Assembly (NCBI GenBank): GCA_030649025.1
Contig: JAUSGO010000003.1
Span: 1-55,972, forward strand
Reading direction: 5' to 3'
DNA: 55,972 bases
DNA from: a bacterium
GTDB lineage: Bacteria > Patescibacteriota > Minisyncoccia > JAUYLV01
In this document: positions 1-55,972 of the stretch, in pieces
How the letters are laid out: each line of letters begins with the position of its first letter
How positions within the stretch are numbered: position 1 is the first letter of the stretch
Notes under the pieces: model-generated
Database searches by the model: none
What the model was told of the DNA's origin: nothing
What the model saw: only the letters and a program-made list of their open reading frames with translations
Translations under genes and position numbers: made by a program

Positions 1-9
1 TAAAATATG

Positions 10-93
10 TGCCCGGGGGGAGATTTGAACTCCCATGCCCTTGCGGGCGCTAGCTCCTGAAGCTAGTGCGTCTGCCAGTTTCGCCACCCGGGC
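10..93 (-). tRNA. tRNA-Leu (anticodon CAG)
   Basis: On the minus strand the 7-bp acceptor stem GCCCGGG/CCCGGGC closes an 84-nt class II tRNA. It has a D-arm, an anticodon stem CTAGC/GCTAG with loop TTCAGGA (anticodon CAG), a long variable arm (GCCCGCAAGGGC) and a T-arm with loop TTCAAAT. The discriminator base is A and the 3' CCA is not encoded. It reads leucine CUG codons. Confidence 0.96.
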
Positions 94-133
94 ATACAAT
101 ATTTATTCACCTAAGTTTCTGAGATAAATAGAC

Positions 134-171
134 CATGGAGGGTGGGGACCCATGAAATGGGCAGACTCCAT
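134..171. repeat. Hairpin motif, copy 1
   Basis: A conserved core (positions 143-166) contains a small hairpin CCCAT-GAA-ATGGG preceded by TGGGGA and followed by CAGAC. Here it is closed by an outer stem ATGGAG/CTCCAT. The same core recurs at 1755-1778 with different flanks. No function is recognised. Confidence 0.6.
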
Positions 172-233
172 GCTCCGCAACTTACACTCCCACCTTCATG
201 CCGACGAGGGCCTAACGAACAAACAGTGAGCTG

Positions 234-321
234 ATTCAATTTTCGGAACTCAAGGGAGGGATCCCTTTAATGACATTGGGAGGGTTGAAGAGTGTGCCTC
301 CCTTGGTGGAGAAAATTGGAT
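234..321 (-). repeat. GGGAGG structured repeat, copy 1
   Basis: Read on the minus strand this is the same roughly 60-nt core as at 11921-11984 and 16069-16164: CAAGGGAGG, then TTCAACCCTCCCAA, then GATCCCTCCCTTG. An outer stem CAATTTTC/GAAAATTG (237-244 with 311-318) closes it. It lies between the PGI/PMI gene and tRNA-Leu, both on the minus strand. Confidence 0.7.
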
Positions 322-343
322 TGGCTCGGTGTTTGTGAGGCCG

Positions 344-1384
344 CTATCTCATCGATTTCTTAAACTCTTCCACCATCTTCACGGGCGTCGGGTCAATGCC
401 GCGGAGGATGGCATGATAATACGCCATCCAGTCGCCAAGCAAGAGCGTAGAGAATATCTTCTCAAGCACCGTCTTACCTTCAATGGGAACGAAGGTGCTT
501 TTGATGCCTTTTTTGGCAAGTAATGCGGCCGTTAACTTCATGCGTTTTTGTACGCGCGGGTGGTCTGCTTTGTCGCGGAATATGAGGGCATGATATTTCT
601 GTGATGGGTCTTTTTCTGCAAATCCCGTCATTTCGTTGTGGTTGAGCTCCGGGAAGTGGTTCCAGAATGCCGGGGTTTTTGCGTGTTCGTTGAATTTAAT
701 TTTTATGATATACGCAAGCTCTTTCCAGGCATCGGAAGCGTAGAGCAGGGGAGTCGTTCCCTGAAGTTTTTTTGCAAGCTTTTTTCCTTCAGCTTCCCAT
801 TTCTTTGCATGGAGCGCTGTACCAAGGTCGGATACTGCGTGCGGTTTGAAATGAAGCACTTCCAGGCGCAAAAGCAGGGTGGTAAGCGCCCCGAATTGAT
901 AGCCGAACGAAGAGCGTGGCTGGATGCCAACCTTGGGCAGTAAAATGAAAGGAGTTTTGTCTTTCAAGGCAAATTTCTGCAAAGTGCCTCCGGTGCTTAT
1001 TGCTACCACGGGAAGGCCCTTTTTCTTCGCGTCTTCATAGGCGGATAGCGTCTCTTCGGTATTGCCCGAATAGGAAATTGGCACCACAAGCGGCTCCCAA
1101 ACTCCTTCGGAATACTCTCTGCGTTCGAGTTTTGGCAGGCCGTAACCACGGTGAATAATAACCGCAAACTCGGAAGCTCCCAGATACTCATGCCGCATCC
1201 AGAGCTTTAAAAGTTCTCCGACGGATGCCGAGCCTCCCATGCCGCAAATAACGATAGGGCTTCGCAATTGCCTGGGTGCGAGCGTGATGCGCTCAACTGC
1301 ATACATCCCCGCGCGAAACTGTTTCGGAAAGTCCAAAATGACCTGCCTAAGATTCGATTTGTCCACTTTAATGACTAGTTTCAT
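344..1384 (-). CDS. Bifunctional phosphoglucose/phosphomannose isomerase
   Basis: A 346-residue two-SIS-domain isomerase. The first SIS domain carries a GGMGGS-like loop (ICGMGGSASVGE, about residue 47) and the sugar-phosphate-binding SYSGNTEET motif near residue 104. A PRSSFGYQ motif near residue 156 is typical of the bifunctional PGI/PMI family rather than classical Pgi. The C-terminal half (LNHNEMTGF, then HxxxxRG) matches the family's own C-terminal domain. It interconverts glucose-6-P, fructose-6-P and mannose-6-P, so it links the fructose bisphosphatase and aldolase genes further along the window to sugar nucleotide supply. The length is normal and the start is an ATG facing a divergent gene. 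Confidence 0.9.
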   Translation of the reverse strand: MKLVIKVDKSNLRQVILDFPKQFRAGMYAVERITLAPRQLRSPIVICGMGGSASVGELLKLWMRHEYLGASEFAVIIHRGYGLPKLERREYSEGVWEPLVVPISYSGNTEETLSAYEDAKKKGLPVVAISTGGTLQKFALKDKTPFILLPKVGIQPRSSFGYQFGALTTLLLRLEVLHFKPHAVSDLGTALHAKKWEAEGKKLAKKLQGTTPLLYASDAWKELAYIIKIKFNEHAKTPAFWNHFPELNHNEMTGFAEKDPSQKYHALIFRDKADHPRVQKRMKLTAALLAKKGIKSTFVPIEGKTVLEKIFSTLLLGDWMAYYHAILRGIDPTPVKMVEEFKKSMR

Positions 1385-1432
1385 AGATTCGATACCATTA
1401 AGTTGCTTCTGAAAGTTTTGGGAGGTCGTAAA

Positions 1433-1702
1433 ATGCTCTTTGGTATTATCGTATCACTTGGATCGGTGATAGGCGTTTTTACCGGCAGACAGATGGAAGC
1501 CTTGCTTCATGAATACAAATTATTTTGGGTGATATTCCCATTGTATGCCGCACTAGCTTTTGCAGCGATCGCATTGGGCATGCCCATAGACCCTATGCGC
1601 TACAGATGGATGTCGTTTATATGCTTTCTTTTCGGAAGCTCATTAATCAGTTGTGTGGCGCGGAAGCTTTTCAGAAAACTTCTGTACAATCCAACGTCAT
1701 AG
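1433..1702 (+). CDS. Small membrane protein, unknown
   Basis: An 89-residue protein with about three hydrophobic segments (MLFGIIVSLGSVIGVFTG, then FWVIFPLYAALAFAAIALG, then WMSFICFLFGSSLISCV) and a basic tail. The ATG at 1433 is chosen because GGGAGG lies 8 nt upstream; the in-frame codon at 1403 has no such site. A good intrinsic terminator follows the stop codon directly, which supports a real single-gene unit. No family is recognised. Confidence 0.7.
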   Translation: MLFGIIVSLGSVIGVFTGRQMEALLHEYKLFWVIFPLYAALAFAAIALGMPIDPMRYRWMSFICFLFGSSLISCVARKLFRKLLYNPTS

Positions 1703-1730
1703 CCGCGGCCACGTCCGCGGTTTTTCTTTT
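1703..1730 (+). terminator. Intrinsic terminator
   Basis: Stem CCGCGG-CCACGT-CCGCGG followed by TTTTTCTTTT, placed at the stop codon of the small membrane protein gene. Confidence 0.85.
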
Positions 1731-1754
1731 TAAATCATTTTAATAGTCGGCGGC

Positions 1755-1778
1755 TGGGGACCCATGAAATGGGCAGAC
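1755..1778. repeat. Hairpin motif, copy 2
   Basis: Repeats the 24-nt core of 143-166 without a mismatch, including CCCAT-GAA-ATGGG. The sequence on both sides differs from copy 1, so the core is what is conserved. Confidence 0.6.
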
Positions 1779-1829
1779 GACGGAACTCCATCAGAAATCC
1801 TCCCTCTTTTAGCGCGTTGATGCACTTTA

Positions 1830-1974
1830 GTTTCAGCACGTGGTGTCGAGAAACGTGTCTCGCAGCGCCGCGAGCAGGGTTTCTGCCACAGGCAGAATCG
1901 CGGCGCGAGAGCCAAGCAGTATTTTATCGCTGGATAAAATAACTGCGACGTTTCGAGGCATCATGTGCCGAAAC
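1830..1974. repeat. 145-bp imperfect palindromic element
   Basis: The left end GTTTCAGCACGTGGTGTC and the reverse complement of the right end (GTTTCGGCACATGATGCC) match closely. Inside are a second arm pair CGCCGCGAG/CGGCGCGAG and a TTTTATC-GCTG-GATAAAA hairpin. It lies between a convergent pair of genes and codes for nothing obvious. It may be a non-autonomous mobile element or a relic. Confidence 0.65.
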
Positions 1975-1979
1975 TTTCT

Positions 1980-3728
1980 TCAGCGCCATTCGCGCTTCGT
2001 CTTCACATACCAATCTTCCGCATTTCCGAACCGTTCGGCCGGATTTGCGATAATGCCGGTGTTGATGTTTTTTATATGCGGCAAGACCACGTAGAGATAG
2101 TCCGGAGATACGAGGAATAATGCAGGAATATCGTCTGAAACCATTTTTTGGAAATCGGCAAGTTTCTTTTTTCGCCCCGCCTCATCACTGGTCTGGCGGA
2201 CTTCCTCAAGGATCCTATCTACTTTGGGATTCTGGTAGAGTGAAAGATTAAGTCCCGGATCGCGCCTTTGTGAAGAATGCCAGAATGAATAAGGGTCCGG
2301 ATCAAGTCCGAGCACATAACCGAACAGTACCGCATCGTATTGCCGGGGACGCACGCGCTCACCCTGAATATCCGCCACGCCCGCAATTTCCACATCAACC
2401 CGGGCACCGGCTGCTTCCCACTGGGTTTTTAACAACTCGGCGGATTTCTCAAGTTCGGGCAGATTTGCGGTAAGCAAGGAGAACTCGAGCGTCGTGGTTA
2501 CAACGACATCCCGAAGGACTTTTTTGTTTTTTACCACCTGTTCCTCCTTCTTTGTTTCTTTCAATTCGCGTACGCCTTCGGCATTCAACTTCCAGCCGGC
2601 CTTTTCTAAAATAGTTGTGGCTTTGTTCTTGTCATATTCTCGTTTTGTCACATCCGGGGTATAGCCGAGCACCGAAGGGGGCATTGGGCCGTGCACAATA
2701 TCGGCATATCCGCTATAAGCGCCCTCTTTGATCTGTTGGCGATCGGTAGCAAATTCCAGGGCTTCTCGTACTGTTTTTTGAGCAAGAACTTTTGATTGAT
2801 TCTGGTTGAAAAAAACGGAAAAGATTCGAGGAATATGCAGGGCATGTATAGCAAACTTTTGGGGCCCGAAAGAGGCAAGATCATCCGATGAAACAAATCC
2901 CATGCCTTCCGCGTCTCCCTTAGCAATAGCTCCAATCGCCTCATCGCGGCTCTCAAAAAATCTCATGATCAGGCGGTCTAGATACGGCGGCCTTCGATAA
3001 TATGATTTGTTGCTCTCCAGAGTGATTGAAACTACAATTCCGTCTTTTTCACGCACAAACTCTTTAAAGCGGAAAGGGCCAGATCCTACGGGTTTAAGAT
3101 TGAGATCGCTCAAGGAGAACGCTTGGGAAGATACATCCTGCCAAAGATGCTTTGGCAGGATGCCGACGGCAGTATGGGAAAGGAACGATATGTAGGGACT
3201 GGGGAGAATGAAAGCTATCGTGTAATCATCTTTTTTTTCCACCTTTACGCCTTGCCACGCGAAGCGCAAAGGGCTTTGATATTCGGGATTCTGAATAAGA
3301 TGGACCGTGAAGGCGACATCGTCCGCGGTAAGCGGAATTCCGTCGTGCCACTTTACGTTGTCTCGAAGTGAAAACACGAACGTTCGCGAATCCGTAGAAA
3401 CCGTATAAGAATCGGCAAGATCGGGAACGATGATGCCGGTGTCGTTATAGCGCGTAAGACCCGAATAAATGAGTCTTACCAAATCCCGATCTGCGTCATT
3501 TGCGGGCGCGAGAGCGGGGTTTATGAAACGCGGACCCCCTACTATCGCTTCGGTGTACGAACCGCCGGATGCAGGAACTCGAATGGTGTGGGTTGCGGCG
3601 TATAGCACGCCCGTACCGATACCGGAAACGAGAAACAGTATCGAGGCAAGATAAAAAAGAGCGCGTTCAAGCGGAGTAAACGATCGATAGCTTTCCTGGA
3701 GCATCTGACGTGTAAAGAAGCGAATCAT
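1980..3728 (-). CDS. Peptide ABC transporter substrate-binding protein (family 5)
   Basis: About 582 residues. It is an OppA/DppA-type solute-binding protein: an N-terminal membrane segment (ALFYLASILFLVSGIGTGVLYA), then the family signature region GGPRFINPALAPANDADRDLVRLIYSGLTRYN and WHDGIPLTADDVAFT, and a C-terminal lobe. It would capture extracellular oligopeptides at the cell surface; no permease or ATPase genes are in the window. The start ATG at 3728 overlaps the secG stop in ATGA, so the two are translationally coupled. A longer reading from 3791 would run inside secG and is less likely. Confidence 0.88.
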   Translation of the reverse strand: MIRFFTRQMLQESYRSFTPLERALFYLASILFLVSGIGTGVLYAATHTIRVPASGGSYTEAIVGGPRFINPALAPANDADRDLVRLIYSGLTRYNDTGIIVPDLADSYTVSTDSRTFVFSLRDNVKWHDGIPLTADDVAFTVHLIQNPEYQSPLRFAWQGVKVEKKDDYTIAFILPSPYISFLSHTAVGILPKHLWQDVSSQAFSLSDLNLKPVGSGPFRFKEFVREKDGIVVSITLESNKSYYRRPPYLDRLIMRFFESRDEAIGAIAKGDAEGMGFVSSDDLASFGPQKFAIHALHIPRIFSVFFNQNQSKVLAQKTVREALEFATDRQQIKEGAYSGYADIVHGPMPPSVLGYTPDVTKREYDKNKATTILEKAGWKLNAEGVRELKETKKEEQVVKNKKVLRDVVVTTTLEFSLLTANLPELEKSAELLKTQWEAAGARVDVEIAGVADIQGERVRPRQYDAVLFGYVLGLDPDPYSFWHSSQRRDPGLNLSLYQNPKVDRILEEVRQTSDEAGRKKKLADFQKMVSDDIPALFLVSPDYLYVVLPHIKNINTGIIANPAERFGNAEDWYVKTKREWR

Positions 3729-3949
3729 CTGACAAAGGTGTTGAAGAGGCCCAAGCCCATAAAGAGCGCGGCAAGAACGACAGTTGCCCACAAAAGGCCC
3801 TTTTCGATACCGCGTTTCGTTCGGTACACGTTTGAATCACCGCCGAATGCCGCAGAGAGTCCTGAACCGCGCTGTTGCAGAAGGATAGATCCCATGAGCA
3901 AAAACGCAATGACGATTTGCGCTATGTTGATGATGAGAGAGTAGTTCAT
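3725..3949 (-). CDS. secG: Preprotein translocase subunit SecG
   Basis: 74 residues with the SecG layout: helix IAQIVIAFLLMGSILLQ, the polar loop QRGSGLSAAFGGDSNVYRTKRGIEK, and a second helix LLWATVVLAALFMGLGLF. It is a small subunit of the SecYEG export channel. Its ATGAA start codon coincides with the end of a palindromic element (CTAACGGGATGAA), so the element forms the 5' untranslated region. It overlaps the following substrate-binding protein gene by 4 nt. Confidence 0.93.
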   Translation of the reverse strand: MNYSLIINIAQIVIAFLLMGSILLQQRGSGLSAAFGGDSNVYRTKRGIEKGLLWATVVLAALFMGLGLFNTFVR

Positions 3950-4189
3950 CCCGTTAGAGGCAGGCCCCGTTAGAAATAGGACGCGGACTGGCTGGTCTTT
4001 GTCCTTGCGGGACTGCCATTAATTTTGGTAATAACTTTGGCCATCATACCTACCTTACCATGCGTCCGCTATTTCTAACGGGGCAGGTCGCGGTCATTTG
4101 GAACCGTGATGCCAGTAAATTAGCAAGAATTTATTAAAAAAAGTTTACTTTATTGGAATCTTCGCGAGCCCCCGTGGCCTCTAACGGGA
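3950..4189. mobile_element. Palindromic element A1 (outer, interrupted)
   Basis: Terminal inverted repeats CCCGTTAGAGG (3950-3960) and CCTCTAACGGG (4178-4188), flanked on both sides by TTCAT (3945-3949 and 4190-4194). A second element is inserted after position 3964. With the insertion and one CAGG removed it is about 117 bp, and its left end (GTTAGAGGCAGGTCGCGGTC) matches the copy at 51476-51589 (GTTAGAGGTAGATCGCGATC). It encodes no protein. Confidence 0.85.
3965..4083. mobile_element. Palindromic element (inner, nested)
   Basis: 119 bp with inverted ends CCCCGTTAGAAATAG and CTATTTCTAACGGGG, flanked by a direct duplication CAGG (3961-3964 and 4084-4087). The ends resemble those of the outer element (CCCGTTAG), so the two may share mobilisation machinery. 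It has no open reading frame of note. Confidence 0.85.
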
Positions 4190-4205
4190 TTCATGTGTTG
4201 TCGTT

Positions 4206-4553
4206 TTATCCTTCTTTCTTCTTAAGGAGGGCGGTTGCGAGGCTCCCGACGACCGAGATAAGTAGCGTTCCCCAGAAAAGCGCTCCCAGGGAGATGACGA
4301 GCGAGATGAAGAAATAGTCCACGATCTTGAGCACCACCATATTTATCACGACGATGAAAAGCCCGAACGTGATAATGATGAGCGGCAGGCTCAAGAGTTT
4401 CAAGATAGGACGGACAATGGAATTTGCCAGGGCTAAAAGAATTCCTGCAAAAAGCAACGTTTTAAAACTCCCCGTAAAGACGAATCCAGGGATGATAAGG
4501 CTTGCAAGCAAGATGCCCAAGGCATTCGCTATAATACGCGCCAAAAAACGCAT
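4206..4553 (-). CDS. Phage-holin-IV-like small membrane protein
   Basis: About 115 residues with four hydrophobic segments and the pattern NALGILLASLIIPGF, ANSIVRPILKLLSLPLIIITFGLF, VVLKIVDYF, then a KKKEG tail. This matches the mycobacterial four-TM holin superfamily IV (YvlD-like) common in bacteria, whose role is unknown. The start at MRFLARI fits the family's N-terminus; upstream in-frame codons lack homology. Confidence 0.75.
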   Translation of the reverse strand: MRFLARIIANALGILLASLIIPGFVFTGSFKTLLFAGILLALANSIVRPILKLLSLPLIIITFGLFIVVINMVVLKIVDYFFISLVISLGALFWGTLLISVVGSLATALLKKKEG

Positions 4554-4631
4554 TAAAACCAGCTTACCAGATTTAATGCAGATAGGCAAGCCGGAAAACA
4601 CAAACACGCACAAATCTTATAAACATCACGA

Positions 4632-5234
4632 TCAGTGTCTTCCTGTCAATGCTTCATGGAGCGTTTCTTCATCCACATACTCAATATCAACGCCTCGCGA
4701 GAGCCCGCGCGCAAGACGGGTGATTTTTATCCCGAGCGGCATAAGTTCCCGCTCCAGGTGCCTGGCCATTGTATCACCGTCATACGTGGGGCTTGTGGCG
4801 ATGATAATCTCTTCAGGTATCTCTTTTCTGACGCGCAAGATAAGTTTTTTTACGCGGGCGGCATACGCTTCCGGCTCTTTTTTTGCCGAAAGGTTTCCCG
4901 CAAGCACATGGTAGAGTCCGTTGTAGGCTTTGGCGCGTTCAACGGCGCCAAGGTCAACCACCTCTTCCACCACCGCGATTCTCTTTTTATCTCGTTTTGG
5001 GTCGGAACAAATCGAGCATTCACTTCCATCGGTGTTCTTTTTTGCTTCAATGTTCCCACACCGGGAGCAGGTGAGCAGCATATCGGAGATCTCCAAGATG
5101 TGTTTAGCCAGCATCCCTCTGAATTCCGCAGGTTCTTTGAGGAGATAGAATACAAAACGCGCCGCTTGTCGCGGCCCGACTCCGGGAAATCTGGAAAAAA
5201 GCTCTATGAGGTTTTGGATAGGGGAGGGGTACAG
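4632..5234 (-). CDS. recR: Recombination mediator RecR, probably CTG start
   Basis: About 200 residues: N-terminal helix-hairpin-helix region PIQNLIELFSRFPGVGPRQA, a zinc finger (CSRCGN then CSICSDPKRD), a Toprim domain beginning IAVVEEVVDL, and the C-terminal LTGRH. It works with RecO to load RecA in gap repair. The first ATG in frame (5114) would remove the conserved GVGPRQAARF segment. Upstream of it there is no ATG, GTG or TTG before the in-frame stop; the only candidates are CTG at 5234, giving MYPSPIQNL, and ATT at 5240. The CTG product aligns with the family N-terminus. Confidence 0.88.
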   Translation of the reverse strand: MYPSPIQNLIELFSRFPGVGPRQAARFVFYLLKEPAEFRGMLAKHILEISDMLLTCSRCGNIEAKKNTDGSECSICSDPKRDKKRIAVVEEVVDLGAVERAKAYNGLYHVLAGNLSAKKEPEAYAARVKKLILRVRKEIPEEIIIATSPTYDGDTMARHLERELMPLGIKITRLARGLSRGVDIEYVDEETLHEALTGRH

Positions 5235-5341
5235 AAAAATTTCTAATGTTTAATTTCTAACGCAAACACTAAGGCAGATCTTCTTTGACATTCGGTGAGG
5301 GGTTTATTACGATGTAGACGGTTCTTTGGGAGGCAAAGCAT

Positions 5342-5548
5342 ATGTCCATTCATCGCGCAAACAGCAAAAGTGATGGTTACTGCCATCAATGCAGGAAAGA
5401 TGTTCTTCCGGCCGCATTACAGCAGTGCGACAAATGTAAGAACTGGTTTTGCCAAAACTGCATTCAGAGCATCGAGGACTCTGATGAAATTGTTGCCAAG
5501 ATTGTGGACCGATGCGACAAGTGCCGCGGAGCAACAATCACTTTGTAG
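5342..5548 (+). CDS. Small zinc-ribbon protein, unknown
   Basis: 68 residues with four CxxC pairs (CHQC, CDKC, CQNC, CDKC), enough for two zinc sites. It may bind nucleic acid or protein, but no named family is recognised. GGGAGG lies 8-9 nt before the ATG and a strong terminator follows, so it is a complete monocistronic unit. Confidence 0.75.
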   Translation: MSIHRANSKSDGYCHQCRKDVLPAALQQCDKCKNWFCQNCIQSIEDSDEIVAKIVDRCDKCRGATITL

Positions 5549-5561
5549 AATATTTCCGAGA

Positions 5562-5588
5562 AGCCCCAACAACGGGCTTTTTTTTATT
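5562..5588 (+). terminator. Intrinsic terminator
   Basis: AGCCC-caacaac-GGGCT followed by seven or more T residues, after the zinc-ribbon gene. Confidence 0.88.
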
Positions 5589-5597
5589 TTTCATTTA

Positions 5598-6953
5598 TCA
5601 CTCAAATCCGCCAAAATGTTTCTCCAGATTCTTGAAGCTCGTCTCTTTCTCGTCAAAATAAAGTTCAATCTCGCCCGTAGGGCCATTGCGGTGCTTCGCG
5701 ATCATGATTTTTGCGATATTTTTCTTGTCGGAATCCTTTTTCACGCGATCCTCCCGGTGAATGAACATCACCACGTCCGCATCCTGCTCAATGGAGCCCG
5801 ATTCTCGAAGGTCAGAAAGACGAGGGACTTGATCGGGACGGGACTCGACGGCTCGGGAGAGCTGGGAAATGGCAAGCACCGGCACCTCAAGTTCCCGCGC
5901 GAGCGATTTGAGCGAACGAGATATCTCTGTCACTTGTTGCACCATGCTCTCGGCATTCGGGTTATAAATGAGTTGCAGGTAGTCCACAATAATGAGTCCC
6001 AGGCCATGTTCTGCCTGAAGGCGTCTGGCCATGGTGCGTATCTGGATGATGGTGGGAGAAGCGGCGTCATCAATAAAAAGTTTTGATTCGGAAAGAATGC
6101 CCAGGGCATGTTGTATGCGCTCGAAATCATTGCCGTCGCCTTCACTGGAGAGACCGCCGGTGCGCAATCTCCAAGAGTCCACATGGGCTTCGGCGGCGAT
6201 CAGGCGGTCAACAAGCGAGTCGGTTGACATTTCAAGGCTGAAAAGTCCGATTGGAATTTTTTCTTTTATGGCAACGTGGCGCGCGATGTCGAGGGCGAGA
6301 GATGTTTTTCCCAGGCTTGGACGGGCCGCCAGAATAACGAGATCTCCTCGTTGCAGTCCTCCCAGTTTTTTGTCCAGATCGGTAAAGCCGGTGCCCACGC
6401 CACGAAGCACGCCCTCCTTCTGCAGTTTTTCTATGCGCTCAAAGGCCTCGCCAAGAGCGGTTTTTAACGGTATGAACTCCTGCTTCAACGAACGCTTCGC
6501 TACAGAAAGGATCTGTTGTTCCGCTTTCTCCAGCAAGTTTTCAACGTCTTCCGTTTCTGAAAAACCAAGTTCTAAAATATGCTGGGAGGCCGAAATAAGG
6601 TCTCGAAGCATCTTTTTTTTCTGCACAATCCGGGCATACATCACCGCGTGACTTGAAGAGGGGACGGTATTGACCAGTTCCGCTAGATACGTGACGCCGC
6701 CAATCTCGGCAAGCTCTTTTTTTTCTTCAAGGCGATTGGTGAGAGATAGCACGTCCACCGGATCGCGCCGCATGTAGAGGTCCAACATCGAGGCATATAT
6801 TTTCTGATGTGCACCGCGATAAAAATCTTCTGGCACGATGATGTCTCCCACGCGGTCAAGCGTCTCGCGGTCAATGAGAACGGAGCCAAGCAGCGACTGT
6901 TCGGCTTCAATGTTCTGCGGCGGAAGTTTTGTTGGTGGAACGTTCTGTGCCAT
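5598..6953 (-). CDS. dnaB: Replicative DNA helicase DnaB
   Basis: About 451 residues. It has the N-terminal helical domain (PPQNIEAEQSLLGSVL) and the RecA-like domain with Walker A ARPSLGKTSLA near residue 210, Walker B LGLIIVDYLQLI and the arginine-rich SRSLKSLARELEVPV segment. It unwinds the fork as a hexamer. The ATG at 6953 (MAQNVPP) is preferred over an in-frame TTG at 6962 because it lies 9 nt after a TATACT -10 box, which would give an almost leaderless message. Confidence 0.96.
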   Translation of the reverse strand: MAQNVPPTKLPPQNIEAEQSLLGSVLIDRETLDRVGDIIVPEDFYRGAHQKIYASMLDLYMRRDPVDVLSLTNRLEEKKELAEIGGVTYLAELVNTVPSSSHAVMYARIVQKKKMLRDLISASQHILELGFSETEDVENLLEKAEQQILSVAKRSLKQEFIPLKTALGEAFERIEKLQKEGVLRGVGTGFTDLDKKLGGLQRGDLVILAARPSLGKTSLALDIARHVAIKEKIPIGLFSLEMSTDSLVDRLIAAEAHVDSWRLRTGGLSSEGDGNDFERIQHALGILSESKLFIDDAASPTIIQIRTMARRLQAEHGLGLIIVDYLQLIYNPNAESMVQQVTEISRSLKSLARELEVPVLAISQLSRAVESRPDQVPRLSDLRESGSIEQDADVVMFIHREDRVKKDSDKKNIAKIMIAKHRNGPTGEIELYFDEKETSFKNLEKHFGGFE

Positions 6954-6962
6954 ATCAAGCAA

Positions 6963-6991
6963 AGTATACTCAAGAGCGCGTCACAGGTAAA
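6963..6991 (-). promoter_or_regulatory. dnaB promoter, near-leaderless
   Basis: On the minus strand, TTTACC - 17 nt - TATACT, with the dnaB ATG 9 nt after the -10 box. The predicted leader is about two nucleotides and there is no ribosome binding site. Confidence 0.6.
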
Positions 6992-7016
6992 CAAACCACC
7001 TGTTGAGTACAGGTGG
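6988..7016 (-). terminator. cysS terminator
   Basis: CCACCTGT-actca-ACAGGTGG followed by TTTGTTT on the minus strand, between cysS and dnaB. It overlaps the dnaB -35 region. Confidence 0.7.
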
Positions 7017-7061
7017 AGAAAACTCGATACTTCCAACGTCACCCCGAGTCGCATGACGCGA

Positions 7062-8462
7062 TTATTTTGATTTGATTCTCGGGCCTTGCGGAGTATCGTC
7101 CACGACATAACCGGCCGTTTCTATTTCTTTCCTCAAGCGGTCCGCTTCGTCCCATTTTTTTTCTTTTCGAGCTTTTTCGCGCTCTGTAACAAGTTTTTGC
7201 ACTTCGGCCGAGATCGGCTCCCGTTCTTGTCCAAGGAGTCCAAATCCGAATATTTCATCCACAGTTCTAAGAAATGCTGTAATAGGACCAACGGCTTTCT
7301 GGGAGACTTCTTCTTTCTCAAGTAGCGGATTTGCAACGCGGATAAAGGAGGAAAGAGCGGCGAGTGCTGCAGGAGTGTTGAAGTCATCCTCCATTTTTTC
7401 CAAAAACGCTCTTTCGGTCTCTTCCAGTTTTTTCAGCAAACCACCTTCTGTTTTTTTGCCAGTTTCTACAGCCTTATTTTCTATTAGTTTTTTCGCAAAT
7501 TCCCTGAAACGCTTTAATTGTTCTTCCGCCTGTTTGGCAACTGCTTCCGTGTAGTCTATAGGAGAGCGATAATGCGCGCTTGCGATTATCATGCGGAGCG
7601 TTTCAGGAGCGTGCGCCTTCAAAAAATCTCTAATCGTAAGGAAGTTGCCAAGCGATTTGGACATTTTTGTGTTTTGCACGAGGAGAAATCCGGCATGCAT
7701 CCAATATTTCACCATGGGAGACTTCCCGGAGGCGCTCTCCATTTGCGCAATCTCGCATTCATGATGGGGGAATATAAGGTCTCTTGCGCCGCCGTGGATG
7801 TCATACTGCGCGCCGAAGAACGTATCGGTTATCGCAGTATCTTCAATGTGCCAACCCGGCCTCCCCGCTCCCCAGGGGCTAGGCCATTTCGGCTCTCCTT
7901 CTTTTGCGGCTTTCCAAAGCGCAAAATCATACGGATGCTGTTTTGCCGAATCCGGCTCGATGCGTACGCCTTTGTGGAGTTTTTCAAGTTTTTGGCCGGA
8001 TAGATTGCCATAGGAGGGAAATTTGGAGATGTCGTAATACACATTCCCGCCCGCAACGTAAGCATATTCCCGGCGTATGAGAGTGTTAATTTGGGCGATG
8101 ATGGCTTCGATGTGTTCGGTGGCCCTCGCATAGGTCGTAACACTGAATATGCCAAGCGTTTTCATATCTTCAAAATAGGTTGTCTCGACTTCCCGGGCGA
8201 GCTTTTGCGGGTCTTTTTTGTTCTCGGCGGCTCGCGCGATTATCTTATCGTCTAAGTCGGTGATGTTCTGTACGTAATTTACCTGATAGCCCTGGTGCCG
8301 CAGATACCGCGCGACAATATCAAAAGCGATATAGGTCCGCGCATGTCCAACGTGCGCCAGATCGTACACGGTGGGGCCGCATACAAAAAGATTCACCCTC
8401 TTTCCATTGAGGGGTTTAAATAATTCTTTTTTTCCGCTCAAAGTATTGTAGATGCGAAGCAT
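7062..8462 (-). CDS. cysS: Cysteine--tRNA ligase
   Basis: 466 residues, a class I synthetase. The HIGH box is HVGHART near residue 38 after the zinc-ligand CGPTVYD motif; FPHHECEIAQ supplies further zinc ligands; the KMSKS loop KMSKSLGN is near residue 265; the DALR-type helical C-terminus ends in DTPQGPRIK. It charges tRNA-Cys. Length is normal and the gene stands alone with its own terminator. Confidence 0.97.
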   Translation of the reverse strand: MLRIYNTLSGKKELFKPLNGKRVNLFVCGPTVYDLAHVGHARTYIAFDIVARYLRHQGYQVNYVQNITDLDDKIIARAAENKKDPQKLAREVETTYFEDMKTLGIFSVTTYARATEHIEAIIAQINTLIRREYAYVAGGNVYYDISKFPSYGNLSGQKLEKLHKGVRIEPDSAKQHPYDFALWKAAKEGEPKWPSPWGAGRPGWHIEDTAITDTFFGAQYDIHGGARDLIFPHHECEIAQMESASGKSPMVKYWMHAGFLLVQNTKMSKSLGNFLTIRDFLKAHAPETLRMIIASAHYRSPIDYTEAVAKQAEEQLKRFREFAKKLIENKAVETGKKTEGGLLKKLEETERAFLEKMEDDFNTPAALAALSSFIRVANPLLEKEEVSQKAVGPITAFLRTVDEIFGFGLLGQEREPISAEVQKLVTEREKARKEKKWDEADRLRKEIETAGYVVDDTPQGPRIKSK

Positions 8463-8767
8463 AAAATACTCGGTACTTACCCCAGCACCAAATTTTGCAG
8501 ACCCTATCGCCTTCCACCCCTTCTAAAGTTTTGTCGTCGCCGAGCGTCTTTGTATAAGAGAACTCTCGAGGAGGGCGAAATGCTCCGGTGGAGCATTTCG
8601 CGGGCAACTACTATGCTTCTAGAAAGTGATGGGTGCCCAGGGTGAGCGGGCATGGTGTCCCGATAAGATCGGGACGAGCAAAGCCGAGAGCGGAGCGGCG
8701 TTTTGTCGGCTGGGGCAAAACGACCGCGTCTTTCTGAAACGACCGTACGAATACGGACAGCAAAACT
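8463..8767. other. Intergenic region rich in hairpins
   Basis: 305 bases without a supported gene. It contains the perfect 12-bp hairpin at 8575-8601, a hairpin GTCCCGAT-aa-GATCGGGAC near 8655, and a CGTTTTG...CAAAACG pair near 8698-8730. A -10-like TATTTT touches the cysS ATG, but I do not see a convincing promoter. Confidence 0.5.
8575..8601 (-). repeat. TGCCCGCGAAA hairpin repeat, copy 1
   Basis: Perfect 12-bp arms GCGAAATGCTCC/GGAGCATTTCGC around a 3-nt loop. On the minus strand it is preceded by AGTTGCCC and followed by CCTCC. Related copies occur at 9811-9835 and 11893-11920. Confidence 0.75.
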
Positions 8768-9676
8768 CTAGATCCACTTCCTCTTCTTGAGATACGCCAG
8801 AAGTATCCCGCAAGCTCCGCCGATAAAAAGGAACATGATCCAAAATTGGAAAGGACTGTTGCGAAACGGCGCGTTCGGGGTGCTTAAAATTTGCGGAATG
8901 ATAGCAAAGGGAAGCGCTGCAACGGTGAATATGGTAAGCACTTTCATGATGGTATTGAGCTTATAAGAAAGGAGAGAGTTGTTCGTGTCGTGCAGGGAAT
9001 CGATAGTGTCCTTATAATTTTCGAGCAATCCCCAGATGCGATTGTAGTCGCCAACCAGATCAATGAAGTAGGGCTTGAGCGTTTTTCCAAAAAATGTTTG
9101 TGATTTTTCGATAAGCGATTCAAGCACCAAGAGTTGTGGTCTGATGGTGCGGCGGAAATCAAGAATATCGCGGCGGACAATGGAAATTTCTTCAACGGCT
9201 TCATGCACCTCTCCTCCGAAAATTTTATCCTCCGTAGCAATAATGTTCTGCTCCATGTGTTTCAATTGCGGCAGGAGCGATTGCATGAGTCCGTCGATGA
9301 TATAGTAGAGGAGATGCCCGATGTTGCCGCCAAAATATTTTTTGCATGAGTCTTCTTCAAGTTGGCACTGGCGGAAAAGCGAATCGAACGGCTCGAGAAA
9401 ATCTTCGTAAATAACGGTAACCAACATATCTTTGGCTACGATGATATCTATTTCCTTGTGCACATTTCTGCGCTCCGCTCGAATATAGACGGGGATATGT
9501 ATGACAAAATATAGGTAGCTTCCAAAGTCGTCCACTTTCGGGTGGTAGGTTGGGGTAAGCAGTTCCTCCAGCACCAGTTCGTGAAACTTAAAGTTATCGC
9601 GCAAATAGTCGATGTCCTTTTCTGTGGGGAAGGAGATATTCACCCAGGTTAAGTTGTTATATTTGATTATCTGCAT
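8768..9676 (-). CDS. CorA-family divalent metal transporter, GMN motif lost
   Basis: 302 residues with a long cytoplasmic alpha/beta and helical domain followed by two C-terminal membrane helices (IFTVAALPFAIIPQIL and FWIMFLFIGGACGILLA) and a basic KKRKW tail, the CorA architecture. CorA proteins carry GMN between the helices as the selectivity loop; here the loop reads STPNAPFRNS and has no GMN. The fold assignment is solid, but magnesium as substrate is uncertain. Confidence 0.82.
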   Translation of the reverse strand: MQIIKYNNLTWVNISFPTEKDIDYLRDNFKFHELVLEELLTPTYHPKVDDFGSYLYFVIHIPVYIRAERRNVHKEIDIIVAKDMLVTVIYEDFLEPFDSLFRQCQLEEDSCKKYFGGNIGHLLYYIIDGLMQSLLPQLKHMEQNIIATEDKIFGGEVHEAVEEISIVRRDILDFRRTIRPQLLVLESLIEKSQTFFGKTLKPYFIDLVGDYNRIWGLLENYKDTIDSLHDTNNSLLSYKLNTIMKVLTIFTVAALPFAIIPQILSTPNAPFRNSPFQFWIMFLFIGGACGILLAYLKKRKWI

Positions 9677-9684
9677 AGCATAAG

Positions 9685-9862
9685 CTTTCGTTTTCGGCGA
9701 TCTGCTTCGTTGCGGCCCCCGATTCTCCCTCGTCGTACCACATGAGTACGCCTCGGTTCTCGGCCGCCCCTGAGCAGTCAGTCATATATTGGAACGCATG
9801 GCAACTGCCCGCGAAATGCTCCGCTGGAGCATTTCACCCTTGCATATCATCCAAAAACGAAA
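9685..9862. repeat. 178-bp palindromic element with inner hairpin repeat
   Basis: Outer arms TTTCGTTTTCGG (9685-9696) and CCAAAAACGAAA (9851-9862) enclose a second imperfect palindrome at about 9701-9773 (CTGCT...GGCC...GTAC...GTAC...GGCC...AGCAG) and the hairpin repeat at 9811-9835. It occupies most of the 332-base gap between the CorA-like gene and the next gene and has no coding potential. Confidence 0.55.
9811..9835 (+). repeat. TGCCCGCGAAA hairpin repeat, copy 2
   Basis: GAAATGCTCC-gct-GGAGCATTTC preceded by AACTGCCCGC and followed by ACCC. Flanks and stem match copy 1 read on the opposite strand. Confidence 0.75.
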
Positions 9863-10008
9863 CCATTATTTAAATTCACTTACTTTCTACTTCCTGAAGT
9901 ATACCATATAATAGGTTTCTCGAGCGAATTTTACTTTTCAACAATAAGGTGGTATCAAGGTGGTATTGTGTCGGAACTTTGGATACGACATGACGAAAGG
10001 AGGAGTGT

Positions 10009-10236
10009 ATGGAGAATCCGGTTCCATCCAACCAGTCCCTTGAAAAAAAAGTATGCGCTTTTTTACGCCAGACTAAGCGCATAAAACCAAGTTTGCTGGT
10101 GCATGAACTTTGCAGGGGTTATCGCGGTGAAAAAAGAAAAGCGCGAGAAGATGCAATCAGAAAAGCTATCAGAACCCTGATCGACGTCGGAAAAGTAGAA
10201 GTAGACCTGGATTGGCATATCAAAGTTAAAAAATAA
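10009..10236 (+). CDS. Small winged-helix-like protein, unknown
   Basis: 75 residues, very basic (pattern KKVCAFLRQTKRIKPSLLVHEL, then REDAIRKAIRTLIDVGKVEVD). The predicted three helices followed by a short beta hairpin suggest a winged-helix nucleic-acid binder, but no family is recognised. AAAGGAGG sits 5-6 nt before the ATG. Upstream, GGTGGTAT occurs twice (separated by three bases) at about 9948-9966, a possible regulatory repeat. A terminator lies at 10318. Confidence 0.7.
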   Translation: MENPVPSNQSLEKKVCAFLRQTKRIKPSLLVHELCRGYRGEKRKAREDAIRKAIRTLIDVGKVEVDLDWHIKVKK

Positions 10237-10317
10237 CACTCTCCGCGCTATAGCAGGTTTTCGAAGCGAACTTGACAAATATGCCGTTAAGAGAGTGTGG
10301 ATGTTCTGGCCAACACT

Positions 10318-10346
10318 CCGCCGGTGATTCCCCGGCGGCTTTTTTA
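10318..10346 (+). terminator. Intrinsic terminator
   Basis: CCGCCGG-tgattcc-CCGGCGG followed by CTTTTTT, downstream of the winged-helix-like gene. Confidence 0.9.
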
Positions 10347-10350
10347 TATT

Positions 10351-10527
10351 TAGAGCGAGCCGGTATGAGCTTTTGAGCGGTTTAGCGTAGCATTTGCTAC
10401 GACCATGAACGTTGAGCCGAAAAATTGCGTTGTTTGAGCGAAGCGAGTTCGCAATTTTTCGTTGCGAGGCGCTCTTTGGTCGTCAAATGCGAAGTGTTAA
10501 GCAAAAAAGCTCACACCGGCGAGCGGC
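10351..10527. repeat. 177-bp imperfect palindrome upstream of hrcA
   Basis: The left half (AGCCGGTATGAGCTTTT) and the reverse complement of the right half (CGCCGGTGTGAGCTTTTTT) align along nearly the whole length. The centre is a perfect 12-bp pair CGAAAAATTGCG (10418-10429) with its complement at 10450-10461. It ends one base before the CIRCE operator. Confidence 0.7.
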
Positions 10528-10564
10528 TTAGCACTCTTGACAGGGGAGTGCTAATGGGTATACT
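10528..10564 (+). promoter_or_regulatory. CIRCE operator and sigma-A promoter of the hrcA operon
   Basis: TTAGCACTC - 9 nt - GAGTGCTAA (10528-10554) is a perfect match to CIRCE, the operator bound by HrcA. The -35 TTGACA (10537-10542) occupies the CIRCE spacer and the -10 TATACT (10559-10564) lies 16 nt further, so bound HrcA would block RNA polymerase directly. Confidence 0.95.
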
Positions 10565-10576
10565 GGAGATGTATTT

Positions 10577-11314
10577 ATGTTGCAGACCCAGGAAAAACCC
10601 CGCAGATACGATATTTTACGCATGCTCGTAGACGAGTATGTGGATCTGGCTGAGCCTATCGGTTCAGAGGTGCTTTGCGCAAAGCATCAGCTTTCATGGA
10701 GTTCGGCAACCGTTAGAGGTGATCTTTCGGAGCTTGAAGAGGAGGGATACCTTGCAAAACCTCATGTGTCCGGCGGCAGAATTCCCACCGATAACGCGTA
10801 CCGCAAAATACGCGATGAACTTCTTGAAGATGTTGAAGGCTTTCAGGAGCGCTGGAATCCGTTCAAAGAAGCGCACATATCCTCGAGCACCCTGGGCAGC
10901 TCTCCCAACCGCGTAAGCCTTGCTACGCGCATGCTTGCAGAACTTACGAATCATTTGGTGCTGGGAGGAGTTTTGGAAAAAGACGAACTGAGAGAAGTCG
11001 GACTTCCTTCACTCATCCGCGAGCCGGAATTTGCCGACCAGGAGGCCGTGGCGGGAGTGGCCGCTTTCATGGAACACGTTGCGGAAGAAACTGAAGACGT
11101 TATGGAAAAACTTTTGCGGAATACGTTCGGAGTATTTATCGGCGAAGAAAATACGTTCCGCGAGATCCGTTCGTGCAGTCTGCTTGTTTCAGGATTCCGC
11201 ACCAAAGAAGGCGACCAGGGGTTTTTGGCGATTCTTGGCCCTACGCGCATGCCGTACGAGCGCAACATCGCTTTTTTAGAAAATGTCGCGAATGCGCTTG
11301 GTAAAAGAATTTAA
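10577..11314 (+). CDS. hrcA: Heat-inducible transcription repressor HrcA (short form)
   Basis: 245 residues against about 340 in most HrcA proteins. The N-terminal winged helix is intact (RRYDILRMLVDEYVDLAEP, SSATVRGDLSELEEEGYL, SGGRIPTDNAYR), and the C-terminal signature IGEEN...LAILGPTRMPYERNIAFLENVA is present; the middle domain is shortened. It represses its own operon through the CIRCE box just upstream. The ATG is about 12 nt after the -10 box, leaving almost no leader and no ribosome binding site. Confidence 0.93.
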   Translation: MLQTQEKPRRYDILRMLVDEYVDLAEPIGSEVLCAKHQLSWSSATVRGDLSELEEEGYLAKPHVSGGRIPTDNAYRKIRDELLEDVEGFQERWNPFKEAHISSSTLGSSPNRVSLATRMLAELTNHLVLGGVLEKDELREVGLPSLIREPEFADQEAVAGVAAFMEHVAEETEDVMEKLLRNTFGVFIGEENTFREIRSCSLLVSGFRTKEGDQGFLAILGPTRMPYERNIAFLENVANALGKRI

Positions 11315-11317
11315 TAT

Positions 11318-11821
11318 ATGGCCGACGAACAAAAAACAGAACCTGTTTCCGATGACCTTGCCGCAAAACTCGCCGAGTGCGAAAAAAAACGCGACGAGTA
11401 TCTTGCCGGTTGGCAGAGGGAGCGCGCGGATTTCCAAAATTACAAAAAGGAAGAGACGAAGCGCGCGGGGGAATTGCGAGGCATGCTTACAGAAAATATT
11501 GTGCACGAACTTTTGCCGGTTCTCGACAGTTTTGATATCGCGCTTTATTTTGTTCCCGACGACTTAAGGGGCCACAAATGGATACACGGCACCGAACGGA
11601 TGCACATACAATTTTTGGATACTTTGAAGCGCCAGGGAGTGGAAACCATCAATACCGAAGGTGCTATGTTCAACCCCGCGTTCCACGAGTCGGTTGAAGA
11701 GGTCGCATCCGACAAACCCGAAGGGACTATCGTTGAAGAAGTACAGAGGGGATATATATTGAATGGCAGGACTATTCGGCCTGCGCGAGTGAAGGTGGCG
11801 AAGAAGGGTGCTGGCGTTTAG
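11318..11821 (+). CDS. grpE: Nucleotide exchange factor GrpE
   Basis: 167 residues: an N-terminal coiled coil (KLAECEKKRDEYLAGWQRERADFQNYKK), then a beta domain with the conserved GVETINTEGAMFNPAFHE and GYILNGRTIRPARVKVAK segments. It releases ADP from DnaK. It starts 3 nt after hrcA, within the same CIRCE-controlled unit. Confidence 0.95.
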   Translation: MADEQKTEPVSDDLAAKLAECEKKRDEYLAGWQRERADFQNYKKEETKRAGELRGMLTENIVHELLPVLDSFDIALYFVPDDLRGHKWIHGTERMHIQFLDTLKRQGVETINTEGAMFNPAFHESVEEVASDKPEGTIVEEVQRGYILNGRTIRPARVKVAKKGAGV

Positions 11822-11885
11822 TGGGTGATTATCTGCTCATCCGATTTTTCTCCTGGGCAGCTTTCCATAAATTGGAAACAAGGGA

Positions 11886-11922
11886 ACTGCCCGCGAAAAG
11901 CAAAGCCATTTGCTTTTCGCCC
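11886..11922 (+). repeat. TGCCCGCGAAA hairpin repeat, copy 3
   Basis: Arms GCGAAAAGCAAA/TTTGCTTTTCGC with loop GCCA, preceded by GAACTGCCC and followed by CC. The flanks match copies 1 and 2, while the upper stem differs on both sides so that pairing is kept. Confidence 0.75.
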
Positions 11923-11984
11923 AACAAGGGAGGAGCACGATTCAACCCTCCCAAAGTTAAAGATTCGATCCCTCCCTAATTTAC
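11921..11984 (+). repeat. GGGAGG structured repeat, copy 2
   Basis: Core CAACAAGGGAGG, TTCAACCCTCCCAAAG, GATTCGATCCCTCCCT directly after the hairpin repeat and 22 nt before the dnaK start. No outer stem is visible in this copy. Confidence 0.75.
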
Positions 11985-12005
11985 TAATTTGTGAATTAAA
12001 CATAT

Positions 12006-13925
12006 ATGTCAAAAATACTTGGAATTGATTTAGGAACAACGAACTCCGCCATGGCAATCGTGGAGGGCGGAAAGCCGCGCATTATTGAGAACAAAGAGGG
12101 GAACCGCACAACCCCGTCCATCGTCGCCGTGTCGAAATCCAACGAACGCCCGGTGGGGCTTTTGGCTAAGCGCCAGGCGGTCACCAATCCAAAAAATACC
12201 GTTTACTCCATCAAACGTCTCATCGGGAGGCGCGCTGCAGACGCGGAAGTGGAGCGTGACAAAAAATGGCTTCCGTATGAGATGAGGGGAGCGTCAAACG
12301 GCGGTATTGAGGTAAAATTCGGCGAGGAATGGAAAACCCCGCAGGAGATTTCCGCAATGATACTGCAAAAGCTGAAATCAGACGCGGAAGACCGGCTTGG
12401 AGAGAAAATAACCGAAGCGGTCATCACCGTGCCTGCATATTTCGATGATGCGCAGAGGCAAGCCACAAAAGACGCCGGAGCCATCGCGGGTTTCAACGTG
12501 CGCCGCATTATTAATGAACCAACGGCCGCCGCTTTGGCGTACGGCCTGGATAAAAAGAAAGAAGAGAAAATAGTGGTATACGACTTCGGCGGCGGGACTT
12601 TTGACGTATCGGTGCTTGAAATTGGCGATGATACCATTGAAGTAAAATCCACCGGGGGCGATACGCACCTTGGGGGAGACGATTTGGACCAGCGCATCAT
12701 TGCGTACTTGGTTGATGAATTCAAAAAGGAGCAGGGGATAGATCTCGCGCGTGACCAGCTTGCCGTACAGCGCCTGAAGGAAAGCGCTGAGCGCGCAAAG
12801 CACGAGCTTTCCACGTCCATAGAGACGGAAGTGAATATCCCGTTCATTACGTCGGACGCTTCGGGGCCCAAGCACTTCATTCACAAAATGACGCGCTCCA
12901 AGCTTGAGTCGCTAGTACAGGATTTTATTGACCGCTCCATTGAGCTTACGGGTGAGACCGTAAAAGAAGCCGGGTTTGAGATGTCGCAGATAAACGAAGT
13001 TATTCTTGTCGGCGGACAAACAAGGATGCCTGCGATTCAAGAGGCAGTGAAAAAGCTTTTCGGCAAAGAACCGCACAAAGACGTGAACCCCGACGAAGTG
13101 GTCGCTATCGGCGCGGCTATTCAGGGAGGCATTTTGCAGGGCGACGTGAAGGATGTACTGCTTTTGGATGTAACCCCTTTGTCGCTTGGCATTGAAACAC
13201 TTGGCGGTGTGATGACGAGACTCGTGGAGAAAAACACCACGGTTCCCACCGCAAAGACGCAGGTATTTTCTACCGCGGCCGACAGCCAACCCTCGGTAGA
13301 AATCCATGTACTGCAAGGAGAACGCCCTATGGCAGGAGACAACAAGACGCTGGCGCGGTTCATTCTGGACGGCATTATTCCCGCTCCGCGCGGCATTCCG
13401 CAGGTTGAGGTAGCATTCGATATTGATGCAAATGGGATTCTTAATGTGAAAGCGAAAGACAAGGCGACCAACAAAGAACAATCGGTGCGGATCGAAGCTT
13501 CAAGCGGCCTTTCCAAAGAGGAAATAGAGAAAATGCGCAAGGATGCCGAACTGCATGCGGCCGAGGACGAAAAAAAGAAAGACCTTATAGAAAAAAGAAA
13601 TCTTGCCGAGCAGATAACCTACACGGCAGAGAAAGCGTTGAAGGACGCGGGCGACAAAGTTACGGCAGATGAGAAAAAGCCCGTTGAGGAAAAAATAGAG
13701 GCGTTGAAGAAAGCAAAAGAAGGCGACAGCGTGGATGCAATAAAGAAAGCTACGGAAGAGCTTTCCACGGCTATACAGGCAATAGGGTCAAAACTGTATC
13801 AACAAGGAGACACTCCGAAGAACGATGACCATAACCATGACAATGACAAAAAGAAAGAGGATGACAATGAAAAAGGACCGGAGGGCAAGAATCCCGAAGA
13901 TACAAAGTTCGAGGACGTGAAATAA
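12006..13925 (+). CDS. dnaK: Chaperone DnaK (Hsp70)
   Basis: 639 residues with a normal ATPase domain ([11 protein letters not shown]-type start, [53 protein letters not shown]) and substrate-binding domain ([16 protein letters not shown]). The tail is rich in Asn, Asp, His and Lys. It follows grpE across a 184-nt gap that holds two repeats instead of a promoter I can recognise, so it may be read through from the hrcA promoter. Confidence 0.98.
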
Positions 13926-13942
13926 AGTTCTGTAAATAAAAA

Positions 13943-13974
13943 ACCCCCGTACCATTTTGGTTCGGGGTGTTTTT
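13943..13974 (+). terminator. dnaK terminator
   Basis: CCCCG...CGGGG with inner ACC/GGT pairing, followed by TGTTTTT. Confidence 0.8.
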
Positions 13975-13983
13975 GGTGCGGGT

Positions 13984-14355
13984 TTACTCCGTCTGCGGTA
14001 ACCCGATGATGGACCTCACGAACGATTGGCCTTGTAGGAGTTCCCGCAACTTCCATCCCTCGACCAGATGCACTATGCGCGGCGGGGAATGGAAGGTTAC
14101 ATCGACGTAGCCAAGGTAGTGATAAAAATTTCCTTCAAAATAGTAGTAATCGCGTTTACCGCTTGCGGATTGAAACGGCATCTGCAACATTACTTGGCGC
14201 TGACCCGGCTTCGCATCGCTGACAGCTACATCTGCGGCCGTGAAACGATCCGTGTTGAAATCAATGAACGCCGCGATAAGTGCTGCCTGTTCTTGGACGA
14301 TGCCGTATATCTGGCTATCTAGCGCAAGAAACTGCTGTAAAACCTCTGTACTCAT
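13984..14355 (-). CDS. Unknown 123-residue protein
   Basis: A mixed alpha/beta soluble-looking protein with an N-terminal helical stretch (VLQQFLALDSQIYGIVQEQAALIAAFI) and a Tyr/Phe-rich middle (KRDYYYFEGNFYHYLGYVDVTF). It has GGAGGG 6 nt before the ATG. It is the last gene of a three-gene minus-strand cassette between dnaK and dnaJ. I recognise no family. Confidence 0.7.
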   Translation of the reverse strand: MSTEVLQQFLALDSQIYGIVQEQAALIAAFIDFNTDRFTAADVAVSDAKPGQRQVMLQMPFQSASGKRDYYYFEGNFYHYLGYVDVTFHSPPRIVHLVEGWKLRELLQGQSFVRSIIGLPQTE

Positions 14356-14376
14356 GAATGCCCTCCTTCGCTTACT

Positions 14377-14685
14377 TCAGATTGGCTCCACGCTGACCAG
14401 GACCGATTCGGTGCAGCTATCCTGTCCGAGCGGGATGGTCACTGAAGCGCCTGTTCCAAGAACGTTGTAGGTCTTGGCTAGTTCCTTGAGACCCGCCTTC
14501 TCATCGTCGGAGGATAGGCATTTGCCCACGCTCTTGTTCGCGCGGAGCATGACAACTTGGTTCGGGATGACTGTTTCGACGACATAGGGCTTTGACGCAT
14601 TGATTTTCGCGTCCACAACAAAGAACACGGCCAGCACAACAACCACAAAGGCCATGATGAAAATATCCGATAGAGTCATTTTCAA
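14377..14685 (-). CDS. Single-pass membrane protein, pilin-like N-terminus
   Basis: 102 residues from a TTG start (the in-frame ATG at 14679 is the alternative). A hydrophobic helix (DIFIMAFVVVVLAVFFVVDA) is followed by an extracytoplasmic domain of about 75 residues with two cysteines (KCLSS and DSCTE). It carries the leader AAAAGGAGGAACGTACC immediately before the start, identical to the one in front of the 31-residue gene upstream. It may be a minor pilin or envelope component; the family is unknown. Confidence 0.68.
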   Translation of the reverse strand: MKMTLSDIFIMAFVVVVLAVFFVVDAKINASKPYVVETVIPNQVVMLRANKSVGKCLSSDDEKAGLKELAKTYNVLGTGASVTIPLGQDSCTESVLVSVEPI

Positions 14686-14759
14686 GGTACGTTCCTCCTT
14701 TTATTGTTTCAAACTCACATTGACCATTACCGCTCCAGCACAGCTTCCACGGCCAACAC

Positions 14760-14855
14760 TTACAGATACAGAACAGCAATCGCGCCGATGATTAGAATGA
14801 CAGCCACTGTGGTGAGCACCTCAAAAAATATGTATCCGGACTGTTTGAATTTCAA
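14760..14855 (-). CDS. 31-residue prepilin-like peptide
   Basis: A TTG start 6 nt after GGAGGAACGTACC. The product has a short basic leader (LKFKQSG), then YIFFEVLTTVA and a hydrophobic stretch, ending at TAA. The Gly before the hydrophobic run and Glu at position +5 match the type IV prepilin cleavage and assembly motif. There is no globular head. It is either a mini-pilin, a membrane peptide or the remains of a longer pilin gene. The shared leader with the next gene supports translation. Confidence 0.6.
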   Translation of the reverse strand: MKFKQSGYIFFEVLTTVAVILIIGAIAVLYL

Positions 14856-14909
14856 GGTACGTTCCTCCTTTTTATGATGTATTTCCTGAGAAATTTTCCT
14901 AAGTTTCTA

Positions 14910-14938
14910 ATGTTACCATTAAAGCAAGTATCTGTCAA
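14910..14938 (-). promoter_or_regulatory. Promoter of the three-gene cassette, -35 at a mobile-element junction
   Basis: On the minus strand, TTGACA - 17 nt - TAACAT. The TTGACA is made of the TCAA duplication beside element B1 plus two more flanking bases, right next to the element's GGGGG end. Confidence 0.6.
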
Positions 14939-15069
14939 CCCCCACACTAATAGTAGGCACTTAGTGAATACACACGCATATCAAAAGTTTTGTTTTTGAG
15001 AAAATTTTTCTTTTGCCACAGATACTATTTGCGGCGCTCTGCGCCGTCAGCCCACTATTAGTGTGGGGG
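14939..15069. mobile_element. Palindromic element B1
   Basis: 131 bp with perfect 16-bp inverted ends CCCCCACACTAATAGT/ACTATTAGTGTGGGGG and 4-bp direct flanks TCAA (14935-14938, 15070-15073). A GGCGC-tct-GCGCC hairpin lies just inside the right end. The gap of 263 bases between the 31-residue gene and the next gene is mostly this element. Confidence 0.85.
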
Positions 15070-15118
15070 TCAATAGCTCGCGTGTTTGATGTAAAAAGTG
15101 TATACTTGAATTATCTGC

Positions 15119-16060
15119 ATGAGCCCCACCATCAAAAAACTTATTCTCGGATTTTTTCTTGTTTCGCTCGGCGTGCTTTTTTGGCTGTTCATTAAAAACC
15201 TGTTTTTCCAGGATTCCGCAAATATCGCTGAACGCTTTTGGTCGTTCAATAATATCGGCCTATTCGTGTCTCTGGTCACGCTCTATGCGACGGTCTTAGG
15301 ACTTGTTGCTTTTTTAATTAATGAGCGGGCTTGGGCGCATGGGATGCTGTTTGCAGGAATTTTGCCGTATTTTCTTACTGCCTCGGGGCGTCCCCTTGAG
15401 CTGGTTGGCGCTTTTGCAATCCTCTGGGCCTCGCTTTTCGTTTCGCGCGAATGGATAATGAAGGAGAATGCGAATCGCATCTCGCTGGGTATAGAAAAAT
15501 CGGTTCCGAAGAACATGTCGTTCGTGCTTACCGCGCTTGCTCTTGCGGTTTCCACGGTATTTTACGTTTCTCCCGCCGTAGAGCAGCTTAAGGACATCCG
15601 TATTCCGAGAGCTTTCTTTCAAAGGATTGTTTCTCCCTTCGAGACCATGTTCGAGCGGCAGGTTGAATTTAGGGCTCAAAGCTTTACGGGGACGCTTGAG
15701 GATGCAGTACCGGTCGGAGTTGTGGAGCAAGTTAAACCGGAAGAAGCGGAGATATTGCAACGACTATCGAGACCCTTCACGGAACCGCCAAGCGCAAACA
15801 GCGTATATTCGGAGTTTACCGATGCGCTCTTCAATGCTCTTAATGGGCAGATTGCGCGGATAGATTCGCTGTCTCCGAATGTTCAACACGTGGTTTCGGT
15901 TTCCTTTTCCTTGGCGCTATTTGCGATAATTCGCCTGTTGCTGATACCGGCAAGCTGGATTATCATTATTCTTCTGGTCGTCATATTCAATGTGCTGGTG
16001 TATACGGGGTTCGTGAAGATCGGGACGGTGCAGGTGGAGAAGGAGACCATTGAATTATGA
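15119..16060 (+). CDS. Multi-pass membrane protein, unknown
   Basis: 313 residues. Four or five hydrophobic segments in the first 160 residues (LILGFFLVSLGVLFWLFI, FVSLVTLYATVLGLVAFLI, GMLFAGILPYFLTA, LTALALAVSTVFYVSP), a roughly 120-residue extracytoplasmic region, and two segments at the end (VVSVSFSLALFAIIRLLL, WIIIILLVVIFNVLVYTGFV). No family is recognised. A TATACT box at 15101-15106 lies 12 nt upstream. It lies between dnaK and dnaJ, but no role in folding can be inferred. Confidence 0.8.
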   Translation: MSPTIKKLILGFFLVSLGVLFWLFIKNLFFQDSANIAERFWSFNNIGLFVSLVTLYATVLGLVAFLINERAWAHGMLFAGILPYFLTASGRPLELVGAFAILWASLFVSREWIMKENANRISLGIEKSVPKNMSFVLTALALAVSTVFYVSPAVEQLKDIRIPRAFFQRIVSPFETMFERQVEFRAQSFTGTLEDAVPVGVVEQVKPEEAEILQRLSRPFTEPPSANSVYSEFTDALFNALNGQIARIDSLSPNVQHVVSVSFSLALFAIIRLLLIPASWIIIILLVVIFNVLVYTGFVKIGTVQVEKETIEL

Positions 16061-16068
16061 TTCGTTCA

Positions 16069-16164
16069 GTTTTGCAATTTTTCTTCAACAAGGGAGGTGC
16101 ACGTTTCAACCCTCCCAAAGCTAAAGATTCGATCCCTCCCTTGATTTACGAAAAATTGCAAAAC
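16069..16164 (+). repeat. GGGAGG structured repeat, copy 3 (complete)
   Basis: A perfect 15-bp outer stem GTTTTGCAATTTTTC/GAAAAATTGCAAAAC (16069-16083 with 16150-16164) encloses the core AACAAGGGAGG, TTCAACCCTCCCAAAG, GATTCGATCCCTCCCTTG. The GGGAGG segment can pair with either of two CCTCCC segments. Confidence 0.8.
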
Positions 16165-16214
16165 CTCAAGATCATAACTGAATAATAGAGGGCGGGGTTA
16201 TTAAGTAGGAGTTC

Positions 16215-16268
16215 CGGCGGTTTTGTCTCCTTCGGATATCGTCCGCTACAAGCGGCCGAAAACCGCCG
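16215..16268. repeat. 54-bp hairpin upstream of dnaJ
   Basis: CGGCGGTTTT (16215-16224) pairs with AAAACCGCCG (16259-16268), with an inner GTCCGC-taca-AGCGGcC pairing. It ends 26 nt before the dnaJ ATG. Its function is not known. Confidence 0.6.
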
Positions 16269-16294
16269 ATTCACTTTTTGAATAGAAATTTTGT

Positions 16295-17380
16295 ATGGCC
16301 GGAAAAGATTATTACAACATTCTCGGAGTTTCCAAAGACGCGTCCGATGACGATATAAAAAAGGCGTATCGGCGTCTCGCGCACCAGCATCATCCCGATA
16401 AAACCGGAGGAAATGAGAAAAAATTTAAAGAGATCAATGAGGCGTATCAGGTGCTTTCGGACGGCCAGAAACGCGCTCAATACGACCAATTCGGCACAGC
16501 CTTCCAGGGAGGAGGAGCTCAAGGCGGGTTTGATTTTTCAGACTTTATGAATGGCGCAGGAGGAGGTGGCGTGGACCTGGGCAGTATTTTTGGCGATATG
16601 TTCGGCGGGGGTTTTTCATCACGCACGCGCCGAGACCGCCGGCAAGGAGAGCGCGGGCATGATATCGCCATTGACGTGGAAATTACCCTTTCGGATGCGT
16701 TTACCGGAGCGGAGCGAACATTCGAATTGAAACGCATGTCTCGCTGTGCGCACTGTACCGGCACGGGAGCCGAACCCGGAACGCCTATCAAGACATGCGC
16801 GACTTGTAGCGGATCGGGATATGTACGGGAAACACGGCAGATATTTTTTGGAAGTTTTGCGACCGAATCGGTCTGTCCCCATTGTAAAGGAGAGGGGAAA
16901 GTCCCCGAAAAGGCATGCAAAGATTGCCACGGGCAGGGAAGGATACCGCTTATAAAGCCGGTAACGTTGCATGTTCCTGCCGGTATACGCGATGGCGAGG
17001 TCATCAAATTGGAAAGCGAGGGGGAGTCGGGGCTTTACGGCAGGCACAGCGGGGATCTCTACGCAACGATTCATGTAAGGGCACATGAACATTTCAGGCG
17101 TCAGGAAGATGATATCCACTACACACTGCGTATTCCGCTTGTGGAAGCGGTGCTGGGAGAAGACACAAAGATAGTTCCGACCATTGATGGAAAAACGAAA
17201 ATACGGATACCGTCAGGCATAGATTCCGGAACCGTGCTGAAACTACGCGAGAAGGGGATGCCAAGGCTCCGCGCACGCGGGAGAGGCGACATGCTCATTA
17301 AGGTTGAAGTTGAAACGCCCAAACGCCTTTCACGGCGCGCAAAGGAACTCCTGGAGGAGTTGCGAAAAGAATTGAAATAA
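16295..17380 (+). CDS. dnaJ: Chaperone DnaJ (Hsp40, type I)
   Basis: 361 residues with all type I parts: J domain with HPD at residues 33-35, a Gly/Phe-rich segment ([21 protein letters not shown]), four zinc repeats ([32 protein letters not shown]) and the C-terminal peptide-binding domain. It stimulates DnaK. It is separated from dnaK by the small minus-strand cassette, an element and an unrelated membrane-protein gene, and no second CIRCE box is visible before it. Confidence 0.97.
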
Positions 17381-17412
17381 AAATCCGCAGAGGTTCTTTA
17401 AAAAGGAGGAGT

Positions 17413-17628
17413 ATGTTCTCTTATGAATTCAAGGAACGTCATCCAACGCTCTGTTATGTTTTGGCCGGTGCTCTTATTACATTTTTTGCGGGCTGGCTGT
17501 ATCTTTACGGGGTCGCATGGTTTTTTCGGGCGGTTCTCAAATTAAAGGACGCATACCTTCAACAAGACCGTGATTACATCATCCTGTTCTTCCCCGATAA
17601 GCAAAAAAGTCCCAAACCGGGAGATTGA
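17413..17628 (+). CDS. Small membrane protein, unknown
   Basis: 71 residues with one strong membrane segment (LCYVLAGALITFFAGWLYLYGVAWFF) and a polar tail rich in Lys, Gln and Asp. AAAGGAGG lies 4 nt before the ATG. It follows dnaJ by 32 nt and may be co-transcribed. No family is recognised. Confidence 0.7.
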   Translation: MFSYEFKERHPTLCYVLAGALITFFAGWLYLYGVAWFFRAVLKLKDAYLQQDRDYIILFFPDKQKSPKPGD

Positions 17629-17659
17629 CCGCGAAAGAGCCAGGAAGTATGCTGTATTT

Positions 17660-18070
17660 ATGTGCAAACGTTTGATGCCAATTTTTGTTCTTCTGTTGCT
17701 TGCCAGCACCGCGGCGTATTCGGTGGTGAACGCGGCGCGATCCACGCTTCCCGAGCGCGCTGAACGTACGTCGTGTAGCGCACGCATCGCTTCATTTTGT
17801 AGCGTATACGGGACTAACGTCTGTAATGCCATAGTCCCGCAGAGCTGCGGTGCGATGCAATCGTCGGAGTCTCGCGGAGAGCAACGGCATGAACATAGTG
17901 TGTTCTATATTCTTTCATGGATTCTCCTTGGAGTTGTTTTTGTGGAATTTTTCAGACGACATAAGAATGAACAAGCGTTGTTAAAAAAGGACTTTGTGCA
18001 TTACCTCCTTTTTCAGAACGAAGCCTCGTCTCCGCTCTTGGTCGGCGGACTTTCATCGCTTAGACTTTAA
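17660..18070 (+). CDS. Exported/membrane small protein with Cys-rich loop
   Basis: About 136 residues: an N-terminal signal-like helix (MPIFVLLLLASTAAYSVV), a loop with four cysteines (SCSARIASFCSVYGTNVCNA and SCGAM), a second membrane helix (FYILSWILLGVVFVEFF) and a basic cytoplasmic tail. The cysteines may form disulfides outside the membrane. The start is the first in-frame ATG compatible with a signal sequence and is uncertain. A strong terminator follows. Family unknown. Confidence 0.6.
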   Translation: MCKRLMPIFVLLLLASTAAYSVVNAARSTLPERAERTSCSARIASFCSVYGTNVCNAIVPQSCGAMQSSESRGEQRHEHSVFYILSWILLGVVFVEFFRRHKNEQALLKKDFVHYLLFQNEASSPLLVGGLSSLRL

Positions 18071-18079
18071 GATTATTTC

Positions 18080-18138
18080 AACCTAGCGTACGCCAATGAT
18101 ACACGCCCGCGTGTATCATTGCCTGCTAGGTTTTTATT
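18080..18138 (+). terminator. Long two-part intrinsic terminator
   Basis: AACCTAGC pairs with GCTAGGTT, enclosing AATGATACACG-ccc-GCGTGTATCATT, and is followed by TTTTATTTATT. It separates the chaperone block from the copper block. Confidence 0.88.
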
Positions 18139-18156
18139 TATTAGCCGCAATATTTT

Positions 18157-18606
18157 ATGCAAAAAAACTTAATCATTGCCATCGGCGTAGCCATCATTGT
18201 CGGCGGAGCATTTATATCACAGCGCCGTTCAAAAACATCCGACCCTACTCATTCGCCAACGCCCTCATCGCAGATGACAGTTGTCCCTAGCGTTTCTCCA
18301 ACTCCGCTTACGGTGCTTGAGGAAGTGAGAACGTTCAAAGAATTTACTGTTACGGCCACGCAATTTACATTCGAGCCGAGCGTTATCCGTGTCACAAAGG
18401 GTGATGTAGTGCGTCTGAAGCTTGTGAATGCTGACGTGGCGCATGGCATCGTCATACCGGAGTTCAACGTGAACCTCATGGCTGGAGCTGGAGTTTTTCA
18501 GACAACGGAATTTACCGCGGATAAAGCGGGCATCTTCGATTTTTACTGCTCCGTATACTGCGGTTCGGGACACCCGGGCATGCGCGGACAGCTTGTGGTA
18601 GAATAA
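18157..18606 (+). CDS. CuA-type cupredoxin (COX2-like), membrane-anchored
   Basis: 149 residues: an N-terminal anchor (LIIAIGVAIIVGGAFI), a Ser/Thr/Pro linker, then a cupredoxin domain. It carries the full CuA ligand pattern, AHGIVIPEF for the first His and CSVYCGSGHPGM (CxxxCxxxHxxM) near the C-terminus. In cytochrome oxidase subunit II and nitrous oxide reductase this binds a dinuclear copper centre, but no catalytic oxidase subunit is in the window. Placed first in a copper block, it may bind or deliver copper at the outer face of the membrane. Confidence 0.88.
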   Translation: MQKNLIIAIGVAIIVGGAFISQRRSKTSDPTHSPTPSSQMTVVPSVSPTPLTVLEEVRTFKEFTVTATQFTFEPSVIRVTKGDVVRLKLVNADVAHGIVIPEFNVNLMAGAGVFQTTEFTADKAGIFDFYCSVYCGSGHPGMRGQLVVE

Positions 18607-18616
18607 TAACTTTCCT

Positions 18617-20437
18617 ATGCAACAATCTCTCAAAAAATTCAATCTTCAAATCCATGGCATGACGTGTCAGTCGTGCGAAGTTTTGGTCGAACGCAAATTT
18701 AAGGAAGTTAAAGGCGTGCAAAAAGTGAACGTGAACCATCGCACCGGCAAGGCGGAGATCATCTCCACCGAAATGCCTCGTCTTGCCGATTTCCAGAGCG
18801 TGCTCGAAGGCGAGCCGTATACCATCGCTCCCTATGGGGCGAGACTTTCGCCAGCCATTAACTCAAAGGAAATGCGAAGAATGCAGGCTATACAAAGGGG
18901 CGAGTTAAAACGTGAGCGCGCAGAGAGCGCTGCGATACTTCTTCTTGTTTTTGGCGCCTACTATTTTCTGCGACAGACCGGAATCATGCGCGGCGACTTT
19001 GGCCTGGGCATCTCGCAAAATATGAGCTTCGGCTACATCTTCCTTATTGGACTTGCCGCGGCGACATCCACGTGCCTTGCGGTCTCCGGGGGATTACTGC
19101 TTACCGTTGCCTCCAAGTATAACGAACTCTACCCGGATCTTTCAGGCGTTCAAAAATTTCGTCCGCACATCTTCTTCAATATTGGCCGCATTACTTCCTA
19201 CACGGTTGGCGGGGGTCTGGTGGGGCTTTTGGGTTCTGCCATGACCCTCTCCACCAAAGGAACCGGCTGGCTATCCATCGGTGCTGCGATATTCATGATT
19301 GTGATGGCGGCAAATATGCTGAAGCTTCCCGGTGCCTCGCGCCTGAACTTCCTCCGTATGCCCAAGTTCTTCAGCCACAAGATCCACGACGCTTCCGCTA
19401 GGCCGAGTAAATTCGCCCCCTTCCTCATGGGTGCTGGCACCTTTTTCCTTCCCTGCGGCTTCACGCAGGCGCTCCAAATATACGCGCTTTCCACGGGCAG
19501 TTTCGTCACGGGGGCACTCACGATGCTCGTCTTCTCGCTCGGAACTCTGCCGGCGCTTGTGTCTCTTGGAGCTATTTCGAGTTTTGTGAAAAGCGCCTTC
19601 GCCAAACCCTTCTTTAAGTTTGTGGGAGCGTTTGTGCTCATTCTTGGATTCATGAATATTAACAACGGACTCGCACTCATAGGATCGAATTGGGATCTTG
19701 CCGCCATCGCAAATGTTTTTCGCGGTTCTCGCTCTGCCAACACGCTCTCGATCGGCGATGTGCGCTCGGCGGTAAACGACCCAAACGTCACTATTGACGG
19801 CCAGACACAGATCGTCCGTATGGATGTTGATGGATTCGGATACGTCCCAAATCACTTCACTATTTATCAGGGGCTACCGGTGCGGTGGCTTGTTTTCGGA
19901 AAAAACGCCTATGGATGCGCAAGCGTGCTCGTTATGCAAAAATATGGTATCACTAAATTTATCCAGCAAAGCGTAGAGAGCGAAATTAACTTCACGCCCA
20001 TGGAGGTCGGCGAACTTAATTTTTCCTGCTCCATGGGCATGTATCGCGGGTCTTTCACCGTTGTGCCGCGGCCCCAGGGAGTCGAAGCGCCAAAAATCCA
20101 ACCACTTGCTGTGCAAGTTGCCCAAGAATCAAATGAGCCAAGCTGCACTCCCGAAACCCCCGGTTGCAACATCCAGGTAGTGAACGTGGAAATAGGGAGT
20201 GGCGGTTATAATCCACGAGAAATCATAGTGAAGAAAGGTTCGCCCGTTGAGCTTATTATTAACGATCAAATTCCGCTTGGGGGCTGTATGGGTACGACGG
20301 TGATCCCCGAATACAACGTGGCAAAGACCCTTAAGATCGGAAAAAACAAGCTCGCCTTCAACCCAACAAAGTCGGGCATTTTTCCCATCACCTGCAGCAT
20401 GGGTGGGCGGATGGCACAGTTAACGGTTATTGATTAA
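18617..20437 (+). CDS. HMA - SafE/DsbD-like membrane - double cupredoxin fusion
   Basis: 606 residues. An HMA metal-binding domain (GMTCQSCE at residues 14-21) is followed from about residue 95 to 355 by a six-helix SafE/DsbD-like transporter domain (GLAAATSTCLAVSGG...LPCGFTQALQIYALSTGS). Two cupredoxin-like domains end in CSMGMYRG near residue 470 and CSMGGRMAQ at the C-terminus. The family is associated with copper handling; here it probably moves copper or reducing equivalents across the membrane and passes copper to its own outer domains. It starts 10 nt after the CuA gene. Confidence 0.85.
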   Translation: MQQSLKKFNLQIHGMTCQSCEVLVERKFKEVKGVQKVNVNHRTGKAEIISTEMPRLADFQSVLEGEPYTIAPYGARLSPAINSKEMRRMQAIQRGELKRERAESAAILLLVFGAYYFLRQTGIMRGDFGLGISQNMSFGYIFLIGLAAATSTCLAVSGGLLLTVASKYNELYPDLSGVQKFRPHIFFNIGRITSYTVGGGLVGLLGSAMTLSTKGTGWLSIGAAIFMIVMAANMLKLPGASRLNFLRMPKFFSHKIHDASARPSKFAPFLMGAGTFFLPCGFTQALQIYALSTGSFVTGALTMLVFSLGTLPALVSLGAISSFVKSAFAKPFFKFVGAFVLILGFMNINNGLALIGSNWDLAAIANVFRGSRSANTLSIGDVRSAVNDPNVTIDGQTQIVRMDVDGFGYVPNHFTIYQGLPVRWLVFGKNAYGCASVLVMQKYGITKFIQQSVESEINFTPMEVGELNFSCSMGMYRGSFTVVPRPQGVEAPKIQPLAVQVAQESNEPSCTPETPGCNIQVVNVEIGSGGYNPREIIVKKGSPVELIINDQIPLGGCMGTTVIPEYNVAKTLKIGKNKLAFNPTKSGIFPITCSMGGRMAQLTVID

Positions 20438-20444
20438 AAAATCT

Positions 20445-21089
20445 ATGGAGAATCTATCGGATACTACAAAAGAAACATCTCGTTACGAGCGCAAGCGCAT
20501 GGAGCGCGAAGAGAAGGATCGCGAGCGGAATGCCGCTCAACACAAAAAGAGGATTAAGAAATACGCTACTCTGGCGGTAGCGCTGCTTGTTATTGGAGCA
20601 GGAATTTTTGGACTTGTGCGCTCTGCGGGTAAAAATACCGCTACGTTAAAAACGTCTCCCGGCGAGCTTCTTACCGACAAGGGCAGACAGCATGTTGAGA
20701 AAACGGACATAAGTGATTATAATTCCATTCCACCAACATCCGGACCGCACTTTACGATACAGACAAATTGGGGAATACATAAAGAATCTGTTCCAGAAGG
20801 CTATCAAATCCATAACCTCGAACATGGCGGTGTAATTTTGCAGTATAAGCCCGAGCTTGCAGTGGATGTGGTAGATAAACTCAAAGCCATCGGCGAGAGT
20901 TATAACTGGAAAAAACTGATTCTTGCGCCGTATGGGCCGCTTGATAAAAACATCGCGCTTACCGCCTGGACCAGACTTGATAAGTTCGATGACTTTGATG
21001 AAACGCGTATTCGTGCGTTCATAGACGCGCACCGCAACCACGGCCCCGAAAATGTTCCCGATAACATGCAATCGGTGACGTTACCATAG
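20445..21089 (+). CDS. DUF3105 membrane-anchored protein
   Basis: About 214 residues: a highly charged cytoplasmic N-terminus (RYERKRMEREEKDRERN), one membrane helix (ATLAVALLVIGAGIFGLV), then a DUF3105 domain with the signature YNSIPPTSGPH and HNLEHGGVILQY. The clustered His residues could bind metal, but the family's function is unknown. The ATG at 20445 is chosen over an in-frame TTG at 20430 that overlaps the gene before. Its place in the copper block suggests a related role. Confidence 0.85.
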   Translation: MENLSDTTKETSRYERKRMEREEKDRERNAAQHKKRIKKYATLAVALLVIGAGIFGLVRSAGKNTATLKTSPGELLTDKGRQHVEKTDISDYNSIPPTSGPHFTIQTNWGIHKESVPEGYQIHNLEHGGVILQYKPELAVDVVDKLKAIGESYNWKKLILAPYGPLDKNIALTAWTRLDKFDDFDETRIRAFIDAHRNHGPENVPDNMQSVTLP

Positions 21090-21102
21090 TATACATACGA
21101 CC

Positions 21103-23334
21103 ATGAAGAACATCTCATTCAATATCAAGGGCATGCATTGTGCATCGTGCGTCGTGCGGAATGAAAAGGCGCTTAAAAAAGTTCCGGGCGTTGAGGACGC
21201 CTCGGTGAATTTTGCGTTAAAGCAGGCGACCGTATCCTATGATGAAACGAGGGCCACTGAGCATGATTTGCACAATGCCATTCGTCAGATCGGTTACGAA
21301 GTTCCGGCGCATGCCGCCAAAAGCCACGGGGAGCACGCATCTGCTGCAGGGGGTATGCAGCATGCCGATGGCGGCGGAGACGAGCATATGCATCACGGCG
21401 AGGTTGGAGAAGCGAGGAAAAAGGCCGTCTGGGCGCTTAGCATCTCTGCGCCCGTTGCGGTAATAGGCATGTTCGGTCTGGAGTTTGGGGGGGAGTTTTT
21501 CGGGCATACACTTTCTATGTGGCTGATGGCGGCTCTTTCCACGGCGGTTATTCTCTATTTCGGCTGGCAATTTCACCGCGGCATGATAAATGAAATGCGG
21601 CATGCCTCTCCCGGCATGGATACCTTAATATCTCTCGGGACGCTGGCGGCTCTTTTTTACAGCATCTGGGCTTTGCAAGCGGGCAGAGTGCATGATGTGT
21701 ACTTCGAAACCGGTGCCATCATCACCGCGCTTATTTTGTTGGGAAAGTATTTCGAAGCGAAAAGTACGGGACAGGCGTCGGAGGCTATAAAAAAACTCCT
21801 GCAACTTGGTGCAAAAACTGCCCGGGTGTCCTTAGAAGGACGCGAAGTAGAAGTACCCATAGAGAATGTGCAAGCGGGGGACATGTTGATCGTAAAACCG
21901 GGTGAGAAAATTCCTACGGATGGCATCATTATAAAAGGAAGCGCTGCAATTGACGAATCCATGCTCACCGGTGAATCCGTGCCCGCAGATAAAAAAGAAG
22001 GCGATGAGATATTTGGCGCAACCCTGAACACAAACGGCTCCCTACAGGTTCGCGCGACAAAAGTGGGAGAAAATACGATTCTTGCGCAGATCGTAAAAAT
22101 GGTTTCCGATGCCCAAGTAAAAAAAGCTCCTATTCAGCGCCTCGCGGACAGAATCTCCGGCATATTCGTGCCGATCGTGCTTGGTATTGCGGCATTTACG
22201 GCTCTGGGGTGGTATTTAAGAACGGGCGATGCGGGCATGAGCATTATTCCGGCAGTGGCCGTGCTCGTTATCGCCTGTCCTTGCGCCTTGGGTCTTGCCA
22301 CGCCTACGGCCATTATGGTCGGCACGGGGCTCGGGGCGCGGAGAGGCATCCTCATCAAGAACGGGGAGGCGCTTGAAAAGGCAAAACACATCGATGCGGT
22401 CATATTCGATAAAACCGGAACGCTCACCCAGGGAAAGCCCGTCGTTACCGACGTGGTGGCGGCAGGTTCCATCGATATCAAAGAAATTCTGCGCATTGCC
22501 GCAAGTATTGAGAAAAACTCAGAACATCCGCTTGCGGGAGCCATCGTGGGGCATGCAAAATCGGAGGGTGTCACTTTCTATGAAACGGAAAAATTTCTGG
22601 CAATACCGGGTAAGGGGATACGAGGGTCATTGCGTATAGAGAATGGGTTACGCGATATACATATGGGTACGGCGCAATTTCTGAAAGGCGAGGGGATAGA
22701 GACGGCGGCACTGGATGCGGCATGGGAACGTCTGCAGAGTGAAGGCAAGACAGCAATGGGACTTGCCGTGGAACGTCGCGCGTCGGGCATTGTTGCGGTG
22801 GCGGATACGGTGAAGCCGGATGCGATGGAGGCTATTTCCAAGCTCAAGCTGGTGGGCATTACGCCCGTCATGATCACGGGAGACAACCATAAAACCGCCC
22901 AAGCCGTAGCTCGTCAACTCGGCATTGATACGGTGCTTGCGGAAGTTCTGCCTCAGGATAAGGCAAAGGAAGTGCAAAAACTCCAAAGCAAAGGAAAACG
23001 CGTCGCATTCGTGGGGGACGGCATAAATGACGCGCCCGCGCTTGCGCAATCCGATCTTGGCATTGCGATGGGAACGGGAAGCGATATCGCAATAGAGACG
23101 GGCAGCATCGTGCTGGTTAAGGGAAACCCTCTTAAAGCGGTTGAAGCTATCCGGCTTTCGCGGTTCACATTCAGCGTCATAAAACAAAACCTTTTCTGGG
23201 CCTTTTTCTATAATATCGCGGCTTTACCTCTTGCGGCATTTGGGCTTTTAAATCCCATGATCGCGGCCGGCGCCATGGCTTTCAGCTCGGTATCGGTGGT
23301 GCTAAATTCCCTACGGATACGGCGGATGCGTTAA
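21103..23334 (+). CDS. copA: Copper-translocating P1B-type ATPase (CopA)
   Basis: 743 residues: one N-terminal HMA domain (GMHCASCVVRN, residues 9-19), a His-rich linker (HGEHASAAGGMQHADGG then HMHHGE), the actuator motif MLTGESVP, the membrane metal site ACPCALGLATPTA, the phosphorylation site DKTGTLTQG, the SEHPLAGAI motif and GDGINDAPAL. It pumps Cu(I) across the membrane using ATP. It is the last gene of the four-gene copper block and starts 13 nt after its neighbour. Confidence 0.96.
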   Translation: MKNISFNIKGMHCASCVVRNEKALKKVPGVEDASVNFALKQATVSYDETRATEHDLHNAIRQIGYEVPAHAAKSHGEHASAAGGMQHADGGGDEHMHHGEVGEARKKAVWALSISAPVAVIGMFGLEFGGEFFGHTLSMWLMAALSTAVILYFGWQFHRGMINEMRHASPGMDTLISLGTLAALFYSIWALQAGRVHDVYFETGAIITALILLGKYFEAKSTGQASEAIKKLLQLGAKTARVSLEGREVEVPIENVQAGDMLIVKPGEKIPTDGIIIKGSAAIDESMLTGESVPADKKEGDEIFGATLNTNGSLQVRATKVGENTILAQIVKMVSDAQVKKAPIQRLADRISGIFVPIVLGIAAFTALGWYLRTGDAGMSIIPAVAVLVIACPCALGLATPTAIMVGTGLGARRGILIKNGEALEKAKHIDAVIFDKTGTLTQGKPVVTDVVAAGSIDIKEILRIAASIEKNSEHPLAGAIVGHAKSEGVTFYETEKFLAIPGKGIRGSLRIENGLRDIHMGTAQFLKGEGIETAALDAAWERLQSEGKTAMGLAVERRASGIVAVADTVKPDAMEAISKLKLVGITPVMITGDNHKTAQAVARQLGIDTVLAEVLPQDKAKEVQKLQSKGKRVAFVGDGINDAPALAQSDLGIAMGTGSDIAIETGSIVLVKGNPLKAVEAIRLSRFTFSVIKQNLFWAFFYNIAALPLAAFGLLNPMIAAGAMAFSSVSVVLNSLRIRRMR

Positions 23335-23385
23335 TATCCTTCTTTTCCCTTTCTACCTTCCCCACATGTCCCTATACTGGGTAGT

Positions 23386-26300
23386 ATGGGGAAAGTGTAT
23401 CCGAAAAGAGTCATGCGCGATATTTGGAGTCCTGAAGCAGGAAAACCATCTCTTATTAATTTAAGAAGAGATGCTCTACTTGGATTTGGGTCGCTTTTGG
23501 CGGCTCTTTTTATTTTTGTTGCAGCTTTTGTTCCGAGAGAATCTATTCTAGCCGGCGGACTTGCCAACTCATCATGGCCGAAATATGGGCATGACGAACG
23601 CAATACGGCTCGGCATAGCACTTTTTTCACGCAGACGGGAGATTTCGGTCATGCATGGACGCTCAACCTTTCACCGTATGACGCCGGCGTTACCTTTCAG
23701 GGAAATCCGGTTCTGGGAAGCGATGGCACTATATACGTTGGAGGGTATGCACCCAGCGCTCCCGTATATGCCATTACTCCCGAAGGGCTGCTTAAATGGC
23801 GCGTGACGATCGGCGATAGTTCGCAAAGCGGAATTGATGCGACGATTGCGCTTGATCAGTCCGGCAATCTTATTGTCCCTACTCCATACGGGTTCTTTAA
23901 ACTTAGTTCGGTCAACGGCAGTGTCGTCTGGTCGATACCAAACCTTTTGAGCGACGGATCTTCTCCAACGATCGCCGCGGATGGCACGATCTACACGTAT
24001 GGCACAGGAGCCGGCATGCCGGGAGCGGCATTTTTTGCGCTTAATCCCGATGGAACAATTCGCTGGAGCATCGATCTTACCGCCCCTTCCCGGGGCGTTC
24101 CGGCTATCGCGGATGACGGCACGATCTACTTTTCCACCCAAGACGGGTTCTTGTGGGCATTGAATTCCGACAGTTCGGTCAAATGGAAATATGATCTTGG
24201 GCAGAGCGCTACAGTAAGCGTGCTTGTTGGCATTGACGGGACAGCATATGTTGCCGCAACCACAAGACTTTTTGCAATCAGTCCCGACGGGACCCTTAAA
24301 TGGACATATGATGCAAGCGGCGATTATATCGGTAATGGTTTGGCGGAGGCGGTCGACGGAACGATATACTTCGGTACCTTCGGCCCGCCACATAGTCTTT
24401 TTGCGGTGAGTTCTGCGGGAACGCTCAAGTGGACGTATGCGCTTGCAAGCGGCGTGGATGGCGGCGTGTCCGTAGGCGGTTTGGGCTCGATCTATGTGCC
24501 TTCGAACGAAAGCATATATGCCATTTCGTCATCGGGAGAAAAACATTGGCAGTATGACAAGCCGTCGGAGTTTAATTTCTCTTTTTACGGAACTCCCATC
24601 ATCTCTACAGACGGTCTCTATCTTTTTATATCATCTGCGGACGATGGAACTATTACCGCGCTTATTCCCAAATCGGTAATGTCTGCAAGGCCCCTCTCGC
24701 TTCTCTCAAAACCCCCAATCGTTACCATAGAAAAACCGGCAACAGGAGAACTGCTTTCCGCCAAGACAGTTATTGCCTACACCGCGTATGATCCGGACGG
24801 AACCGGTGATTTTGGGTTTTCCGACAACCCTATTTCCATAGATTATTCCATAGATGAGGGTATTATCGGCACCTGGAAGACCGTCGTGTACAATAGCCCG
24901 AACTCCAGCAAGATGGAGTTTGATACCACAAATCTTCCGGATGGCGCGGAAGTCTTTATTCGTATCGTGGCGCGCGATCGCGTCGGGCTTTTTGATGAAA
25001 AAACAGCTGGCCCATTTTTGGTGGATAATCAAGGACCGACATTTCTTGTCCGCGCTCCCATTGTAAAAAATTCTGGATTTATAGATATTCTTGTGGAGGC
25101 ATCGGAGGCATTGAAGGATATTGTGGTATATGTAGATCAGGCGGGACGCGGAAAAGTGCTTGCGCCAACCACCGATTTCGGCGATCAGAAGCATTTTACG
25201 GCGCGCTACGAAGTTATCAAAGACTTTGACGGAGTGGCGACAGTTACAATAAGTGGCACCGATAAAGCAGGAAATACAAGCAATGTCATCCTCGCCGGAG
25301 ATAGATTCTCGGTATTTGTCACACCCCCTCCAAAACCCGTGGTACTTTCACCCCGCAATGGAGATATTTTATCGGAGGCGATTCTTAAGATATCCGGCAT
25401 CTCCATTCCAGGCGCACGGGTACTTATCACGGTAAACGGCACGGACCAGTATGAAGTAAAACCATTTCCTAACGGAACCTTCAGCATAGCGGGAGTAGTC
25501 CTTTCCACAAAAAATCTTGGGAAAAACACCATCGCGTTAGTCGCCGAAGATGCAGTAGGTGTTTCCGAGTCTCTCATTTTGTCAGTTATAGTGAACACTC
25601 CGCCCAAAGTAACTATACTGTTACCCCGTTCGGGAAGAATCCTCTCTGATGTCGTTAAATTCACTTGGAGCGCCGAGGATCCCAACGCCGACAAGCTTCG
25701 TTTCTCTTTCGCATATTCCACCAATGACGGAGATACATGGCTTACAACGGCAACGGATATCGCCGAGACAAGTTATGCGTGGGATACGACGGTTGCACCA
25801 GACGGTCCGGGGGTAAAAGTGCGCATCACCGCGTCTGATGGTATCGGAGATTCCTATGCCATTGGTGGACCTTACACGCTTAAGAACGATCTGCCGATTA
25901 TAAAAATTGACTCGCCGACCTCATCATTCATAAATACGCGTACGCTTGATCTAAAAGGACAAGTCCGCTCGAATCTTTATACCATCTCTAATCTCTCATA
26001 TAGTTTTAACCAGACCGACTGGACGGCTATTCCGGCAGGGGATGGGTCGTATAATTCCGGTGACGAATTATTTTCTCTTTTGATGCCGCGGCAATTCCCT
26101 GAAGGGAATATCGCGCTTTATTTCCGAGCCCAGGACTCCCGAAAGAAATATGGATATAAGGAAATGGTATTTACCATAGACACACAGCCGCCACAAAAAC
26201 CTTCTTTAGTGATTAGGGAAACTCCCGCATTCTATAGTGATGTAGATGATGCCGACATTGCGTCAGAAGGGCTGCAGGTTGCTTTGCGTGGAACGGCCGA

Positions 26301-27720
26301 ACCACTTTCAAATGTATTAATATTCTTGGGAGAGAAGGAGATGGGTAGAGCCGCAACGGACCGTGAAGGTAAATTTTTGGCAGTCCTTACGTTGCCAAGT
26401 CATGGCGTGAATGAATTTCAAGTTTTCGCGGAGGACCGCGCAATGAACCGCAGCACAGCGCATTCTTTTACGATCACTGCCAACAACGCTCCGGAGTTTA
26501 CGCTTTTGTGGCCAGGAAAAAATGACTTTATCGGGGCCAAACACAAGATCATCTGGGAGGCAAAAGATCGCGATGGTGATACGGTGGCGGATGTTACCTT
26601 ATCCATCCGTAATCCGAGAGCAAGAATTGCCACACAACGTACATGGAGCATTATTGCGAAGGGTCTGAAGGAAACATCGTATACTTGGGGAGAAACTTTA
26701 AAATTTCAAAGCGGGGACTATGAACTGAAACTCTCCGGTTCTGACGGGTATGCGCAAAGCGAGCTTATAGCTCCCATCCGCATTGACAGCATTGCTCCTT
26801 CCCTCCAGGCCGCGCTGGCGCTTCCGAGGCGCACGAACAATCCACGTATCGGAGGCCAGGGCAACGCGCAAGATGATTTTTCGGGGATTGAAGCCGTTGA
26901 ATTTGCTCTTAATGAAGAACCGTTTACTAAAGCTACGCTTGTCCGAGGATATCAATCGGTAACATCGGCGTATCGCTTTGCATTCCCCAAAGAGCTTGTC
27001 GACGGTGACTATATGCTATCTCTCCGCGCAACCGACCGTGCGGAAAATATAAGTCAGACCACTTCCGCGAGGTTTACAATAGATACGACACCTCCCCACG
27101 TAGGCTCCTGGCGGATCCAGCAAGGACCCTCGCAGCTTTTTCCGGAAGAGGATATCGTGGATATGTTCGGTGGGGCTTCCTATGCGTTCTCGCTGGCTCT
27201 ATCCGAAGATGCGGTGCAATCAGGGTTCCGTATAGGTGATACGCCGTTCAATCTTGTCAAAAACCCTGGCGGACAGCTGTTTCAGGGACACATAGAATTT
27301 GAAAAGGCCGGCATATACCCGATGCATGTTGAAGTTGCGGATGATCTGGGAAACAGTAAGGCGATGCAGATTGGAACACTTCGAGTTATTGAACCGGCGT
27401 ATGTTGTGGATGCCAAAACTTCCGAACGTCTGGCGAATACCCGCGTAAGCGCGTATTTCTTTGATGAAGATGCAAAAACCTGGCGCTTATGGGATGGAGC
27501 TGCCTATGGACAAACGAATCCCCAAACAACCCAAAATGACGGCGCATTCCGGTATTTTCTTCCCCGGGGAACATACGAACTGCGTTTGAGCGCTTCCGGA
27601 CGCAAAAACACTAAAACTTCCCAGATCGTAATATCCAAGCCTACATTCTTAACCCTCACCGTCCCGCTCAAGAAAGCCGGTTGGTGGGAGCGGGTATTGC
27701 AAATATTTACCGGCCGCTAA
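23386..27720 (+). CDS. Giant exported beta-propeller / Ig-repeat protein
   Basis: 1444 residues. A membrane anchor (ALLGFGSLLAALFIFVAAFVP) precedes a PQQ-type beta-propeller, residues about 65-430, with repeated DGTIY...ALNPDGT-LKW blades. From about 440 to 1370 follow multiple Ig/fibronectin-like repeats (TVAPDGPGVKVRITASD, TIDTQPPQKPSL, TIDTTPPHVGSW), then a carboxypeptidase-regulatory-like domain (RLANTRVSAYFF...FRYFLPRGTYELRLSASG) and a basic tail. It is probably a surface adhesin or contact protein. The start may instead be the ATG at 23413. Confidence 0.85.
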   Translation: MGKVYPKRVMRDIWSPEAGKPSLINLRRDALLGFGSLLAALFIFVAAFVPRESILAGGLANSSWPKYGHDERNTARHSTFFTQTGDFGHAWTLNLSPYDAGVTFQGNPVLGSDGTIYVGGYAPSAPVYAITPEGLLKWRVTIGDSSQSGIDATIALDQSGNLIVPTPYGFFKLSSVNGSVVWSIPNLLSDGSSPTIAADGTIYTYGTGAGMPGAAFFALNPDGTIRWSIDLTAPSRGVPAIADDGTIYFSTQDGFLWALNSDSSVKWKYDLGQSATVSVLVGIDGTAYVAATTRLFAISPDGTLKWTYDASGDYIGNGLAEAVDGTIYFGTFGPPHSLFAVSSAGTLKWTYALASGVDGGVSVGGLGSIYVPSNESIYAISSSGEKHWQYDKPSEFNFSFYGTPIISTDGLYLFISSADDGTITALIPKSVMSARPLSLLSKPPIVTIEKPATGELLSAKTVIAYTAYDPDGTGDFGFSDNPISIDYSIDEGIIGTWKTVVYNSPNSSKMEFDTTNLPDGAEVFIRIVARDRVGLFDEKTAGPFLVDNQGPTFLVRAPIVKNSGFIDILVEASEALKDIVVYVDQAGRGKVLAPTTDFGDQKHFTARYEVIKDFDGVATVTISGTDKAGNTSNVILAGDRFSVFVTPPPKPVVLSPRNGDILSEAILKISGISIPGARVLITVNGTDQYEVKPFPNGTFSIAGVVLSTKNLGKNTIALVAEDAVGVSESLILSVIVNTPPKVTILLPRSGRILSDVVKFTWSAEDPNADKLRFSFAYSTNDGDTWLTTATDIAETSYAWDTTVAPDGPGVKVRITASDGIGDSYAIGGPYTLKNDLPIIKIDSPTSSFINTRTLDLKGQVRSNLYTISNLSYSFNQTDWTAIPAGDGSYNSGDELFSLLMPRQFPEGNIALYFRAQDSRKKYGYKEMVFTIDTQPPQKPSLVIRETPAFYSDVDDADIASEGLQVALRGTAEPLSNVLIFLGEKEMGRAATDREGKFLAVLTLPSHGVNEFQVFAEDRAMNRSTAHSFTITANNAPEFTLLWPGKNDFIGAKHKIIWEAKDRDGDTVADVTLSIRNPRARIATQRTWSIIAKGLKETSYTWGETLKFQSGDYELKLSGSDGYAQSELIAPIRIDSIAPSLQAALALPRRTNNPRIGGQGNAQDDFSGIEAVEFALNEEPFTKATLVRGYQSVTSAYRFAFPKELVDGDYMLSLRATDRAENISQTTSARFTIDTTPPHVGSWRIQQGPSQLFPEEDIVDMFGGASYAFSLALSEDAVQSGFRIGDTPFNLVKNPGGQLFQGHIEFEKAGIYPMHVEVADDLGNSKAMQIGTLRVIEPAYVVDAKTSERLANTRVSAYFFDEDAKTWRLWDGAAYGQTNPQTTQNDGAFRYFLPRGTYELRLSASGRKNTKTSQIVISKPTFLTLTVPLKKAGWWERVLQIFTGR

Positions 27721-27721
27721 T

Positions 27722-28354
27722 ATGCCTGATGTATCAATGAAAATTTTACCGCCTCAAATACCGGAGCAACCGCCGCAAGGAAGTGGCGCAAAAAGATTCG
27801 TGCTTATCGGAGTTGTGCTTGCGCTCTTGGCCGGCGCCGTATGGGGTGTCCGCAATATCCAGAAGGAATTTCTGGAAGAAGTGCTTGTGGAAGCTCCTAT
27901 AGGATCCGGAGCTGCGATACCGGAAACCCCCGCCGATAAGTTTCCGTTGCAAGCCGCACCTGACTTTACTTTGCAGGACCAGCGCGGGAACGTGGTGCGT
28001 TTGCGCGACCTGCGGGGAAAAAGCGTCGTTCTTCTCTTCTTTGCCGGCTGGAACGAAAATTCTTTAGATGGACTGCGCATACTCAACGGCGTATTCCGGA
28101 AGCTTCACGATGCGGGAATCGTTGTTTTTGCGGTAGATAATCTTGAACCTGCCGACACCGCCCGTATCATAGCCAGCCGCATGGAGCTTGAAGTTCCGGT
28201 CCTCTCAGATTCCGATGGCATTGTCGGCGAGGCGTATCGCATCACAGTCCTTCCTTCCTTCTTTTTCATTAACACAGATGGTATACTGGAAGAACGGCGC
28301 ATCGGGTTATATGGAGCGGATGACCTCCTTGCCAGGGCGCTTCAGTTGAAATAA
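27722..28354 (+). CDS. TlpA/AhpC-like thioredoxin-fold protein without CxxC
   Basis: 210 residues: one N-terminal membrane helix (FVLIGVVLALLAGAVWGV), then a thioredoxin-like domain (APDFTLQDQRGNVVRLRDLRGKSVVLLFFAGW, cis-Pro region ITVLPSFFFIN). Where redox-active family members have WCxxC this has WNENS, so it cannot do thiol-disulfide exchange. It starts 2 nt after the giant propeller protein gene and is surely co-transcribed with it. It may be a structural or chaperone partner. Confidence 0.82.
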   Translation: MPDVSMKILPPQIPEQPPQGSGAKRFVLIGVVLALLAGAVWGVRNIQKEFLEEVLVEAPIGSGAAIPETPADKFPLQAAPDFTLQDQRGNVVRLRDLRGKSVVLLFFAGWNENSLDGLRILNGVFRKLHDAGIVVFAVDNLEPADTARIIASRMELEVPVLSDSDGIVGEAYRITVLPSFFFINTDGILEERRIGLYGADDLLARALQLK

Positions 28355-28389
28355 CATTACTGGAGAGTAAGATTAATTATTTAATCACT

Positions 28390-29901
28390 ATGCTGTCCAT
28401 CTTCTGGATAAACAATATTCACTTCGCAATAGAATTTTTTGGAGCGGTAATGTTCATTGTGGCGGCATGGCTTATTGCGGATGCCGGGAAGCTCACCCGA
28501 ACTAAAAAATCTCTTGTCAAAGTGTTCGGTTTTGGCGCTGTTGCCGTATGGCAAGTTTTGCACGCGCTTGATATTTCGAATGAATTATTGCTTCTTGGCG
28601 GAATGACACTGTTGATACTGGGGCTGTTGTGTATCGCGTTGAGCGTTATTTTAGAGACGCCCCCTTTGCGCCCGAAAACATTTGAGCTGTTGTTTTTTAT
28701 TCCCAGCGTTGCGGGTTTATTGTCCGGTGTCTATGTTGCGGGAGGGCTCTTGAGCCTTGCCATAGCCGTACTGGCATTCCGCAGGTATAAAGCCGAGCTC
28801 AATAAACCTCTCAAACCTTTTTGGTTTTGCTTTGCCTTCCTTGCGGCATCGTTTTTTCTTGGAAGCGTATCGGTAAAGAGCCTTTCGCCCGGCACATTGT
28901 GGTTTGCGGAACATGCGTTGCGCGCTCTTGCCTTTGGAATTCTTGCGGTATGGGTTTGGCAATACCTTCTTCCGCGTCTCAAAGAAGAACTTCTGCTCAT
29001 TTTTGTAGCGATGTCTCTTGCCGTTTCGCTTGTGGTCACGTTCACCTTCTCCGCACTGCTGCTGGCCCGTATGCGGGCGGATGCGTCGCAAAGCATCCAG
29101 GCAAACGCGCGGGTCTTTTCGTATACCCTTTCACGCATGAGTTCGGAACTCCGCGCAAAAAGTATTAATGGAGCCGGGGATGAAAAATTAAGCAGAGCCC
29201 TTGCCACAAAGGATTTTGCCGCCATGGAAGATCAGGCAAAGATGCTTCAGGAAAGGCTTATGGTGGATTTTCTGACCCTGACGAACGAAACCGGAGAGGT
29301 TCTGGTACGCGCGAACTTGCGTACCGCGCGGGGAGAAACGATCCTTGGCGATTCCGCAGGAGTAATGGCACTTTCCGGAATTTCCGCTGGAGACATCGGC
29401 ACAACCTTACCGGAAGGACTTTCGGTGCGCGGAGCTTCTCCGGTTAAGGATACTAGCGGAAAGATACTCGGCATTATAGAGGTCGGGGAATCGCTTGATA
29501 ATGTTTTTTTGGATGCCTTCAAGAAGGTCACAGGCCTGGACGCAACCGTGTTTCAGAATGATACGCTGTACGCCTCCACCGTTCTTGATATTGACGGCTT
29601 AACGCGTCCCACTGGCGTAAAGCTTACCGATGCGGCAGTCCGTCAAAGCGTGCTTGAAAACGGGCAGGCGTATTCGGGAGGCGCTTTCTTTCTGGGAAGG
29701 CCGCATCTTGCAAGCTATATTCCTTTGAAAGATTCCAAAGGTACGACGCTCGGCATTATCGCTACTTCCCGCCCCGAGGTTGAAATATCAAAAGCGGCCA
29801 TTGCCACGAACCGTCTGACGCTTTTTACGACATTGCTTATTGTGCTGGCCCTTCTGATCCCGGCATACTTCATTGTGCGCAAGATAAGCGACGAACAATA
29901 G
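28390..29901 (+). CDS. Membrane sensor with Cache-like domain, no output domain
   Basis: 503 residues: about seven hydrophobic segments in the first 225 residues, then a membrane helix (LLIFVAMSLAVSLVVTFTFSALLLA) and an extracytoplasmic domain of about 215 residues with Cache-like features (LTLTNETGEVLVRANLRT, GKILGIIEVGESLDNVFLD, ASYIPLKDSKGTTLGIIATSRP). A final helix ends at VRKISDEQ, where chemoreceptors and kinases would continue into HAMP and signalling domains. The gene's own stop codon is followed by a clean terminator, so the protein is naturally short rather than cut by the window. Confidence 0.75.
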   Translation: MLSIFWINNIHFAIEFFGAVMFIVAAWLIADAGKLTRTKKSLVKVFGFGAVAVWQVLHALDISNELLLLGGMTLLILGLLCIALSVILETPPLRPKTFELLFFIPSVAGLLSGVYVAGGLLSLAIAVLAFRRYKAELNKPLKPFWFCFAFLAASFFLGSVSVKSLSPGTLWFAEHALRALAFGILAVWVWQYLLPRLKEELLLIFVAMSLAVSLVVTFTFSALLLARMRADASQSIQANARVFSYTLSRMSSELRAKSINGAGDEKLSRALATKDFAAMEDQAKMLQERLMVDFLTLTNETGEVLVRANLRTARGETILGDSAGVMALSGISAGDIGTTLPEGLSVRGASPVKDTSGKILGIIEVGESLDNVFLDAFKKVTGLDATVFQNDTLYASTVLDIDGLTRPTGVKLTDAAVRQSVLENGQAYSGGAFFLGRPHLASYIPLKDSKGTTLGIIATSRPEVEISKAAIATNRLTLFTTLLIVLALLIPAYFIVRKISDEQ

Positions 29902-29920
29902 GAGAGATCTCCGCGGAGAT

Positions 29921-29947
29921 AAAAAAATCGCCACACAGGCGATTTTT
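29921..29947. terminator. Bidirectional terminator
   Basis: AAAAAAATCGCC-acaca-GGCGATTTTT between the convergent sensor and receiver genes serves both strands. Confidence 0.88.
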
Positions 29948-29971
29948 GAAATATCTGCTCCAGAGGATATT

Positions 29972-30358
29972 CTACGAGAGGTGTTTCCAGATTGTCGCCA
30001 CGAGCGTTTTAAGATCAACCTCAGATTTTACCAGGTATTCCTTAACCCCGGCATCCTTGAATTTTTGAATATCCGCCGGTTTATCTCCCAGAGAAGTTAG
30101 CGTGATAATAGGGATGTTCTTTGTCTTGGGATTCTCTTTTATTTTTTTTAGCGCTTCCCATCCATTCATTTTCGGCATAAGAACATCCAAAAGCACGAGA
30201 TCCGGCGTTTCCTTCTCGAGCGCTTTTAATCCCTCTTCGCCATTTGCGGCAAGCGTAATGGCAAAGCCTTCTTTCGTAAGCTTCCGTTCATACATGCGTA
30301 CAATGAGCGGGTCGTCGTCTACAATGAGTATTTTCTTTTGAGGAGAGCTTGAGGCCAT
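29972..30358 (-). CDS. Stand-alone response regulator receiver domain
   Basis: About 128 residues, a single CheY-like REC domain: acidic pair ILIVDDDPLIV, phospho-acceptor Asp in LVLLDVLMPKMNGW, switch Thr in IITLTSLGDK and Lys in EYLVKSEVD. No DNA-binding or enzymatic output is attached and no histidine kinase gene is in the window. The ATG at 30358 (MASSSPQKK) lies 9 nt after a -10 box, so the message is near leaderless. Confidence 0.9.
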   Translation of the reverse strand: MASSSPQKKILIVDDDPLIVRMYERKLTKEGFAITLAANGEEGLKALEKETPDLVLLDVLMPKMNGWEALKKIKENPKTKNIPIITLTSLGDKPADIQKFKDAGVKEYLVKSEVDLKTLVATIWKHLS

Positions 30359-30367
30359 AGTATACAC

Positions 30368-30396
30368 AGTATAGTCTCTGAGCAAACTAAGAACAA
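30368..30396 (-). promoter_or_regulatory. Response regulator promoter
   Basis: On the minus strand TTGTTC - 17 nt - TATACT. A second TATACT directly abuts the ATG. Confidence 0.6.
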
Positions 30397-30418
30397 TGCC
30401 ACTTATTCACAGGACAAT

Positions 30419-31345
30419 ATGAAGAAAGTCTTCTTCTTGATCGGCGGGGCAATACTTGTGTTCTTTGCAGCCAGCGACGGTCTGGAATATTATCGCGCCT
30501 ATCGGAGCCAGGATGCCACGCCCGCGCCGACCCCGACCCCTTTGCCAAGTACTGTATCCGCCACGGGAACCCCGGAGCCTATCGGTAACGGCAACATCTC
30601 CGTATCTGCTCCCGGGAAATATACAAACATAACTCTCCCTTTCACCGTTTCGGGAAGTGCTCGCGTTTTTGAGAATACTGTGACCATCGTCTTAAAAGAT
30701 ACCGATGGAAACGAGTTATATCACGACTTTACCACTGCGCAACCCCGACGCTCCGATTTTTCTGAAATCAAAGAAGTCGGGGTACCGACTGAAACGTCGG
30801 GAAGTCCAGATACGGGACAACTTGGGCCATTTACTAAAACAATTACCTATCTGCAGAAACCTCCTGCATCGTCCGATCTGACGCTTGAAGTGTTTTGGAA
30901 TTCTCCGAAGGATGGGGAACCCCTTGATATCGTATCCATTCCTTTAGTTTTTAATGGGTCGGGAGCCCGCTCGACGAAAGTGTTTTTCAGTAATCACGGC
31001 ACGGACCCTTCTGCCGCCTGCTCCACGGTCTATCCGGTTTTGCGTCTCACCGCAACTATGCAGGCACCGGTGACAAGCGCTATAGAACAGCTTCTGAAAG
31101 GTCCAACACCGGAAGAACTCCGGGAGGGGTACACTACGGCAATTCCGAGTAACATTGAAATGCCCCGCATTGCCGTCTCCCAGGGTACTGCCACGGTAGA
31201 TTTCAAAGAAGATATATTTGCGTATAACCAAGAACCATGCATTCTTAAAACTATTTACGCGCAGATAGAAAGAACGCTCTATCAGTTTCCAAATATCAGC
31301 GGTGCTGTCATATCGGTTGAAGGACGTAAAAAGATTTTTCCATAG
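30419..31345 (+). CDS. Gmad2-GerMN domain exported protein
   Basis: 308 residues: an N-terminal anchor (KKVFFLIGGAILVFFAAS), a Pro/Thr linker, a Gmad2 Ig-like domain (ISVSAPGKYTNITLPFTVSGSARVFEN region) and a GerMN domain (KVFFSNHGTDPSAACSTVYPVLR...IEQLLKGPTPEE...GTATVDFKEDI). This pairing is common in Firmicutes, where such domains occur on spore and cell-surface proteins; its molecular role is not known. It is transcribed away from the receiver gene. Confidence 0.85.
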   Translation: MKKVFFLIGGAILVFFAASDGLEYYRAYRSQDATPAPTPTPLPSTVSATGTPEPIGNGNISVSAPGKYTNITLPFTVSGSARVFENTVTIVLKDTDGNELYHDFTTAQPRRSDFSEIKEVGVPTETSGSPDTGQLGPFTKTITYLQKPPASSDLTLEVFWNSPKDGEPLDIVSIPLVFNGSGARSTKVFFSNHGTDPSAACSTVYPVLRLTATMQAPVTSAIEQLLKGPTPEELREGYTTAIPSNIEMPRIAVSQGTATVDFKEDIFAYNQEPCILKTIYAQIERTLYQFPNISGAVISVEGRKKIFP

Positions 31346-31434
31346 CAGTATCGCTATCGTCACCGCACCGCAGTATAGGCATGAATGTGTAAAAACAACG
31401 CAATTGTACCTTGAAAACATTTAAAGGGGGGTGT

Positions 31435-32424
31435 ATGAATACCTACACCATGGATCGTAATATTGCTTTTGAGCTCGGAAGAATATGCGAACGGGCCGCG
31501 CTAGCCTGCGCTCCATATGTGGGCCGTGGAGATAGGCACACAGCGGATGGAGCGGCAACCGACGCCATGCGCAAGGCCTTCGATGATCTTTATATCCGCG
31601 GTACCATTGTCATTGGAGAGGGTGAAAGAGATGAAGCGCCAATGCTCTATATCGGGGAAAAGGTTGGTGGGAAAGGGGAAGCAGCGGAAGGGCCGGAACT
31701 TGAGATCGCTGTCGATCCGCTCGAAGGCACCAACCTTTGCGCTAACGGCTGGCCGGGCGCTATTACCGTTATTGCCGCAGCCGTAAAGGGGGAGGGCAAG
31801 CTTTTACACGCGCCGGACGTTTATATGGAGAAGATTGCGGTAGGTGAGGCTTGCCGGGGAGCGACCGATCTGCAATTATCGCCGACCGAGAATCTCAATC
31901 GTATTGCGGTGCGGCTGGAAAAGCCTGTGAAAGAATTGACTATCATGATCCTAGACCGACCAAGACATGAAAAGCTTATTGAGGAAGTCCGCAAGGCCGG
32001 CGCGCGCATCAAACTCATAACGGATGGCGACGTTGCCGGAGCGCTTGCATGTGCTAAACGCGAATCGGGCATCGATTGTCTTATGGGAATTGGTGCAGCT
32101 CCGGAAGGGGTTCTAGCCGCCGCGGGACTTCGCGCCTTGCGTGGAGAGATCCAGGGAAGACTGATTTTTAAAGATGATGCGGAAAAAGAACGCGCCAAGT
32201 CCATGGGGGTTACCGACCCCGATCATATCTACACCACCGAGGAACTTGCCCAAGGGAACGTAATGTTCGCTGCAACGGGCGTTACCACGGGAGATTTTCT
32301 GAAGGGCGTGCGCTACACGAAACATGGAGCTTGGACAAATACCGTAGTGATGCGCTCACGGACGCATACCATCAGATGGCAGGAAGTGGAGCATCATTTC
32401 GATAACGAGCCGTATAAATCTTAG
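31435..32424 (+). CDS. glpX: Fructose-1,6-bisphosphatase class II
   Basis: About 329 residues with class II FBPase motifs: GRGDRHTADGAATDAMR, VIGEGERDEAPMLYIGE, IAVDPLEGTN (metal-binding DPLEGT), ITDGDVAGAL, and GIGAAPEGVLAAAGLR. It dephosphorylates fructose-1,6-bisphosphate in gluconeogenesis. The ATG at 31435 follows GGGGGG by 3 nt and is preferred to the in-frame 31411. It is followed 16 nt later by the aldolase gene. Confidence 0.95.
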   Translation: MNTYTMDRNIAFELGRICERAALACAPYVGRGDRHTADGAATDAMRKAFDDLYIRGTIVIGEGERDEAPMLYIGEKVGGKGEAAEGPELEIAVDPLEGTNLCANGWPGAITVIAAAVKGEGKLLHAPDVYMEKIAVGEACRGATDLQLSPTENLNRIAVRLEKPVKELTIMILDRPRHEKLIEEVRKAGARIKLITDGDVAGALACAKRESGIDCLMGIGAAPEGVLAAAGLRALRGEIQGRLIFKDDAEKERAKSMGVTDPDHIYTTEELAQGNVMFAATGVTTGDFLKGVRYTKHGAWTNTVVMRSRTHTIRWQEVEHHFDNEPYKS

Positions 32425-32440
32425 AAAGAAGAATTTTACT

Positions 32441-33445
32441 ATGGATATTCAGACACTAACAAAAGTCGCAAATGTGATGGTTTCTCCCGGAAAAGGGATC
32501 TTGGCAATCGATGAGAGCCATCCCACATGCAAAAAGCGTTTCGAAAAACTTGGCGTGGAGTTCACGGAAGAAAATCGCCGTGCGTATCGGGAGCTTCTTA
32601 TTACCGCGCCCGGAACGGAACAGTATCTTTCCGGCATGATCTTATTCGACGAGACCATCCGGCAAAAAACCTCTGATGGTACTCCGTTTTCAGAGGTATT
32701 GAAACGAAAAGGCATCATTCCTGGCATTAAGGTAGATGCAGGCACAAAAGAACTTGAATTATATCCGGGAGAAAAAATAACCGAGGGGCTCGATGGACTT
32801 GCCGAGCGTCTGAAGGAATATATCGCGCTTGGAGCTAAATTCGCAAAATGGCGCGCGGTCATCACCGTAGGACCCAAAATCCCCACATCCGCATGCATCA
32901 AGGCAAACGCACAGGCACTTGCACAATATGCGGCTATCTGTCAGGAACTGAATGTCGTACCAATAGTAGAGCCTGAAATTTTGATAGACGGGGACCATAC
33001 TATTGAACGATGTTATGAGGTATGTGCGGCCACGTGGGATATGATCTTTGCGGAACTTGCAGAGCAGGGGATTGCTCTAGCCGGAATGATCTTGAAAACC
33101 AGCATGGTGCTATCCGGCAAAGATAATCCCGCGCAGGCAAGTACGGAGGAGATCGCGCGCCTTACTGTAAAGTGCCTGAAGGAACATGTGCCGCACAGTC
33201 TTGCCGGCGTCGTATTCCTTTCCGGAGGGCAAGATGATGAGGATGCCACGATACGCCTGAACGCCATGCATAGGCTCGGCGAAATGTTGCCATGGCCGCT
33301 TTCGTTCTCCTATGGCCGCGGAATACAAAATCCTGCCCTTAAGATATGGGCAACGGATAAAACAAAGATCAAGGAAGCGCAAGTGGCACTGCTTGAACGC
33401 GCACGGGCAAATGCGCTGGCATCCAGGGGCAAATACAAATTATAG
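32441..33445 (+). CDS. Class I fructose-bisphosphate aldolase (eukaryote-type family)
   Basis: 334 residues. It follows the eukaryote-like class I aldolase from the N-terminus: GILAIDESHPTCKKRF, GMILFDETI, IPGIKVDAG, VPIVEPEIL and the Schiff-base lysine in GMILKTSMVLSGK, ending FSYGRGIQNPALKIW. It joins or splits fructose-1,6-bisphosphate without metal. Next to the class II bisphosphatase it forms a gluconeogenic pair. Confidence 0.95.
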   Translation: MDIQTLTKVANVMVSPGKGILAIDESHPTCKKRFEKLGVEFTEENRRAYRELLITAPGTEQYLSGMILFDETIRQKTSDGTPFSEVLKRKGIIPGIKVDAGTKELELYPGEKITEGLDGLAERLKEYIALGAKFAKWRAVITVGPKIPTSACIKANAQALAQYAAICQELNVVPIVEPEILIDGDHTIERCYEVCAATWDMIFAELAEQGIALAGMILKTSMVLSGKDNPAQASTEEIARLTVKCLKEHVPHSLAGVVFLSGGQDDEDATIRLNAMHRLGEMLPWPLSFSYGRGIQNPALKIWATDKTKIKEAQVALLERARANALASRGKYKL

Positions 33446-33567
33446 CGTAATAAACCCGAATAAAACCAAACTGGACAAAGCTGTGTTCTTATCCCAACGA
33501 CATTCTTTCCGCGTCTCTACAGAAGTAGAGCTCCCGGAGTACTCTATTGGCAATTTCGTGCTTTTTT

Positions 33568-33596
33568 AAGCGAGAATATTATTCTCGCTTTTTCTT
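33568..33596 (+). terminator. Intrinsic terminator
   Basis: AAGCGAGAAT-att-ATTCTCGCTT followed by TTTCTTTTC after the aldolase gene. Confidence 0.85.
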
Positions 33597-33618
33597 TTCT
33601 ACATACTATTCTATAGAT

Positions 33619-33924
33619 ATGTCAAAAACTCAAATCATCATAACCGGAGACGTACAGGGTGTCGGATTCCGTTATTCTGCCCAAGAAAAAGCAAACGAAC
33701 TTGGTCTTATCTTGCATGAAACAGAAAACCGGCCGGACGGGAGCGTCGTGCTGGTTGTCGGCGGACAGGACGAGACCACCTTGCCCCTCGTGAGTACACT
33801 CGGGACTGCACCCGCCTCTACGAAACATCAAAAGAGAGGGGCGGGCTTGCAAAAATTCATCGCATGGGCTAAGATAGGCCCCGTAGGAGCAAGAGTGAAA
33901 AATATTAACGTCCAGAAAATATGA
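33619..33924 (+). CDS. Acylphosphatase with in-frame insertion
   Basis: 101 residues. The catalytic loop GDVQGVGFR (Arg) and the Asn in TENRPDGSV are present, with IAWAKIGPVGARV near the end. Between VVLVVGGQ and LQKFIAW there are about 20 extra residues compared with the normal family; these codons coincide with a 60-nt segment flanked by GCCCCTC/GAGGGGC (33783-33842). It hydrolyses acyl phosphates if folded. The stop overlaps the rplI start in ATGA. Confidence 0.82.
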   Translation: MSKTQIIITGDVQGVGFRYSAQEKANELGLILHETENRPDGSVVLVVGGQDETTLPLVSTLGTAPASTKHQKRGAGLQKFIAWAKIGPVGARVKNINVQKI

Positions 33925-34427
33925 AAGTAATCCTTATTAAAGACGTCTTATCTCTGGGAAAGAAATACGATTTAAAAACTGTCGCGGACGGCTACGCGAG
34001 GAATTTTTTGTTGCCAAGAGGTCTTGCGGTCTTTTCAACCCCAGTCCTTATGAAAGATGCCGAACGAAAAAAAGCCGCTATAATAACTTCCCAAGAAACT
34101 GATCTGAAGACGACTCAAGAACTTGCACGGCAGCTCGACGGATACGCGCTTGAAATACATGCCAAGGCCGCGGAAGAAGGAACTTTGTATGCAACCGTTG
34201 GCATTGAAGAATTGAAATCTGCGTTCGCAAAAAAGAAGATTGACATTGGAAATGCCAGACTGGGATCCGGAGAGCTTCTGAAAGAACTGGGGAAACATTC
34301 GGTCATTCTTAATCTCCCCCATGCCATTGAGGTAAAAATAAATGTTGTGGTGGTGAAAGAAGCAAGCGGTGCCTCAAAAAACACCAAAAAGCGGACGCTG
34401 AAAGGAAAACAAAAACCGGCCTCCTGA
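33921..34427 (+). CDS. rplI: 50S ribosomal protein bL9
   Basis: 168 residues: the N-terminal signature MKVILIKDVLSLGKKYDLKTVADGYARNFLLPRGLA, a connecting helix and a C-terminal domain, with a basic extension rich in Lys. It is a large-subunit protein. It overlaps acyP by 4 nt. Some CPR lineages lack L9, so its presence narrows placement. Confidence 0.96.
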   Translation: MKVILIKDVLSLGKKYDLKTVADGYARNFLLPRGLAVFSTPVLMKDAERKKAAIITSQETDLKTTQELARQLDGYALEIHAKAAEEGTLYATVGIEELKSAFAKKKIDIGNARLGSGELLKELGKHSVILNLPHAIEVKINVVVVKEASGASKNTKKRTLKGKQKPAS

Positions 34428-34434
34428 AGGCCGG
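34405..34434 (-). terminator. rpmA terminator inside the rplI 3' end
   Basis: On the minus strand CCGGCC-ttcagg-AGGCCGG followed by TTTTTGTTTT. The hairpin includes the rplI stop codon on the other strand. Confidence 0.75.
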
Positions 34435-34462
34435 CCTGAAAAGAATACACGTCGGTCAAAAA

Positions 34463-34735
34463 TCATTTGACATGCACAACGCTGACCAATTTTTTATGCC
34501 CATCGAAACGGGTGCGTTTTTTTGTCTGGAACGACACAATGCCATCCTGCATGGCGTAAATAGTATCGTCGTGGCCGCGCTTCGTATTTTTACCCGAAAG
34601 GAATTTACCTCCGCGTTGGCGTACAATGATGTTTCCTGCCTTTGCCTTCTGTCCGGCAAAAAGCTTCACGCCAAGGCGCTTGGATTGTGATTCGCGGCCC
34701 AACCTGGTTGAGCCTGATGCTTTAGTATGTGCCAT
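34463..34735 (-). CDS. rpmA: 50S ribosomal protein bL27
   Basis: 90 residues with the bL27 pattern [33 protein letters not shown] and [11 protein letters not shown]. Its N-terminus reaches the peptidyl transferase centre. It is convergent with rplI and divergent from the next gene. Confidence 0.95.
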
Positions 34736-34763
34736 ATTTTATAATAAATCCGATTATAGACTT

Positions 34764-34800
34764 TTGACATTTGGATTTACGAGGATATACTATATCCTCG
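34764..34800 (+). promoter_or_regulatory. Promoter with palindromic operator
   Basis: TTGACA (34764-34769) - 16 nt - TATACT (34786-34791). A perfect 10-bp inverted repeat CGAGGATATA-C-TATATCCTCG (34780-34800) covers the -10 box and the start site. It resembles a repressor operator; the regulator is unknown. Confidence 0.7.
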
Positions 34801-34805
34801 CCTCT

Positions 34806-35231
34806 ATGTTGTCAATAGCCGTGCTAAAAGAGTGGTGGGATAAGAATGCGAACGATGCTATTCTCGGAATTGGCGCATTTTTGCTCGTACTTATGGCATT
34901 TTTAGCGGGGCGCTTAAGCTCCGTCTCAGAGACGACAGATCCCGTCATTATTGAGGTGCCCGACACGGTTCTGCAAAAACAGGCCGAACTACAGAAAATA
35001 AATTTGGTTGACTTAGCTCTTCCGGAGGCTGACTCAAAAATCGACAATTCAAAAAGAGGCATTCCCGAAGCCGAGAGGCGAGGGGAGTACGTGGCTTCAA
35101 AAAACGGCGCATATTACTATACCGCTAATATGTCTGGGGCACTGCGGATTAAAGTTGAAAACAGAATTTGGTTCAATACGCAGGAAGAGGCAAAGGCCAG
35201 AGGATTAAAGCCTGCGAAAGGACTAAAGTAG
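34806..35231 (+). CDS. Membrane-anchored protein with Ada-Zn-like tail domain, Cys lost
   Basis: About 141 residues: one membrane helix (AILGIGAFLLVLMAFLAG), a linker, then YVASKNGAYYYTANMSGALRIKVENRIWFNTQEEAKARG. That last part follows the small surface domain usually written YVASKNSxxYHxPxC...KIxxENxxxFxSxEEAxxxGYxPCxxC, but the zinc-binding cysteines are replaced. It probably no longer binds zinc. The ATG at 34806 sits about 8 nt after the predicted transcription start. Confidence 0.7.
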   Translation: MLSIAVLKEWWDKNANDAILGIGAFLLVLMAFLAGRLSSVSETTDPVIIEVPDTVLQKQAELQKINLVDLALPEADSKIDNSKRGIPEAERRGEYVASKNGAYYYTANMSGALRIKVENRIWFNTQEEAKARGLKPAKGLK

Positions 35232-35242
35232 GGGGAGGAACC

Positions 35243-35779
35243 TTGAAAACAAAAAAGTTCGTTTTCTATCTGATAGGACCAATCGAATTCCTTGATGATC
35301 CAGACCGCGGATGGCGGGAAGATTTCGTCAGTCTTTTTCACAAGCGCTTTCCCGGCATCCATGCCGAGTTCATCAACCCAGTAAAAGCTTCCTATCTGGT
35401 TGGGAAGACTGTTCTCGACAATGCCCGATACGCCGCCGAGTTGAAAGCAGCCAGAAATTGGACGGAACTCAAAGATTTCATGGATAAAATTTGGAGACAG
35501 GATGCCCTTTCCGTTGATCGTTCAGGAATTATCGTCATGTGGGCAAGAACGGAGAAAGAATTAAAGGAAGCCTCTGCATCCGTAGGATCGATACGTGAAA
35601 TGCTCCGGCTTGTCGAGAGGGAGGGGAGGGTTTACCTTATCTGCGACACGACCCTGAATATGACCATTGCAAGCACGCATTTCTTGCACATCGTTCTCTC
35701 GTCCGGCTGCATCTTTGACTCGATAGAAAAATTTTTCGAGCATTTTGAGCAAGCGTACGGGCCGGTGTGCACGGAGTGA
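35243..35779 (+). CDS. Nucleoside 2-deoxyribosyltransferase-like protein
   Basis: About 178 residues from a TTG start preceded by GGGGGAGGAACC. The N-terminus FVFYLIGPIEFLDDPDRGWRED matches the YLAGPI...WR start of the nucleoside deoxyribosyltransferase fold, and the middle (SVDRSGIIVMWA) fits its second strand. It might exchange bases on deoxynucleosides or act on nucleotide signals; the catalytic Glu cannot be assigned with confidence. A terminator follows. Confidence 0.65.
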   Translation: MKTKKFVFYLIGPIEFLDDPDRGWREDFVSLFHKRFPGIHAEFINPVKASYLVGKTVLDNARYAAELKAARNWTELKDFMDKIWRQDALSVDRSGIIVMWARTEKELKEASASVGSIREMLRLVEREGRVYLICDTTLNMTIASTHFLHIVLSSGCIFDSIEKFFEHFEQAYGPVCTE

Positions 35780-35787
35780 ACAGAAAA

Positions 35788-35816
35788 CCAAAAAAGACCC
35801 TAATGGTCTTTTTTTT
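35788..35816 (+). terminator. Intrinsic terminator
   Basis: AAAAAAGACC-ctaat-GGTCTTTTTTTT. Confidence 0.88.
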
Positions 35817-35872
35817 AATGAATCTCAAGCGAGTTCGCTGGTTGGGTAATTAGTCATATTTAAGCGAGCGTC

Positions 35873-36880
35873 TTACCATTCGGTACACTCCCTTCCCGCC
35901 ACATCCTTCACTTCCGCGCACGCGTATATATGCCCGCTTTCCTCACGAGGCGGCAAGTCAAATTGAACCGCTCCAAGTTCGGAAGTAAATTTTATTCCAA
36001 GAACACTGCCGTCTCTTTTATATGCCGTGACCTGCCAATTCGGTACGGCTTCTCCGGCGGCATTTCGCAAGCGAACGCTATATCCTTCGATATCAAATGC
36101 AAAAGAGGACAAAGAGAGAATGGGTTTTGAGTCAATGACATTAACCGTGAATAAGGCTGTTTTGGATCCAAGTTGAAGAACGACCTTGAAATCGCCAAGA
36201 ATGTCCGGCGCCTGAATTTCCAAAAACGCGTTTCCGCTCTCATCAGTTGATGCTGTCAGAGCTTTGCCATTAACCAGAAATGTTAAAGTTTTGTTTTTTA
36301 TGGTCCGTTCGTCAGCATCGCGCACGAATACACTAAAATGGATAATTGCGCCGGTTTTAATGTACGAAGGGTTGTTGCCAATAAGCAACGTGCTGACCGA
36401 AAAATCGGGCGAAGCCGTGGGTGGCGGTAGTGTTGGCATGGGCTGAGGAGTGGATTGCGGAGCAGGGGATGTTGTGCTCACCGTGGTAGCCTTTGGCAGG
36501 GGCTTGGGCGTTGGAATTGGATTTGGAGATGGCAACGGCTTTGAAGACGGTTTGGGTGATGATGCGCTTGCCGTAGCCGAAAAAGGCTTCTGAAAGGGAT
36601 TCTTATTCCCTGCTATAAACTTTTCTCCCGCACCGTCAATAAGAGTTTTTGTGGCAGTTGGCGTGCCTGCCTGTGTTTCCGGAGGCCTATTTGTAAGTAC
36701 AATGCGCGGGGGTAGAACCGTTTGGGAAGGTAATGCGCGGACATTGGTAATTTCCACATCTTTTGCAATGACATGACGTGCGGCGGATTTCACGGAAGAA
36801 AAAGCCGCCTGACCTGAAAACAGAACAGCGGCAAGGCTTAGATTGGCAAGAAAAATCTTGAGGTGGGTGATGGGCTCCAT
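35873..36880 (-). CDS. Exported Pro-rich protein with Ig-like domain
   Basis: About 335 residues: a signal-like helix (IFLANLSLAAVLFSGQAAFS), a long low-complexity Pro/Ser/Thr linker (repeated SPKPSSKPLPSPNPIPTPKP), then one Ig-like domain (SVFVRDADERTIKNKTLTFLVNGKALTASTDESG) and a second small beta domain with two cysteines. It is probably a surface protein with a wall-spanning linker. The ATG at 36880 lies 4 nt after a three-codon upstream frame that owns the strong ribosome binding site. Confidence 0.75.
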   Translation of the reverse strand: MEPITHLKIFLANLSLAAVLFSGQAAFSSVKSAARHVIAKDVEITNVRALPSQTVLPPRIVLTNRPPETQAGTPTATKTLIDGAGEKFIAGNKNPFQKPFSATASASSPKPSSKPLPSPNPIPTPKPLPKATTVSTTSPAPQSTPQPMPTLPPPTASPDFSVSTLLIGNNPSYIKTGAIIHFSVFVRDADERTIKNKTLTFLVNGKALTASTDESGNAFLEIQAPDILGDFKVVLQLGSKTALFTVNVIDSKPILSLSSFAFDIEGYSVRLRNAAGEAVPNWQVTAYKRDGSVLGIKFTSELGAVQFDLPPREESGHIYACAEVKDVAGRECTEW

Positions 36881-36884
36881 AGAC

Positions 36885-36896
36885 TTACCCTCGCAT
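36885..36896 (-). other. Three-codon upstream open frame (ATG CGA GGG TAA)
   Basis: It has AAAGGAGG six nt before its ATG, a better site than the downstream gene's own. Its stop lies 4 nt before the main start codon, a layout that suits re-initiation. Confidence 0.45.
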
Positions 36897-37040
36897 AAAA
36901 AACCTCCTTTGGCAATCCGATGCTCTAACACGAACGGGGGATGGCTTCACGTCATTCTTTGAAATATATGATACGTCGCACAAGATACCTTTTACGTCGT
37001 GATATACTTACCGCCCTGATAAGGCATTTCCAAAATCAAA

Positions 37041-37062
37041 ACTCACGATACAGATCGTGAGT
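37041..37062. terminator. Hairpin terminator
   Basis: ACTCACGAT-acag-ATCGTGAGT; on the minus strand it is followed by TTTGATTTT. It ends the small exported protein gene. Confidence 0.7.
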
Positions 37063-37088
37063 CTTTTCATTTTATCTTTTGCAAGATT

Positions 37089-37490
37089 TTACGAACCCAC
37101 CACTTCAAGAATCTTATTCAGCGCACCGGCAATGAGCGTAAAGACGTTGGCAAAAAGACGTAAAGAGAGTTTTGCCGTCTCAATCAGAAGGTTTTTTATG
37201 GTCTCGTCGCCGAAGAAGGATTTCAGCGCGTTCCAGACCTTTCCCAAAACTTCTTTCCATCCTTGTTTTTCGGCTGTTTTCTGAACCGTGCTTGTCAACT
37301 CCCCTCCTTGCGCAACCAGCTTCTGACTATCATTGAATACCCCTTTAATGCGGTCTAGAATGCCGATCGGCGCCTCCACCGTGTTCCCGCCACCGCTTAT
37401 TCCTCCTTGAGCAAAACTCATCTTTGGCGCTATGGCATTAAGCGTTGAAATTATGAGGAAAATTGCGATTATAAGGACGGTCTTCTTCAT
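37089..37490 (-). CDS. Small exported protein, unknown
   Basis: 133 residues. A signal peptide (MKKTVLIIAIFLIISTLNA, likely cut after SFA) precedes a mostly helical domain (ILDRIKGVFNDSQKL, VLGKVWNALKSFFGD) with an amphipathic or membrane-associated C-terminus (RLFANVFTLIAGALNKILEVV). The ATG is 7 nt after a TATAAT box, so the message is leaderless. It lies just downstream of the M23 peptidase gene. Family unknown. Confidence 0.72.
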   Translation of the reverse strand: MKKTVLIIAIFLIISTLNAIAPKMSFAQGGISGGGNTVEAPIGILDRIKGVFNDSQKLVAQGGELTSTVQKTAEKQGWKEVLGKVWNALKSFFGDETIKNLLIETAKLSLRLFANVFTLIAGALNKILEVVGS

Positions 37491-37497
37491 GGATCTT

Positions 37498-37506
37498 ATT
37501 ATACCA
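37498..37506 (-). promoter_or_regulatory. Extended -10 promoter, leaderless
   Basis: TGGTATAAT on the minus strand ends 7 nt before the ATG at 37490. No good -35 is seen, as expected for an extended -10. Confidence 0.65.
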
Positions 37507-37528
37507 CAAAACAAGAAAATGCGGGTAC

Positions 37529-38809
37529 TTACGGAAGATAGTTCCTTGGATTTATCGATCCTCCCAACGGCAAGAGACCGAACCAGCGTTGTTCGGTAAT
37601 GAACGTATTTGAAGCGTATGCCGTGAAATGGAGATGCGGCCCCGTGGCATAGCCCGTAGCGCCCATATAGCCGATTACCTGGCCTTTTTTGATGGTAGTC
37701 CCCTGTTTTGCCACTTGCGACGACAAATGCGCATAGAGCGTAGTGAGATTGTTTCCGTGGTCTACTGCGATCCACTTGCCGTAAGCGTACGGTGAATTGT
37801 TCCCTAAGGCCTTTATAACGCCTTCCCGAGCGGCACGGATGGGTGTTCCGGTTTGTCCCGCAACGTCAATGCCGTTGTGAAATTCGTATGCATCGTTCTG
37901 GAACCCTGTATCATCGGTATCCCCGTATTCCTGCGATACAATGCCTCTCACGGGCCATTCAAGCACGCCTGGACGGAATGCGGGAAGGCTTGCCGGATCA
38001 ATAGTGTGGCGGAGCTTATCTTCAAGTTCTTTGATATCCTTGAGGATCTCTTGACGCTTTTTTTCCGCTTCCGAGAGAAACTCTTTGAATTTCTTTTCTT
38101 CATTTTTCGTTACGGTAAGAATTGTTGACTTTTGCTTCTGCTGTGAGTTTTTTGCCGTTTGCTCGGCCAGGAGGCGCCCTCGCAGTTCTTGAAGCTCGTC
38201 TTTCTTTCCCGAGAGAGTCGATTCTTCATTTTCAAGCTCAATCTTATTTTGTTTTAGCGCCTTTGTCTCATTCAGCAGTTTATCTTGTAGGCTCTCCGCG
38301 TAGGCAAGTTGGCTCAAAAAGATGGACAGTGAGGCGTCCTGCAAAATGACGGAAAGCAAGGTTTTGTGCTCATCGGCTCGTTCCCGCATCGTGCGAAGTA
38401 GCACGCTCATACGGGTTCTTTGCGTTTCAATATTTCCTTGGGTTTGCGTAATTTGAGATTGCAGAGACTGGATTGTAAGCTCGGTTTTATGGATCTCCGC
38501 CGTAGTAATGCGTTGCTGAACGGAAAGTCGCTCGACCTCTGCCACAAGTCTTGCAATCTCATTTTTCAGTGTACGCTGGGCCTTCTGCTTCTCTGCTATC
38601 GTTCCCTCGAATTGTTTTTTATTGACCTCGAGTTGGCGGATCTCTTCTTCTTTACGCTGAATTTCTGCTTTGATGTCATCTAAAAGCGTTGCGTGCGCCT
38701 GCGGGACGCCTGTGAACCGGCCATAGAGAACAAAAAGACAGGCTAGCGCCATGACAACGCGCTTTATGAGGTATTCTCGAGGTTTTTTTGCGCCAATAGA
38801 GCATGCCAT
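37529..38809 (-). CDS. M23 family peptidase with coiled coil (EnvC-like)
   Basis: 426 residues: a signal/anchor (VVMALACLFVLYGRF), a long coiled coil from about residue 45 to 270 (KAEIQRKEEEIRQLEVNKKQ), and a C-terminal LytM/M23 domain with zinc ligands in HNGIDVAG and GPHLHFTA plus the WIAVDHGNNLTTLYAHLS strand. It would cleave or regulate cleavage of peptidoglycan cross-links at division. All the catalytic His and Asp positions I can check are present. Confidence 0.9.
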   Translation of the reverse strand: MACSIGAKKPREYLIKRVVMALACLFVLYGRFTGVPQAHATLLDDIKAEIQRKEEEIRQLEVNKKQFEGTIAEKQKAQRTLKNEIARLVAEVERLSVQQRITTAEIHKTELTIQSLQSQITQTQGNIETQRTRMSVLLRTMRERADEHKTLLSVILQDASLSIFLSQLAYAESLQDKLLNETKALKQNKIELENEESTLSGKKDELQELRGRLLAEQTAKNSQQKQKSTILTVTKNEEKKFKEFLSEAEKKRQEILKDIKELEDKLRHTIDPASLPAFRPGVLEWPVRGIVSQEYGDTDDTGFQNDAYEFHNGIDVAGQTGTPIRAAREGVIKALGNNSPYAYGKWIAVDHGNNLTTLYAHLSSQVAKQGTTIKKGQVIGYMGATGYATGPHLHFTAYASNTFITEQRWFGLLPLGGSINPRNYLP

Positions 38810-38880
38810 ACTCTTATTTTATCCTAAAAACCTGTTCCAATGAAGGGATACATTGAAGCAAGGAGTTTTTTAGGAAAAGA

Positions 38881-38911
38881 AAAAAAACCGGAGACAATGA
38901 GTTATCCGGTT
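38881..38911 (-). terminator. Intrinsic terminator
   Basis: AACCGGA pairs with TCTCCGGTT-type arm and is followed by TTTTTTTT on the minus strand. Confidence 0.75.
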
Positions 38912-38924
38912 AATAAATCTCCCG

Positions 38925-39320
38925 CTATTCTAAAATTTTATCGGTAAGACAGACAGTTACTTCGACGAGTTTTCCCAATTGCAATTTCTGCCTTAGAAAT
39001 TTTTCCATGGCATTGCGGATTCGGGAATAATCTTTCCGCTTCACAAGAGCAGGATTCTGTGAATCAAGGACTTTCGCATGATCGGGGCGTTTCCAGTATA
39101 ACCCCGTCACATCAATGCGGATGCAGGACAGCTCGTTCCCCGAAGAAGGAATGAGTTCGTGATCCCAGATCCAGACGCCGAAGCGATATGGAGATACTTG
39201 ATCAAATTTTTTAAATGCAACTTCGACCTCTCTCCAGATTGCATTCTTGAGTTTACTTCTCTTCTCGTTTGCTATCCGAACCGCTTCATTGTGTTGAGCC
39301 ACATATTCGCGAAGTTTCAC
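38925..39320 (-). CDS. Unknown 131-residue protein, GTG start
   Basis: A basic, probably soluble alpha/beta protein (WREVEVAFKKFDQV, FGVWIWDHELIP, CIRIDVTGLYWKRPDH). GGAGG lies 8 nt before the GTG. It has its own terminator and stands between the M23 peptidase and the ribosomal operon. I recognise no family. Confidence 0.68.
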   Translation of the reverse strand: MKLREYVAQHNEAVRIANEKRSKLKNAIWREVEVAFKKFDQVSPYRFGVWIWDHELIPSSGNELSCIRIDVTGLYWKRPDHAKVLDSQNPALVKRKDYSRIRNAMEKFLRQKLQLGKLVEVTVCLTDKILE

Positions 39321-39387
39321 CGCCTTGTCCTCCTTGTTTGTTTATAAAGGTGCTACATGATTGTATAGCATGCCCGGAAAATAACAA

Positions 39388-39419
39388 TAAAAAACAGTAG
39401 CCCCTGTAAGAGAGCTACT
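39388..39419 (-). terminator. rplL operon terminator
   Basis: AGTAGC...GCTACT followed by TTTTTTATT on the minus strand; it could work in both directions. Confidence 0.8.
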
Positions 39420-39443
39420 TGTTTTTATGATTGTTTGACAGGG

Positions 39444-39854
39444 TTATTTCAACTCAACCGTAGCACCTGCCTCTTCAAGCTTCTTCTTGAGCTCCTCGGC
39501 CGCAGCCTTGTCCAAGCCCTCCTTCACATTCTTGGGGGCGCCATCCACCAGGTCTTTAGATTCCTTAAGGCCCAACCCCGTGGCTTCGCGTACCACTTTG
39601 ATAACGGCGATCTTAGTTCCTCCGCCCGATGTTAGTACCACATTAAAGCTGGTCTTTTCTTGGGCCTCCTCCCCTGCTCCGGCGCCACCCTGTGGTATGG
39701 CGGCCATTTGCATCATGGGGGCGGCTGCGGAAACACCGAACTTTTTCTCCAGCACCTTCACCAGTTCCGAAAGATCCATAACGCTCATCTTTGACACCTC
39801 GTCAACAAGTTTCTGAAACTTTGCCGGAACTTCAATGTTTTCATCTTCAGACAT
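39444..39854 (-). CDS. rplL: 50S ribosomal protein bL12 (L7/L12)
   Basis: 136 residues: the N-terminal dimerisation region ([32 protein letters not shown]), an Ala/Gly/Pro hinge and the factor-binding C-terminal domain ([33 protein letters not shown]). It recruits translation factors. The ATG at 39854 (MSEDENIEV) fits; it is 233 nt from rplJ, an unusually long gap filled by two palindromes. Confidence 0.96.
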
Positions 39855-39924
39855 ATGCCAATGTTGTCTAAAAATACGAGCGAGACTCAATGTCGAGCGA
39901 AGGTTTTTAGCTACAACACTGAGC

Positions 39925-40028
39925 ACCCAGCACTTATTTTAAACACGAAAGTATTTATAAGAATTGGTAAAACGATACAAAAGAAACCTTAATCAACACG
40001 CAACACTCTTTTAAAATAAGTGCTGGGT
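39925..40028. repeat. 104-bp element with perfect 19-bp inverted ends
   Basis: ACCCAGCACTTATTTTAAA (39925-39943) and its exact complement at 40010-40028 enclose a 66-nt AT-rich loop, between rplJ and rplL. Confidence 0.8.
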
Positions 40029-40090
40029 AAAGTCTTTTGTCTGAATTTCGTTCGCAATAACATGCTCCAAAATTCAGACAAAAGACTTTA
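40028..40090 (-). repeat. Perfect 21-bp hairpin at the rplJ stop codon
   Basis: 40070-40090 and 40028-40048 are exact complements around a 21-nt loop. On the minus strand the arm begins with the rplJ stop codon TAA. There is no T-run after it, so it is not a standard terminator; it may stabilise or process the message. Confidence 0.8.
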
Positions 40091-40606
40091 CTTAGTGGCT
40101 AATGAATTAATAATATTTGTGAAACCCGTGAGCGGACCGTTAAGCACCCGTACAAAACCCGAGACCGGAGCAATGAGCGTTCCTACAAGGCGGGAGAGCA
40201 GTTCTTCCCTTGACGGAAGTTTAGCCAGCTCCATAACTTCCGCTCGTGACATATTCTGGCCATCAAAAATCCCTGCGACAATTTTCAGCTCCGGGAATTC
40301 CTTCGTTGACTGCGTGAAGAGTTTTGCGAACGCGCTGTCTTGCGTTGGATGCGCGGCAATCGCAAGCGTGTCTTTATAGTTTTCAAGTCCCTCCTGACTC
40401 AAGCCCGCATTTTTCAGCGCGATGCGCGCAAGAGTCTTCTTTATTATACGAAAATCCCCTCCTTCCTTCTTGACTTTGCGTCTAAATACCTGGCTTTTTT
40501 TGACGCTGATGCCCTTGAAATCTGCAAAAATAACCATGCGAGCTCCCTTAAGTGCCGTAGCTGCCGAACTAATAATATTTTCTTTTTCGGAATGCAATAA
40601 AGGCAT
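40088..40606 (-). CDS. rplJ: 50S ribosomal protein uL10
   Basis: 172 residues with the L10 pattern: ARMVIFADFKGISVKKSQVFRRKVK, IIKKTLARIALKNAG, KIVAGIFDGQNMSRAEVMELAKLPSREELLSRL, then LIAPVSGFVRVLNG. It anchors the L7/L12 stalk and normally represses its own operon through the leader upstream. Confidence 0.96.
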   Translation of the reverse strand: MPLLHSEKENIISSAATALKGARMVIFADFKGISVKKSQVFRRKVKKEGGDFRIIKKTLARIALKNAGLSQEGLENYKDTLAIAAHPTQDSAFAKLFTQSTKEFPELKIVAGIFDGQNMSRAEVMELAKLPSREELLSRLVGTLIAPVSGFVRVLNGPLTGFTNIINSLATK

Positions 40607-40621
40607 AAATCAAAAGATAAT

Positions 40622-40730
40622 AAAAAAATCCGCGTTCCCCGCAGACCAAGCCAAACTCCCTAAAAGAAGTTTATTTTCCTTGACTGGACTTATGGCCGTT
40701 TTCTCTCGGCAGCCAGTTGTCTGCGGATAA
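40622..40730 (-). ncRNA. L10 leader with overlapping terminator
   Basis: On the minus strand CCGCAGAC (40719-40726) pairs with GTCTGCGG (40639-40646) to close a structure containing the CTGCCGAG region of L10 leaders. A second hairpin, TCTGCG-GGGAA-CGCGGA (40629-40645), followed by seven T residues, uses the same 3' arm. The two foldings exclude each other, as in attenuation by L10. Confidence 0.78.
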
Positions 40731-40737
40731 CAGTATC

Positions 40738-40765
40738 AGTATACGTATAAGTAAAATACCGTCAA
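40738..40765 (-). promoter_or_regulatory. rplJ-rplL promoter
   Basis: TTGACG (40760-40765) - 16 nt - TATACT (40738-40743), just before the L10 leader. Confidence 0.75.
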
Positions 40766-40796
40766 TATTGACATTTTAGTCTAGCTATTATATTAA

Positions 40797-41906
40797 CTAT
40801 TTTAGAAATTTAGCTTTCGCGATATTATGCTCCTCAAGTGTCTTTGAAAATACCGTTTCTCCCGTAGGTTTTGAAAGATAATACAGATATTCCGATTCCG
40901 TGGGATATATCGCAGCCGTAAGCGCCTTAAGACCCGCGTTTGCGATGGGCGCGGGTGGTAAACCGCGGTTAAGATACGTGTTATACGGAGATGCTATTTT
41001 AAGATCTTCAAGCAGAACTTCTCCGTTTTTTTTATTTGTCAGATACACGATAGTCGCATCAACCTGCAATGGAATGCCTAGCGTCATCCGCTTCCAGAGA
41101 ATTCCGGACACCATTTTCATATCGTCCATATTACGGACCTCCTTTTCAATGAGAGAGGCCATGGTCACTATCGCATCCCCCACACATACGCTATCTTCAA
41201 GCAGCCGGCCCCGGTCCCTGCAGTCTCTTGCAAGGTCGTTATAAAGTCTCAAACGCCCAAGAAGCAACTCGGCATCCTTGCGCATCTGGGCAGTGAATTT
41301 TACTTTGAAATTCACAAGCATCACATCGCGTATTGTTGTTGCACTTACGTCTTTATTAAATCGATATGTATCAGGAAATAAGTATCCTTCCCAATCCCCC
41401 GAGACAAGACGAAATACTCCCAGCCGGAGAAGTTCATTTTTTACAAGAAGCGCATCCATATCGCGAACCGAGAACCCCTCCGGAAATGTTATGGCTATTT
41501 CATCAGGCACCACTTTGCCCTCCACAAACGCCGCCAGTATTTCCGGAATATTCATGTCGCGACGCAACGCATACTCCCCTGCCTGAAGCTTTTGCCACTC
41601 TTTTTTGTAATAGGCGTAATACACGAAAAACTCTTTTCTTCGGATAAGGCTTGCCTTTACGAGATTTGAGGCAATTTTTTCAAGACTTTCCCCTTTTGTA
41701 ATGATAAAAGGTGTCTGATGTACGTCTTTGAGGCTTAAGGGCGTCAGTACAGCCCATACGCCGTATCCCGCTCCACCAATCGCAAAGAGCCCCAAAAACC
41801 CGAGCACCACCAAGATCCACACAAGCCACCGCCGATTTTTCTCCGGAGAAACTTGAGGACTTGATGGCATCGGAGAAGTATAATTGTAGCCGTTGAGAAG
41901 ATTCAT
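40797..41906 (-). CDS. mltG: Endolytic murein transglycosylase MltG
   Basis: 369 residues: a cytoplasmic tail, one membrane helix (WLVWILVVLGFLGLFAIGGAGYGVW), a LysM-like region (FIITKGESLEKIASNLVKASLI), then the catalytic domain with the essential Glu in MASLIEKEVRN and the VSGILWKRM...LQVDATIVY signature. It cuts nascent glycan strands and sets their length. Confidence 0.95.
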   Translation of the reverse strand: MNLLNGYNYTSPMPSSPQVSPEKNRRWLVWILVVLGFLGLFAIGGAGYGVWAVLTPLSLKDVHQTPFIITKGESLEKIASNLVKASLIRRKEFFVYYAYYKKEWQKLQAGEYALRRDMNIPEILAAFVEGKVVPDEIAITFPEGFSVRDMDALLVKNELLRLGVFRLVSGDWEGYLFPDTYRFNKDVSATTIRDVMLVNFKVKFTAQMRKDAELLLGRLRLYNDLARDCRDRGRLLEDSVCVGDAIVTMASLIEKEVRNMDDMKMVSGILWKRMTLGIPLQVDATIVYLTNKKNGEVLLEDLKIASPYNTYLNRGLPPAPIANAGLKALTAAIYPTESEYLYYLSKPTGETVFSKTLEEHNIAKAKFLK

Positions 41907-41980
41907 AGTTCTAGCATAGCATGTATAGAGCTCTCAGAGGAACGGGTCTTAGTTGATAGAGGTGAAAATACTATAAAATA

Positions 41981-42008
41981 AAAACCGGCTCAAATTATTA
42001 AGAGCCGG
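41981..42008 (-). terminator. Terminator overlapping a stop codon
   Basis: CCGGCTC-ttaataattt-GAGCCGG followed by TTTTTATTTT on the minus strand; the loop contains the end of the metallophosphoesterase gene. Confidence 0.85.
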
Positions 42009-44250
42009 ATTTTTCTTTTCCGGAATCCTTTCCGGGGCCTGCGTCTGGCGTTGGGTCACCCGCCACAACTAAGCCGTTTCCGTTGGAAACGACAGCGTTC
42101 GGGTCCAGCACTTCTTTGCTTTTTCGGCCATAGCGTTTGCCACCGAAGAGAAACGCACCGTCTACAATGTGAATCGGCTGTAGGTAAAAACGGTCGGTAG
42201 TCTTCTTCTTGTGGATGACCACGAACCCATGCTGCCAGTTCGGGTCTTGCATATACTTCGGATTGAGATCACACAGGCACCCCGTCTCAACCGCCACATA
42301 CATTTTGCCGTCAAGCCGCGTCTGATAGTGTGCTCCGACGCGATGCACATGAGGCTGAATAAGCGACTTGTGCTTCTTCTGAAGGAGTGCGCGGGCAGAA
42401 TGGGCCGACTTTTGCCGCACGAGGTAGAAATGCCCCACAAGCAATCCGCCGTATGTGGTGTAGCTTTCGATGAGCTTGCTATAGACAATCTCGATGCCAA
42501 GTTCCTTGACCTTCGAGAGGCTCGCAAGCGACAAGACGTCCTCACCTTCTCCCGGACGGCGCACGCCGGCAAGCTGTGCGGCATTTTCTTCCACATAGCG
42601 CTGCAGACGGTATTCGTGGTTCCCGAATATCCACACAATCCGAGCATTTGGCGCGATCTTTCGCAGGCGCTTGAATAGATTGTAGATCTTCTCAAGTTCC
42701 CGCTCCAGCCGCGTCTTGAAGCGTTTGCCGTCTCCATCGTCAATGACCAAGGCTTTGGGATTTTTTGCCTCTTCTTCGGTTAACTCATCGTGCGCGCTTT
42801 TCGCGAATCTCGAGATATCGGCAAAATCATTCGCGTCTCCGTTTACGAAGATCACCGCCGGCTGTAACTCGGCGATAAGCTCGAATGAGGCACTCAAGGC
42901 ATTTTCGTCCTCATACGGAATATGGATGTCGCTGATAGCGACTGCGATTTCCCATGCACTGACTTTTGAGGGATCAGATGCGTATTCCTTCGTTCCCCAG
43001 AAAAATCCATAGTCGGCAATGGGCACTTGGTACACTTGGAACCGCTGACGTCCCCTTTGGTGGTACACCACCGAGTATCCAAGTTGCCAATTCTTGCCGA
43101 TGGGCCTTCTGCAAAGCGAGAAGTTCTCGTAGGCAGACAGATACTTCGGACCCTGAATGGTACGGCAAGCCCAGCCGCCGCGATTCGTATGCCCTTGGAT
43201 GAGCGATACGCCTTCGTCATCCAAAAGTGTATGAGCCACATATCCTGAAGGGCTTGAGAGCCCCCCGCGAAACCAGTGCCCGATTTCCAATAGCCCATAC
43301 CGATAGGTATTGTTGCGCGTGCCGTTGTACCGCTGTTCAATCCGTTCTGCTTTGCAAAACTTCGCCATCTCTTCAAGCAGTTCCGGATAGTATTTGGTCA
43401 GGTAGGCGACGAGATAATGCTCGTCACAGCCGTAAATCCAAATAAACTCGGCGTTCGGCAAGGCTTCGCGAAACATGCGGAAGATCCCGAAAAGCTGTTC
43501 CATTTCCTTGCGCAGAGCACGCTCCATCATCTCTCTCTTGACAGCCCTGACGAGCTGAGACTCGCTCATGCTTTTCACAAGTCTTTTCGGCTCGCCGGTT
43601 TCTTCGGCAACGCCAAATTTTTCGTTCAGCTCTTCTTGCGCAGCCTGCTCTTCCTCGCGTACACGTGCTTCGATTTCTTTACCAATCGTTTTTCGTTCGC
43701 GCTCGCTGAAAACACGCAATGGATCGCGAGAAATGTGCGAGCGGTGGAAATAATCCCAGATGTCTCCATTGAAAAAAACCCGATCCACTCCAAGATCCTT
43801 GGCGTGCATAATGACTAGCGCGAGCGCCTTCTCGTCCTGGTGCGGTACGCGGATATTGCTCACCACGATGCCCTTTTCGATGTTTGGCTTTGAGACCGCC
43901 GGTTTCTCGATTGGAGGCGTGTCCTTTTCCGCGATGGCCGCTTTTTGAGTATCGGCGGCCGTGCCATGCGCCGCATTCGGCGAAGCTGTACTAGTCTGCG
44001 CCGCGGTAGAATGTTCTTGCGCAGTTACGTGAGAAGGCCCACTTACCTTTGGCTCGGTCACAATGGGTAATGGATCTTGCTTTTGCGCATCGGCGGAATC
44101 AACGATAGCCGGCTTCAACGTTTCTGGCTTTAAGGCCACGGAGGACTTTACCGAACGTCGTGACAGCTTTCGCATAGATGATGCGCGCACCTTTTTTCTT
44201 GACTTCCTGGCGTTCTTCTTTTTCTTGCCTGCCTTCTTATGCTTGGGCAT
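41998..44250 (-). CDS. Tandem metallophosphoesterase, first domain degenerate
   Basis: 750 residues. A Lys/Arg-rich head (KKAGKKKKNARKSRKKVRAS) and a low-complexity linker to residue 125 precede two calcineurin-like domains. The second (from about 435) has SDIHIPYED (Asp441, His443), VNGDANDF (Asp472), GNHE (543-546), GH (606-607) and PHVHR (His634, His636), a full metal-binding set. The first (from about 127) reads SNIRVPHQD, NGDIWDYF, GCDEH, GHWF and QGHTN, so the first Asp-x-His pair is lost and GNHE is changed. Substrate unknown; related proteins occur in phages. Confidence 0.82.
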   Translation of the reverse strand: MPKHKKAGKKKKNARKSRKKVRASSMRKLSRRSVKSSVALKPETLKPAIVDSADAQKQDPLPIVTEPKVSGPSHVTAQEHSTAAQTSTASPNAAHGTAADTQKAAIAEKDTPPIEKPAVSKPNIEKGIVVSNIRVPHQDEKALALVIMHAKDLGVDRVFFNGDIWDYFHRSHISRDPLRVFSERERKTIGKEIEARVREEEQAAQEELNEKFGVAEETGEPKRLVKSMSESQLVRAVKREMMERALRKEMEQLFGIFRMFREALPNAEFIWIYGCDEHYLVAYLTKYYPELLEEMAKFCKAERIEQRYNGTRNNTYRYGLLEIGHWFRGGLSSPSGYVAHTLLDDEGVSLIQGHTNRGGWACRTIQGPKYLSAYENFSLCRRPIGKNWQLGYSVVYHQRGRQRFQVYQVPIADYGFFWGTKEYASDPSKVSAWEIAVAISDIHIPYEDENALSASFELIAELQPAVIFVNGDANDFADISRFAKSAHDELTEEEAKNPKALVIDDGDGKRFKTRLERELEKIYNLFKRLRKIAPNARIVWIFGNHEYRLQRYVEENAAQLAGVRRPGEGEDVLSLASLSKVKELGIEIVYSKLIESYTTYGGLLVGHFYLVRQKSAHSARALLQKKHKSLIQPHVHRVGAHYQTRLDGKMYVAVETGCLCDLNPKYMQDPNWQHGFVVIHKKKTTDRFYLQPIHIVDGAFLFGGKRYGRKSKEVLDPNAVVSNGNGLVVAGDPTPDAGPGKDSGKEKSGS

Positions 44251-44300
44251 GTAGTCACCTCTGTATATTCAGATTTCAAGTTACTTGAAACTTCACCCGC

Positions 44301-44328
44301 ACTCTAACATGCAAGAATTTGATGTCAA
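44301..44328 (-). promoter_or_regulatory. Promoter with -35 at a mobile-element junction
   Basis: On the minus strand TTGACA (44323-44328) - 16 nt - TAGAGT (44301-44306), upstream of the metallophosphoesterase gene. As at 14933, the TTGACA contains the TCAA duplication next to the element's GGGGG end. Confidence 0.55.
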
Positions 44329-44461
44329 CCCCCACACTAATTGTCTGCATGTGGATATCCCCTTAGGTTATCGCGCTGGCTTACTTTATTGGTGAATATT
44401 TCACTTTTCAATCATATTATTTACGACGCCTTGCGTCGTTACCAGACAATTAGTGTAGGGG
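44329..44461. mobile_element. Palindromic element B2
   Basis: 133 bp with ends CCCCCACACTAATTGTCTG and CAGACAATTAGTGTAGGGG, flanked by TCAA on both sides (44325-44328, 44462-44465). A GACGC-ctt-GCGTC hairpin lies inside the right end at the place where B1 has GGCGC-tct-GCGCC. Confidence 0.85.
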
Positions 44462-44531
44462 TCAATGGTGGATAATCGGAAAAACCTCTCCAAACACATT
44501 TTTACAATAAAATCAAGAAAACGGGCCTCTC

Positions 44532-44653
44532 TCCAGCGTCGCCCCGCACTAATTTCGTCGGATAGACCATTATATTCAAAAACATTTCCACGGTAACGCC
44601 TGGCGGCTCATGACTGTGCTTTCCGAAGATTATTGCAGAAAATTAGTGCGGGG
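44532..44653. mobile_element. Palindromic element B3 (variant ends)
   Basis: 122 bp with 14-bp ends CCCCGCACTAATTT/AAATTAGTGCGGGG. The CACTAAT core is shared with B1 and B2, but the outer bases differ and no target duplication is clear. Confidence 0.7.
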
Positions 44654-44690
44654 TTTCGTTTTGTAACCCCGCCTTGGCGGGGACAAAACA

Positions 44691-44718
44691 TTAAAAAAAG
44701 CGACACATTCGTGTCGCT
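44691..44718 (-). terminator. M48 gene terminator
   Basis: AGCGACAC-gaat-GTGTCGCT followed by TTTTTTT on the minus strand. Confidence 0.9.
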
Positions 44719-44736
44719 GTCAAGTTAAATTTTCGG

Positions 44737-46509
44737 TTACGGGGTTTTGGTTGTTCCCGTTTTCCCCTCTTCTTGAGGATTATCGGGCTTTTGCTCCGGT
44801 TCCGTAGGTTTTGGGGTCCGCTTGAGCGTCGGACGTCCGGGTGTTTCGGGCTCCTGGCCATCTCCTTCGCCGGGCCGTTTTAATTTCGGTCCATCTTTGT
44901 TTTCCGCTTCTCGTACCTTGGCGATACCGAGTCGTTCTTCTCGGATCGCTTTTTGGATTTCAACAAATTCGCTTGTATCGGTGACGTAGTTGGCCTTTGG
45001 CGGCAGATACCGCGCTTCCTGCTCCACGCGCTCCATGCGGTCATTAAGCGAAGGATGCGTACGCCAAAATGACGTGCCGCCAAGTTTCTGATCTTTCAAT
45101 AACCGGTCGAATGAGCCCGTAAGCAACCGCGGATCGTAACCGGCATTCCACAGATACTGCCCACCCAGAAGATCGGCCTCGGACTCCGATGCTCTGGTTA
45201 TGCCGAGGGCTTCGATATTCATGAGCATGCCGATACCATTGTAACCAAGATACCCGATGCCGCCGAAAATGATACCGGCCATGGCGGCATACTGCTGCCA
45301 TTGCATTTTCGAGATCATTTTCGCGGAATGCCTGGCGTTTACATGCGCGATCTCGTGGGCCACTACGGCGGCAACCTCGCCTTCGGATTTCATCGCCAGA
45401 ATGAGCGTATCATGAATGAATATCTGCCCACCCGGTAAAGCAAAGGCGTTGATTTCGCGTTCCTTTGATGGGTCGGCGAGCGTATAGCAGGTGATAGGAG
45501 ACCATGCGTCGGAATTGCGCGCAATGTTTTGGCAAAGCCGGTTTACGTATTCGGTAACGCGCGTGTCCTTATGGACCTTAGCTGTTCTTAAAATATCCTG
45601 CGCGATCTGTTGTCCGAGCTGTATTTCGCTCTCTTTAGAGATCATCCCCGGCAGAATTTTGTACGGCCGCACTTTGTCGGTCTTGCGCTTCTTCAGATCG
45701 CCAATATCTTCCACATTGCCGAGCTTTCGCTCGTCTTGTTTGCCTGCAAGTATGGTTTCATTGATCTGGCGAAGACGCGCAGGCCAAGTCTTGAGGCTCT
45801 CGAGTTTCGAGAAGCGATGCGAGTTCTTCGCTTGCACCAGGTACCGTTCGAGCTTCGCGTTTCGTACCGCGCGTTTCAAGCCGCTTGCTTCATCAAGCTT
45901 TGCTTTTAGAGCATCGCGCTCTTTGGTGAATTCTGCGGAGTCTTGTCCGGAGTCTTGGGCTACCGCGATGGCTTCATCCAGGTCTTCAAGCCGCTCATCG
46001 GTTTTGGAAAAATCAAACGTAGTATCGCCATCGAGCTTGCGTTTTAATGCCTCGCTTTTTTCCTGTTTTTCTCCGATAAAATCCTTGAGCTTTTTGATCT
46101 CTTGGTCAAGATCGGCGGTGTCCCCTTTCTCATCTTTCAACTTATCTCGTTTTCGCTCCAGCCGCTCAACCTGTACCAGCGCCGAAAGAATGTCCTTGTT
46201 GATCTGTTTCCGCTCTCCCCTCACTACCCCCTGCTCCAATTCGAGTTTTCTGACCTTCTCGTCAAGCGGAGCAATGGCAGCGACATCCTGTTTTTTGAGC
46301 GTATCGCGGACCTTCTCGAAAACCGAATCGTCGATACGAAAATCTTCGTTGACGCTTGCGAAAAAGTCGCTATAGGAATTTTCAATGAGCGCAAGCGCCT
46401 GCTCGGCGCTCACCGGCTCACTTGAGGGGCGAGCAAAGCTTCCGGCCGGGAACAACAGCAAGGTAACCAGCACATATGACAAAAACTGGCGAAATGGTGT
46501 TGCTTTCAT
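44737..46509 (-). CDS. M48 family metalloprotease with coiled coil
   Basis: 590 residues: a signal peptide (FLSYVLVTLLLFPAGSFA), a long coiled coil from about 60 to 270 (KVRKLELEQGVVRGERKQIN, KLKDEKGDTADLDQEIKKLK), then an M48 domain with the zinc motif HEIAHVNARHS near residue 380 and downstream ESEADLLGG for the third ligand. The tail is rich in Pro, Lys and Glu. It is likely a periplasmic-side or cell-surface BepA/Oma-like quality-control protease. It is divergent from a beta-barrel-like gene. Confidence 0.88.
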   Translation of the reverse strand: MKATPFRQFLSYVLVTLLLFPAGSFARPSSEPVSAEQALALIENSYSDFFASVNEDFRIDDSVFEKVRDTLKKQDVAAIAPLDEKVRKLELEQGVVRGERKQINKDILSALVQVERLERKRDKLKDEKGDTADLDQEIKKLKDFIGEKQEKSEALKRKLDGDTTFDFSKTDERLEDLDEAIAVAQDSGQDSAEFTKERDALKAKLDEASGLKRAVRNAKLERYLVQAKNSHRFSKLESLKTWPARLRQINETILAGKQDERKLGNVEDIGDLKKRKTDKVRPYKILPGMISKESEIQLGQQIAQDILRTAKVHKDTRVTEYVNRLCQNIARNSDAWSPITCYTLADPSKEREINAFALPGGQIFIHDTLILAMKSEGEVAAVVAHEIAHVNARHSAKMISKMQWQQYAAMAGIIFGGIGYLGYNGIGMLMNIEALGITRASESEADLLGGQYLWNAGYDPRLLTGSFDRLLKDQKLGGTSFWRTHPSLNDRMERVEQEARYLPPKANYVTDTSEFVEIQKAIREERLGIAKVREAENKDGPKLKRPGEGDGQEPETPGRPTLKRTPKPTEPEQKPDNPQEEGKTGTTKTP

Positions 46510-46563
46510 GGGTTTTCTCCTCTTCTTCTCTTGATGCGTAAAATTTCAACGTACTCTCTTGTT

Positions 46564-46600
46564 GTACTCTCGTTGACATTTTATGTCAACGAGAGTATGG
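46564..46600. promoter_or_regulatory. Palindromic divergent promoter region
   Basis: Perfect 15-bp arms TACTCTCGTTGACAT/ATGTCAACGAGAGTA around TTT (46564-46596). It contains TTGACA on both strands. On the plus strand TTGACA - 17 nt - TATGGT; on the minus strand TTGACA - 17 nt - TACAAC. GTACTCTC is repeated just upstream. Confidence 0.6.
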
Positions 46601-46671
46601 TGTCCTTCTGGAGTCATGCTGTGAAGATGAGGCATCTGTTCCAGAAGACTCTCTTTGAAAGGAGAATATAC

Positions 46672-47301
46672 ATGCGATATACACGCCTTGTTGCATTCTT
46701 GACGCTCTTTGCGACAGTTGTGGCCCTGCCTGTCCTTGCAGAGGATAAGCCCGCTAACCGCTTTCAGATCGGCGCCTTCGGAGGCCTTGCGCAAGGAAAC
46801 ACCGACTACCCCGGCAAGCAGCTGACCCTCGGCGGAGGCATATACTACCACCCGTTCTACCGAAAAAATGCTGCGGCACAGCGCCTATCCTTTGGAGCCG
46901 AATTGAGCCGCATGGTGCTCAACTCCGAAAAGATCTCTCAAGCAGAGAGATTTCAGGATAAACTATGGCTCATAAGCCCGGGAATCCGCTATGATGCCCT
47001 GGATACAACACATTTCCGTGTCTCGCTCCATGCGGGAGGAACATTGGCCCGAAACACCCAAGTGTACCAGGTAAAGTATCAGCGCAGATGGGTTGATATC
47101 CGGGATTTCGGCTATTACTGTGACGTCTGCCAGAGCTCAATGCAACTTGTGGCAAACGGCGGAATATCTTTCGCGCTGGTTAAGCCTGTCAGAGATTACA
47201 ACGATGATGTTCTATCGCGTTGGATCTTCCCCGTCAGGTACACCAGGTACTCGAATGGCCTCAAGACAATCACCTTCGGAATCGAATATTCTTTTAAGTA
47301 G
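46672..47301 (+). CDS. Exported beta-barrel-like protein
   Basis: 209 residues: a signal peptide (VAFLTLFATVVALPVLA|EDKP), then a strand-rich region of alternating polar and hydrophobic residues (FQIGAFGGLAQG, QLTLGGGIYYHPFY, QRLSFGAELSRMV, FRVSLHAGGTLARN), ending ITFGIEYSFK. This looks like a small outer-membrane-type barrel. AAAGGAG lies 8 nt before the ATG; the longer in-frame reading from 46531 lacks such support. CPR bacteria are usually thought to lack an outer membrane, so the location is unclear. Confidence 0.68.
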   Translation: MRYTRLVAFLTLFATVVALPVLAEDKPANRFQIGAFGGLAQGNTDYPGKQLTLGGGIYYHPFYRKNAAAQRLSFGAELSRMVLNSEKISQAERFQDKLWLISPGIRYDALDTTHFRVSLHAGGTLARNTQVYQVKYQRRWVDIRDFGYYCDVCQSSMQLVANGGISFALVKPVRDYNDDVLSRWIFPVRYTRYSNGLKTITFGIEYSFK

Positions 47302-47324
47302 CCGCAATTGCCAAGGAGGACAAT

Positions 47325-47444
47325 ATGTCCACAGCTGAATTTCATGGATTGTTTCTGATTTCCCTCGTAGGAGTACCGATTTTTGGGCTGGTTGTATGGG
47401 TAAGAAGCCGGTTCTTTGGTCACAAGATTTGGCCCTTTGACTAA
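47325..47444 (+). CDS. 39-residue membrane peptide
   Basis: AAGGAGG sits 6 nt before the ATG. The product has one hydrophobic helix (GLFLISLVGVPIFGLVVWV) followed by RSRFFGHKIWPFD. It lies 23 nt after the barrel-like gene and before a terminator, so it is probably co-transcribed. Family unknown. Confidence 0.6.
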   Translation: MSTAEFHGLFLISLVGVPIFGLVVWVRSRFFGHKIWPFD

Positions 47445-47475
47445 TATTCGGGACTAGCCGGAATTCAAAAAAAAT

Positions 47476-47500
47476 ATGGTCGCTCATCGCGGCCATTTTT
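47476..47500. terminator. Intrinsic terminator
   Basis: ATGGTCGC-tcatc-GCGGCCAT followed by TTTT, with an A-run on the other side. Confidence 0.75.
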
Positions 47501-47522
47501 CATTGCCCATATTCTATACTCC

Positions 47523-48272
47523 TTACTCAACTTCCTTTGCGGCGGCCCTATAGAGACAGAGCGGGCAATCTGGCGCGGATTTGGGAAACTTATCACCCAT
47601 CAAACACGCATGCGCGTCGAGAAGTCCCTGTTCAACCCAGTCGGCCTTTCCTTTATAAGGAATAATTTCTACTTCAAATTCCAGCTTGCCGTCAAAGGCT
47701 TTGCGGTCCTTTTTACCGTTCGCGTATACAAAATAACCAGTATCGGACACGGAAAATCCATTCTGGCGCAAAAGCCATTGGTAAATTTCCATTTGACGCT
47801 TGTAGCCTTCCCGATACGGCGAATTCATGGAAATTTCGCCATCCGTGCTTGTGGCTTTATAATCCACCACATACAGTTCTTTTTTTGGGTTTACCCACAC
47901 GTCATCAACCGCTCCGGTTACGATAAAATTCGTTGGTTTGTGATGATACTGTACGCCTACAAAATTCTCCCGCCAGGTGTTCATGTCGGGATGCTGGAAT
48001 GGAACGGCATCCACGCCATACGTTTTCATGAGCGGATGCGCGGTTCCTTTCGCGCGATGCACGTCAAATTCCTTTTTGAGCAAGTGGTCCACCGCAGAAT
48101 TAAGCGTGAAAGGATACCCCGGCGGCTGGTCTATTCCGCAACGCCTGTCCAGATAAAAACATCGCTTGCAATTGATGAAGTTCTCAAGCCTGGAACGGCT
48201 TAATTTGAATGGCTCTTTGGAGACGGGATTAAAAATGTTGCGTATCCGTTTTGCACTTTGTGCTTTTATCAT
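47523..48272 (-). CDS. PD-(D/E)XK superfamily nuclease
   Basis: About 249 residues. The nuclease core is GAVDDVWVNPKKELYVVDYKAT (Asp, then Asp-x-Lys), followed by the Gln of the QMEIYQWLL motif. CKRCFYLD near the start and CPLCLYR near the end resemble the iron-sulfur cysteines of Cas4/AddB-type nucleases. No CRISPR array or helicase gene is nearby. It probably acts in DNA repair. The start at MIKAQSAK is preferred to 48314. Confidence 0.82.
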   Translation of the reverse strand: MIKAQSAKRIRNIFNPVSKEPFKLSRSRLENFINCKRCFYLDRRCGIDQPPGYPFTLNSAVDHLLKKEFDVHRAKGTAHPLMKTYGVDAVPFQHPDMNTWRENFVGVQYHHKPTNFIVTGAVDDVWVNPKKELYVVDYKATSTDGEISMNSPYREGYKRQMEIYQWLLRQNGFSVSDTGYFVYANGKKDRKAFDGKLEFEVEIIPYKGKADWVEQGLLDAHACLMGDKFPKSAPDCPLCLYRAAAKEVE

Positions 48273-48297
48273 CCTAGGAAGAATACCACGCCAATAA

Positions 48298-48321
48298 ACA
48301 AAAAACCACATCACAAGATGT
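48298..48321 (-). terminator. Intrinsic terminator
   Basis: CACATC-ttgt-GATGTG followed by GTTTTTTGTTT on the minus strand. Confidence 0.7.
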
Positions 48322-48351
48322 GTCTTAGCATCTTTAGGCTATTTCGTGGTG

Positions 48352-49137
48352 CTACAGATATTCGACCTTTCCCGTCTCAAGGAATTTTTCCACTTGCTCG
48401 TTATAATGCTGCGAAAAGTGCCGGTAGCCGTGGCCTTCTTTCAACTCCCAATCCTTATAGAGCTTCGGTTTCATCATCTCGGGATGCCAGTTCCGCACCA
48501 TATCGGTAAGCGCCTCGTTGTTTTGATACTTGCCGCCCTCGCGGTAGGTGCCGCCCGAAACCCCTTCCGTCTCGAAAAACACAAGTTGCGCAACCCGCAT
48601 ACCCACCACCAAAGGAATGCGCTGTGAACGGCTGTTGTTGGTGATTTCCATGGTCCAGCGGTTGCAAAAACCGATATCTCCCATGCCCGCACACTTGCAT
48701 ACCTCAATATAACTGCGTCCCAGAGAGCTTCTTGCCTGCATTTTTGTGGTAATGCGGTTATCGTTCCCTCCGATAAATTCTATAGTGTGCGCCAAGACCG
48801 TCTCTCCCGGTTCAAGCACAATGATACGCTCGCGGTGATGTATGCCTTCAAGCAGCGCTCCTTTATTTTCCTGTACTGCCCAGTCTTCATGGGTCTGGGC
48901 TTCGTACCACGCCTTACCCCACACACGATCCACATCTTCTTTGTCATAGACGTTAAAAATCCGCGAAGCATTCACGTTGAGCGATTCTCGGAAATAAAAA
49001 GATCCAAGCCGCACGTCATATTGGCTTGTGCCGAGACTCCGCTTGCCAAACGGAAAAATAAAAATCCTCTCGGCTTTCAGATGCCGGAGAATGGCGTCGC
49101 CAGAGAGGCAGGAGCGTTCTTCTGTAGAGTGGATCAT
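48352..49137 (-). CDS. dCTP deaminase / dUTPase family protein
   Basis: 261 residues. It has the trimeric fold signatures TSQYDVRLGS, ARSSLGRSYIEV and DIGFCNRWTMEITN (catalytic Glu), and GMRVAQLVF. Members deaminate dCTP or hydrolyse dUTP for dTTP supply. It is longer than a standard Dcd (about 190 residues), with extra sequence around residues 60-100 and at the C-terminus, so the exact substrate is open. It lies 5 nt after the next gene. Confidence 0.82.
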   Translation of the reverse strand: MIHSTEERSCLSGDAILRHLKAERIFIFPFGKRSLGTSQYDVRLGSFYFRESLNVNASRIFNVYDKEDVDRVWGKAWYEAQTHEDWAVQENKGALLEGIHHRERIIVLEPGETVLAHTIEFIGGNDNRITTKMQARSSLGRSYIEVCKCAGMGDIGFCNRWTMEITNNSRSQRIPLVVGMRVAQLVFFETEGVSGGTYREGGKYQNNEALTDMVRNWHPEMMKPKLYKDWELKEGHGYRHFSQHYNEQVEKFLETGKVEYL

Positions 49138-49142
49138 GCGGG

Positions 49143-49952
49143 CTACGGATTTTTATGCAGTAGTTCGTTGCTAATACGACGAAGCGTGGAGGCAGGGACG
49201 ATAGATTGCTTACCGAACGCATCCCGGACGCTCATACCTGCCACGCGGCCCTCAAAATCAACAATAATCGCATCCGCAAGAGGAGCGTCTGATATGACAA
49301 AAAAGTCTCGAGTTACCGCGGACAGCATTGCGGTCTGAAATGAGGGTGCTGCGGTATTTTCAAATACGTTTGCCGAGAGCATGAAAAGGCGAGCGCCAAG
49401 CCTCGGACGATCGTCTTCAAAAGGAAGAATGGTTAGTTGCCGGTCGGAAACGCGAAGAAGAACAAAGTTCGTGGACGTGTCCGATGCCACAACGCTTGCC
49501 TGATGCCGCCCGTCTTCATCAAGCGCATATATTCCCAGAATTCCGACTTTTGCCAAAGAGGTTGCTGAGACACCAAGGGCCAATGACCCATCGGCATCAT
49601 GTGCAAGAATAAAGCCATCGCTTGTTAGCGCAAGGCCGGTGATAGCCTCTTTTGGAGAGGCGGCCATAGTCCCCTTTTGCAATTTCCCATTCTTTCCGGC
49701 TTTTCGAACAATTTCAATTGAAATGGCGGCTTTTTTTACGCGCTCGGCCAAGTCCGGAATAGCCTCACTCTCCTCTACCCTCACTATTTCGGTTTTGTTC
49801 ACAATGGTAGTGCGCTCGGACGTGCGGCGCAGGACCGGAAACCACACACCTACAGAGGTTTGAGCTAGGCGAGGTATCACAAAACGGTCAAGAAAAATTC
49901 CTCCGATGCCCCCGACAACGAATATAAGCAAGAGTGAAAAAATGCGCTTCAT
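49143..49952 (-). CDS. Trypsin-fold (HtrA-like) protein without catalytic triad
   Basis: 269 residues: a membrane anchor (FSLLLIFVVGGIGGIFLDRFV), then a trypsin-like pattern (GLALTSDGFILAHDADG, ASDTSTNFVLLRVSD, ADAIIVDFEGRVAGMSV). In HtrA these read S.DGYILTNNHVV, D.D.AVLKV and GNSGGPL; here the His is missing, the Asp is Asn and the GNSGG serine is absent. It is likely a non-enzymatic binding protein. Confidence 0.7.
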   Translation of the reverse strand: MKRIFSLLLIFVVGGIGGIFLDRFVIPRLAQTSVGVWFPVLRRTSERTTIVNKTEIVRVEESEAIPDLAERVKKAAISIEIVRKAGKNGKLQKGTMAASPKEAITGLALTSDGFILAHDADGSLALGVSATSLAKVGILGIYALDEDGRHQASVVASDTSTNFVLLRVSDRQLTILPFEDDRPRLGARLFMLSANVFENTAAPSFQTAMLSAVTRDFFVISDAPLADAIIVDFEGRVAGMSVRDAFGKQSIVPASTLRRISNELLHKNP

Positions 49953-49981
49953 GATTTTATCGAGAGCATCCTACCATACCG

Positions 49982-50018
49982 CAAAAAAAAGAAAAAGGGA
50001 TTCGCTTTTTAGCGATCC
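49982..50018 (-). terminator. pyrE terminator
   Basis: GGATCGCT-aaaa-AGCGAATCC followed by CTTTTTCTTTTTTTT on the minus strand. Confidence 0.88.
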
Positions 50019-50025
50019 AAGAGGG

Positions 50026-50739
50026 TTACTTCGAAAACTGATGGGCGTGGATTTCCTCTTCAACCGCGCTCACCATACTTTTCGGCCAAATATCTATTTC
50101 GCCAAGCGCGTAGGTAATATCCAGAAGATTGTAGACGACAACGATGCGCCTGAAGCCAGCCCGTTCAAGCTGCGCGATCGCCCCCTGCTGGCGATCGATG
50201 AAGATAAGGCACGGCATATCGTTTACCGGATATCCGTCCTGCGCCAACTTTTCTGTGGCCTCAATCTTCGATTGTCCATCGGTTGCAACATTGTCCACCA
50301 TCCAATAGGTGTGTCGCGCCAAGTCTGGTTTGCCGTTCACCCATGAATGTTGATGGGCGCCATACCATTTTTGCACCTCGCGCATCAGGCGATGGTTTAT
50401 AGGAAGATCGGTTTTCCTTCGCTCCATTCGAAAACTTGCCATTGCGGCCGCTTGCGCAAGCGCCGTTCCTGCTGTCGGGATGCCAATAAGGCACGGTTGG
50501 CGATCTTCCGGACGTGCATATTCCCAAACCTTCCGCGCGATCTTCTCTCCAATGGGCCATTCAAGATCCGAATGATCCGTGAAGTCTTCCCGCCCGGATA
50601 CGTAGACATGCGAGAAAATACCGGATTTGAGCTTGAAAGGCGTCTCGCTTCTTCTTACAAAACCGTATGCAGCCATGAGTTTCAATATCTGGATATCTGC
50701 ATCGCTAAATATAGTTCCGCTTGGCGTTATTACATTCAT
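50026..50739 (-). CDS. pyrE: Orotate phosphoribosyltransferase
   Basis: 237 residues: SGIFSHVYVSGRE at the substrate site, IGIPTAGTALA, and the PRPP loop YWMVDNVATDGQSKIEA (VDDVxTTG in most members). It makes OMP from orotate and PRPP. It follows pyrF by 7 nt in one operon. Confidence 0.9.
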   Translation of the reverse strand: MNVITPSGTIFSDADIQILKLMAAYGFVRRSETPFKLKSGIFSHVYVSGREDFTDHSDLEWPIGEKIARKVWEYARPEDRQPCLIGIPTAGTALAQAAAMASFRMERRKTDLPINHRLMREVQKWYGAHQHSWVNGKPDLARHTYWMVDNVATDGQSKIEATEKLAQDGYPVNDMPCLIFIDRQQGAIAQLERAGFRRIVVVYNLLDITYALGEIDIWPKSMVSAVEEEIHAHQFSK

Positions 50740-50746
50740 ATGCGTT

Positions 50747-51475
50747 TTAGATTAATATCCGGGGTTCAAGAGTTATGACGGAGTCGATCTCGGCGTTGAT
50801 ACGCTTCACGGCTTCAAGGGGGCTTCCAACATCTCCCGATGCCTCCGTAATGGGGCGTCCGATGATAAGATAATCTGCGCCAGCCTGTATCGCTTCTTGA
50901 GGAGTAAGCGTTCTTTTTTGGTCGTTCTTTGATGCCCAAGAAGGACGTACGCCGGGAGTCGCAAGCGCCATATGTTCAAAAGCGGCTTGCTTCCGAAGTA
51001 ACGCAGCTTCACTCGGGGAACAGATAATGCCATCTGCGTGTTCTTGAACAAGAATATGCGCAAACTGAATGACTTTTCTGTCCGGTCCCTCTCTGTATAT
51101 CTCAACGGAGTCTTTTTTCTCCAGAGAAGAAAGCACCGTGACTCCCCATACAAGACTCTCTTTTTTATGGGCTACGGCCGCGCGAAAAGATTCGCGACCA
51201 CCCGAAGCATGAACGCTGAACATCCGCACACCGAGGCGCGACACTGCCGCCGATGCTCTCCCTACGGTGTTGGGTATATCGTGGAACTTGCCGTCAAAAA
51301 AGACCTTGGCGCCAAGGTCTTTAAGAAGTTGAATGGCTTTGGGCGCTCCCAGAGCAGTGATAAGTTCAAGCCCTATTTTTACGCATGCGACCTGGCCAAT
51401 CAGCATCTCAACAAGCGACCGTGCTTTTTCCGGATCGCTAACATCGAGTGCAAGAATGATCCTGTTATCCTTCAT
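50747..51475 (-). CDS. pyrF: Orotidine-5'-phosphate decarboxylase
   Basis: 242 residues: ILALDVSDPEKA, CVKIGLELI, the catalytic FFDGKFHDIPNTV (Asp-Lys-Asp set), and LATPGVRPSW near the phosphate site. It converts OMP to UMP. Its ATGAA start is fused to the end of palindromic element A2 (CTAACGGGATGAA). Confidence 0.95.
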   Translation of the reverse strand: MKDNRIILALDVSDPEKARSLVEMLIGQVACVKIGLELITALGAPKAIQLLKDLGAKVFFDGKFHDIPNTVGRASAAVSRLGVRMFSVHASGGRESFRAAVAHKKESLVWGVTVLSSLEKKDSVEIYREGPDRKVIQFAHILVQEHADGIICSPSEAALLRKQAAFEHMALATPGVRPSWASKNDQKRTLTPQEAIQAGADYLIIGRPITEASGDVGSPLEAVKRINAEIDSVITLEPRILI

Positions 51476-51589
51476 CCCGTTAGAGGTAGATCGCGATCAA
51501 AAAAATAGTGCGACCTATCCACCGTATTTATTTTGTAATAAATTTGTTTATACCTTCAATTATGTAAGCGATTGCGACCTCTAACGGGA
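51476..51589. mobile_element. Palindromic element A2
   Basis: 114 bp with inverted ends CCCGTTAGAGG/CCTCTAACGGG, flanked by TTCAT on both sides (51471-51475 and 51590-51594). The left flank contains the pyrF start codon and the right flank the ftsQ stop codon, both on the minus strand. Confidence 0.87.
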
Positions 51590-51590
51590 T

Positions 51591-52400
51591 TCATTGCGGC
51601 GAAGTAAGAATCGTAGTTTTGTAATATACGCGGTTATCGATCCGCAGGTCAATATACTCAATTTTTTTATCCGTGCCTATCGCCGCCAGGGTCTTTTGTA
51701 GGGCATCAAGAACTTCTAGAGAGGGCTTGGAAATATTAAACATTAACCTCCAGTCCCCCACCATGTTCGCAGTCACATCCGGCATATTGTCCAGAAAAAA
51801 ATCTTTCACGGCAAGCGCAAACCTGTCTCGGAGTGTGTTGCGTAGCATTGCAAGGGAAGCGAGGGAGGAACCGTCCATCACCGTATCCCCTAGCTTCAGT
51901 GGCAAGCTGCTTTTAAGAATGAAAACGAGGGTTCCGGAGGAGCTTGCGGCGTCGCGATAAAGTACTCCCTGGATATCCATCAGGTAGCAGGACATTGAGC
52001 CAGTCGAACACCACGTTGCTGCATACTCGCGTTCTTTCACATTAAGTCGGACAATGTGAGGAAAGGCCTTCGCGATGGCTACGGAGGCAAGCGCCGGAAA
52101 GCGGTTTTCAACCAGAGCCTGAAGATCTGCGGGGGATACGAAGAAATAGTTGTTGTTTATCGTAAGACCCCATGCAGTTTTCTCGCTCAAATACCCAAGG
52201 ACTACCTCGCGAATATCCGCGTGATTTTCTATACCCCTAACTTCAATGCGGTCAATAGAAAAGATGTTTGAGAAAAAAAAATAATATGCTCCTCCGCCAA
52301 TGATGCTTGAGGAAATAAAAAACCAAAAAAACATCTTTTTGAACAGCTGTTTGTATCTGAGGGGGTGACGGCGTTTCGCGACATAGGGATAGTAGGCCAT
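51591..52400 (-). CDS. ftsQ: Cell division protein FtsQ/DivIB-like
   Basis: 269 residues: a basic N-terminus, one membrane helix (MFFWFFISSSIIGGGAYYFFF), a POTRA domain (FSIDRIEVRGIENHADIREVVLGYL) and an FtsQ beta domain (FPHIVRLNVKEREYAATW, LMDIQGVLYR, IEYIDLRIDNRVYYKT). It recruits septum proteins. The stop codon lies in the TTCAT flank of element A2. Confidence 0.82.
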   Translation of the reverse strand: MAYYPYVAKRRHPLRYKQLFKKMFFWFFISSSIIGGGAYYFFFSNIFSIDRIEVRGIENHADIREVVLGYLSEKTAWGLTINNNYFFVSPADLQALVENRFPALASVAIAKAFPHIVRLNVKEREYAATWCSTGSMSCYLMDIQGVLYRDAASSSGTLVFILKSSLPLKLGDTVMDGSSLASLAMLRNTLRDRFALAVKDFFLDNMPDVTANMVGDWRLMFNISKPSLEVLDALQKTLAAIGTDKKIEYIDLRIDNRVYYKTTILTSPQ

Positions 52401-52437
52401 GACGGTGCAAAATCAATATAAAATATTTAGGAATGTT

Positions 52438-52794
52438 TCAACGGTTTTTTACGGATGAAAAACCCTCGCTCTCTAACTCCTCCAGGATATCGTGAGGAAT
52501 CGGAATGGCTTCTCGCACGGGACTTTTGCCCGGATATCGCCACGCGGTAATAATACGTTTCTTTTTTCCAACGCGCTGGTACATAAGCCAGACTTCGGAA
52601 GGTTTTTTGGTCTTCGGCTCCGGCTGCATCAGCGCGATGGTGCCCGTAGCGATGCCGACCTCGGAACGCTTTGGATTTCGTAAGATGCGCTTAATACGGC
52701 TTTGTGAGAGACGGTAAAATACCATCTTGCGTATGACATGATTCGTCCAAAGCAGTTTTGCGTCATTTTTCGGCAAGGTATTACGCGAGAGCAT
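52438..52794 (-). CDS. Unknown small basic protein (DUF4258-like)
   Basis: 118 residues. The pattern NHVIRKMVFYRLSQSRIKRILRNPKR followed by a strand VWLMYQRVGKKKRIITAWRYPG is like small RelE/BrnT-type and DUF4258 proteins. No antitoxin gene is adjacent, so a toxin role is not supported. It lies 3 nt after the CopC-like gene. Confidence 0.6.
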   Translation of the reverse strand: MLSRNTLPKNDAKLLWTNHVIRKMVFYRLSQSRIKRILRNPKRSEVGIATGTIALMQPEPKTKKPSEVWLMYQRVGKKKRIITAWRYPGKSPVREAIPIPHDILEELESEGFSSVKNR

Positions 52795-52796
52795 AG

Positions 52797-53318
52797 TTAA
52801 GAATCAACGCCGACCCCGTAAAACGCATACTGTCCCTTGTAACACATGTCTCCGACAAAACACGCATCGTAGTACACTTCATAAATTCCATCTTGGAAAG
52901 TTCTTGCGGAGAAAGATCCGATATCCAAAGGAACAAAGAGCTCCTTTGCATCCGACGATGTTGTATTTCCCTGGCCAACGACTTTGTTCGCAGAAAGTAC
53001 GAAGATTTTTGATGGAGCTTCAATGCGTTCGGAGAACTTCAATCGAACTTCTTTAAGATCTGTGAGCGATAAAGCTTCTTTATGAGTGGGACTAGAGGCA
53101 ATAAAATTCGGCGCGGCAAACTCCTGCAGGGTAATAGGTGGGAGATTTATCTGTCTGTAGATCAGTCCGTCCGGAGTTTCTTTCGGCGCCGGCTGAGAAA
53201 CAGCAGGAATTTCATTCTCGGTACGTCTCGGCGCCGAGCTTTTACGCACATAGCCGAAGAAGATACCGGCGAAGACAGCAATGGCTCCAATAATGACTAT
53301 CCTTGTTTTTTTATTCAT
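52797..53318 (-). CDS. CopC-like domain membrane-anchored protein
   Basis: 173 residues: one membrane helix (IVIIGAIAVFAGIFFGYV), then a CopC/Ig-like domain (LKEVRLKFSERIEAPSKIFVLS and TFQDGIYEVYYDACFVGDMCYKGQYAFYGV). CopC proteins bind copper through an N-terminal His; none is obvious here, but two Cys (DACFVGDMC) lie where CopC has its conserved DGH turn. It may be part of copper homeostasis, far from the main copper block. Confidence 0.6.
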   Translation of the reverse strand: MNKKTRIVIIGAIAVFAGIFFGYVRKSSAPRRTENEIPAVSQPAPKETPDGLIYRQINLPPITLQEFAAPNFIASSPTHKEALSLTDLKEVRLKFSERIEAPSKIFVLSANKVVGQGNTTSSDAKELFVPLDIGSFSARTFQDGIYEVYYDACFVGDMCYKGQYAFYGVGVDS

Positions 53319-53328
53319 GGCGTCAACG

Positions 53329-54537
53329 TTACAGGTTTTTCAAAATTTCCAACGCCTTATCAAGCTGTGGATCTTTCCCCTCTTCTACGTCTTCTTTTAT
53401 CTCCACTTCCACATCCGGCTTAAGTCCTTCATCGTTAATTGACACGCCGTTCGGCGTTACCCATTTTGCGGTAGTTATTTTCAACACGGAACCATCAGAA
53501 AGATTCACTAGTTCCTGCACAGAACCTTTCCCGTATGACTTCTCGCCGATAAGTTTCACGCCCCTTACGTCGCGGAGAGCTCCGGCGAGAATTTCGGATG
53601 CCGACGCCGAACCCTTGTTTATAAGCACAACCACGGCATACGATTCCAGTCCTCGATATCCCCTGCTTGTAAAGGGCAGATGATTTCCCGCCGCATCAAC
53701 TTCGAACACCACAACTTCTCCTCTCGCAAGGAACCAACTTGCTATATCCTGGGCAACATCCAGAAACCCACCGGGATTATTACGCACATCGATGACAAGC
53801 TTATTCTGCGGAAGTTTTTTTATATCCCGCACAAGCTCTGCAAAGGATCTTGATGCATCCGCGTTGAAATTCAAAATACGCACAATGCCTATCCCGTCTT
53901 TCACTTCCCACTTGATAGATGGCACCACGATCGTCTGGCGTATAATACTAACTTCCCTGGGCTCCTCGGCGTCCTCCGGGAGTATCAGAAGTTTCACCGA
54001 ACTGCCTACCGCTCCGCGAATATGGGAGACGGCCTCATCGAGAGTGAAGTCGGGGGTAAACGCCTCATCAATTTTTAAAATTCTATCTCCTGCCTTTAGA
54101 CCTGCTTTTTCAGCAGGGCTTTCTGCGAGAGGTGAGATCACGACAAGCACTCCTTTGCGGATGCCTATCTCCGCGCCAATGCCGCCGAAACTTCCCTGCA
54201 GATCCTCAACAAACTTTTCCTGCTCCTCGGCGGGCACAAAGACTGTGTAGGGATCGCCGACGCTTGAAACAAATCCTGCAACCCCTCCGTAGAGCATTTT
54301 TTTAAGATCAAGTTTCGATTGGTCAACGTAGCGTTCTTTCAACACCCGATATGATTCCCAAAACGGCGTAAGATCGAGGTCCGCAGGCTTGCCACTTCCT
54401 TCATTAACCGTGATCTGGATGGGAGTTACTTTTGAAAATTCGGCTCCGCGTTGAATGCCAAGCGCAAAACCGACGCCGTAGCTTAAAGCCGCGCTACCCA
54501 CTACCGCAATGAAGATGAAAAGCCACTGTTTTCGCAT
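53329..54537 (-). CDS. C-terminal processing peptidase (S41)
   Basis: About 402 residues: a signal anchor (WLFIFIAVVGSAALSYGVGFALG), a PDZ domain (SPLAESPAEKAGLKAGDRILKIDE), and the S41 catalytic domain with Ser in GSASASEILAGALRD and Lys in GEKSYGKGSVQEL. It trims exported proteins at their C-termini. The start at MRKQW is preferred. Confidence 0.95.
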   Translation of the reverse strand: MRKQWLFIFIAVVGSAALSYGVGFALGIQRGAEFSKVTPIQITVNEGSGKPADLDLTPFWESYRVLKERYVDQSKLDLKKMLYGGVAGFVSSVGDPYTVFVPAEEQEKFVEDLQGSFGGIGAEIGIRKGVLVVISPLAESPAEKAGLKAGDRILKIDEAFTPDFTLDEAVSHIRGAVGSSVKLLILPEDAEEPREVSIIRQTIVVPSIKWEVKDGIGIVRILNFNADASRSFAELVRDIKKLPQNKLVIDVRNNPGGFLDVAQDIASWFLARGEVVVFEVDAAGNHLPFTSRGYRGLESYAVVVLINKGSASASEILAGALRDVRGVKLIGEKSYGKGSVQELVNLSDGSVLKITTAKWVTPNGVSINDEGLKPDVEVEIKEDVEEGKDPQLDKALEILKNL

Positions 54538-54594
54538 ACTCGGCACTACAACCGGATATACATGGGATTGTAGTAGCGAATTAACCGGGTTATA

Positions 54595-55731
54595 CTATTC
54601 CTTAAAAACGTTTCTGGAAACTTCACGCATGGCATCGAAATTGCCTGATTTAGGAATCAGTGTGTAAAGATTATTTTGATATTTAACTTCAAGAAGCTCG
54701 TTTTCTCCCGAACTAAAAATAACATGCCGAATGGTAGGAGATTTAATGCGCGAGGCATAGGATGCAAATTCGGAGATTCTGGAGAACTCAAGATCGGTAG
54801 ACACGTTCCGCTCAAAAGCGCGTAAAAGGTCATTGAGCTTGAAGGGATTGAGCAAAAAGCCGAGCGATGTCACTTTTTCTCGTATGGCGACCAGCACCTG
54901 CTGTTCTCTTCTTGCGCGATCAAAGTCATTTGAAGAAAAACGGGCACGCAAATAATAAAGCGTAGTGATGCCATCAAGCGTCTGGGTCCCCGCCGGAAGC
55001 GCAAATACCCATTTCTGGCTTTCCACAACTCCCTGGGACGTCGAAACGGTGTCAGTTCTGATACTGAAGGCCGTTGACGTTCCCATGTCTCCGCCGCGAA
55101 TCCACTGTCGATCTTCAATAAATGGGCTCTGCAGCTTGACCGTCACTCCTCCGAGCGTATCGATAAATTCTTTAACCCCTTCGAGGTTAACGCTCACGGC
55201 GCCATCAAGCGTAAGTCCCGAAACCCTCTCAACAACCGACTTCGCATAAGCAAGCGCCGTACCCTGTCCCCTCTCTTCAAACCCAAGCGCGTATACCGCA
55301 TTTATTTTATCATATTCCCGGCGTCCCGGCATGCGAACCCATAGATCTCTGGGGATGGATATAAGCGCTGCGTGCCCCGTAGATTTTTGCACACTTAAGA
55401 CAACGATCCCATCGGTAAGCAGTCCCCCTTCCGGATCTTCCTTGCCGCGGATCCCCAATACTAATACGTTGACTCGGTCCGGATCCTTTTGGGGAAAAAA
55501 ATTGTGTTCGTCGTCGAACTTCTGCAGAGCAACATTGCTATTTTCAGAGATATTTTGAAAAGTCAGCGTAACGCGCCCGGCAAGCACCGCAATAATAACA
55601 AGGCCGATACCGCCGAAAATAAAAAAAGTCTTCCGAGATTTTTTTCGTTCGGGAGACGCACGGGAAGAAACATCCCCCGGAGCGCTATACGGGAGCGATG
55701 GGTTGTTCGGATTTTTCGAAAGCATGTCCAT
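54595..55731 (-). CDS. LytR-CpsA-Psr (LCP) family protein
   Basis: About 378 residues: a cytoplasmic tail, one membrane helix (TFFIFGGIGLVIIAVLAG) and an LCP domain with VNVLVLGIRGKE, LTDGIVVLSV, LISIPRDLWV, YDKINAVYALGF and YLRARFSSNDFDRARREQQVL. LCP enzymes move undecaprenyl-linked glycopolymers onto peptidoglycan. The ATG at 55731 overlaps the previous gene by about 47 nt. Confidence 0.93.
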   Translation of the reverse strand: MDMLSKNPNNPSLPYSAPGDVSSRASPERKKSRKTFFIFGGIGLVIIAVLAGRVTLTFQNISENSNVALQKFDDEHNFFPQKDPDRVNVLVLGIRGKEDPEGGLLTDGIVVLSVQKSTGHAALISIPRDLWVRMPGRREYDKINAVYALGFEERGQGTALAYAKSVVERVSGLTLDGAVSVNLEGVKEFIDTLGGVTVKLQSPFIEDRQWIRGGDMGTSTAFSIRTDTVSTSQGVVESQKWVFALPAGTQTLDGITTLYYLRARFSSNDFDRARREQQVLVAIREKVTSLGFLLNPFKLNDLLRAFERNVSTDLEFSRISEFASYASRIKSPTIRHVIFSSGENELLEVKYQNNLYTLIPKSGNFDAMREVSRNVFKE

Positions 55732-55972
55732 ATGAGAGAGCGGCAAGTACCGTCGTAAGTATAAGCACTTTATCGTTGAAGAGCACAACGTCAAAGAAAC
55801 TATAACCCAAGACCCACGCCATGTAAACGAAAAAGGTTGCGGACAAAATAAAAGAGGTGCGTCCACGATCTCCAGAAAAAGAATTTTTAACGATGGAAGT
55901 AAGGAGCGTCACGGTGAGTATGGCAAAAAATACAATCCCCTCAATCCCCATCTCGCCCGCACGGTCAAGATA
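55685..55972 (-). CDS. O-antigen ligase-like membrane protein, C-terminal part (cut by window edge)
   Basis: The frame is open to the window end. It reads YLDRAGEMGIEGIVFFAILTV and then two more membrane helices (FILSATFFVYMAWVLGYSFF and KVLILTTVLAALSYG). The first segment resembles the YLxxxAExGxxGxxxF motif at the C-terminus of O-antigen ligase/polymerase proteins. The ATG at 55951 is therefore probably internal. Next to the LCP gene, it fits a cell-surface polysaccharide pathway. Confidence 0.6.
   Translation of the reverse strand, partial: YLDRAGEMGIEGIVFFAILTVTLLTSIVKNSFSGDRGRTSFILSATFFVYMAWVLGYSFFDVVLFNDKVLILTTVLAALSYGHAFEKSEQPIAPV

Follow-up and report, generated by a model that had tools for sequence, protein, structure and literature searches.

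The locus examined here raises the question of what is encoded by a minus-strand unit of three ORFs (31, 102 and 123 aa; p1, p2 and p3) flanked in a Patescibacterium by dnaK and by a conserved membrane gene that itself lies upstream of dnaJ, and in particular whether p1, which resembles the N-terminus of type IV prepilins, is a pilin lacking its head. The whole stretch of DNA analysed, hereafter the window, comprises 55,972 nucleotides. The unit is, most probably, a private operon that encodes small envelope proteins and in which a ribosome-binding site has been duplicated; a pilin identity of p1 is not favored. The features on which this reading is based are listed in Table 1.

Table 1. Features of the three-gene cassette, its neighbors and the B1 repeat family (positions in the window unless a contig is given).
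Feature	Position	Strand	Description
dnaK	12006-13925	+	
Hairpin	13939..13974	both strands	Bidirectional-terminator-like; z about -3.3 each; A and T runs flank
p3	13984..14355	-	ATG start, 123 aa; predicted to be soluble, with an N-terminal helix and a meander of five strands (mean pLDDT 63)
p2	14377..14685	-	TTG start, 102 aa; predicted to cross the membrane once; Cys56 and Cys91 after helix
Leader copy 2	14702-14680	-	170 bp start-to-start from copy 1
p1	14760..14855	-	TTG start, 31 aa, MKFKQSGYIFFEVLTTVAVILIIGAIAVLYL; single-TM peptide, class-III-signal-like (SG/YIFFE)
Leader copy 1	14872-14850	-	Shine-Dalgarno AAGGAGG, TTG start, AAA codon
Putative cassette promoter	14910..14938	-	Sigma-70-like; TTGACA - 17 nt - TAACAT, 10/12, TG before -10
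Element B1	14939-15069		MITE-like repeat; TCAA target duplications 14935-14938 and 15070-15073
Gene for 313-aa membrane protein	15119-16060	+	Precedes dnaJ
dnaJ	16295-17380	+	
B1-family copies	14939-15069, 44329-44461; L059:11111-11241; L060:19170-19301; L063:3704-3843; L065:3999-4129; others		

The preliminary description of this DNA had proposed a cassette of three genes, and all three minus-strand ORFs are present and coding-like. Among the six frames, minus-strand frame 0 gave the best codon score in each of the three intervals. The scores of p2 and p3 exceeded those of every control segment from non-coding frames, that of p1 exceeded 99.3% of the controls, and all three fell inside the range of segments taken from the genes of the window. 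On synonymous codon choice alone, the three ORFs were not separable from the controls, so that the coding signal is mostly one of amino-acid composition, as expected for short genes. A promoter-like site is located approximately 55 bp upstream of p1. This call is a match to the consensus, and the same scan yielded such sites as frequently in shuffled DNA (3 found, 3.1 expected); its position and extended -10 box fit, but the site is suggestive only. At the other end of the cassette, the hairpin, whose bulged stem kept it off the list of a simple terminator scan, fits a terminator common to dnaK on the plus strand and the cassette on the minus strand.

All of the three cassette genes are preceded by a complete AAGGAGG Shine-Dalgarno sequence (7/7) at a sensible spacing, and that of p3, AAGGAGGG, lies inside the 21-nt gap after p2. 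The motif is missing from most genes of the window. Across 207 kb of the genome, matches of at least 6 nt at the first start were found in only 5 of 152 long ORFs, and the number with a match of at least 7 nt was likewise 5 of 152 when any start in the first 30% of the ORF was allowed. The strong Shine-Dalgarno sites thus set the cassette apart, pointing to either foreign origin or high expression. GC content gave no sign of the former (0.49 for the cassette and 0.49 for the window). As a separate observation on this genome, the majority of its genes lack a Shine-Dalgarno sequence at the first start (26 genes of the window; 152 long ORFs in 207 kb), and a number of genes carry a -10-like box just before the start, which suggests leaderless transcripts. 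Strong AAGGAGG sites were also seen at other small ORFs of the window (17413-17628 and about 47313, both on the plus strand), one example being a 71-aa membrane protein encoded after dnaJ, and the users of the Shine-Dalgarno sequence in this genome may perhaps be orphan small genes.

The leader of p1, AAAAGGAGGAACGTACCTTGAAA, recurs before p2 with 23 of 23 nucleotides identical through the TTG start. The preliminary description had noted an identical leader of 17 nt plus TTG before two differing products, and the identity is therefore both true and longer than described. When up to three mismatches were permitted, the two copies were the only sites in the window, and none was found in 100 shuffles. 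The 16-nt core of the leader occurs at these two sites only in the 1.23-Mb genome and in none of 141 related genomes; no viral contig contains a match to a 19-nt version; and the looser pattern AAAGGAGG-N4-9-TTGAA found one additional site in the genome. The repeat does not continue into the coding parts, and no longer repeat was found. In both copies, TTG follows AGGAGG by 8 nt, which is an ordinary spacing, and we thus read the leader as a duplicated ribosome-binding module. Two other readings were rejected. Against the leader as an RNA switch, the two copies fold no better than shuffled sequences (z 0.58 and -0.83) and no Rfam match was detected; against p1 and p2 as diverged copies of a single gene, their coding parts align, by eye, at chance level.

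The cassette had been described as interrupting the chaperone region, and the comparison with related genomes bears this out. In G001, the only relative of the same family compared (DnaK 81% identical), the order grpE, dnaK, 313-aa gene and dnaJ is the same, but only 161 bp separate dnaK from the 313-aa gene, and no cassette ORFs are found there. In G016, one stretch likewise contains dnaK and dnaJ together with a relative of the 313-aa gene. The neighbors are thus ancestral, and this lineage has gained the cassette; loss in G001 is less likely, albeit one relative cannot discriminate between the two. The 313-aa membrane protein itself belongs to no Pfam family; at its place between dnaK and dnaJ, it is conserved in G001 (46%) and partly conserved in G016 (27%).

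No relative of p2 was found in 141 related genomes or in a sample of 379 genomes of the phylum, and none of p3 in a sample of 383 genomes of the class, these samples overlapping one another. Scans of GTDB contigs and viral contigs, which seed on short exact peptides and thus reach close relatives only, found neither p2 nor p3, and no phage or plasmid record contained them. The two proteins gave no meaningful score against Pfam, PHROGs, NCBIfam, PADLOC or PDB sequences, in agreement with the earlier remark that the cassette lacks recognizable families, and there was no PADLOC, PHROG or phage-genome match that would mark it as an anti-phage defence or phage gene set. Altogether, as judged from sequence comparison, the cassette is a lineage-specific orphan operon.

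The preliminary description had also placed the cassette beside element B1. The two are indeed adjacent, but the link is incidental, B1 being a separate insertion. The element has its own target duplication, which rules out the cassette as a part of it. The duplicated TCAA overlaps the -35 box TTGACA of the cassette, which stays intact. The B1 family comprises 14 paired copies in the stretches read and a more divergent one at 44541-44654; its members are about 131 bp long with inverted ends CCCCCACACTAAT / ATTAGTGTGGGGG, and most are flanked by direct repeats of approximately 4 bp (often TCAA; also TGTG, TAAA, TACA and CAAA). We counted 29 matches to B1 arms genome-wide. A paired-arm search gave 8 exact pairs for this genome, against none for G001, and the matches in four other genomes resembled AT-rich chance pairs or other elements. 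Two more copies of the family (L068:3208-3342 and the arm region on L041) end directly at TTGACA, with a TATAAT-like box 17 nt after it at both, as at the cassette; B1 elements may have a preference for promoter -35 boxes. The copy on L059 extends over the beginning of a gene for a prepilin (C31:63051-63119, minus strand).

Hydropathy and structure models assign one membrane helix each to p1 and p2 and none to p3. The p1 peptide is approximately one transmembrane helix in full. For p2, hydropathy over 19 residues reached 3.0, and the model places a helix at residues 5-31 followed by strands, with a mean pLDDT of 63 (low confidence). Searching Foldseek with these low-confidence models returned no match reaching an E value of 0.001 and none that was usable. 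We consider it probable, somewhat beyond even chances, that the cassette is a lineage-specific orphan operon of three proteins, gained beside dnaK, with its own promoter, a shared terminator and a partnership of p1 and p2 in the membrane. Under this reading, the gain would have taken place between dnaK and the conserved 313-aa membrane gene, and one short mRNA would run from the cassette promoter to the terminator common with dnaK. The strong Shine-Dalgarno sites would drive efficient translation of all three genes, and the same ribosome-binding module would match the synthesis of p1, a one-helix peptide, to that of p2, which is anchored and bears an extra domain. Both would be active jointly in the cell membrane, and p3 would be their partner in the cytoplasm; trimming of p1 after Gly7 by a prepilin peptidase is conceivable. 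The partnership of p1 and p2 is inferred from their adjacency and shared leader, and p1 in particular, known from one species, could be untranslated.

The principal alternative is that p1 is a headless prepilin, cut by PilD after Gly7 to leave a 24-residue helix (YIFFEVLTTVAVILIIGAIAVLYL, predicted) that serves as a minor or capping subunit of a type IV pilus built by other loci of the genome, with p2 as its membrane-anchored head partner in a split pilin. We regard this as unlikely, albeit the best of the rival explanations. The preliminary description had likened p1 to a prepilin N-terminus, which stands as a motif (Gly at -1, Glu at +5, then an uninterrupted hydrophobic run of 19 residues) but not as a firm family assignment. 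The Pfam N_methyl profile matched p1 over positions 2-27 of 27 with E=0.0066 and 16.4 bits, below the curated cut-off of 21.2. None of 60 shuffles of the p1 residues reproduced this match, but shuffles matched other Pfam families at E values down to 0.0073, so that the E value of p1 is weak by itself. A motif rule, composed after p1 had been seen, recovered p1 and seven genuine prepilins and none of 84,228 ORFs of randomized DNA. On the other hand, a profile built from the genome's own 12 genuine prepilins gave p1 0.6 bits, a score that did not exceed those of half of the shuffles, and the position-specific score of p1 was 4.3, whereas leave-one-out scores of the 12 prepilins were 9.2-34.3. 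By the latter score p1 ranked 7 of 70, above nearly all other N-terminal membrane helices compared, and its resemblance to prepilins, conditional on being a membrane helix, corresponds only to p about 0.01-0.03.

The machinery that a headless prepilin would need is encoded in the genome, as expected from the wide distribution of type IV pili in CPR bacteria (PMC6744442). On other contigs, we detected a prepilin peptidase PilD (L056:8023-8946, with A24_N_bact and Peptidase_A24) together with PilC proteins, three PilB-type ATPases and a shorter ATPase that is PilT-like. None of the pilus loci found in the genome adjoins the cassette, p2 and p3 gave no match to pilus components, and p2 bears a membrane helix of its own. 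The order of a short helix followed by a separate domain resembles GSU1496/GSU1497 (PMC5174107), but a mature chain of 24 residues is far below the short pilins of Geobacter. A further possibility is a minimal split-pilin module, in which a duplicated ribosome-binding module keeps the amounts of the 24-residue headless prepilin and its separate membrane-anchored partner equal, and we hold such a module to be distinctly improbable. The earlier suggestion of a miniature surface-appendage or membrane-peptide system is thus retained as regards small membrane proteins, given the helices of p1 and p2, whereas the appendage is unproven, since p1 falls below both the N_methyl cut-off and all 12 prepilins, neither p2 nor p3 has a match among pilus components, and the pilus loci found are not near the cassette.

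The lack of a head domain noted earlier for p1 is confirmed: the stop after residue 31 is followed by no alpha1-C or globular head, and none is present in the 57-bp gap. We rejected p1 as a broken full-length pilin in this sequence, as no single stop or frameshift change exposes a head. Read-through of the stop adds 10 residues (VLAVEAVLER) before a second stop, and the p2 frame, when entered from p1 by one frameshift, is closed by a TAA just upstream of leader copy 2. Prepilin matches in 55 related genomes were nearly all listed in open frames well over 100 aa, and the few short frames include contig ends, implying that headless prepilins are no usual feature of those genomes, albeit the search misses short weak cases and left p1 itself unreported.

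A further alternative regards p1 as a leader ORF, translated or untranslated, by which p2 expression is set, by way of the ribosome-binding site present in two copies. The identical leader before both genes, the 57 nt between the p1 stop and leader copy 2, and the shortness of p1 and its lack of relatives agree with this idea, but the folding results given above reveal no structure coupling p1 translation to leader copy 2, and the codon statistics of p1 are coding-like and its sequence is coherent as a membrane helix; we give this reading little credence. Type I toxins such as TisB have about 30 aa, one helix and a strong Shine-Dalgarno sequence. Sharing these properties, p1 might be a hydrophobic toxin of this small kind, or another peptide that acts on membranes, accompanied by accessory genes. 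We hold this to be very unlikely, as the strand opposite p1 carries no promoter-like site, and there was no Rfam match to an antisense or other RNA and no PADLOC or toxin-family match.

The preferred reading, a private operon of small envelope proteins, and the prepilin reading differ in what they would mean. Should p1 be translated and then cleaved by PilD, it would be a prepilin-like protein pared down to hardly more than the transmembrane half of its helix, and would test directly how much of a pilin the machinery can do without. Otherwise, the cassette would be another private operon of small proteins, here in a CPR-type bacterium. The interest would then lie mainly in three perfect Shine-Dalgarno sites in a genome largely without them, and in a ribosome-binding module copied exactly before two unrelated genes.

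Three known systems can be compared with the cassette. Like the type IV prepilins (PF07963), p1 begins with a short charged segment and has Gly at -1, Glu at +5 and a hydrophobic helix. In contrast, it totals 31 aa without alpha1-C and head, has YIFF where FTLI-like residues are usual, carries TT at +8/+9, and scores below the curated cut-off. In Geobacter sulfurreducens, the short pilin GSU1496 has no C-terminal globular domain, and GSU1497, its neighbor within the operon, has a chiefly antiparallel beta structure; fission of a full-length gene is the origin that the authors propose (PMC5174107). The cassette likewise combines a short helix gene with a following separate-domain gene in one putative operon, but mature p1 would be much shorter than the Geobacter short pilins, p2 bears its own membrane helix, and the likeness is one of gene order. 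We therefore treat the split-pilin parallel as a lead. Lineage-specific operons of small membrane proteins are similarly short, hydrophobic, compact and without homologs, and the cassette differs from them by the exact duplicate of a 23-nt ribosome-binding module before unrelated genes.

Follow-up and report, generated by a model that had tools for sequence, protein, structure and literature searches.

Two genes of a 55,972-nucleotide stretch of Patescibacteria DNA (the window), secG and pyrF, begin exactly where a short element with inverted repeats ends. How does an inserted sequence come to lie against a start codon, and which enzyme could have placed it there? The preliminary description reported both copies with a TTCAT on each side, and proposed that the element either targets TTCAT/ATGAA or carries its own ATGAA, in either case replacing the 5′ untranslated region of the two genes.

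Insertions at the start codons of pyrF and secG

Both reported copies are present, each between TTCA duplications. The copy at pyrF (window 51471–51593) comprises the following features:

50747–51475, minus strand: pyrF, orotidine-5′-phosphate decarboxylase by reading of the translation; the A of its start codon is the element's terminal base
51471–51474, no strand: target-site duplication TTCA (TGAA on the pyrF strand), which supplies the TG of the pyrF ATG
51475–51589, minus strand: non-autonomous element abutting the pyrF ATG; plus strand T-CCCGTTAGAGGT...ACCTCTAACGGG-A
51590–51593, no strand: second target-site duplication TTCA, in which the ftsQ-like gene upstream has its TGA stop
51591–52400, minus strand: upstream FtsQ-like gene, by reading of the translation, with its TGA stop inside the duplication

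The pyrF reading frame begins exactly at the element end. The flank is repeated on each side as reported, at 4 rather than 5 bp, the outer T being the element's own terminal base. Each half of the proposed alternative thus captured part of the arrangement: the element gives the A of the start codon, and the duplication gives the TG. Because the ftsQ-like TGA stop lies within the other duplicate, the empty site was probably an ATGA overlap of stop and start. The 5′ untranslated region was not simply replaced, since the old start-codon copy and the upstream region of pyrF are retained ~115 bp upstream, where that copy still overlaps the ftsQ-like stop codon.

The copy at secG (window 3945–4193) has the same relation to its gene and contains a second element:

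3727–3949, minus strand: secG, SecG by reading of the translation; the A of its start codon is the element's terminal base
3945–3948, no strand: target-site duplication TTCA
3949–4189, minus strand: outer element abutting the secG ATG, split by the inner one
3961–3964, no strand: CAGG duplication of the inner insertion, left
3965–4083, no strand: inner element (C-CCCGTTAGAAAT...ATTTCTAACGGG-G), nested within the outer
4084–4087, no strand: CAGG duplication of the inner insertion, right
4190–4193, no strand: other target-site duplication TTCA

Here too, the reading frame begins exactly at the element end. An uninterrupted paralogue of the outer element (L029) reads GAGGCAGGTCGCGG across the inner insertion point, and the comparison of this empty sequence with the filled secG copy fixes both the duplication length and the terminal bases: the duplication is 4 bp, and the outermost pyrimidine and purine are part of the element. 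Elements with different interiors stand before secG in two families of the class; four other relatives that we read have none there.

Ends, target and spread of the family

The family has the anatomy of mobile DNA: its copies read YCCCGTTAGARRY...RYYTCTAACGGGR and lie between the two halves of a target duplication of 4 bp (TTCA/TGAA in the window), combining the terminal inverted repeats (TIRs) and target-site duplication (TSD) of a MITE. Among 188 distinct copies, found by exact TIRs so that decayed ones are missed, the outer bases are complementary in 180 (expected 94, sd 6.7), the 4-bp duplication is exact in 121 (expected 19, sd 3.7; maximum 31 across 1000 shuffles), and the three bases inside both ends are identical in 152 (23 expected), though differing between elements; such counts are inflated by relatedness of copies within the family, except where clusters were used. 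A 5-bp asymmetric duplication was dropped, as matching at the outer position is explained by the 4-bp duplication together with target preference.

In the window's own genome (1.23 Mb), CCCGTTAGA matches 64 times and its reversed string 10 times. Of 55 related genomes, 20 contain the paired pattern, while the reversed control gave no match; the ATG-ended form of the pattern is present in 74 of the 384 genomes of the class. The genomes are mostly MAGs. A scan of GTDB contigs returned at least 114 loci, mostly in Patescibacteria, with other hosts in Omnitrophota, Deltaproteobacteria, Planctomycetota, Nitrospirae and WOR-3; a phage vector was rejected, just three viral contigs bearing the pattern. 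Most copies are 45–130 bp long and non-autonomous. Copying has been recent: copies that are 96–98.6% identical lie in unrelated contexts, with homology stopping at the element edges, and the rplN–rplX junction of one genome (G053) holds three tandem copies where relatives have spacers of 6–7 nt. A variant element with CCCGTACGA ends (L034:2400–2527) forms a tandem array with two CCCGTTAGA elements ahead of rplX. In 17 cases in the fetched loci, an upstream gene reads into the element end and terminates at a TAG inside CCCGTTAGA, the TIR thus providing a new stop codon.

Gene starts were judged from open frames: in 108 of the 188 copies, from many genomes, one end coincides exactly with an ATG or GTG followed by 50 or more open codons. 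At outward ATG ends, frame 0 is open in 89 of 103 cases, against 1 and 10 for the other frames; a second, ATG-selected set gives 94 of 102 against 1 and 10. When ATGs that open 80 codons or more are counted by their distance from the element end, 75 stand at distance 0, and no other distance up to 60 nt has more than four. Even hitting of ATG or ATGAA in starts and intergenic DNA would yield a start share of 15% or 24%, approximate values derived from simple ORF calls. The position at start codons is therefore far above chance, and tabulating start codons at copy ends, the check suggested in the preliminary description, yields strong enrichment at one end. Copies away from start codons, which it had named as contrary evidence, make up ~42%, so that the association is strong, not exclusive.

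The sequence that is hit can also be specified. Duplications at starts include TGAA, TGGA, TGAG, TGCG, TGCA and TGTA; the target is therefore the start codon, A^TGNN, and not the word ATGAA. Nor does the element carry an ATGAA of its own, as it contributes one base (A or G) and TGNN is target duplication. The base just outside the left duplicate, which is not part of the element, is A in 83 of the 108 start copies. Where the element ends in G, the left, upstream duplicate still reads ATG in 13 of 21 cases while the gene now starts with GTG in 19 of 21, from which it follows that the target was a start codon; these insertions turned an ATG start into GTG. We infer that start codons are chosen at insertion, not merely by survival.

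Many non-autonomous start copies contain a mini-ORF, opened by an ATG in frame 0 and closed by a TAA (46 of 106 and 53 of 94 in two sets, with 18/13 and 18/8 in the other frames), a bias that is kept after clustering (54.6/23.2/15.5 of 119) and is not seen in non-start copies. The mini-ORF ends 4 nt before the gene start, at the TAA of TC-TAA-CGGG-ATG; the pyrF copy of the window has no ATG mini-ORF. Codon-level selection on the peptides was not detected, and they are not conserved, so that the open frame, not the product, would matter. Mini-ORFs beside gene starts suggest translational coupling, with termination–reinitiation as the probable favoured route of host-gene expression. Shine-Dalgarno sequences are not enriched within or above the element, and a universal upstream −10 box, as for leaderless genes, was rejected, being present in just ~13%.

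The same frame bias, restricted as it is to start-codon copies, bears on a different account, in which insertion occurs at any RTNNAY site and positive selection retains start copies as leader or translation-control modules. We regard this as possible but doubtful. Non-start copies with TNNA duplications do exist; however, the start-codon share lies far above the intergenic offer across unrelated genes, the peptides are not conserved, and independent secG copies have unrelated interiors.

A GIY-YIG nuclease between the same ends

Recurrent copies of 273–280 bp with the same ends, a form missing from the preliminary description and situated elsewhere in the window's own genome, as well as in dozens of other genomes, contain one ORF, a GIY-YIG nuclease consisting of a single 85-residue protein (Pfam GIY-YIG match, E 5.9e-15). 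Its AlphaFold model has a pLDDT of 88, and the top fold matches are all GIY-YIG proteins (UPF0213, Slx1, I-TevI). Together with the fold, the protein has the catalytic Tyr/Tyr/Arg/Glu (Asn) set of this superfamily; Y3, Y5, Y16, G18, R26, H30, E62 and N76 are invariant. The same ends bound 25 of the 30 best homologues of the nuclease P0001 within the class.

The reading frame is joined to both the ends and the target. The right inverted repeat encodes the C-terminus of the nuclease (...RFLSLTG, with LxLTG near-invariant). In 27 of 31 copies the frame closes at the TGA within the target's ATGA; the other four frames end elsewhere. In 13 of the 31, the frame can be read without a stop from the left start codon, which belongs to the target, and four of these 13 have no other Met ahead of the YxG motif; some copies can therefore start only at the host gene's ATG. 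A few copies read through in frame. One of these, L380:538–810 (G273 C27), is a TIR-flanked GIY-YIG gene in frame at a GFTLIE pilin-like N-terminus, with the whole element open.

These coding copies share identical TIRs with the non-autonomous forms. ATG-ended MITEs of 108–128 bp occur in 28 of the 42 genomes with a close nuclease (E ≤ 1e-28), versus 46 of 342 others (p = 6e-13); 46 of the 74 MITE-bearing genomes are without a close nuclease at this threshold, and 14 nuclease genomes are without ATG-ended MITEs of this size. Since the nuclease is the only recurrent protein cargo, its C-terminus needs the ends, and no transposase-bearing copy of up to 5 kb was found in the fetched loci, we infer that it is the mobiliser and would catalyse transposition, and that the 273–280-bp copies would be autonomous. 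The nuclease may depend on host repair or on a partner that was not seen here. We know of no lone nuclease that pastes TIR elements; to our knowledge, prokaryotic TIR transposons use DDE, tyrosine, serine or Cas1-type enzymes.

Alternatively, these could be an ordinary MITE family moved in trans by a conventional transposase, with the GIY-YIG gene as hitchhiking cargo. The ends can carry other DNA, tRNA genes also being found as cargo, and many MITE genomes are without a close nuclease. Against this, no TIR pair of up to 5 kb in the fetched loci encloses a transposase, and the sole recurrent protein cargo across dozens of genomes is the GIY-YIG nuclease, whose conserved C-terminus is encoded by the TIR itself. 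Moreover, Y1 HUH transposases are absent from the window's own genome and from the copy-rich G007, G018, G027, G034 and G050; they do not track the elements, and a Y1/RAYT transposase was rejected as the mover. On balance, movement by a conventional transposase appears unlikely.

Other GIY-YIG genes and repeats were observed outside this family. The window holds two copies of a second family (14935–15073 and 44325–44465), with CCCCCACACTAATNGT inverted ends and TCAA duplications. As a GIY-YIG gene at L331 has near-identical ends (ACCCCCACACCTAATTTG) and a TCAA duplication, the CCCCCACACTAATNGT family is probably sister to the present one within a single class. At L331 and L332, the inverted repeats around GIY-YIG genes are of other kinds that begin with (A/G)CCC and have comparable duplications, so that the element class probably extends beyond the YCCCGTTAGARRY-ended family. 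Different inverted ends bound the GIY-YIG genes at L332 and L322, namely GCCCCTCACCCAGAAAGCCTTT, flanked externally by CCGTA repeats, and CCAGTTTTGTATCT, which an ACCCAG/CTGGGT pair encloses. At L009:4011–4099 (C2:18610–18698 of the window's own genome), the element interior is wholly a tRNA-Thr(TGT) gene whose acceptor stem abuts both inverted repeats, and elements at G002:C16:6644 and G018:C10:68507 likewise contain tRNA-like sequences. Another repeat, CAACAAGGGAGG...CCCTCCCT, is dispersed in direct and inverted copies at window positions 240–326, 11904–11977 and 16079–16154.

Taken from sequence, the explanation that we hold to be probable is a minimal transposable-element family, with an autonomous GIY-YIG form of ~275 bp and MITE-like derivatives of 45–130 bp that include the window copies. 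The autonomous form would be a gene for one GIY-YIG nuclease bounded by inverted repeats. Elements of the family go in behind the first base (A or G) of a start codon, ahead of its TG, and duplicate 4 bp. The left duplicate would retain the host gene's start signals, and begins the nuclease frame in ~40% of nuclease copies; at the right end, the terminal A or G and the duplicated TG restore a start codon. Translation from the left ATG or an internal ATG would pass through the nuclease or mini-ORF and stop beside the rebuilt start, at the TGA of ATGA for the nuclease and at the TAA of TC-TAA-CGGG-ATG for the mini-ORF, and the host gene would then be translated via termination–reinitiation.

Relation to known elements and significance

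The elements resemble MITEs and DDE insertion sequences in their inverted repeats, short duplication, many copies, nested and tandem copies, and small non-autonomous derivatives of a larger coding element, but differ in that the coding copy is ~275 bp long and encodes a GIY-YIG protein, not a DDE enzyme, and in their insertion at start codons. A 2024 review of prokaryotic MITEs makes no mention of GIY-YIG, 'nuclease' or 'start codon' (PMC10969869). GIY-YIG homing endonucleases such as I-TevI, and the UPF0213/Slx1 domain, share the catalytic domain and residues; in contrast to homing endonucleases, a lone 85-residue domain lies here between its own inverted repeats, with TSDs at many unrelated genes. 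As these duplications also differ, a homing endonuclease gene with one cognate allele was ruled out.

Rickettsia palindromic elements are likewise palindromic, about 100–150 bp long and tolerated by genes, but they lie inside ORFs in frame, while the present elements precede a rebuilt start codon, most copies abutting a start codon and a few reading through in frame; this comparison was made by description, not sequence. REP/RAYT sequences of the IS200/IS605 group share small hairpin repeats and a GTAG-like foot at one end (AGTAG, AGCAG). The present elements differ in their clear TSD and inverted ends and in the lack of a Y1 transposase in the window's own genome, and membership of IS200/IS605 or RAYT-REP, marked by absence of a TSD and by a Y1 HUH enzyme, was rejected.

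A study of CPR rRNA genes described GIY-YIG insertions that are neither group I nor group II introns, plus short ORF-less ones, left unexplained (PMC11270868). The CPR hosts, the GIY-YIG ORF and the lack of group I/II features are shared with our elements; compared by description, these insertions differ in being described solely inside rRNA genes, with inverted repeats not mentioned. Such insertions, the long complementary ends and the stable RNA fold of the window copy at pyrF would also suit an element acting on RNA, self-spliced or processed, whose hairpin is removed from the transcript. We consider this very improbable: stem mismatches have no excess of G-U over A-C on the sense strand (11 vs 15), the TSDs are of DNA type, and a covariance-model search (Rfam) of the window matched only a tRNA, with no family matching the element, on which ground a group I/II intron or known structured RNA was rejected.

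In the open literature, work on GIY-YIG transposons yielded no prokaryotic TIR element, and we found no description of an element of this kind, and titles among the matches listed for the TIR strings were unrelated to mobile elements. We lean towards regarding these elements as a new transposon superfamily, among the smallest self-encoded ones, whose sole enzyme would be an 85-residue GIY-YIG nuclease: an invader of start codons, translatable from its victim's ATG, that takes its stop from the target, rebuilds the ATG and leaves the host gene expressed by stop/start coupling. Their standing as something wholly new would hinge on transposition by the nuclease; judged by anatomy, they would be a new type of MITE.

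Even if the nuclease does not move the elements, their anatomy defines an undescribed MITE family with an unusual target. If a lone GIY-YIG nuclease is the mover, this would be a new transposition chemistry, near the lower size limit for a self-mobile gene. The elements may account for many lone GIY-YIG genes and for the CPR rRNA insertions left unexplained, both those with GIY-YIG and the short ones. Annotation is affected as well, since hundreds of Patescibacteria genes bear such inserts at their starts and in the sequence upstream. Furthermore, start-codon targeting with a rebuilt ATG would explain how mobile DNA builds up in the essential operons of very small genomes, including those of ribosomal proteins, secG and pyrF.
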